Made by a program: the position numbers and the translations under genes. Of a stretch of 26,012 nt of DNA, positions 1 through 26,012 are shown piece by piece; positions within the stretch are counted from its first letter, which is position 1; each line of letters opens with the position of its first letter. Under the pieces are notes generated by a model. That model was given only the letters and a program-made list of their open reading frames with translations. It did no database searches and was not told the DNA's origin. The DNA comes from a virus: positions 1 through 26,012 of IMG/VR virus record IMGVR_UViG_3300045944_000160; one strand, written 5' to 3'.

Positions 1-51
1 CCGGAGCCGCCGCGTCAACTCGCGCAGGCGGGTCTGTTCTTCGGGGGTCAT
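1..51 (-). CDS. N-terminal fragment of the 63-aa coiled-coil protein (rest at 25640-25831)
   Basis: The ATG is the reverse complement of 49-51 and the reading frame runs off the left edge after 17 codons (MTPEEQTRLRELTRRLR). The same sequence forms the start of the complete gene at 25640-25831, so this is the wrapped copy and not a second gene. Confidence 0.85.
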   Translation of the reverse strand, partial: MTPEEQTRLRELTRRLR

Positions 52-232
52 ACGGATCCTTTCCCTAGCGTTTTCGTCCTGCGCGCAATTTGACTTCGTC
101 GCGGCGACGGGCCGGGCGCGTGACCTGGGCGTGGGCCTCGGTCGCCGTCACGCCCGCCTGCTGAATCGCGCCGGACAGTTCGACGAGATAGGTCGCGAAG
201 CCGTCGAGGGCGGCGACGGAGATCACGCGCGG
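1..232. repeat. terminal direct repeat, left copy (circular overlap)
   Basis: The first 232 bases are found again at 25781-26012 with a single difference (C at 105, T at 25885). The repeat begins and ends inside genes (the 63-aa gene and the repressor-like gene), so it is best read as assembly overlap of a circular molecule rather than a functional terminal repeat. The unique length is then 25,780 bp. Confidence 0.9.
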
Positions 233-484
233 TGGGCCTTTCTGGTTGACCCAGCGATTGAACCAACTCAGATGCACGCCCATGCGTTTGGCGAGCGTGG
301 TTTGACTCACGCCCAGGTCGATCAACCGGATCACCTGCTCGCGAATTGATTCGTTGGTATCCAAACTCGTGCTCGGCCCCTGCCGCAATGATGGCAGGGC
401 GAACCCGGCGTTTGGCCGCTGGAGTGCTGTTTGCAATTTGGCTCGCAACAATTCGTTGCTGTGTGGAAAGTATGCAACAGGCAT
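65..484 (-). CDS. repressor-like helix-turn-helix protein, 139 aa
   Basis: This is a small DNA-binding protein with a helix-turn-helix at about residues 47-82 (IREQVIRLIDLGVSQTTLA, then KRMGVHLSWFNRWV). The C-terminal half has no domain I recognise and ends in a basic tail rich in Arg and Lys. I chose the ATG at 484. The open frame continues upstream to about 1006, but that part lies over the divergent promoter region and over Cro-like and HTH_17 genes on the other strand. The gene faces away from the Cro-like gene at 615, as expected for a lysogeny repressor, and is followed 13 bp later on the circle by the 63-aa gene and integrase. It is short for a CI protein and lacks a visible peptidase domain, so it may be a non-cleavable repressor or another regulator. 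At codon 127 the two copies of the terminal repeat differ (Arg or His). Confidence 0.7.
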   Translation of the reverse strand: MPVAYFPHSNELLRAKLQTALQRPNAGFALPSLRQGPSTSLDTNESIREQVIRLIDLGVSQTTLAKRMGVHLSWFNRWVNQKGPPRVISVAALDGFATYLVELSGAIQQAGVTATEAHAQVTRPARRRDEVKLRAGRKR

Positions 485-614
485 TGCAGTTCCGCAAGAG
501 CTCGGGCTGCCGTGGGGTCGGCAGGGAGGACAGAGGGGCAGTCTATGCCGCCCGGTTGCGTTGCGCAAATATTTGTTGTAGTGTGCATAACTCTTTGCAC
601 TGAGGCAATACTCT
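485..614. promoter_or_regulatory. divergent promoter/operator region between repressor-like and Cro-like genes
   Basis: This AT-richer 130-bp gap separates the divergent regulators. The palindrome TTGCGCAA at 561-568 could serve both directions. Rightward, TTGCGC (561-566) is followed after 17 bp by TGCATA (584-589). Leftward, TTGCGC (568 to 563) is followed after 17 bp by TAGACT (545 to 540), a fair -10 match. The rightward gene has a GAGG ribosome site at 602-605, nine bases before its ATG. The layout resembles a lambdoid immunity switch. The exact promoter boxes are guesses, because the host sigma-factor preferences are unknown. Confidence 0.45.
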
Positions 615-830
615 ATGCGCGCTACGCCACTCAACGTCGCCCTCCGCGTCGCGATCGCCGCGACCGGGCGCAAACAAAAAGACATCGCCCGCCGGGCGGG
701 GATTAACCAATGGCGGATGAGCCGCATCGTCCAGGGCGATGTCACGCCGACGCCGGCGGAACAGGCCCGCCTCGCCCGGATTCTCGACACGCCCGTGCAT
801 GAACTGTTCAGCCCGGGGCGGGTCGCATGA
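615..830 (+). CDS. Cro-like XRE-family HTH regulator, 71 aa
   Basis: This is a compact single-domain DNA-binding protein. The stretch ALRVAIAATGRKQKDIARRA followed by GINQWRMSRIVQG is a standard Cro/CI-type HTH in which the second helix begins QKDIARRAG and the recognition helix contains INQWRMSRI. Size and content fit Cro. GAGG stands nine bases before the ATG. Its stop overlaps the ATG of the HTH_17 gene (ATGA at 827). It is divergent from the repressor-like gene at 65-484, so it probably opens the rightward early operon. A second repressor role cannot be excluded. Confidence 0.8.
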   Translation: MRATPLNVALRVAIAATGRKQKDIARRAGINQWRMSRIVQGDVTPTPAEQARLARILDTPVHELFSPGRVA

Positions 831-1051
831 GCGCGCCGGCCGTCGTCAGCCCGTACCTCACCGCCCGCGAAACCATCAGCTACTTGAAGTTGGGGTCGAG
901 GAGTGCGCTCCAGAGGCTGATCACTGAGCACAGGTTGCCGGTTCTGCGGCGCGGGCGGCTGCTGATGTTCGACGTGCGGGAGATCGACGCCTGGCTGCAC
1001 GGGCATAACTCGGCGCTCGAGTGGGCCCGCACGCTGCGCAAGGGGGCGTGA
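827..1051 (+). CDS. excisionase-like HTH_17 (MerR-type winged helix) protein, 74 aa
   Basis: The sequence YLTARETISYLKLGSRSALQ, then RLITEHRLPVLRRGRLLMFDVREIDAWL, is the signature of the HTH_17/excisionase family: an initial helix-turn-helix, a wing with a basic loop, then the closing helix ending in IDAWL. In phages such proteins either direct excision with the integrase or act as early regulators. It overlaps the Cro-like gene by four bases upstream, and its stop shares a base with the next ATG (TGATG at 1049-1053). A Xis role is suggested by the presence of a tyrosine integrase in the same genome but is not shown by position, since it is transcribed with the early genes. Confidence 0.75.
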   Translation: MSAPAVVSPYLTARETISYLKLGSRSALQRLITEHRLPVLRRGRLLMFDVREIDAWLHGHNSALEWARTLRKGA

Positions 1052-1320
1052 TGGCGGGCCCCACGAACGGTAGCGTGCTCTGCGGCTGCGGCCGGCTGAT
1101 GTACCCGAAGACGAACTCGGTCACCGTCGAAGAGCTGCTCGAGGACGGCCGGCCCTACAAGCTCTGGTCGGCCGACCTCTGGGCCTGCGTCGAGTGCGGC
1201 GTCGAAGTGATCACCGGCTTCGCGCGCGTCCCCCTGGCCGAGCACTATCAGCCCGAGTACCAGACCATCCGCGACCGCCGCACGCCGGTCTATCCGGCCC
1301 GCTGCCGGGAGGACGCGTGA
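1051..1320 (+). CDS. small cysteine-rich (zinc-ribbon-like) protein, 89 aa
   Basis: I do not recognise the family. The protein has CGCG near residue 11 and CVEC near residue 50, a spacing that could bind one zinc ion as a treble-clef or zinc-ribbon fold. The longer open frame starts at 1021, but the ATG at 1051 overlaps the stop of the HTH_17 gene in the TGATG manner used throughout this region, so I prefer it. Its own stop overlaps the ATG of the next cysteine-rich gene at 1320. Confidence 0.6.
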   Translation: MAGPTNGSVLCGCGRLMYPKTNSVTVEELLEDGRPYKLWSADLWACVECGVEVITGFARVPLAEHYQPEYQTIRDRRTPVYPARCREDA

Positions 1321-1550
1321 TGGCCTGCTGCGCCCTGCCAGGCGGCTGCGGGCGGCCCGACTGCTATCTGTGCGTCGTGATGCCGCAGAAGTTTCCGCAG
1401 CCCGTGCATCACACCGAAGCGGCGGCCGTGAAGAACGCGACGCGCGACGGGGCCCCGACGCTGGCGGCGGCGCGGACCCGCGGGCACCTCGCCTTTCGGA
1501 AGCGGCCGCGCGCGGGGGCGTTCTGGGTGCCGCGGGAGGCGCGGCGATGA
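1320..1550 (+). CDS. small cysteine-rich protein, 76 aa
   Basis: The N-terminus MACCALPGGCGRPDCYLC contains five cysteines and could bind zinc. The remainder is basic and Ala/Arg-rich, with no motif I can name. The start at 1320 overlaps the preceding stop (TGATG), and its stop overlaps the ATG of the methyltransferase (ATGA at 1547), which supports a real translated link in the operon. The open frame reaches further upstream to 1194, but that part lies inside the preceding gene. Confidence 0.55.
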   Translation: MACCALPGGCGRPDCYLCVVMPQKFPQPVHHTEAAAVKNATRDGAPTLAAARTRGHLAFRKRPRAGAFWVPREARR

Positions 1551-2686
1551 CGACTCGATCGGAGACGCCTGATACCGTGCACGGCCGGCTGCTCGAGTCG
1601 GTCCACGTGTCCGGGTACACGTTCGAGCGGGCGTGCAGCGAACTGGAATGGTTGCTCGACAAAGACCGCTGGAAGCGTGTGGGTGGCGGGTACGAGGACA
1701 TCAACGCCTTCATGGCGAGCATCGAGGCGTCGTTTTCCGAGTTTCGACCTGTCGCCGAAAAGCGCCGGAAGATCGCGAAGCGGCTGGCTGAATTGAACGC
1801 CTCGCAGCGACAGACGGCGCGGCTATTAGGTGCAAACGAAACTACCATCCGCCGCGACTTAGGAAAGCGTGCGGCAAAAGCCGCAGAGCCCCCCGCAGAC
1901 GTCGAAAAATCGGCCGGAATCGTGATGGCCCCGAGCGGCGCTGCGGCACATGCCGCAGCCATGCGAGAGGCGAACCGGGAGTCGGCACGCGACCAGCGCG
2001 AGGCCGATCGTGACGCTCGCCGATCCGCGAGTGTGCGCGCGGCTGCCGCCGCGACCATTGACGCTGGCGACTTCCACGTTAAACACGGACCCTTTCTCGA
2101 GGTCGCTCGTGAGGTCGCGGACGGTTCGCTGCGGCTGATTTTCACGGACCCCCCGTACCACGACAAGACGATCGGGCTATATCGCGACCTCGGGCGCGTC
2201 GCCGCGCGCGTGCTTCGGGACGGTGGCAGCTTGATCACGTACACGTCACATCACCGCCTGCCCGATGTGATCGCGCTCGTCCAGGCGGCCGGGCTCGCGT
2301 TCTTCTGGCCGCTCGCGATGGTGCATACCGGGCAGAAGGCGCGCATGACGGAATACGGCATCGTCGTGAACTGGAAGCCGCTGCTCTGGTTTGTGAAGGG
2401 CACGTTTCGGGACCGCACCGAGATGGCATTCCTCGACGACCTGGTGATGTCCGAACGTCAGAAGTCTGAGCACGACTGGCAGCAGAGCACGGTTGAGGCG
2501 GAGTACTACATTCAACAACTCACTCATCCGGGCGATCTCGTCTTCGATCCGTTCTGCGGTGGTGGTACGACGGCCGTCGCCGCTCAGCGGACGAGTCGTC
2601 GGTGGCTGACCTGTGATGTCGACGAATCGTGCGTCCTGTTGGCCAGGCGACGCGTGATGGAGGCGATCAATGGTTCGTCCCGATGA
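1547..2686 (+). CDS. DNA methyltransferase (N4-cytosine or N6-adenine type) with N-terminal HTH, 379 aa
   Basis: This S-adenosylmethionine-dependent amino-methyltransferase has catalytic motif IV as DPPY at residues 201-204. The cofactor-binding motif I is FDPFCGGGTT at about 333-342. DPPY before the FxGxG motif is the beta-class order found in many phage and restriction methylases. Residues 84-104 (NASQRQTARLLGANETTIRRD) look like a ParB/Noc-like HTH, a combination common in phage methylases. Residues 110-170 are charged linker. The start at 1547 is chosen by the ATGA overlap with the preceding gene. A longer frame reaches back to 1370. It overlaps the next gene, a PD-(D/E)XK-like protein, by 17 bp. 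It may protect phage DNA, regulate genes, or be half of a restriction-modification pair. The target site cannot be read from sequence. Confidence 0.88.
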   Translation: MTTRSETPDTVHGRLLESVHVSGYTFERACSELEWLLDKDRWKRVGGGYEDINAFMASIEASFSEFRPVAEKRRKIAKRLAELNASQRQTARLLGANETTIRRDLGKRAAKAAEPPADVEKSAGIVMAPSGAAAHAAAMREANRESARDQREADRDARRSASVRAAAAATIDAGDFHVKHGPFLEVAREVADGSLRLIFTDPPYHDKTIGLYRDLGRVAARVLRDGGSLITYTSHHRLPDVIALVQAAGLAFFWPLAMVHTGQKARMTEYGIVVNWKPLLWFVKGTFRDRTEMAFLDDLVMSERQKSEHDWQQSTVEAEYYIQQLTHPGDLVFDPFCGGGTTAVAAQRTSRRWLTCDVDESCVLLARRRVMEAINGSSR

Positions 2687-3245
2687 TCCGCATCATGCGC
2701 AGCTGGAAGGCGACGTCATCGCACACGCGACGGCCTGCGGATATCACGTCGGATCGGCGACCTATCACACGGTGATGCCAGAACCGGTACGGGATGCATT
2801 GTCGCGCTGTTGGGATGTCGCTGCGCTCTACATCCGCGGACGCGCCGACCGCGTCGCCGTCAGAGACCAGCGGTGCATCTTGTTTGAGGCCAAGACCAAT
2901 TCGGGGCCCTGGCCCCGAGCCGCCATCGAAGCCTTGCCGCTCTCGTTTTATGTGCGTCTTGGGGTGCCGTGTCTCTACGTGTATCGCGATGTGACCCGCG
3001 GGTTTGAGTTGGCGTTTTGGACGACGAACCTGCCGATCATTGACGTGATTTTTCTGCCGCATCGATTCTCGCAATTGGATCAGGTCTATCGCCAGGAATT
3101 TGCGCGTGTGTGGCCGGGCATCGAGATTCAGGCGTTGCCGGGCTGCAACGGAAGCCGCGATCCGTACGTGGCGATCCGTCGCGAATCGTTGGAGGCGGTC
3201 GCTGTTGACTGGCGCGCGGTCTTTGCGTCGCCGAATGAGGATTGA
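2670..3245 (+). CDS. putative PD-(D/E)XK nuclease-like protein next to the methyltransferase, 191 aa
   Basis: I do not recognise a named family. The segment around residues 55-77 reads IRGRADRVAVRDQRCILFEA followed by KTN. This gives an Asp at 60 in a turn, a beta strand, and then E73-A-K75, the spacing of a PD-(D/E)XK nuclease core. The hydrophobic strands that follow (PCLYVYRD, FELAFWTT) fit that fold. A strong GGAGG site sits six bases before the ATG. It overlaps the methyltransferase by 17 bp, so translation is probably coupled, which makes a restriction enzyme partner possible. Codons here look less GC-rich in third position than in the structural genes, which hints at later acquisition. 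Alternatives are a nicking or repair enzyme, or an inactive nuclease fold. Confidence 0.6.
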   Translation: MVRPDDPHHAQLEGDVIAHATACGYHVGSATYHTVMPEPVRDALSRCWDVAALYIRGRADRVAVRDQRCILFEAKTNSGPWPRAAIEALPLSFYVRLGVPCLYVYRDVTRGFELAFWTTNLPIIDVIFLPHRFSQLDQVYRQEFARVWPGIEIQALPGCNGSRDPYVAIRRESLEAVAVDWRAVFASPNED

Positions 3246-3259
3246 GGAGAAGGAATCCT

Positions 3260-3466
3260 ATGCCGATTGAATGCACAGGCTATCTGGTTGGAGATTTCCT
3301 CTGTTATCGCTGCCTGGGTGCCAGTGGTCCCACGACGGGTCTGTTTGTCTTCGTCGAAGACGGCAATACCGACGATGAGCAATACATCTGCGAAACGTGC
3401 GCCGACGAAGTGAAAAGCGGCGCGCCTCTGGGCCGCCTGATTATTAGCGCCCCGAAATCCAATTGA
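3260..3466 (+). CDS. small zinc-ribbon-like protein, 68 aa
   Basis: Two CxxC pairs (CYRC near residue 14 and CETC near residue 45) about 28 residues apart are typical of a small zinc ribbon. The ATG at 3260 is preceded by GGAGAAGG at good distance, so I prefer it to the in-frame ATG at 3242. No specific function can be assigned. It sits between the nuclease-like gene and the RecE-like exonuclease, and keeps the lower-GC codon use of its upstream neighbour. Confidence 0.6.
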   Translation: MPIECTGYLVGDFLCYRCLGASGPTTGLFVFVEDGNTDDEQYICETCADEVKSGAPLGRLIISAPKSN

Positions 3467-3478
3467 GGTGAGCGATCC

Positions 3479-4357
3479 ATGACCACGATCGACGCCCCTG
3501 GCATCTACGACCTTCCGGCCGCCGACTACCACGCCGACCCCTGCCCGGCGCCGTCGCTCTCGTGCTCGGTCGCGAACCTGCTCTGTCACGCGTCGCCGGC
3601 GCACGCGCGCCAGGCGCACCCGCGGCTGAACCCGGACGCCGTCGAGGACAAGCGCGAGGAGTTCGACCTCGGGACGATCGCGCACGCGCTGCTGCTCGAG
3701 GGGACGGATGCCCGGGTCGCGATCGTCGACGCGAAGGACTTCCGGACGAAAGCCGCGCAGGAGGCGCGCGACGCCGCCTACACTGCCGGAAAACTACCAA
3801 TTCTTGCGGCGCGCTGGGTGGACGTCCAGGCGATGGTCGTCGCCGCGCGGGCGCAGCTCGAGCACCACGCCGACGGCGGGCGCCTGATGTTCACCGGCGG
3901 CAAGCCGGAGCAGACGATCATCTGGCAGGAAGACGGGGTGTGGTGTCGCGCCCGCCTCGACTGGCTGCGCCACTCGCCGGACGGGATCGCGATCGACGAC
4001 TACAAGACGACGTCCGGCAGCGCCAAACCGGAAGCGTGGACGCGATCGATGTTCGACCGCGGCGCGGATCTGCAGGCGGCCTGGTATCGGCGCGCCGTCG
4101 CCGCGGTGACCGGCACCGAGGCGACCTTCCGCTATGCGGTCCAGGAGTGCTATCCGCCCTATGCCCTCTCGGTGATCAGCCTCGGCCCCGATGCGCTGCT
4201 CCTGGCCGAGAAGAAGTGCCTCTACGCGCTCGAGGTCTGGCGGGCCTGCCTGGCGTCGAACGAGTGGCCGTCCTATCCGCGCCAGACGGCGTACGCCGGC
4301 CTGCCGCCGTGGGAAGAGGCGCGCTGGCTCGAGCGCGAGATGCGCGAGGCGTCGTGA
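3479..4357 (+). CDS. RecE/exonuclease VIII-like PD-(D/E)XK exonuclease (DUF3799 type), 292 aa
   Basis: The opening GIYDLPAADYHADPCPAPSL, then SCSVANLL, and the later core are those of the RecE C-terminal nuclease family. Likely active-site residues are His69 in GTIAHALLLEG, Asp161 in ARLDWL, Asp174 and Lys176 in IDDYKTT, and Gln199 with Tyr203 in the LQAAWYRRA helix. Such enzymes degrade the 5' strand of double-stranded DNA ends to give 3' tails for recombination. The ATG follows GAGGTGA. It overlaps by four bases with the downstream RecA-fold ATPase, and the two together would form a phage recombination pair. Confidence 0.85.
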   Translation: MTTIDAPGIYDLPAADYHADPCPAPSLSCSVANLLCHASPAHARQAHPRLNPDAVEDKREEFDLGTIAHALLLEGTDARVAIVDAKDFRTKAAQEARDAAYTAGKLPILAARWVDVQAMVVAARAQLEHHADGGRLMFTGGKPEQTIIWQEDGVWCRARLDWLRHSPDGIAIDDYKTTSGSAKPEAWTRSMFDRGADLQAAWYRRAVAAVTGTEATFRYAVQECYPPYALSVISLGPDALLLAEKKCLYALEVWRACLASNEWPSYPRQTAYAGLPPWEEARWLEREMREAS

Positions 4358-5313
4358 GCTTCGAGTTTCGGCCCGCTGTCCGCGAAAACGTCGGCCTGCT
4401 GATCGGGCTCTCGGGTCCGAGCGGCAGCGGCAAGACGTACACGGCGATGCGGCTCGCGAAGGGGATCGCCGGCGATCACCCGTTTGCCATCATCGATACC
4501 GAAGCCGGCCGCGCGAAGCACTACGCCGATCAATTCGCGTTCGACCACGGCGACCTCAAGCCGCCGTTTACACCGGACTGCTACGCCGAAGCGATCCTGG
4601 CCGCGGACGCCGCAAAGTACGCCGCGATCGTCGTCGACTCGATGTCGCATGAGTGGGCCGGCGAAGGCGGCATTCTCGACTGGCAGGAAGCCGAGCTCGA
4701 TCGGATGGCCGGCACCGATGCGAAGCGGCGCGAGGCCGTCAAGATGGCCAGTTGGATCAAACCAAAGATGGCCCATAAGCAGATGGTGCAGCGCCTGCTC
4801 CAGGTGCGCGCGCACTTGATCCTCTGCTTCCGCGCCGAACCCAAGATCGAGATGGTGCGCGGCGAGAACGGCAAGATGGAGATCCGCGAGAAGCAGTCCC
4901 TGACCGGGCTGCACGGCTGGATCCCGATCGCCGAGAAGAACCTGCCGTACGAGCTCACCGCGTCGTTTCTGCTGCTGCCGGATCGGCCGGGCGTCCCGCT
5001 GCCGATCAAGCTGCAGCAGCAGCATCGGGGGTTGTTCCCGCTGGACGTGCCCATCACCGAGGCCTCCGGCGTGCAGCTCGCGGCATGGGCCCGCGGCGGC
5101 ACGGCGCCGCAGCCGTCCCCTTCGGACCCCGAACAGGACTGGTTGCGGCAGATGCTCGCGGCCCGGACCAAGACCGAGCTCCGACTCGTGGGGAATCGCT
5201 TGAAAGCCGCGGCCGACACGCTGTCTCCAACACAACTCGCCGCCCTGCGAGCCGCGTACGACGCCCGGCTCGCGAAGGTCAGCGGCCGCAAGACCAAGGA
5301 AGAGGTGACCTGA
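4354..5313 (+). CDS. RecA-fold/AAA ATPase, Sak4-like phage recombinase, 319 aa
   Basis: The Walker A motif is GPSGSGKT at residues 21-28 and Walker B is AIVVDS at about 91-96, preceded by an IIDTEAGRAKHY segment typical of phage Sak4-type proteins. Family members work in single-strand annealing or strand exchange with an exonuclease partner. The start is a GTG at 4354 overlapping the RecE-like stop as GTGA. The open frame extends 264 codons upstream, but that part is shadow of the exonuclease. The last 70 residues are charged and less conserved in appearance. A general AAA ATPase in replication is the main alternative. Confidence 0.78.
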   Translation: MSFEFRPAVRENVGLLIGLSGPSGSGKTYTAMRLAKGIAGDHPFAIIDTEAGRAKHYADQFAFDHGDLKPPFTPDCYAEAILAADAAKYAAIVVDSMSHEWAGEGGILDWQEAELDRMAGTDAKRREAVKMASWIKPKMAHKQMVQRLLQVRAHLILCFRAEPKIEMVRGENGKMEIREKQSLTGLHGWIPIAEKNLPYELTASFLLLPDRPGVPLPIKLQQQHRGLFPLDVPITEASGVQLAAWARGGTAPQPSPSDPEQDWLRQMLAARTKTELRLVGNRLKAAADTLSPTQLAALRAAYDARLAKVSGRKTKEEVT

Positions 5314-5588
5314 TGAAAGTGCGAATCGACGTGAAGGATCGGAACGAAGGCGACGCGATCACGAGAGCACTTGACGATCTCGAGATCCGCGCCTACGTGG
5401 TCACCACGGGGATCCTCATGGACCTGCCCGATGATGCGGCGCGGCTGCGTGTGCTGCACTGTGCCGAGATTCTCCTGTCCTCGGCGCCCGAGGGGCGGGC
5501 CCGAGCGCGGGGGCCCTTGAGGCTGCATGATGCCGATACGTTACTCTTTTCCAGATACGGTCGCGAGCAGGCGGATACCGGCGAATGA
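5313..5588 (+). CDS. conserved-looking phage protein of unknown function, 91 aa
   Basis: The N-terminal 55 residues (MKVRIDVKDRNEGDAITRAL, then an RAYVVTTGILMDLP segment and RLRVLHCAE) read as a compact alpha/beta domain. They resemble small proteins often seen in phage recombination-replication modules, but no biochemical function is known to me. The TGATG overlap with the ATPase at 5311-5315 fixes the start. The last 20 residues overlap the open frame of the next gene if that gene begins at 5527. Confidence 0.6.
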   Translation: MKVRIDVKDRNEGDAITRALDDLEIRAYVVTTGILMDLPDDAARLRVLHCAEILLSSAPEGRARARGPLRLHDADTLLFSRYGREQADTGE

Positions 5589-5970
5589 GGACGGGCACGT
5601 GGTCCTCACTGACAACATTGCGAACCATCCGAAGATCGTTCGCGCCGGCGAGATGCTGGGGCCGGATGGCCGGGCCCGGGCGCTCGCGCTCTACGTGGCG
5701 AGCATCGGCTATGCCCACCATTACCTCACCGACGGGTTCGTCCCGGACGGATTCCTACATAGCTGCGGCGTCGTACGCGCGGTGTCCGAAATCGCAAAAG
5801 TTTTTGCGGATCGGCGCGTACGGTTATTTCACCGACGCACCGGCGGCTACGTGATCCACGACTACCATGCGATTAACCCTAAAGCTCGCACCATCAAGGA
5901 GAACCAGGCCAAGGAGCGCGCGCGTCTCGTGGCCTATCGGGCCCGGAAAAAGGCCAATGGCCACGCGTGA
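5527..5970 (+). CDS. probable phage replication-initiation/primosome-like protein, 147 aa (or 123 aa from 5599)
   Basis: The core NHPKIVRAGEMLG, ALALYVASIGYAHHYLTDGF and VPDGFL, then RLFHRRTGGYVIHDYHAINP and a basic tail, resembles winged-helix proteins found in the replication modules of high-GC phages. They are often annotated as replisome organisers or HTH proteins. Two starts are possible. ATGATG at 5527/5530 follows GAGG closely but overlaps the previous gene by 62 bp. GTG at 5599 has GAGG at 5587-5590 with ideal spacing, begins right after the previous stop, and gives an N-terminus VLTDNIANHPK typical of such proteins. The gene ends where a dense cluster of GTAC sites begins, supporting a link to replication. 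No ATPase or polymerase motif is visible. Confidence 0.6.
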   Translation: MMPIRYSFPDTVASRRIPANEDGHVVLTDNIANHPKIVRAGEMLGPDGRARALALYVASIGYAHHYLTDGFVPDGFLHSCGVVRAVSEIAKVFADRRVRLFHRRTGGYVIHDYHAINPKARTIKENQAKERARLVAYRARKKANGHA

Positions 5971-6084
5971 GTACGAGAAACGTACAGCCGTACGCACTTC
6001 GTCGCGTACAGGATCTTCCGATTCCGGTTCTGTACGGTGTACGCGTACCAACAAGCCTCTTCGATCTTCTGGGTGATCCGTACG
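5971..6084. repeat. GTAC site cluster, possible replication origin or operator array
   Basis: Eight GTAC tetramers lie in 114 bp (starting at 5971, 5982, 5990, 6006, 6032, 6039, 6045 and 6080), most as CGTAC or GTACG and two as CGTACG. At this base composition less than one would be expected. Two more (5773, 5818) lie in the end of the preceding gene. The segment sits just after the probable replication gene in a 168-bp gap (5971-6138) without a convincing gene. Iterons bound by the neighbouring protein, an operator array, or clustered methylation sites are all possible. Confidence 0.5.
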
Positions 6085-6138
6085 TCAGTGGTATTAACCG
6101 CCGCGCTGCGCGCGACGGGCTGCGTGGAGAAGAACGAA

Positions 6139-6345
6139 ATGCGAAGACCGGACCATCGCACGCTCTGCGCGATGGCGCGCGCCGAGCTCGAGGCCGACCG
6201 GACGATCGACGATGCCGAATGGAAAGAGCGCATGAAGTGCCGGCTCGTGTCGCAGGGCTGGGCCTATCCGACGCCGGCGGCGATCAGTGCGGCGCTCGCG
6301 GCCATCGAGCACGTGCTCGTCAAGGCGTGGGGTCCGCGCCCATGA
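6139..6345 (+). CDS. small protein of unknown function, 68 aa
   Basis: This is a mostly helical, unrecognised protein (MRRPDHRTLCAMARAELEAD, then a segment with WKERMKCRLVSQGWAYP and a C-terminal Ala-rich helix). GGAGA stands eight bases before the ATG at 6139. The longer open frame from 6037 would run through the GTAC cluster and is less likely. The stop overlaps the next ATG (ATGATG/TGA at 6342-6345). Confidence 0.5.
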   Translation: MRRPDHRTLCAMARAELEADRTIDDAEWKERMKCRLVSQGWAYPTPAAISAALAAIEHVLVKAWGPRP

Positions 6346-6578
6346 TGCCGCCCTGTCCGTCGTGCGCGCTCGCGGGGACCTTCGCCTACGCGCTGGGATC
6401 CCCTGAACCCGGCGACCTGGTGATCTGTCTGGCGTGCAGTGAGATCTGCATCTACACGGTGAGCGCACAACTGCGGCCGTTGACCTTTGCGGATCTCCCG
6501 CACTACGACCTGGGGCTGATTACCGAAGTCGTGCGCAACCAGCACGAGCTGCGCGACGCCTACGCGCGGAGGAATTGA
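6342..6578 (+). CDS. small zinc-ribbon-like protein, 78 aa
   Basis: MMPPCPSC at the N-terminus and CLACSEIC about 30 residues later give two CxxC knuckles, the pattern of a zinc ribbon similar to phage proteins that resemble transcription-factor or rubredoxin knuckles. The C-terminal LTFADLPHYDLGLITEVVRN is helical. The start is set by the overlap with the preceding gene. The open frame upstream to 5967 is shadow. Function unknown. Confidence 0.55.
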   Translation: MMPPCPSCALAGTFAYALGSPEPGDLVICLACSEICIYTVSAQLRPLTFADLPHYDLGLITEVVRNQHELRDAYARRN

Positions 6579-6803
6579 ATGGCCCGACGACCGTTGAATC
6601 AGATCACCGACGACCGCGCGGCGCGGCGCTTCCATCAGATCGCCGTGCTCGAGCAGCAGCTCACGATCAAGCGGAGCGATCTCGCCGCGGCGAAGGCGCA
6701 CGTCAAAGAGTTACAGACGGAAGCCGACGGCGTGCTCGCGCGGTTGCGGGCCGCGGCGCGCGACGACGGCGAGCTGCCGCTCTTCGACCTGGATGAGAGC
6801 TGA
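6579..6803 (+). CDS. small coiled-coil protein, 74 aa
   Basis: GGAGGA precedes the ATG at an ideal distance, the best ribosome site of the early region. Residues 14-62 form a long amphipathic helix with heptad-like leucine, isoleucine and valine spacing (IAVLEQQLTIKRSDLAAAKA onward), followed by an acidic tail LPLFDLDES. No family is recognised. It starts one base after the preceding stop. Confidence 0.6.
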   Translation: MARRPLNQITDDRAARRFHQIAVLEQQLTIKRSDLAAAKAHVKELQTEADGVLARLRAAARDDGELPLFDLDES

Positions 6804-6805
6804 CG

Positions 6806-6886
6806 GTGACGCTGCCGCTGGTGATTCTGGTCGCCGCGCTGATCGTGCTGATTCTGGCGGCGCTGAGTAACGGGAAACGCCACTAA
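6806..6886 (+). CDS. tiny single-span membrane peptide, 26 aa
   Basis: A GTG start at 6806 opens a frame VTLPLVILVAALIVLILAAL, then SNGKRH and TAA. It encodes one continuous hydrophobic helix with a short basic end, the expected form of a small inner-membrane peptide with the C-terminus in the cytoplasm. It fills the gap between two well-supported genes. A weak GAGAG lies upstream. It could be a holin-like or lysis-related peptide, but the call rests on hydrophobicity and position alone. Confidence 0.45.
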   Translation: MTLPLVILVAALIVLILAALSNGKRH

Positions 6887-6898
6887 GGAGATTCGCGC

Positions 6899-7591
6899 AT
6901 GGCTCACGACGTCCCCCTAATCGCCCCGAACGAAGAAGACGAAATCGCCCGCACGATGGCCGAGCACCCCGAGATCGACACGATGGACGAGGAGGCGCGC
7001 GGCGAGATCATCCAGATCACGGCGGCCCGGCTGAACGGCCATCGCGATCGCCCGTGGGGACGGAAGGCGCGCACCGACAATCCGGCCGATCCGCAGCTCA
7101 ACACCGACGCGATCACTTACAAGCGGCCCGATGGGCTGTTCGAGATCATCGACGTGATCTCGGGCGTCGACGGGTCGGCGACGTGGGGCGAATGCGGCGC
7201 CTTTGCCGACGGCGAAAACGGCTACTGGTACGCGGTGCCGGGCGACCAGCAGGGCGGCGGCGGCAGCGGACTCGAGGCGCTGGCGCAACGACTCGACGTC
7301 CTCGAGCTCGAGGTCGAGGCGCTGGGGGACCAGGTCGCCGCCCATGACCAGCGGCTGGCCGCGCTCGAGGCGGCAGCCGGACAGCCCCTGCATTGCCACG
7401 GGCCGGTCGATCTGCCGATCGTGCTCGAGAGTCTGACGTCCCTGCGTGCGCGCGGCGATATCAACGTCGCCGTGACGCCAGGCGAAGCGACGCCGCCGGA
7501 TCCGCCGAGCGATTCAGGCACGTCGCTCGCCGACGTCGTCGTGCTCAAGCGCGTGCTCGATCGAATTCGGCCGGAGCAGACTGGAGGCTAA
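6899..7591 (+). CDS. unknown protein with coiled-coil region, 230 aa
   Basis: The ATG follows AAGGAG. The N-terminal 50 residues are acidic and helical (a run with DEEARGEIIQITAARLNGH). Residues 75-115 form a small beta-rich part (RPDGLFEIIDVISGVDGSATW, AFADGENGYWYAVP). After a Gly-rich linker GGGGSG, residues 122-158 are a clear coiled coil (LEALAQRLDVLELEVEALGD, QVAAHDQRLAALEA). The tail is Pro- and Asp-rich. The mixture suggests a structural or scaffold-like accessory protein, but no family is recognised. It lies before the HNH gene and terminases. Confidence 0.6.
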   Translation: MAHDVPLIAPNEEDEIARTMAEHPEIDTMDEEARGEIIQITAARLNGHRDRPWGRKARTDNPADPQLNTDAITYKRPDGLFEIIDVISGVDGSATWGECGAFADGENGYWYAVPGDQQGGGGSGLEALAQRLDVLELEVEALGDQVAAHDQRLAALEAAAGQPLHCHGPVDLPIVLESLTSLRARGDINVAVTPGEATPPDPPSDSGTSLADVVVLKRVLDRIRPEQTGG

Positions 7592-7594
7592 TGC

Positions 7595-7726
7595 ATGGTC
7601 ACCGTCGATCTCGTCCTGCTGATCCTGGCGCTGGTGTGTTTCGTGGCCTCGGCCGCCGGCGTCTCGAGCCGGGTCAACCTGCAGAGCGCCGGCCTGGCCT
7701 TCTGGGTCTTATCGCTGATCCTGTAA
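7595..7726 (+). CDS. small two-helix membrane protein, 43 aa
   Basis: The translation MVTVDLVLLILALVCFVASA, then AGVSSRVNLQSAGLAFWVLS and LIL contains two hydrophobic segments joined by a short polar turn (SSRVNLQ). The pattern RVNLxxxGLAxWVLSxLI recurs in small membrane proteins of tailed phages. GGAGG lies about ten bases before the ATG at 7595. The TAA overlaps the ATG of the HNH gene (TAATG). A holin role is possible from size and topology, though no endolysin is seen nearby. Confidence 0.6.
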   Translation: MVTVDLVLLILALVCFVASAAGVSSRVNLQSAGLAFWVLSLIL

Positions 7727-8064
7727 TGCCGATCGGCCCGCCGTCCCCGTGTCGCGTCCCTGGCTGCGCCGCCATGCAGCCCTGTCCGACGCATCGCCGC
7801 GCCCGCGCCGGCACGGGCGACGACTGGCACGGGTGGTACCTGCTCGCGCGCTGGAAGCACCCCGTCTACGGGCTGCGCGCGCAGTGCCTGCGCCGGGATC
7901 CCCTGTGCGTCGAGTGCAAGCGGCGCGGGATCGTCACTCCGGCGACCGATGCCGACCACGTGGTCCCGCATCGGGGCGATCTGTGGCTGTTCTGGAACCT
8001 GAGCAATTTACAGGGCCTGTGTTCCACGTGTCACGGGCGCAAGAGCGCGCGGGATATGGGATGA
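7726..8064 (+). CDS. HNH endonuclease, 112 aa
   Basis: The protein has an HNH nuclease core: CVEC at 61-64, the catalytic DHVVPH at 77-82, asparagines at 91 and 94, and CSTCH at 99-103, the two CxxC knuckles binding a structural zinc. Residues 9-20 hold further cysteines (CRVPGCAAMQPC). HNH proteins of this size commonly lie beside the terminase genes of HK97-like phages and stimulate DNA cleavage during packaging. Here it is 1.4 kb upstream of the small terminase. The TAATG overlap with the preceding gene sets the start. Confidence 0.88.
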   Translation: MPIGPPSPCRVPGCAAMQPCPTHRRARAGTGDDWHGWYLLARWKHPVYGLRAQCLRRDPLCVECKRRGIVTPATDADHVVPHRGDLWLFWNLSNLQGLCSTCHGRKSARDMG

Positions 8065-8067
8065 CCC

Positions 8068-8292
8068 GTGAACACGATCGCCGTCGTCCTGACGCCGGGC
8101 GGCCTGGGCTCGCAGCTGCTGATCAACGGGGTCGACGTGTCAGACGCGTGTCATGCAGTGGAGATCCACGCCCAGGTCGGGGAACCGACGACCGTCGTCG
8201 TCACGCTGATCGGGTCGGTCGAGCTGATTACGGACGTCGACCACGTGGTGATCGTGAAGGAACGGACCCGAGGATGGAGTGAAGAGGCCTAA
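8068..8292 (+). CDS. small phage protein of unknown function, 74 aa
   Basis: A GTG start at 8068 gives a beta-rich protein (IAVVLTPGG, LLINGVDVSDACHAVEIHAQ, VGEPTTVVVTLIGSVELI). Its IxGxDVSxxxxxVxxxxxxGxPTxVxLTL pattern resembles small proteins often found just before phage terminase genes. No enzymatic motif is present. It begins three bases after the HNH stop. Confidence 0.6.
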   Translation: MNTIAVVLTPGGLGSQLLINGVDVSDACHAVEIHAQVGEPTTVVVTLIGSVELITDVDHVVIVKERTRGWSEEA

Positions 8293-8297
8293 CGTTT

Positions 8298-8495
8298 ATG
8301 CGGTTCCGCTATGCCGTGTCGTTCGAGAGTGATCTCCGGCCAGTCCAGACCGTCCGCGGCGAGTTCGATCGAGATGACCCCGAGAGCGCCTTGAAATCCG
8401 CGGCCTTTCTGGCGTTCAAGTCGGCGCCGCGTGGCGTGTACCGCTCGTGGGTGATCTGCGTGGAGCACGTACCCGGCGAGGGGGCCTCACCATGA
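8298..8495 (+). CDS. small protein of unknown function, 65 aa
   Basis: This is a single small alpha/beta unit (MRFRYAVSFESDLRPVQTVR and further to WVICVEHVPGEG) with no motif I recognise. It lies five bases after the previous gene and overlaps the next by four (ATGA at 8492), which supports translation, but there is no clear ribosome site. Confidence 0.5.
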   Translation: MRFRYAVSFESDLRPVQTVRGEFDRDDPESALKSAAFLAFKSAPRGVYRSWVICVEHVPGEGASP

Positions 8496-8701
8496 GCGAC
8501 AACCAACAAGAGCGAAATGTGCGCGGCCCGTCAACCCCGCAAACCAACAGAGATTTCGGCCCGGAGCTGCGCGAATTATTGGCTCAATTTGTGGGTTTCC
8601 TGTCGGGCGATGTCCCAGAACTACATCACGTGGAAGTGCCGAGGCTGGCTGAGTCGATACCGCGGTTCCTGTCGGCCAAGGGGGAACCCTCGGCGGGGTG
8701 A
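8492..8701 (+). CDS. small protein of unknown function, 69 aa
   Basis: The sequence has a polar N-terminus followed by an amphipathic helical part (ELRELLAQFVGFLSGDVPEL, HHVEVPRLAESIPRFL). The ATGA overlap with the preceding gene fixes the start; the open frame upstream to 8447 is shadow. I recognise no family. Confidence 0.5.
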   Translation: MSDNQQERNVRGPSTPQTNRDFGPELRELLAQFVGFLSGDVPELHHVEVPRLAESIPRFLSAKGEPSAG

Positions 8702-9112
8702 ATGGGGAACCCGAGGCCGAAGGGGGTGGGCATGGGGCGACCGGTGCGGGGGTGGGGGATGCACAAGGTTAGGGGGGGGTGGTCTCGGGGGGCGGCCCGG
8801 GCGGCCCTGAATCGCCCAGACCTGTCGGGGCGGGACGTGGACCTGACCCCCGAACCGTCGAACCGCGGGCGCCTGATCCACCCGGCGATCGCCATGCAGC
8901 ACCCGTGCTACTGGCACGTCTACCGGGTCGAGCTCGTGCCCGACGCTCGGCCCCGGCATGTGCTCATCGCCGAGTGTCAGACCGAGCATGAGGCCTTCAT
9001 GGTGGCCGACCTCGAGGCCTGGCAAGTCGTGATCAGTCGGTGGGGTGACCGGCGGGCGCCGTTCTATTCGTTCCGACCGCCGCGACCGGCCGTGGCCTGC
9101 GAGCTGCCGTGA
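8702..9112 (+). CDS. unknown protein, 136 aa, with an unusual G-rich start (alternative start 8894, 72 aa)
   Basis: The last 72 residues (MQHPCYWHVYRVELVPDARP onward, with an EAFMVADLEAWQVVISRW segment) look like a normal small domain. The first 64 residues are encoded by a very G-rich strand and read as Gly/Arg/Pro-rich low complexity (GVGMGRPVRGWGMHKVRGGW). If the first ATG is used, the gene starts immediately after the preceding stop. If the ATG at 8894 is used, 8702-8893 is a noncoding G-rich segment. Neither start has a strong ribosome site. No function is suggested. Confidence 0.5.
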   Translation: MGNPRPKGVGMGRPVRGWGMHKVRGGWSRGAARAALNRPDLSGRDVDLTPEPSNRGRLIHPAIAMQHPCYWHVYRVELVPDARPRHVLIAECQTEHEAFMVADLEAWQVVISRWGDRRAPFYSFRPPRPAVACELP

Positions 9113-9419
9113 CTGAAATCTGTACACCGGGGGACACGACAAATGTTTGCGGCCGACGTCGTCGGATACCCCCCCCGCCCCCACGAAGCGAAATGCTGCA
9201 AATCCTTAGCAATTTTGCATGGTTTCGCCTCAAAAACACTGAGGAAATTCGCGAGTTTTGAGGTCTGAAAGTGCCAAATTCCTTAGGAAATCTGCACGGG
9301 TTTAGCGGGGCGTTTGGCACTGGTTTTGGCGCGGGTGGCGGGTGTGTCAGATTTGGGACACGCTCGGGTCAGGTGACCCACGACCGGCCGTGGGCCACGG
9401 CATAGCGAGGGGAGCCATC
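9113..9419. other. structured noncoding region upstream of small terminase; candidate cos/pac site
   Basis: This 307-bp stretch has no convincing gene and is more AT-rich than its flanks. It holds an inverted repeat AGTGCCAAA (9270-9278) / TTTGGCACT (9313-9321), another CCTCAAAA (9228-9235) / TTTTGAGG (9256-9263), and a near-direct repeat CAAATCCTTAG (9199-9209) / CAAATTCCTTAGG (9275-9287), the second containing the palindrome TTCCTTAGGAA. The position directly before terS is where cos or pac sites lie in many HK97-like phages. A promoter for the late operon could also lie here. I could not pick one out. Confidence 0.45.
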
Positions 9420-9860
9420 ATGGCTGGTCGACCTGGCCGGAGCGGCGGCCACAACCGCCTCGATCCGGCGACGCATCTGCTCCGGGGGACGTTTAACCCG
9501 ACCCGGCACCAGGCCGCCCTCGAGACCGACCAGCCGGCCTGGGCGCCGGCCCCGGGCCAGCTGAAAGGGCTAGGGCCGGCCGGGCGGGCGCTGGTCAAGC
9601 GGCTGCGGGCGATCTACCAGTGCTCCCCGGTCGAGGGTGAATTGCTCGTCGAGGCCGCAATGGCGACGGATCGCTTGGCGCAGATCCGGGCGCTGCGGGC
9701 GGCCTGCGCGGACACCAAGCTCCTGTTGCGGCTCAATCGGGATGAGCAGCAATGGCAGCGCCAGTTGACGATGCTGCTGCAGACGCTGCGCGTGCCGACG
9801 TCCGGGCGGGTCGTCGCCGGAGCACCGCCCCCGTCGAAATGGGCCGGCACGCTGAAGTAG
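9420..9860 (+). CDS. terS: terminase small subunit, 146 aa
   Basis: MAGRPGRSGGHNR at the N-terminus is typical of P27-like small terminases in HK97-type phages, which bind the packaging site and recruit the large subunit. The rest is largely helical (GPAGRALVKRLRAIYQCSPV, EGELLVEAAMATDRLAQIRA), consistent with the oligomerising and DNA-binding helices of the family. GAGGGGAG precedes the ATG at 9420. The open frame upstream to 9342 lies in the candidate packaging site. It is followed after 47 bp of hairpins by terL. Confidence 0.82.
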   Translation: MAGRPGRSGGHNRLDPATHLLRGTFNPTRHQAALETDQPAWAPAPGQLKGLGPAGRALVKRLRAIYQCSPVEGELLVEAAMATDRLAQIRALRAACADTKLLLRLNRDEQQWQRQLTMLLQTLRVPTSGRVVAGAPPPSKWAGTLK

Positions 9861-9923
9861 TGCCGCGTTAGGCACAGTCCGAGGAGTGCCCCGCGCTCGG
9901 GGCGTGAGTGCCATGCGTGGCAC
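9860..9923 (+). other. three tandem hairpins over the terL start
   Basis: Between terS and terL the sequence can form three adjacent stems: GTGCC/GGCAC (9860-9864 with 9871-9875), GCCCCG/CGGGGC (9888-9893 with 9898-9903), and GTGCCA/TGGCAC (9908-9913 with 9918-9923). The last one contains the proposed GTG start of terL. The element GTGCC recurs at 9860, 9886 and 9908. The stems could set the level of TerL translation or be a protein-binding site. Confidence 0.4.
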
Positions 9924-11455
9924 GCAAGACGGAAAGCGCCGCCTCGCGCGCGGTGCGGCTGATCAACAACCTGACGCACACCGGCGACTATGCCGGGCGG
10001 CCGTTCACGCTGCGCCCGTGGCAGGAGCGGCGGATCGTGCGCCCGCTGTTCTCGACCGGCCCGGACGGCCTGCGCCGCTACCGGACCTGCCTGTTGATGC
10101 TGCCGCGCAAGAACGGGAAGACCGAGCTGGCGGCGGCGATCGCGATCTACTCGCTCCTGTTCGACGGGCAGACCGGCGGCGAGATCTACCTGGCCGCGGC
10201 CGACCGGGAACAGGCGGGGAAGGTGTTCGGGGCGATCGTGGCGATGCTGCGCGCCGACCCCGAGCTCGAGGCCGAGGTCGAGATCATCGAATCGCAGAAG
10301 CGGGTCGTGCATCGGCGCTCGGGGTCGTTTGCGAAAGCGATCAGCGCTGAGGCCTACAGCAAACACGGGTTCAATGCGTCGACGATCATCTACGACGAGC
10401 TGCACGCCGCCCCGAATCGCGAGCTCTGGGACGTGCTCGCGACCTCGCAGGGCGCGCGGCTGCAGCCGCTCTTGATTGCGATCTCGACGGCGGGCTATGA
10501 CCGCCACTCGATCCTCTACGAGCTCTACGCGCACGCCAAGCGCGTCGAGGCCGACCCGACGATCGACCCGACGTTTCTGCCGGTGATCTTCGAGGCGGCG
10601 GTCGACGCCGACTGGAAAAACGAACAGGTGTGGAAAGCCGCGAACCCCGCGCTCGGGGATTTCCGGTCGCTTGAGGACATGCGGATCCTGGCGAAGCGCG
10701 CCCAGGAGATTCCCGCGCAGGAGAACACGTTCAGAAGGTTGTACTTGAACCAATGGACCGAACAGGCCGCGCGCTGGATCACGCTCGACGCCTGGGACGC
10801 GTGCCGCGTCGACGCGACGCCCGACTATCACCGGCCGTGTTTTGTCGGGCTCGACCTGTCGACGACGACGGATCTCACGGCGCTGGTCGGCGTCTATCCC
10901 GGCGGCGACGGGTTCGACGTGCGCGCGTGTGCGTTCATGCCCGAGGCGCGGATCCGGGAACGCTCAGCCCGCGAGCGCGTGCCCTACGACGAGTGGGTGC
11001 GCCGCGGCTACCTCGTCGCGACGCCGGGCACGGTCGTCGACTACGAGCGCGTGCGGGCGCAGCTGCACGCCTGGGACGCCGACGGGTCGATCCGCGAGGT
11101 CGCGTACGACCCCTGGAACGCGACGGATCTCGTGACGCGGCTGCAGGAGCAGGACGGTTTGACTTGCGTGCCGATCCGGCAGGGGTTCGCGAACCTGAGC
11201 GCGCCGACCAAGTCGCTCGAGAAGGCGATTCTCGCGCGCACGCTCCGGCACGACGGCCATCCCGTGCTGCGCTACTGTGTCGGGAACGTGGCGATCGAGC
11301 AGGACGCCGCCGGCAACGTCAAGCCGTCCAAGAAACTCTCGACCGAGCGGATCGACCTGGTCACGGCGCTCGTGAATGCGATCGATCGGTTCGATCGGCG
11401 CTCGACCGCGCCGGCGCCGAGTTATGCGATTTACGTCTTTGGAGGCGCGTCATGA
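9908..11455 (+). CDS. terL: terminase large subunit, 515 aa
   Basis: This is the ATP-driven packaging motor and genome-cutting nuclease. Walker A is LPRKNGKT (65-72), Walker B is TIIYDELH (159-166) with D163 and E164, and the coupling motif is ISTAG (192-196). In the RNase H-like nuclease half, acidic metal ligands are visible at D316 (VGLDLSTTTD), D401 (AYDPWNA) and D483 (ERIDLVTAL). Length and motifs fit the Terminase_1 (YmfN-like) family of HK97-type phages. The start is a GTG at 9908 or 9917, and GAGGAG lies further upstream before a hairpin. The stop overlaps the next ATG (ATGA). Confidence 0.95.
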   Translation: MPCVARKTESAASRAVRLINNLTHTGDYAGRPFTLRPWQERRIVRPLFSTGPDGLRRYRTCLLMLPRKNGKTELAAAIAIYSLLFDGQTGGEIYLAAADREQAGKVFGAIVAMLRADPELEAEVEIIESQKRVVHRRSGSFAKAISAEAYSKHGFNASTIIYDELHAAPNRELWDVLATSQGARLQPLLIAISTAGYDRHSILYELYAHAKRVEADPTIDPTFLPVIFEAAVDADWKNEQVWKAANPALGDFRSLEDMRILAKRAQEIPAQENTFRRLYLNQWTEQAARWITLDAWDACRVDATPDYHRPCFVGLDLSTTTDLTALVGVYPGGDGFDVRACAFMPEARIRERSARERVPYDEWVRRGYLVATPGTVVDYERVRAQLHAWDADGSIREVAYDPWNATDLVTRLQEQDGLTCVPIRQGFANLSAPTKSLEKAILARTLRHDGHPVLRYCVGNVAIEQDAAGNVKPSKKLSTERIDLVTALVNAIDRFDRRSTAPAPSYAIYVFGGAS

Positions 11456-11646
11456 TCGAGCGACGCTCACGCCCCCGCGGGCGGCCCCGCCTGGATCCGA
11501 CGGATCACTGCGTGAGCCTGACGATCACGCTGTCGTCGACGCAGTTCGCGGCGCTCTGCCGGCGCGCGCTCGAGGCTGACCGCCCGGTGTCCGCGCAGGT
11601 CCGCGCCGAATTAAAACAAGAGAAAAATCGACACGAGCCCGGCTGA
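11452..11646 (+). CDS. small ribbon-helix-helix-like protein, 64 aa
   Basis: After a basic N-terminus (MIERRSRPRGRPRLDPTD) the sequence CVSLTITLSSTQFAALCRRA, LEADRPVSAQVRAELK has the strand-helix-helix order of Arc/CopG-type proteins. The overlap with terL (ATGA) supports the start. Such a small DNA binder between terminase and capsid genes is not standard. It could be a late regulator or a packaging accessory. No close family is recognised. Confidence 0.55.
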   Translation: MIERRSRPRGRPRLDPTDHCVSLTITLSSTQFAALCRRALEADRPVSAQVRAELKQEKNRHEPG

Positions 11647-11664
11647 GGTCTACGCTCCCGGGCC

Positions 11665-13494
11665 ATGCTGACCCGGGCCTATGCGGTCCTCGACGTCAAA
11701 TCCGCCGACGACGAGGCGCGCGTGATCGAGGGGATCGTGACGACCCCCGAGCCCGATCGCCGCGGCGACACGCTCAATCCCAAAGGCGCCGAGTTCACGC
11801 TGCCGATGCCCTTGCTCTGGCAGCACGACATGAGCCGGCCGATCGGCGAGGTCATCGCCGCGACCGTCACCGACGCCGGCATCGCGATTACCGCCAAGCT
11901 CGCGCGCGTCAGCGAGGCCGGCGCGCTCCGCGATCGGCTCGACGAGGCCTGGCAGTCGATCAAGGCGCGCCTGGTGCGCGGCCTGTCGGTCGGGTTCAAG
12001 CCGATCGACGCGACCCCGCTGAAGAAGGGCGACCCGTTCGGCCCGCTGCGGATTACCCGCTGGCATTGGGCCGAGACCTCGGCCGTGACGCTGCCGATGA
12101 ACGTGGCCGCCACGATTACCACGATCAAAAGTGCCGCGCTCGGCACGCTCGACCCGTCGCCCCGCGCCCGGGGCTCGAGACCGACCATGCAGACCTTTGC
12201 CGAACGAATCGCCGCGCGCGAGACCACGCGCGCCGACGTGATTGCCAAGATGACCGCGCTCGCCGACGGCGCCGACCCGCTGACCACGCTCGAGGAGGCT
12301 GACGCCGCGAAATACAGCGAGTGGAGCGCGCAGGTCAAATCCCTGGACGCCGACCTGGCGCGGCTGCGCGAGCTCGAGACGCTGAACAAAAGCCAAGCGG
12401 CGCCGATCCCGGCCGACCGCTCCGGGCTCCCGGTCGTCGCGGTCAAGGCCAATGTCCCGCCCGGCACCACGTTCATTCGCACGGCGATGGCGCTCGTCCA
12501 GGGGAAGGGCGATTCGATGCGCGCGATCCATTTCGCGCAACGGTTCAAGGACAGCACGCCCGAAGTCGAGCTGATGGTCAAGGCGGCGGTCGCCCCGGGC
12601 GACACCTTGACGCCGGCCTGGGCCGGCGTGCTGGTGCAGATCCGGAACGCCGAGAACGAATTTCTCGAACTGCTGCGCCCGGCGACGATCCTGGGGAAAA
12701 TTCCCAACCTGCGGCGGGTGCCGTTCAACACGCAAGTCCCGCTGCAGACCGGCGGCGGCACCTACGGGTGGGTCGGCCAGGGCGCGCCGAAGCCAGTCAC
12801 GAAACTGGCGCTGACGACGGCCGCGCTGCAGTTCAGCAAGGCGGCCGGGATCATCGTCATGACCGAGGAGTTGGTCAAACTGTCGACGCCGTCGGCCGAG
12901 GCGATTGTCCGGGCCGACATGATCGCCGGGATCGCGCAGTTCCTCGACACGCAGTTTATCGATCCCGCCGTGGCCCTCGTCGCCAACGTCAGCCCGGCGT
13001 CGATTACCAACGGCGCCGGCACGGCGGCGTCGAGCGACAACGCGTCGACCGATCTCTCGACGCTGCTCGCCCACTTCAGCACGGCCGGCTATCCGCTATC
13101 GTCGCTCACGCTGATCATGAGCGAGAAGAACGCGCTGGCGATGGGCATGAAGCGCGACGCGCTGGGGAACAAGGTCTTTCCGAGCATGGGAGTCGACGGG
13201 GGATCCGCCGAAGGGATCAAGATCATCGCCTCGAATGCCGCCGGCACGAATGTCATCGGCCTGTCGGGGCCCGACATCCTGTATGCCGATGAGGGCGGGA
13301 TCAGCATCGATGTCTCGCGCGAGGCGTCGGTCCTGATGGACAGCGCCCCCATGAACCCGCCCGATGCGACGGCGGTCTACACCTCGCTCTGGCAGAACAA
13401 CCTGGTCGGGCTGCGCGCCGAGCGGATGATCAACTGGCAGCGCGCGCGCGTCCCGGCCGTCTACTACCTGACCGACGCGGTCTACACCGTCTGA
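11665..13494 (+). CDS. prohead protease fused to HK97-fold major capsid protein, 609 aa
   Basis: Residues 1-160 are an HK97-type (U35) maturation protease, with catalytic His54 in LLWQHDMSRPIGEV, Ser108 in RGLSVGFKP and Glu137 in AETSAVTLPMN. Residues 180-250 form a helical, coiled-coil delta-like scaffold segment (SEWSAQVKSLDADLARLREL). From about 265 to the end is an HK97-fold capsid subunit (FLELLRPATILGKIPNLRRV, YGWVGQGAPKPVT, ADMIAGIAQFLDTQFIDPAV, C-terminal SLWQNNLVGLRAERMINWQR). In most relatives protease and capsid are separate; a single polyprotein presumably self-cleaves during prohead maturation. I see no stop or restart between the parts. Confidence 0.92.
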   Translation: MLTRAYAVLDVKSADDEARVIEGIVTTPEPDRRGDTLNPKGAEFTLPMPLLWQHDMSRPIGEVIAATVTDAGIAITAKLARVSEAGALRDRLDEAWQSIKARLVRGLSVGFKPIDATPLKKGDPFGPLRITRWHWAETSAVTLPMNVAATITTIKSAALGTLDPSPRARGSRPTMQTFAERIAARETTRADVIAKMTALADGADPLTTLEEADAAKYSEWSAQVKSLDADLARLRELETLNKSQAAPIPADRSGLPVVAVKANVPPGTTFIRTAMALVQGKGDSMRAIHFAQRFKDSTPEVELMVKAAVAPGDTLTPAWAGVLVQIRNAENEFLELLRPATILGKIPNLRRVPFNTQVPLQTGGGTYGWVGQGAPKPVTKLALTTAALQFSKAAGIIVMTEELVKLSTPSAEAIVRADMIAGIAQFLDTQFIDPAVALVANVSPASITNGAGTAASSDNASTDLSTLLAHFSTAGYPLSSLTLIMSEKNALAMGMKRDALGNKVFPSMGVDGGSAEGIKIIASNAAGTNVIGLSGPDILYADEGGISIDVSREASVLMDSAPMNPPDATAVYTSLWQNNLVGLRAERMINWQRARVPAVYYLTDAVYTV

Positions 13495-13501
13495 GGGCCG
13501 G

Positions 13502-14872
13502 TTGCGACTGTTCGGGATCGAGCTGACCCGGGCCCGCGCGCGCGCCGCGGCGGTGCCCGTGTCGGGATCCGGCCGCGGCGGCTGGTACCCGGTGATTCGC
13601 GAACCGTTCACCGGCGCCTGGCAGCAGAACGCCGAGGTCAGCGGCCAGACCGCGCTCTCCTATGCCGCGGTCTTCAGCTGTACGACCTTGATTGCGAGTG
13701 ATATCGGCAAGGTCCGCTTGCGGCTCGTCGAGCGGAACGACGAGGGGATCTGGACCGAGGTCGCGGTGCCGGCGTTCTCACCGGTGCTCCGCAAGCCCAA
13801 TCGCTACCAGACCATCAACAAATTCCTCGAGCAGTGGATGGTCTCGAAACTGGTCCACGGGAATACCTACGCGCTCAAGCAGCGCGACGAGCGCCGCGTC
13901 GTCACCGCGCTCTACGTGCTCGATCCGCGGAAGGTGACGCCGCTGATCGCGCCCGACGGCAGCGTCTACTACGAGCTGCAGCGCGACGACCTCGCCGGCA
14001 TCGCCGAGGACACGACCGCGATCGCCGTGCCGGCGAGCGAGATCATCCATGACCTGATGGTGCCGCTGTTTCACCCGCTGGTCGGGGTGACGCCGATTTA
14101 TGCGTGCGGGCAGGTCGCGCTGCAGGGCCTGAACATCCAGGACAGCTCGACGTCGTTTTTTGCCAACGGCAGCGCGCCCGGCGGCGTGATCCTGGTGCCG
14201 GGCTCGGTCGACCAGGCGACCGCCGATCGCATCAAGGAGAACTGGCAATCCAAGTACAGCGGCCCGAACGTCGGGCGCGTCGGCCTGCTCGCCGACGGCA
14301 TGAAATACGAGCCGATGACCGTCAACGCCAACGACGCGCAGCTGATCGAACAGCTCAAGTGGACGACTGAAACGATCTGTGCGTGCTACCACGTCCCGGC
14401 CGCGCTGATCGACTCGAGCCATCAGCCGCCCTACGCGAACTCCGAGCCGCTGGTGCAGCAGTACTTCGCGCAGTGCCTGCAGTGCCTGATCGTCGCGCTC
14501 GAGAACGCGCTCGACGACGGGCTCGGGCTGCTCGACGTCCCCGGCCACGTCTACGGGACCGAGTTCGACATTGCCGATCTGATCTGGATGGATACCAAAT
14601 CCAAGACCGACGCGGCGACGAGCGCCGTGATGGGCGGCGTCCTGTCGCCCGACGAGGCGCGCAAGCAGTACTTCGGGTTCGGGTCGGTCAAGGGCGGCGA
14701 TTCGCCCTACATGCAGCAACAAATGTTTTCGCTCGCGGCGCTGGCCGAGCGCGACGCCGATGATCCGTTCAGCAAGCCCGTCGTCCCGACCGCGCCGCCG
14801 GCGGCGGCCGACGCGGAGGCGGACGACGACGAACGGTTCGCGAAATCGTTTCTCGTGGAGTTTTTCGCATGA
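13502..14872 (+). CDS. HK97-family portal protein, 456 aa
   Basis: The portal forms the dodecameric ring at the capsid vertex through which DNA enters and leaves. Family features include the N-terminal ALSYAAVFSCTTLIASDIGK, VRLRLVE, the PNRYQTINKFLEQWMVSKLV, HGNTYALK segment, the LFHPLVGVTPIYAC loop and the conserved YHVPAALIDSS, AEPLVQQYF-like part (here NSEPLVQQYFAQCL). The start is a TTG at 13502 preceded by TGAGGG. No ATG or GTG in a better position keeps the conserved beginning. The stop overlaps the next ATG. It lies after the capsid gene, the reverse of the usual order. Confidence 0.93.
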   Translation: MRLFGIELTRARARAAAVPVSGSGRGGWYPVIREPFTGAWQQNAEVSGQTALSYAAVFSCTTLIASDIGKVRLRLVERNDEGIWTEVAVPAFSPVLRKPNRYQTINKFLEQWMVSKLVHGNTYALKQRDERRVVTALYVLDPRKVTPLIAPDGSVYYELQRDDLAGIAEDTTAIAVPASEIIHDLMVPLFHPLVGVTPIYACGQVALQGLNIQDSSTSFFANGSAPGGVILVPGSVDQATADRIKENWQSKYSGPNVGRVGLLADGMKYEPMTVNANDAQLIEQLKWTTETICACYHVPAALIDSSHQPPYANSEPLVQQYFAQCLQCLIVALENALDDGLGLLDVPGHVYGTEFDIADLIWMDTKSKTDAATSAVMGGVLSPDEARKQYFGFGSVKGGDSPYMQQQMFSLAALAERDADDPFSKPVVPTAPPAAADAEADDDERFAKSFLVEFFA

Positions 14873-15360
14873 GTGACGCACCCTCGGGCTATCTGGTCGC
14901 GCTCGCGCTCAAGGCCGCGCTCGGGCCGCTCGAGGCGCGCCTGGCGATGCTCGCGGAGAAAGTCGCGAGCCTGGAACCCCTGATCGGCACCATGCGCGAG
15001 CGCGTCGCCGTCACCGAAGCGCGCGAGCCGATCCCGGGGCCGCCGGGGCCGGCGGGCGCCGATGGCGCGAAGGGCGCCGATGGGCTGCGCTGCGATGCGC
15101 TGGTGCTCAGCCAGGACGACGCCGACGCCGGCCTGATCACGCTGGCCTATACGCAGGGCGACGCGCGGGTACCGCTCGGGACGGTGCGCCTCCCGATCAC
15201 CCGCTACAGCGGCGTCTACGAGGCCGGGCGGGCGTATGTCAAGGGGGAGCAGGTCACATATCAGGGCTCGCTCTGGTGCTGCGAGGCGCCGACGCGGGAG
15301 CGCCCGGGGACCGACGGCGACGGCTGGGTACTGCAAGTCAAGCGCGGGGGCGGGCGGTAA
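14869..15360 (+). CDS. head-associated fibre/decoration-like protein with collagen-like and CBM-like parts, 163 aa
   Basis: Residues 20-50 are helical, followed by a short Gly-X-Y tract (GPPGPAGADGAKGADG at about 57-72) that could trimerise as a collagen-like rod. The C-terminal 45 residues (YSGVYEAGRAYVKGEQVTYQ, GSLWCCEAPTRERPGTDGDG, W) match the chitin-binding CBM5/12-like repeat that phages use in surface proteins. A role as a virion surface fibre or decoration protein that touches polysaccharide is inferred from these parts and the position between portal and connector genes. ATGA overlap upstream, TAATG overlap downstream. Confidence 0.65.
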   Translation: MSDAPSGYLVALALKAALGPLEARLAMLAEKVASLEPLIGTMRERVAVTEAREPIPGPPGPAGADGAKGADGLRCDALVLSQDDADAGLITLAYTQGDARVPLGTVRLPITRYSGVYEAGRAYVKGEQVTYQGSLWCCEAPTRERPGTDGDGWVLQVKRGGGR

Positions 15361-15704
15361 TGTCGACGCTCCTGACCCTGGCCGAGGGCAAGGCGCACTT
15401 GCGGCTGACGACGCCGCCGGGCCATGCCGACGACGCCGATCTCCAGCTAAAGCTCGACGCCGCCGAGGCCTTCGTCCTGCGGTACGTCGGCCGCTCGACG
15501 CACGGGCTCGAGGTCGTCGCCGGGTGGACCGATGCGACGACGACGCCGCCCGACGCGCGCGCGGCGATCCTGCTGATGCTGGGGCTGTACTGGCGCTTTC
15601 GCGGCGATGATCTCGACGGGGTGACGCCGGCCTTCGACGTCCAGGACGCGCCGCCGGTCGTCGTCTCATTGCTCCGGCGCTTCTGTGATCCGGTGCTGGC
15701 ATGA
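15360..15704 (+). CDS. head-tail connector (HK97 gp6-like), 114 aa
   Basis: The sequence LTLAEGKAHLRLT, DADLQLKLDAAEAFVLRYVG and ARAAILLMLGLYWRFRGDD is the standard helical pattern of gp6/gp15-like connectors, which form a ring under the portal. The TAATG overlap at 15358-15362 sets the start. It is followed by the head-closure protein with a four-base overlap. Confidence 0.82.
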   Translation: MSTLLTLAEGKAHLRLTTPPGHADDADLQLKLDAAEAFVLRYVGRSTHGLEVVAGWTDATTTPPDARAAILLMLGLYWRFRGDDLDGVTPAFDVQDAPPVVVSLLRRFCDPVLA

Positions 15705-16048
15705 GTGCGGGGACGCGGACGAAGTTCGTGACGCTCGACGGCCCCGGCGTGGCGGTGCCGGACCCCGACGGCGGGTTCGTGGAAGGCTGGGCGCCGCTCG
15801 ACCCGCCGACGGCGTATGCGGCGATCAACCCGGCGACGGCGCGTGACCTCGAGCGCGCCGCGAGTGGCACGGTGATCACCACGGCGTCGCACCTGATCGA
15901 AATGGCGTATCACCCGGGCGTCACGACCGCGGCGCGGATTCAGTATGCCGACCCCGAGAAAGGGACGCGCACGTTTCAGATCACCAGCGTGCGGAACCCC
16001 GACGAGGCGCGGCGCGACCTGGTCATCGTCGCCGAGGAGATGCTCTAG
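15701..16048 (+). CDS. head-tail adaptor / head-closure protein (SPP1 gp16-like), 115 aa
   Basis: This is a small beta-barrel-type protein with the family pattern: an early beta strand (KFVTLDGPG), a Trp-containing strand (GWAPLDPPTAYAAINPATAR), HLIEMAYHPGVTTAARIQY and the ending TRTFQITSVRNPDEARRDLV with acidic tail. Such proteins close the head channel and dock the tail. It has a four-base overlap upstream, and its TAG shares a base with the GTG start of the next gene. Confidence 0.78.
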   Translation: MSAGTRTKFVTLDGPGVAVPDPDGGFVEGWAPLDPPTAYAAINPATARDLERAASGTVITTASHLIEMAYHPGVTTAARIQYADPEKGTRTFQITSVRNPDEARRDLVIVAEEML

Positions 16049-16470
16049 TGGCGAAGGCCGTCCGCATCTATCTCGACGGGTTTCTCGACACCCGGCGGCA
16101 ATTTCAGCAGCTGCCGCAGCAGGTCGCCGTGCAGGCGCAGAAGCACGCGACCCGGCTCGCCGAGGAGGCCGTCAGCGCGATCGGCGCCGCCTATCCGACC
16201 CGGACCGGCGACCTCGCCGCGGGGCTCAAGGTCGTGCAGGTGCCGCACCCGTGGACGGCGGCCGTCGCGCGCGTGGTCAATACGGTCTATTACGCGAAAT
16301 GGTTCGAGCAGGGGACGCAGGCGCGGCACACCAAGTGGGGCGCGAATCGCGGATCGATGCCGGCGCGGCCGACGCTGATCCCGATCATGATCCGGATGCG
16401 GCGGCAGTTTTTCGAGGACGTCGCGGCGATGCTCGAGGGCTTCGGGTTCACGGTGCGCGGCCGTGTCTAG
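16048..16470 (+). CDS. neck/tail-completion protein (HK97 gp10-like), 140 aa
   Basis: A GTG start at 16048 directly follows the TAG of the adaptor. The features SAIGAAYPTRTGDLAAGLKV, then VNTVYYAKWFEQGTQARHTK, and ARPTLIPIMIRMRRQFFEDV are those of the gp10-like tail-component family, whose central tyrosine-rich segment and RPTLIP motif are well conserved. It acts at the head-tail junction. It overlaps the tail terminator gene by eight bases. Confidence 0.82.
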   Translation: MAKAVRIYLDGFLDTRRQFQQLPQQVAVQAQKHATRLAEEAVSAIGAAYPTRTGDLAAGLKVVQVPHPWTAAVARVVNTVYYAKWFEQGTQARHTKWGANRGSMPARPTLIPIMIRMRRQFFEDVAAMLEGFGFTVRGRV

Positions 16471-16909
16471 CAGCGTCGAGATCGATCGCGCGCTGGCGTC
16501 GCGGCTGCAGGGCGACGCGACCCTGGCCGGCCTGCTGCCGGGCGGCGTCTGGTGGGACGAGGCCGGCCAGGGCAAGACCGCGTTTTGCCTGCTGGTGCTC
16601 GAGAGCGCGCACGACGCCGGCCAGATGCACGCCGCCGGCGTCCCGGGGCGGGCGACCGAGGATCTGCAATACCTGGTCAAGGCCGTCACGCTCGGATCGT
16701 CGCCGTCGGCCGCGATCAGCGCCGCGGCGCGGATCGACGTGCTGCTCGAGGACAAACCCTTGACGATCACCGGCTACGGCTGCTGTAGCGTCGCGCGCGT
16801 CGAGCGGGTGCGCGGCACGGAAGTCGACGACGTGGATCCGACGATCCGCTGGCAACACCACGGCGGGCGCTATCGCGTGCTCGCCACCCCGACAGGAGCA
16901 CCCACATGA
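16463..16909 (+). CDS. tail terminator-like protein (DUF3168 type), 148 aa
   Basis: A GTG start at 16463 (within the previous gene) gives SSSVEIDRALASRLQGDATL, AGLLPGGVWWDEAGQ, the usual start of tail-terminator proteins that cap the tail tube. EDLQYLVKAVTLGSSPSAAI, SAAARIDVLLED is the matching central region. Position between the gp10-like and tube proteins fits. The four-base overlap downstream is with the tube gene. Confidence 0.75.
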   Translation: MSSSVEIDRALASRLQGDATLAGLLPGGVWWDEAGQGKTAFCLLVLESAHDAGQMHAAGVPGRATEDLQYLVKAVTLGSSPSAAISAAARIDVLLEDKPLTITGYGCCSVARVERVRGTEVDDVDPTIRWQHHGGRYRVLATPTGAPT

Positions 16910-17313
16910 TTCGCGCAGGACGAAACGGGCTCGTCAAGTACGACCCGACCGGCGGGGCGACGACCGTCGCGATCGCGTCGATCAAGGCGTGGACGCTGAG
17001 CCTCGCCACCGAAAAGATCAACGTCACCTGCTTTCAGGATCAGAACCGCGTCTATATCCCCGGGATGCGCGACGTGTCCGGGACGCTCACCGGGTTCTGG
17101 AACTCGGCGGACATGACGCTGATCGAGGCGACCGAGGCGACGACCCCCGGCACCCTCGCGCTGATTCCCGATTCGACCGACGGGACGCCCGCGCATGAAT
17201 TCACGGGGCTGGCGTATCTCGACGCCGAGATCAACACCGACGTCGAAGGCGCGCCCGAGCTGACCGGCACCTTCATGGCGGCCGGCACCTGGACGCTGCC
17301 GAGCGTGCCGTAG
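16906..17313 (+). CDS. major tail tube protein, 135 aa
   Basis: The sequence is beta-rich: VAIASIKAWTLSLATEKINV, TCFQDQNRVYIPGMRDVSGT, LTGFWNS, then GLAYLDAEINTDVEGAPELT, GTFMAAGTWTLP. This order (strand with W, loop with RDVSGTLTG, and final strands) is characteristic of small siphovirus tube proteins. It would stack in rings to form the tail. Position directly after the tail terminator supports the call. Its size is at the lower end for tube proteins, with no extra immunoglobulin-like domain. Confidence 0.8.
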   Translation: MIRAGRNGLVKYDPTGGATTVAIASIKAWTLSLATEKINVTCFQDQNRVYIPGMRDVSGTLTGFWNSADMTLIEATEATTPGTLALIPDSTDGTPAHEFTGLAYLDAEINTDVEGAPELTGTFMAAGTWTLPSVP

Positions 17314-17320
17314 GGGATCC

Positions 17321-17611
17321 GTGCTGCGGACGCTGGTGCTCCCGCTGCGGCAGGGGTGGATCTCGTGGGGCTATCGGCCCGCTGCGGATCTCACGGGCTG
17401 CCGGGTGAGCCGGGACGAGGCGCGCAAGTGGACGCTGCAGGCGCGGGTCGCGAAGGTCGACACCTACGGGATCGCCCAGGTGCCGCTCATCTTCACCGCG
17501 CCGCGCACCAGCCCGCCGCGCGGCCTGTGGACGTTTCCCGTGGTCCCCAACTCGATCAGGATGGCCGGCACCGTGCTCACTGCGGCGCTCGGACCCCCGG
17601 AGGGACGGTAA
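17321..17611 (+). CDS. small tail-region protein of unknown function, 96 aa
   Basis: GTG at 17321 follows GGGGA. The sequence is short and beta-leaning (MLRTLVLPLRQGWISWGYRP, then DLTGCRVSRDEARKWTLQAR) with no motif I can name. It lies between the tube and chaperone genes, a place where accessory tail proteins occur. Its stop is one base from the next GTG start. Confidence 0.5.
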   Translation: MLRTLVLPLRQGWISWGYRPAADLTGCRVSRDEARKWTLQARVAKVDTYGIAQVPLIFTAPRTSPPRGLWTFPVVPNSIRMAGTVLTAALGPPEGR

Positions 17612-17612
17612 G

Positions 17613-18008
17613 GTGATTCGCTTCGTCACCCCAGAAACCAAAACGCTCACGCTCGAGGGCGGCGATACCGTCACCGTCAAGGCGCGCCTGTCGCACGGCG
17701 AGCACGTCGCGATGTATGCCCGCACCTATCGCGAGAAACCCGACGGGTCCCCCGGCGTCGACTACCTCGCGACCGGCGACGCGCTGGTGCTCGCCTACCT
17801 CGTCGACTGGAGCGCCGAGCCGTCCCTGCGCGGGCTGAGCGACGACGAGCGCGGCGATCTGATTCGCAATCTCGATCAGGCGTCATTCCTCGAGATCAAG
17901 CGGGCGATCGAAGCGCACGAAAACCGCGTCGCCGCCGAGGATGCCGCGCTAAAAAAAACGGTCTCTATCGCCGGCTCGTCGCCGCCGATCTCGCGCTCTG
18001 TCGCCTGA
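17613..18008 (+). CDS. tail assembly chaperone, short form (gpG-like), 131 aa
   Basis: The acidic, helical sequence MIRFVTPETKTLTLEGGDTV, with VDWSAEPSLRGLSDDERGDL, IRNLDQASFLEIKRAIEAH looks like the first chaperone of siphophage tails, which coats the tape measure before tube assembly. A GTG start at 17613 follows AGGGACGG. The run of eight adenines at 17951-17958 near the end is a slippery site, and an extended product from it is listed separately. The zero-frame end after it (TVSIAGSSPPISRSVA) is likely the short-form tail. Confidence 0.78.
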   Translation: MIRFVTPETKTLTLEGGDTVTVKARLSHGEHVAMYARTYREKPDGSPGVDYLATGDALVLAYLVDWSAEPSLRGLSDDERGDLIRNLDQASFLEIKRAIEAHENRVAAEDAALKKTVSIAGSSPPISRSVA

Positions 18009-18118
18009 CCGGCGGGGGCTTCAGTTACCGCGACCTGCAGGAGTTGCCCGAAGTGGTCTACAGCATCCTGGTCGACGAGCTGCACCGCTCGACGCGTGAG
18101 GCGCCCCGATGGCGCTGA
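17613..18118 (+). CDS. tail assembly chaperone, -1 frameshift product (gpGT-like), about 168 aa
   Basis: The heptamer A_AAA_AAA spans 17951-17957, in register with zero-frame codons CTA AAA AAA. A -1 slip there continues from AAC at 17957 as NGLYRRLVAADLALCRLTGG, GFSYRDLQELPEVVYSILVD, ELHRSTREAPRWR and ends at TGA 18116-18118. The extension has no good independent start, and its content (LPEVVYSIL, typical of gpT-like tails) is sensible protein. It overlaps the tape measure ATG at 18109. This fits the long chaperone that bridges to the tape measure protein. The frameshift itself is inferred from sequence. Confidence 0.75.
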
Positions 18119-19755
18119 GCAGCACGATCGCCGCGGACTTCTCGGACTTTGTCGGCGAGTGCCAAAAAGCCGACCAGGGCCTGGCCGAGATCCAGGCCGA
18201 GGCGACCAAGACCGAGACCGCGCTCGCCGAGATGGGGGACACGGCGACGACCAGCGCCAAGTCGAGCGGCGACGCGCTCGCCACCGTCGGCAGGTCGGCG
18301 AAACAGGCGGGCGGCGACGTCAAGGGCATGAAGGACGGCCTGCAGGTCGCCGACCAGGCGCTCGACGCGCTCGGCATCAACGTCGGCGGCAAGATCAACG
18401 ACCTCAAGCAACTCGGCAGCGTCTCGCTCGACACGTCGACCGCGATCGGTAAGCTCGGGACGGCGGTCAGCGTCGCGTCGGCGGCGATGATCGGGTGGCA
18501 GATCGGCCGCAAGATCGCCGAGCTCACCGGCAGCGACAAGATCATCGGCGACGCGACCGCGTCGATCCTGGGCTGGCGCGATGCCGGCCAGGCCGCCGCG
18601 AATAATGCGGACGTCCTGCGGCGCGCGTTCGAGAAAACCGGGCAGGTCTTCACTGACGTGCATGCCGCGTCCGAGGCGCTGCGCGCGGCGTCGCGGGCCA
18701 ACGCGGAAGAATTCAACACCGGCGCGCAGCGCGTCAAAGGCTGGGAGGCCGAACTGAAAAATGCGAAGGGCGGCGTCGCCGCGCTCAAAGCCGAAATCGA
18801 GGGCGGTAACTCCACGACCGCGCAAATGGCCTCGCACTTCAAGGTCAGCGGCGAGGCGGTCGAGTACCTCAAACGCAAAATGACCGAGAGCGATGCCGCG
18901 CTCAAGGCCTTCAACGCCGAGCAGGACAAAGCCGCCCAGAAGGCGCAGCAATCGGCCGACGCGATGCAACGGCTCCGGGATTCCATGTTCGGCACTGACA
19001 GCATCGCGAAGGCCAACGAGTATCTCGCCGCGCTCGGGCCGATCGAGAACCTGACCAAGATGTCGGCCGCGGCCCAGGCGTCGATGAATGCCGAACTCGG
19101 CAAGGCGATCGACGCCTATACCCGGATGGGCCAGACCGCGCCGCAGGCGATCCGCGATATCTATACCGCGACCTTGCCGCTCCCCCCGATCGTCGCCGGG
19201 CTCGGCGCCGAATGGGCCAGCGTCGGCGAGAAGGTCAGCGTCTCGACCGAGCAGATCGTCGGCGATCTCAAGAAACAATCGGACGCCTACAAAAAGCAGC
19301 TGGCCGACTTCGAGACCGAGACCCAGCGCCAGGTCGACGCCTGGAACCGCGGCGAGCGCGGCGCCGACCAGGTCAAGCGGAAGATCGAGGAGACGACGGA
19401 AGCGACCCGGCAGCTCACGACCGCGCAGCTGGCGGCCAATGAGGCCGTCGCCGGGATGGGCGTGCGGGCGGCGGCGTCGGCCAGCGAGGTGATCGCGATG
19501 GGCCGGCAGCTCGAGAGCATGTACCGCCAGGCCGGGATCTTCGTGTCGGGGATCCAGGTTGCGATGGGCGGCTATACGCAGTCGCTGCGCCAGCAGGCCG
19601 GCCGCGAGATCACCGGCGCCGGCGTCGCCTGGGGCACCGGCGCCGGTGCGACGTCCACCGCGAACACGCTCAATGTGAATGTCAACAGCACCGACGCCAG
19701 CAAGATTGCCGAGAAGCTGGTCGGCGAGATGAAGCATGCGGGGTACCGGCTCTGA
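18109..19755 (+). CDS. tape measure protein, 548 aa
   Basis: This long, mostly helical protein sits directly after the chaperone gene. It has alternating Ala, Lys, Glu and Gln-rich helices, coiled-coil runs (AQKAQQSADAMQRLRDSM; KKQSDAYKKQLADFETETQR), and a hydrophobic segment at about 113-140 (IGKLGTAVSVASAAMIGWQI). These are typical of tape measure proteins, which set tail length and are ejected with DNA. At about 1.5 angstrom per residue 548 residues predict a short tail near 80 nm. The C-terminal NTLNVNVNSTDASKIAEKLV, GEMKHAGYRL resembles the conserved end of the family. The stop overlaps the hub gene ATG (TGATG). Confidence 0.88.
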   Translation: MALSSTIAADFSDFVGECQKADQGLAEIQAEATKTETALAEMGDTATTSAKSSGDALATVGRSAKQAGGDVKGMKDGLQVADQALDALGINVGGKINDLKQLGSVSLDTSTAIGKLGTAVSVASAAMIGWQIGRKIAELTGSDKIIGDATASILGWRDAGQAAANNADVLRRAFEKTGQVFTDVHAASEALRAASRANAEEFNTGAQRVKGWEAELKNAKGGVAALKAEIEGGNSTTAQMASHFKVSGEAVEYLKRKMTESDAALKAFNAEQDKAAQKAQQSADAMQRLRDSMFGTDSIAKANEYLAALGPIENLTKMSAAAQASMNAELGKAIDAYTRMGQTAPQAIRDIYTATLPLPPIVAGLGAEWASVGEKVSVSTEQIVGDLKKQSDAYKKQLADFETETQRQVDAWNRGERGADQVKRKIEETTEATRQLTTAQLAANEAVAGMGVRAAASASEVIAMGRQLESMYRQAGIFVSGIQVAMGGYTQSLRQQAGREITGAGVAWGTGAGATSTANTLNVNVNSTDASKIAEKLVGEMKHAGYRL

Positions 19756-22184
19756 TGGCGGCGCTCTCCCCCGTCCATCGCCCCGGCTGCGCGCGGCTCG
19801 GCATGGCGCGCCTGAACGCGTTCCGCCTCAACGTCTACGAGCCCGTCGCCCTGGCCTATGTCAACGGCGTCCCGGTGACGGGCGGCGCCGCCGGCACGGG
19901 GCTCTACATTGAAGGCGCGACCATCGATCAGATCCTGAACGACCAGACCGACACGGCCTCGTTTCGGATGCGCGGCGTCGTGCCGGTCGCCGGCCAGCCG
20001 ATCGCGGTCTACTCGGGGGAAGTCGGTCTGGGCGGGCAACTGTTCGGGGGACGCATCCTCGAGACGACGCAACTCTACGAGAGCCGCAAGGAGAACCGCG
20101 CGCACGACATCCGCTGCGTGGATCCGACCTGGCTGCTGAATCGCCGGACGGTGCTGGCGTCCTACGTCAACCAGTCGGCGACGGCGATCGTGCTCGACCT
20201 CATCGCGCGCTTCGCCCGCGGCGTCACCACGCGCGCCGTCACGCTCGGCCTGCCGGTCGTCGACGAGATCACGTTCACCAACGAATATCTGCCGGTGTGT
20301 CTCACCGCGATCTGCGAGCGCATCGGCGGGCACTGGTACCTCGGCTATGACAGCGATCTGCATGTCTTCCTGCAAGAGGGGCCCGACGCGAACAGCATCA
20401 CCGACGCCGCGCCGCACGGGGCCGCCGACCTGGCGCTGACCGAAGATCTCTCGCAGGTCGTGACCAAGGTGATCGGCCGCGGGCAGAGCGCCAATGCGGC
20501 CGTCGATACGCCGGTCGGCTCGACCGAGCTGCCGGTCGACGAGGGACTGGAGACGGTCTATTCGCCCACGGGCGGGCTCGTCGAAGTCGGCACGCAAGTG
20601 CTCACCTACACGGGCGTGCGCGGCCGGAGCGGCGGCGGCGCGCTCGTCGGCTCGGGTAATGCGCCGTCCTCGGCCCCGAATGCGATCCAGGTGTACGACT
20701 ACAATCCCCCGGCGCTCGCGATCGGGCCGACGTATCAGTATGCGATTTCGTTCGTGAACGAGAGCGGCACCCCGCCGACGCTCGGCGAATCGCTGGTCGG
20801 GCCGATCAAGTCGGTCACGATCACCGGCGTCGTGCCGCGGGCGCCGGGGTTCACCACCGTGCGCGACTCCATTTATACGAGCGGCTCGCCGCAGCCGGTG
20901 ATTGGCGCCACGTACTACTATCGACTGTCGATCCGCTGGTCGTACGGGACCGAGCAGATGGGGCCCGTCTCCGGGCCCTACGTCTATAACGGCAAGCTGC
21001 CTGAATTTCAGAGCGGATACAACCTGCCGTCGCCGGAGGGGATCTGGCACTTCCCCGACCTTGACGGGTACTCCGGCAGCCTGCCGGGCTATTACACGCA
21101 GGTCATCATCCATCGCAATAAGGCGAATACGGGACCGAGCGGGCCGTTTTACAACGCCGGGTCTTTCGACGTGCCGCAGGGCACGTATTACGGGAAGACG
21201 TGGTACACGCCGACCGCCAGCTATAACCCGCCCGACGGCGATCTGGCGACGCTGTCGCCGACGTCGAACGGGCCGGGGCTCAATGCGATTGAGCTGCGGG
21301 CGCTGCCGATCTCGGCGCTCTCGTCGGTCAAGCAGCGCAAGATCTACCGCACGGCGGCGAACGGATCGCAGCTCAAGCTCGCAGCGACGATCGCGAATAA
21401 CACGACGACGAGCTGGCTCGATCAAGTCACCGACGCTGCGCTCGGCGCGACCGCGCCCACGTCGGATAACTCCGGCATCACCGATAATCGCCAAGTGCCG
21501 GCCGGCGTCACCGAGCTGCCGGTGAGCGATACCGCCCCCTTCTCAGCCGACGGCGGCGCGGGCGGCGGGTGGATTCGCATTGGCACGATGCCCGTGCGCT
21601 ACACCGGGATCGCGACGGGCAAGCTCACGGGGATCCCCGCGACGGGGAATGGCGCCGTCACGGCGACGGTGCGGTACGGCGCGCAGATCCTCGTGCAGCC
21701 CCGGCTCGGCGGCATCCCAGCCTCCGGCACGGGCGCGATTGTGAACGCGATCCTACGCGGCGATGCCGTGGCGATCCGCCTCGAGAAAACCGACACCGCG
21801 GCGCGCGACGTCATGGCGGCGCGCCTGGGCGGCACCGCCGAGGACGGCATCATCGAGCTCGTCGTCAGTGACAGCCGCTTCGATCTCGTGGAGCTCCAGG
21901 ATCATCTCGACGCGACGTTGCTCGACCGGAAGGATCCGCAGCTGACCCTCACGTTCACGTCGCGCGATCTCACGCTGCAGGTCGGGCGGCTGATCACGGT
22001 CAATACGACCGAGCCGCCGATCAATGGCACGTTCCGGATCCACAAGATCGCGCTGTCCGAGATCGCGGTGAGCGGCGGGCGGGCGCTGGTGCATCCGCTC
22101 AAGACCGTCGAAGCGTCGAGCAAGATCTACAAGTTCACCGACCTGCTGCGGCGGCTGCGCAGCGTCGAGGCGGGAGTGCGCTGA
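19755..22184 (+). CDS. tail tip/baseplate hub-like protein with internal repeats, 809 aa
   Basis: The first 240 residues (NVYEPVALAYVNGVPVTGGA, GATIDQILNDQTDTASFRMR, with GRILETTQLYESRKENRAHD) resemble phage tail hub domains of the gp27/Tal type. From about 252 there is a repeated unit: TPVGSTELPVDEG with VEVGTQVLTYTGV, and again near 580, VPAGVTELPVSDT with IRIGTMPVRYTGI. Between them are two fibronectin-III-like stretches (YQYAISFVNESGTPPTLGES; TYYYRLSIRWSYGTEQMGPV). The C-terminus (RLITVNTTEPPINGTFRIHK) returns to hub-like sequence. This suggests a hub interrupted by an inserted surface domain that may contact the host. It is the largest tail protein apart from the tape measure and the best host-range candidate. 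Confidence 0.72.
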   Translation: MAALSPVHRPGCARLGMARLNAFRLNVYEPVALAYVNGVPVTGGAAGTGLYIEGATIDQILNDQTDTASFRMRGVVPVAGQPIAVYSGEVGLGGQLFGGRILETTQLYESRKENRAHDIRCVDPTWLLNRRTVLASYVNQSATAIVLDLIARFARGVTTRAVTLGLPVVDEITFTNEYLPVCLTAICERIGGHWYLGYDSDLHVFLQEGPDANSITDAAPHGAADLALTEDLSQVVTKVIGRGQSANAAVDTPVGSTELPVDEGLETVYSPTGGLVEVGTQVLTYTGVRGRSGGGALVGSGNAPSSAPNAIQVYDYNPPALAIGPTYQYAISFVNESGTPPTLGESLVGPIKSVTITGVVPRAPGFTTVRDSIYTSGSPQPVIGATYYYRLSIRWSYGTEQMGPVSGPYVYNGKLPEFQSGYNLPSPEGIWHFPDLDGYSGSLPGYYTQVIIHRNKANTGPSGPFYNAGSFDVPQGTYYGKTWYTPTASYNPPDGDLATLSPTSNGPGLNAIELRALPISALSSVKQRKIYRTAANGSQLKLAATIANNTTTSWLDQVTDAALGATAPTSDNSGITDNRQVPAGVTELPVSDTAPFSADGGAGGGWIRIGTMPVRYTGIATGKLTGIPATGNGAVTATVRYGAQILVQPRLGGIPASGTGAIVNAILRGDAVAIRLEKTDTAARDVMAARLGGTAEDGIIELVVSDSRFDLVELQDHLDATLLDRKDPQLTLTFTSRDLTLQVGRLITVNTTEPPINGTFRIHKIALSEIAVSGGRALVHPLKTVEASSKIYKFTDLLRRLRSVEAGVR

Positions 22185-22735
22185 TGGCGCTCGATCGCAC
22201 TTGGTACAACGGTTTAATAGACGACGACGGCTCGGGGCTCACGGGCAGCGTGTGGGACAAGGCCGACGTCGATGCGTTGATGGATGCGATTGACGCCGAG
22301 ATCGCGCGCCTCGAGCCGGGGACCGTCACCGGCTGGCAGGCCTATGCGGTGCAATGGTTCACCTATGACGGGGCCCCCGTGACGCTCGGCGACGGCTATC
22401 TGTCGGGGGAGTATCGGACGCTCGGCCAGGACCTCGAGGTCCGGATCTCGTTCCAGATCGGGAGCAGCACGGTGATCGGGGCGCAGCCCTACGCCTTCTC
22501 GCTGCCGTTCCCGAGTGTCGTCCCGGCGTTGGCCACGCCGATTCTGGGCGTCGCGAACCTGGTCGATGCCAGCGCCGGGAACTTCGGGGCCCACGTCCTG
22601 CTGCATGGGAGCAACACGAGTCGCGTCTGGCTCGCCTCGACCGAGGCCGTGTCGAACGGGGTCTCAACGAGCAGTCCGTTTGCGTGGAGCCCGACCGACA
22701 GCGGCAGTCTGAAATTTCTCTACACGAAAGGCTAA
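22184..22735 (+). CDS. tail fibre/receptor-binding-like protein, 183 aa
   Basis: The N-terminus WYNGLIDDDGSGLTGSVWDK, ADVDALMDAIDAEI contains the DDGSGxxGxVWDKAxxDAxxDxID element that often opens short tail-fibre proteins. The remainder is beta-rich with repeated aromatic and Ser/Gly residues (DLEVRISFQIGSSTVIGAQP, FAWSPTDSGSLKFLYTKG), fitting a trimeric fibre end. Four-base overlap with the hub (TGATG at 22182). A role in receptor contact is inferred from position and composition. Confidence 0.68.
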   Translation: MALDRTWYNGLIDDDGSGLTGSVWDKADVDALMDAIDAEIARLEPGTVTGWQAYAVQWFTYDGAPVTLGDGYLSGEYRTLGQDLEVRISFQIGSSTVIGAQPYAFSLPFPSVVPALATPILGVANLVDASAGNFGAHVLLHGSNTSRVWLASTEAVSNGVSTSSPFAWSPTDSGSLKFLYTKG

Positions 22736-22740
22736 TCCCT

Positions 22741-23013
22741 ATGGCGATTGTGCAAGCCGGCAAGCAATTCACCGCCGACGATATCCAACGCACGGCCGGG
22801 AATCTGGCGGCCGCGCTGCGCGACACCTTGCAGAAGGGGAACGAGTTTCGGATTCAGCTCGAATCGTGGCCCGATGCGGACCTCGTCACGTTGGGGCTCA
22901 CGCAGGAGGAGGTCAACGCGATCAAGGGGTTCTACGTCGGCGACCTGCCGGGGCTGTACACCGCCTTTGCGGCGTCGGTCTGGGTCAAGCAGCTGCTGGG
23001 GACCGGGGTCTGA
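22741..23013 (+). CDS. small conserved-looking phage protein, 90 aa
   Basis: The protein has the pattern ADDIQRTAGNLAAALRDTLQ, then WPDADLVTLGLTQEEVNAIK, GFYVGDLPGLYTAF, ending in AASVWVKQLLGTGV, a small helical family often seen after tail fibre genes. The frame upstream to 22684 is shadow. It closes the late operon and is followed by attP. I cannot assign a function. Confidence 0.6.
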   Translation: MAIVQAGKQFTADDIQRTAGNLAAALRDTLQKGNEFRIQLESWPDADLVTLGLTQEEVNAIKGFYVGDLPGLYTAFAASVWVKQLLGTGV

Positions 23014-23017
23014 CCCC
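23005..23017 (+). terminator. weak hairpin at the end of the late operon
   Basis: GGGGT (23005-23009) and ACCCC (23013-23017) can pair around a three-base loop overlapping the last stop codon. No T-run follows, so this is at best a weak or factor-assisted terminator. Confidence 0.2.
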
Positions 23018-23032
23018 CTCTGTAGAATTCAG

Positions 23033-23050
23033 CGGGAACAATACGGGAAT
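23033..23050 (+). promoter_or_regulatory. candidate integrase arm-type site, left pair (CGGGAAC-N4-CGGGAAT)
   Basis: Two CGGGAAY heptamers start at 23033 and 23044, 11 bp apart (one helical turn), in the noncoding stretch about 105 bp left of the attP core. An identical arrangement occurs at 23873. The stretch 23014-23154 otherwise holds only a GGCAAAA repeat (23058 and 23068) and no gene I can support. Confidence 0.45.
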
Positions 23051-23154
23051 GGAACCCGGCAAAACGTGGCAAAAGGCGGCACACTCTAACACGCCGTGTG
23101 TCAAGGCAGCCGCCGCCGTTTCGTCGAAATCAGCCCATTTCTATTGATTGTCTA

Positions 23155-23199
23155 TGGTGGACGGCAGGAGGCTCGAACTCCCGACCTCCGCGTTGCGAA
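23155..23199 (-). other. attP: attP core: 3' half of a tRNA gene, probably tRNA-Ala(CGC)
   Basis: Read on the minus strand, the segment begins in an anticodon loop TTCGCAA (anticodon CGC). It runs through half-stem CGCGG, variable loop AGGTC, a T arm GGGAG-TTCGAGC-CTCCT, acceptor half GCCGTCC, A73 and CCA. The anticodon and the U at position 70 (partner of the G3:U70 alanine mark), with A73, point to tRNA-Ala. The 5' half of a tRNA is absent: the sequence beyond 23200 does not continue the stem. This is the classic form of a tyrosine-integrase attP core that restores the host tRNA on integration. It sits between the late operon and the integrase operon. Confidence 0.8.
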
Positions 23200-23230
23200 G
23201 GTGGAGGTGCGCGTTATTCTGGCGTGGAAA

Positions 23231-23761
23231 TCAGGCGATTTTCAGCTCTTGGCGCGAACAGATCGGGAATGGATTCACCAAATCCGACACAACATCCTGA
23301 CCGGCTTTGACGCGTTCAATGAGCGCCAGCAGGTCGGGGGTCGCCTGGAACCATTCGCCGTTCACACGGCTCGTGCGGAACCGCCGATGTAGCAATCCTT
23401 CAATGGAGCGGTGCGCGAGCAAGGTCGCGAGCAACGTGAGCGGTTGCTGATGGCTCACCTGCAGGGCGCGTAACCGCGCGACGACATCAACGGCTCGACC
23501 GATTTTGATCGCCGCACCGTCGCTCACGAAATAGACGTAACACCAGCCGCCGGTGTCTTGGCGTGGCTGCTTGAGCCGGCGCGGGGCAAAATGCTGCGTC
23601 TCGGCGAGCTGCGCCATCCGCTCTCGGTAGATGCGTTCTGCCAGCGGTCGATTCTCCGGCGTCGCGAGCACGGCGGTCCGTTCTCGGATCGCTTTCCGTT
23701 TGCCGTGACCCTCAAGGCACAAGTAAAAGTATTTGGAGTCTGGGCGTTGAAAGACAGCCAT
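23231..23761 (-). CDS. T5orf172/Mug113-type GIY-YIG protein with an integrase-like N-terminal domain, 176 aa
   Basis: Residues 74-150 form a GIY-YIG-like domain: CYVYFVS (74-80), AIKIGRA (84-90), Arg96 in VVARLRALQ, Glu121 in SIEGLLHRRF and GEWF (135-138). This is the T5orf172 pattern with the expected catalytic Arg and Glu. Residues 1-54 closely resemble the start of this phage's integrase: both read MxxFxRPDSxYxxLxLE and both continue to YxxRMxxLA, about ten identities in the first 17 positions. In integrases that region binds arm-type DNA sites. The gene ends 31 bp from the attP core. No good ribosome site precedes the ATG at 23761. A nuclease or DNA-binding role at att or arm sites is an inference. 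The codons look less GC-rich than those of the late genes. Confidence 0.78.
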   Translation of the reverse strand: MAVFQRPDSKYFYLCLEGHGKRKAIRERTAVLATPENRPLAERIYRERMAQLAETQHFAPRRLKQPRQDTGGWCYVYFVSDGAAIKIGRAVDVVARLRALQVSHQQPLTLLATLLAHRSIEGLLHRRFRTSRVNGEWFQATPDLLALIERVKAGQDVVSDLVNPFPICSRQELKIA

Positions 23762-23799
23762 ATTGTTGTTCAGGATCGCACGGATAAGTGGCTAGACGT

Positions 23800-23815
23800 G
23801 TTGATTGGAATCAAC
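23800..23815. promoter_or_regulatory. perfect palindrome upstream of the GIY-YIG gene
   Basis: GTTGATTGGAATCAAC has seven-base arms around GG, 39 bp before the GIY-YIG start codon. It lies in the only gap (23762-23896) of the leftward operon, so the GIY-YIG gene may have its own regulated promoter here. An operator or integrase-related binding site are both possible. Confidence 0.4.
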
Positions 23816-23872
23816 CCATAGGCACCGCTAAGGCCGGTTTTTACTGGGGTTTTCGGCGTTTCGTGGGGCGAT

Positions 23873-23890
23873 CGGGAACGGGGCGGGAAT
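23873..23890 (+). promoter_or_regulatory. candidate integrase arm-type site, right pair (CGGGAAC-N4-CGGGAAT)
   Basis: CGGGAAC at 23873 and CGGGAAT at 23884 repeat the spacing and order of the left pair at 23033; only the four spacer bases differ (GGGG against AATA). A single CGGGAAT also lies at 23264 in the end of the GIY-YIG gene. The pair is about 675 bp right of the attP core, far for a classical arm site. Confidence 0.4.
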
Positions 23891-23896
23891 GAGATC

Positions 23897-24307
23897 TCAC
23901 TGCGGGCGCACGATATCGCGACCGCCCTGGCGCAGTTCGCGGAGGTCGAGCAAGAACGCGCCCCGCGCATTGTCGTCCAGATCGAGGCCGATCTTCTCGG
24001 TGAGCAGTTTGATGAACACCTCATCGGACGTCGCCGCTTCGGCCGCTTCGATCAGCATCAATCCGATCTCGCGCGCCTTTTTTGGCTCCATCTGCGAGCG
24101 CACCTCGTCCAGCGTCAACTCCACAAAGCCGCGTTGCGAGGTTCGCCCGTACCCGCTGGACACCGTGACCTCATCGTGCCCGCGTGACGGCCGTTTCTCG
24201 AGCACGCCTTCGGCCTGGCGGCGGAAGTTCTCGCGCGTCTGTTTCGATGCGCCGATCGTCTCGAGCATCGCGAGCACTTCCTCGAGCACCAGCAGCTGCT
24301 TACTCAT
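23897..24307 (-). CDS. unknown helical protein of the lysogeny operon, 136 aa
   Basis: The N-terminus SKQLLVLEEVLAMLETIGAS is helical. The middle VTVSSGYGRTSQRGFVELTL, then EVRSQMEPKKAREIGLMLIE, AAEAATSDEVF recalls small proteins of high-GC phages that contain an AAEAAxSDE helix. No catalytic motif is visible. ATGA overlap with the preceding gene (24304-24307) shows it belongs to the integrase operon. Function unknown. Confidence 0.6.
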   Translation of the reverse strand: MSKQLLVLEEVLAMLETIGASKQTRENFRRQAEGVLEKRPSRGHDEVTVSSGYGRTSQRGFVELTLDEVRSQMEPKKAREIGLMLIEAAEAATSDEVFIKLLTEKIGLDLDDNARGAFLLDLRELRQGGRDIVRPQ

Positions 24308-24564
24308 CGATCCTCCGTGGGGTCATCGCCGCGGCGCAGCACGTCGAGTACGGCCGGGCAGTCGCCAAAGTACTCGCGGACGCCCGCGAGAAACCGCTCG
24401 GCGGCCAGCCGATTCGGACCTTGCAGGCCAGGGTGCCGCAGGGCGAGTTGCACGACGCCCGCGAGCTGCAGCGCCGACTGAGGTTGCAGCGTCAGCGCCA
24501 TGAAGTCGGGCTTTTGCTGAATCTCACGCGCCATCGCGAGCACGAGCTGTTCGTCAGGAATCAC
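24304..24564 (-). CDS. unknown small protein, 86 aa, GTG start overlapping integrase stop
   Basis: The GTG at 24564 overlaps the integrase TGA as GTGA and is preceded by GGAGGA, which strongly supports the start. The longer open frame to 24807 is shadow of the integrase. The sequence (VIPDEQLVLAMAREIQQKPD, LQPQSALQLAGVVQLALRHP, with FLAGVREYFGDCPAVLDVLR) resembles short proteins often found in phage early or lysogeny modules. No function is known to me. Confidence 0.65.
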   Translation of the reverse strand: MIPDEQLVLAMAREIQQKPDFMALTLQPQSALQLAGVVQLALRHPGLQGPNRLAAERFLAGVREYFGDCPAVLDVLRRGDDPTEDR

Positions 24565-25640
24565 GCGCGTTTCCTCCGTGCCTTGCGGGCCGGCTGCCCG
24601 GCGAGCGCGGCGAGCATATCCTCGCGGCTGACCTCGCTGTAAATCTCCAGCAGCACGTTCGGCTTCTTCCAGTTGCCCTGCTGCTGCACGATCGGGAGCG
24701 GGTGCTTGTCCTTGACCAGCAGGTCGGTCGCGCCGCTGCGCCGGGTGCCCCAGTGAAACGTGACGCCGTGCTTCGCGCGGCCGTAGGGGATGTCGGCCTG
24801 GCGACACAGATACTCGAGGCGCTGCCGGACCGAGCCCGTCCAGTCGCGCGGGTCGGCCGCCTTCCGGAACTTCGGGAACAAGTACGGGCTCTCGCGGCCG
24901 AGCGCGTCGACCGCCTTGACGGCGCGGTCGGTGAGCACCAGCTCGTAGGGGACGCCGCCTTTCGGATCGCGGACGTGGAGCAGGCGGCCGTCGCGATCCG
25001 TGTGCTGCAGGTCGAGCAGGTCGCCGAGCCGCGCCAGGCCGTCGCGCCCCAGCACGAGGATCGCCGTGTCCTGCGGATCCTCGCAGACCGCGAGCAGCTG
25101 ATCGAACTCGGCCGCGCTGACGTAGCGGCGCCGCGGCGGCACGACGCGCAGCCGCGGCATCCCGACGAGCGGCGAGGCCTGCAGGTACTTGGGCACCGCG
25201 TCGCGCAGCATCCCCTTGAGCAGATCGACCTCGCGATTGATGGTCACGGCCGCGACCGGCGACGTCGCCGTGCGCCGGGCCGTGTGATACGCCTTGACGC
25301 GGTCGCGGTCGATCGCCGTCAGCAGGTCGTCGCCGAAAAACGCGGTCAGCGCCTTCAGCAGTTCCAGCTCGCGCCGGGCGCCGGCCCGGTGCGCGATCGT
25401 ATCGGTCGCGTAGGGCGCGGCGTACGTCGCGAAGCGGATCGCCGGCGTCGCGGTCGGCAGCCGATACAGCCGCGCCGCGAGTTCGTTCATGCGCTGATGA
25501 TAGCGATCGAGCGCGATCCGCCGGCTGTCCTTCCGCTGGGCGACTGTCTCACCGACCTTGATGTCGGTCTTTTCCTTCTGCTTGGTGGTCTCGAGGAACA
25601 GCCACCAGTACGGCGAGTCGGGGCGGGTGAAGAGGCCCAT
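24561..25640 (-). CDS. int: tyrosine integrase, 359 aa
   Basis: This is a site-specific recombinase of the tyrosine family. Catalytic residues are R204 (GLARLGDLLDL), K227 (DPKGG), the HxxxR segment TFHWGTRRSGATDLL (H296, R300 or R301), W324 (QGNWKKPN, the usual His/Trp position) and the nucleophile Y334 (LLEIYSEV). Residues 1-55 are the presumed arm-binding domain and 70-165 the core-binding domain. The HWGTR form has one more residue than the common HxxR box. The ATG at 25640 overlaps the 63-aa gene stop (TAATG). It probably recombines the attP core at 23155-23199 with a host tRNA-Ala gene, 1.4 kb away. Between them lie three genes, whereas int usually lies next to attP. Confidence 0.93.
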   Translation of the reverse strand: MGLFTRPDSPYWWLFLETTKQKEKTDIKVGETVAQRKDSRRIALDRYHQRMNELAARLYRLPTATPAIRFATYAAPYATDTIAHRAGARRELELLKALTAFFGDDLLTAIDRDRVKAYHTARRTATSPVAAVTINREVDLLKGMLRDAVPKYLQASPLVGMPRLRVVPPRRRYVSAAEFDQLLAVCEDPQDTAILVLGRDGLARLGDLLDLQHTDRDGRLLHVRDPKGGVPYELVLTDRAVKAVDALGRESPYLFPKFRKAADPRDWTGSVRQRLEYLCRQADIPYGRAKHGVTFHWGTRRSGATDLLVKDKHPLPIVQQQGNWKKPNVLLEIYSEVSREDMLAALAGQPARKARRKRA

Positions 25641-25831
25641 TACTCGTGCAGATCCTCGAGGTCGCTGATCGACTGAAAGAACGCCATCATCTCGGCGTGC
25701 TCCTGCTTGACGGCGGTCAGCGCGTCCTGCAGGCCGTCGATCATCGTGCCTTGCAGTTCAAACAAGCGGAGATGGCTCTGCCGGAGCCGCCGCGTCAACT
25801 CGCGCAGGCGGGTCTGTTCTTCGGGGGTCAT
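25640..25831 (-). CDS. small coiled-coil protein before integrase, 63 aa
   Basis: The sequence MTPEEQTRLRELTRRLRQSH, LRLFELQGTMIDGLQDALTA, VKQEHAEMMAFFQSISDLED is a continuous amphipathic helix, probably a coiled coil. Its TAA overlaps the integrase ATG, so it is translated with int. On the circle it starts 13 bp after the repressor-like gene stop. GGAT and AGG sit upstream of the ATG. It may be an integrase or repressor partner, but the sequence shows no specific function. Confidence 0.6.
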   Translation of the reverse strand: MTPEEQTRLRELTRRLRQSHLRLFELQGTMIDGLQDALTAVKQEHAEMMAFFQSISDLEDLHE

Positions 25832-26012
25832 ACGGATCCTTTCCCTAGCGTTTTCGTCCTGCGCGCAATTTGACTTCGTCGCGGTGACGGGCCGGGCGCG
25901 TGACCTGGGCGTGGGCCTCGGTCGCCGTCACGCCCGCCTGCTGAATCGCGCCGGACAGTTCGACGAGATAGGTCGCGAAGCCGTCGAGGGCGGCGACGGA
26001 GATCACGCGCGG
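25781..26012. repeat. terminal direct repeat, right copy (circular overlap)
   Basis: This is the copy of 1-232. The T at 25885 (C at 105) changes codon 127 of the repressor-like gene from Arg to His, so the overlap is not an exact duplicate. Confidence 0.9.
25845..26012 (-). CDS. C-terminal part of the repressor-like protein (wrapped copy of 65-232)
   Basis: The stop codon is at 25845-25847 and the frame runs off the right edge after 56 codons. It is the same gene as 65-484 and carries the His127 variant. Confidence 0.85.
   Translation of the reverse strand, partial: PRVISVAALDGFATYLVELSGAIQQAGVTATEAHAQVTRPARHRDEVKLRAGRKR

What the first reader, a model, noticed from the sequence alone, without database searches (positions are those of the whole stretch)
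23231..23761. GIY-YIG protein that carries a copy of the integrase N-terminal domain and sits beside attP
The first 17 residues of the GIY-YIG protein and of the integrase share about ten identities (M1, F4, RPDS, Y11, L14, LE) and both continue to a YxxRMxxLA helix. In tyrosine integrases this part binds arm-type sites. A T5orf172 GIY-YIG domain on the same reader would put a DNA-cutting domain on att or arm sites. It could nick attP/attB during recombination, cut rival phages that share the arm sites, or cut unoccupied host att sites. I know of no described system that pairs an integrase with such a fusion. The similarity is seen; the role is inferred.
Basis: partly seen in the sequence, partly recalled or inferred. 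Interest (0 to 1): 0.85.

Follow-up and report, generated by a model that had tools for sequence, protein, structure and literature searches.

The report
Integrase-domain nuclease inserted in attP
A soil phage carries, inside its own DNA-integration site, a small gene that joins the DNA-reading domain of phage integrases to a GIY-YIG DNA-cutting domain, so it probably cuts integration sites of related phages; that role is inferred from sequence and untested.

Summary
The first ~60 residues of the GIY-YIG protein (window 23231-23761, minus strand) are a homologue of the integrase N-terminal (arm-binding) domain. A profile built from 40 integrases alone, without any GIY sequence, finds it at E=1.3e-12; the next chance hit is 0.65. 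It is not a recent copy of the neighbouring integrase: it is nearer to another integrase branch (about 42-53% against 33-36% identity).

Two things go beyond the finding. First, the gene lies inside attP. Relatives without it have two arm-type repeats (ATTCCCnnnnnGTTCCC) at about -70 and +150 around a tRNA-derived core. Here a ~620-bp cassette sits between the outer arm and the core, and it carries a third arm that overlaps the 3' end of the GIY gene. Second, non-integrase proteins with this domain recur beside attP: three stand-alone domains and one other fusion.

Best reading: a directed nuclease that uses integrase-type DNA reading to cut attP-like DNA, either homing into cassette-less attP sites or excluding rivals. 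It resembles ICP1's Odn (T5orf172 nuclease plus RepA_N) with a different aiming domain. DNA binding and cutting are untested. I rate it a new variant of a known kind.

The parts
23231..23761 (-). Chimeric gene: integrase-type N-domain plus GIY-YIG (MUG113/T5orf172) domain, 176 aa
   Evidence: purifying selection against L004 (N-part 4 synonymous / 0 non-synonymous; C-part 32 / 20)
23582..23761 (-). N-domain (residues 1-60), arm-binding fold
   Evidence: integrase-only profile E=1.3e-12; model pLDDT about 91-98 over residues 1-50
23327..23539 (-). GIY-YIG nuclease domain (about residues 75-145); R96, E121, H125 and GEWF 135-138 kept in relatives
   Evidence: Pfam PF13455 6.7e-11, PF10544 2.5e-7; alignment A7
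23200..23819 (-). Inserted cassette (about 620 bp) between the outer arm segment and the att core; cassette-less relatives run straight from GCGGTGCCT into the core
   Evidence: comparison with L005, L007, L009, L010, L022
23155..23199 (-). att core, 3' half of a tRNA gene (by eye tRNA-Ala, CGC anticodon)
   Evidence: ARAGORN finds no whole tRNA, as expected for a half gene
23034..23050 (-). arm-type site, core +150
23254..23270 (-). arm-type site carried by the cassette, core -70, inside the 3' end of the GIY ORF; one half-site altered (TTCGCG)
23874..23890 (-). outer arm-type site, core -690, displaced from the core by the cassette
24561..25640 (-). tyrosine integrase with N-terminal arm domain; catalytic R204, H296, R300, W324, Y334 invariant in 32 aligned members
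   Evidence: PHROG 1 E=1.9e-28; A10; best solved match full-length lambda integrase, Z 20.4

Best explanation
The protein is a chimeric, site-directed nuclease. Its integrase-type N-domain docks on arm-type repeats of attP sites, and its GIY-YIG domain cuts or nicks DNA nearby. The gene is a mobile cassette that entered the attP of this phage lineage at the edge of the core and brought its own arm site, so the near arm-core spacing (-70) was kept. In a cell holding a related phage without the cassette, cutting that phage's attP would either copy the cassette into it by repair (homing) or disable it (rival exclusion); the data do not separate these two. Shown: the shared domain, the nuclease family, the insertion, the third arm site, the presence/absence pattern and purifying selection. 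Inferred: arm binding by this protein, cutting, and the benefit.
For: Domain homology. Intact MUG113/T5orf172 domain. The cassette lies exactly between the outer arm segment and the core, with a third arm at the normal -70 spacing. It is present in the window, L003 and L004 and absent in L005-L010 and L022, whose integrases are 80-89% identical to the window's; the integrase DNA tree places L004 with cassette-less L005/L007 rather than with the window, though support is weak (87.8/69). The GIY N-part has fewer synonymous differences between window and L004 than the GIY C-part (4/65 against 32/111, p=0.0002) or the integrase (76/359, p=0.003), as expected if that segment moved between phages recently. 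The two-arm DNA pattern found 12 viral contigs, all carrying this integrase type. Precedent: T5orf172 nucleases aimed by a borrowed DNA-binding domain (PMC8263062, PMC10448857).
Against: The phage's own attP keeps intact arms, so self-cutting must be avoided in some unknown way. The N-domain resembles integrases whose arms differ in part (L026, L028: GCACG half-sites), so its true target may not be the local arms; a correlation of the RERT motif with TCCCG/TCACG half-sites points to the local type but is weak. Only two homologues exist in the searched collections. The nuclease half of the model has low confidence. Stand-alone N-domain proteins at neighbouring sites need no nuclease, so DNA binding alone may be what matters.
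Confidence: 0.5

Rival explanations
1. It is a recombination or expression regulator: the N-domain competes with integrase at the arms or represses nearby promoters (a directionality factor or repressor), and the GIY-YIG domain is idle, a nickase helper, or vestigial.
For: Three stand-alone N-domain proteins with no nuclease (L019, L020, L042) and one with another C-terminus (L081) start just downstream of an arm site at attP. I-TevI, a GIY-YIG nuclease, also acts as a repressor (as stated in PMC10448857).
Against: The GIY-YIG domain keeps the conserved residues and is under purifying selection, so it is probably not idle. The gene is absent from most relatives, so it is not an essential integration factor.
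Confidence: 0.25
2. It is an ordinary passenger gene: one of many phage GIY-YIG nucleases with an assorted DNA-binding domain, carried into attP by an imprecise prophage excision, acting elsewhere or on general foreign DNA.
For: GIY-YIG/MUG113 proteins are common in phages and plasmids with unrelated N-termini. attP-adjacent regions here hold varied cargo between integrase and core. Excision using a neighbouring att site would trap DNA between two arm copies.
Against: The aiming domain is specifically of integrase type and the gene lies among arm sites; this coincidence is hard to get from a random passenger.
Confidence: 0.15
3. It nicks or cuts its own attP (or the excised circle) as a step in integration, excision or genome processing.
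For: Position within attP; three arm sites available.
Against: Tyrosine integrases need no extra nuclease, and close relatives without the gene have complete integrase/attP modules.
Confidence: 0.08

Closest known systems
Odn (origin-directed nuclease, Gp88) of Vibrio phage ICP1 and related RepA_N-T5orf172 proteins of phages Inny, Muut, Mt1B1_P17 (PMC8263062, PMC10448857)
   Same: T5orf172-type GIY-YIG nuclease at the C-terminus, joined to an N-terminal DNA-binding domain homologous to that of a DNA-transaction protein of mobile elements, whose cognate sites are short repeats (iterons there, arm sites here).
   Different: The aiming domain is an integrase arm-binding domain, not RepA_N; the expected target is attP, not an origin; the carrier appears to be a temperate phage; the gene lies inside its own attP; no activity has been shown.
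Free-standing GIY-YIG/T5orf172 homing endonucleases of phages
   Same: Nuclease family; presence/absence among close relatives; insertion in a conserved functional site with the site's function apparently kept.
   Different: Target site would be attP; DNA-binding domain is integrase-like rather than Zn-finger (CapR, DUF723); homing not shown.
HNH homing endonucleases with AP2 domains
   Same: Nuclease fused to a small beta-sheet DNA-binding domain; from general knowledge, AP2 and integrase N-domains share a fold.
   Different: Different nuclease class and no direct link to the phage's own att arms.
Adi of ICP1, which turns a satellite recombinase into an attP-cutting nuclease (Nguyen et al. 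2022; content from memory, only the reference seen)
   Same: attP as the point of attack in a conflict between mobile elements.
   Different: From memory, Adi is not a nuclease itself and works through a serine recombinase.

Membership tests
GIY-YIG superfamily, MUG113/T5orf172 branch | Profile match above the curated cut-off | tested here: met
   PF13455 43.1 bits (cut-off 22.3), PF10544 31.6 bits (cut-off 20)
GIY-YIG superfamily, MUG113/T5orf172 branch | Conserved catalytic arginine and glutamate | tested here: met
   R96, E121, H125, GEWF invariant in six aligned relatives; catalytic role assigned by analogy with PMC8263062
GIY-YIG superfamily, MUG113/T5orf172 branch | Metal-dependent DNA cleavage | not testable with these tools
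   needs purified protein
Integrase N-terminal (arm-binding) domain family | Match to a profile of integrase N-domains | tested here: met
   E=1.3e-12, integrase-only profile
Integrase N-terminal (arm-binding) domain family | Three-stranded sheet followed by a long helix | tested here: met
   (predicted); solved-structure search with the GIY model was inconclusive
Integrase N-terminal (arm-binding) domain family | Binding to arm-type sites | not testable with these tools
   inferred from lambda integrase and from conserved arm repeats
Phage homing endonuclease | Gene present in some, absent in other close relatives at one conserved site | tested here: met
Phage homing endonuclease | Cuts the gene-less allele and is copied into it | not testable with these tools
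   needs cleavage and co-infection assays
Phage homing endonuclease | Insertion destroys or shields its own cutting site | tested here: inconclusive
   cassette separates the outer arm from the core, but carries a third arm at the same distance, with one altered half-site in both carriers
Odn (origin-directed nuclease) | T5orf172-type nuclease domain at the C-terminus | tested here: met
Odn (origin-directed nuclease) | RepA_N DNA-binding domain | tested here: not met
   N-terminus is integrase-type and Pfam finds no RepA_N, so it is Odn-like in plan, not an Odn

The most novel reading that the evidence does not exclude
An attP-directed nuclease: a selfish or weaponised GIY-YIG enzyme that borrowed an integrase arm-binding domain to find and cut the attachment sites of related phages competing for the same tRNA, and that lives inside attP itself. 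It would be one of several kinds of integrase-domain proteins that temperate phages keep beside attP to contest integration sites.
Probability: 0.4. Interest if true: 0.85.

Novelty: new variant of a known kind. Interest (0 to 1): 0.66.

Why it matters
Temperate phages that use the same tRNA gene compete for one attachment site. If this protein reads arm sites and cuts there, it shows that attP itself is a battleground, and that the 'borrow the rival's DNA reader, add a GIY-YIG blade' design seen in Odn has arisen in another context. The natural alleles with and without the cassette make the idea directly testable with short DNA fragments. The recurrent stand-alone integrase N-domains beside attP point to a wider, unnamed class of attP-linked proteins.

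Tried and rejected
Rejected: chance similarity (shuffles and integrase-only profile). Rejected: recent duplication of the neighbouring integrase's 5' end; the GIY N-domain is nearer to L025, L026 and L028 integrases (weak tree). Rejected as firm: that it must bind rivals' arms only, because its RERT motif also fits the local arm type. Considered: cassette entry by integrase recombination at a secondary site; no recognisable core remains at the left junction, so not supported. Led nowhere: two scans of bacterial genome contigs (N-domain, integrase) found no relatives, so the host is unknown; the integrase has no tblastn match in the 50,697 phage records; the GIY cassette DNA has no match there; several alignments were too diverse to scan with; fold searches with the GIY model gave no meaningful match, as the nuclease half is poorly modelled; a search of solved-structure sequences with the N-domain profile gave only chance-level hits; Mycobacterium phage Nigel and phi1_186018 GIY proteins have no integrase-type N-domain by eye. 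Paper searches for GIY-YIG with arm-type sites or integrase fusions found none; only open-licence papers are held.

Full report
What is there. On the minus strand the window encodes a tyrosine integrase (24561-25640) and, after about 0.8 kb, a 176-residue protein (23231-23761), followed by an attP site. The integrase is diverged (Pfam alone misses it) but matches PHROG 1 (1.9e-28), keeps the catalytic residues R204, H296, R300, W324 and Y334 in all 32 aligned members, and its model matches full-length lambda integrase best (Z 20.4). The small protein's C-terminal half is a GIY-YIG domain of the MUG113/T5orf172 branch, above both Pfam cut-offs.

The shared N-domain. The match extends over about 60 residues and is not chance: score 71 against a maximum of 49 in 3,000 shuffles, an unprompted hit at 2.6e-4, and E=1.3e-12 with a profile built only from 40 integrase N-domains, in 13,787 ORFs whose next unrelated hit is 0.65. 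Predicted structures give the same strand order and long helix. The domain is closer to integrases in L025, L026 and L028 (about 42-53%) than to the neighbour (33-36%); a tree agrees but with weak support. So it is a relative of the neighbour's domain, not a copy of it.

attP anatomy. In nearly all relatives the integrase gene is followed by the same tRNA 3'-half core, TTCGCAACGCGGAGG...CCGTCCACCA. Around it, in most of them, lie two copies, in the same orientation, of ATTCCCnnnnnGTTCCC at about -70 and +150. In the window the repeat occurs three times at attP; with up to one mismatch 0.11 matches are expected in the whole window (the fourth match, at 10206, has one mismatch and lies elsewhere). 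Scanning 2.9 million viral contigs for the arm pair found 12, all carrying this integrase type. Other branches have other arm letters (TTCACG, GCACG) but about the same 11-bp period between half-sites, as expected for arm-binding sites; this assignment is an inference.

The cassette. In the window and in L003/L004 there are three arms: -690, -70 and +150. The -690 arm and its following ~60 bp match the normal left arm of cassette-less relatives up to GCGGTGCCT. There the relatives enter the core (TCGCAACG), while the window enters the GIY cassette; the cassette ends with the -70 arm, which lies inside the 3' end of the GIY gene, and then the core. The outer arm is therefore displaced by about 620 bp and replaced by an arm that the cassette carries. 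The arm carried by the cassette has one altered half-site in both carriers, a different one in each.

Is the gene alive and mobile? Between window and L004 the GIY gene shows 36 synonymous and 20 non-synonymous codon differences, so it is under purifying selection. The N-part has only 4 synonymous differences in 65 codons, against 32 in 111 in the C-part and 76 in 359 in the integrase (p=0.0002 and 0.003), so this part was probably shared more recently than the flanking genes. Integrase DNA groups L004 with cassette-less phages rather than with the window, with weak support. Together this fits a cassette that moves between phages, though loss in some lineages is not excluded.

A wider pattern. 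Among the loci, other non-integrase proteins with the same N-domain lie beside attP: stand-alone domains of 66-87 aa in L019, L020 and L042, starting just after the +150 arm, and a 193-aa protein in L081 whose C-terminus has no Pfam match (by eye a winged-helix-like part and a cysteine pair region). The tree needs at least two origins, and the L081 domain is sister to its own integrase (97/81). So phages of this group have repeatedly placed integrase-type readers beside attP.

Mechanism. The most likely account is a directed nuclease: the N-domain reads arm repeats, the GIY-YIG domain cuts nearby, and the targets are attP sites of related phages, by homing or by exclusion. T5orf172 nucleases aimed by borrowed DNA-binding domains are established: Odn's N-terminus resembles the satellite's RepA_N and it cuts the satellite's origin, needing the iterons (PMC8263062), and the same plan recurs in other phages (PMC10448857). 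Not explained: how the phage avoids cutting its own arms, and which arm letters the domain prefers. The main rival is a DNA-binding regulator role, as the stand-alone domains suggest.

Known or new. No fusion of a GIY-YIG nuclease with an integrase arm domain was found in the held literature or in the phage, plasmid and genome collections as searched here. It is Odn-like in plan but fails the RepA_N criterion, so I file it as a new variant of a known kind. Everything about binding and cutting is inferred.

Noticed in passing
L019 9295-9513 (+), L020 9342-9605 (+), L042 6816-7073 (+): Stand-alone integrase N-domain proteins (about 66-87 aa) starting just downstream of the core +150 arm site; possible directionality factors or repressors.
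   Followed up: partly
L081 1180-1761 (-): Integrase N-domain fused to an unassigned C-terminus (no Pfam match), right beside attP; sister to its own integrase's domain.
   Followed up: partly
window 23800-23815: Perfect inverted repeat GTTGATTCCAATCAAC between the cassette's left junction and the GIY start, conserved in L003/L004.
   Followed up: no
L068 6380-6840: Four arm-type sites, two of them in reverse orientation, beside one integrase.
   Followed up: no
L014, L016, L050, L052: The tRNA core lies on the strand opposite to the integrase gene, unlike the other relatives.
   Followed up: no
L005-L029, L042, L066, L069 attP regions: Arm half-sites differ between integrase branches (TTCCCG, TTCACG, GCACG) but keep about an 11-bp period; L066, L067 and L069 share the tRNA core while their flanking repeats differ. 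A ready set for learning arm specificity.
   Followed up: partly
L030 3103-3438 (+) (Mycobacterium phage Nigel): An unannotated GIY-YIG ORF between gp6 and the RuvC-like gene.
   Followed up: no
L080 1866-3397 (Mycolicibacterium phage phi1_186018): A GIY-YIG protein is annotated as DnaD-like helicase loader, and the adjacent 'integrase' does not read like one.
   Followed up: no
L003 5385-6632: The integrase reading frame is broken in this contig (N-terminal part in another frame), while the near-identical L004 is intact.
   Followed up: no
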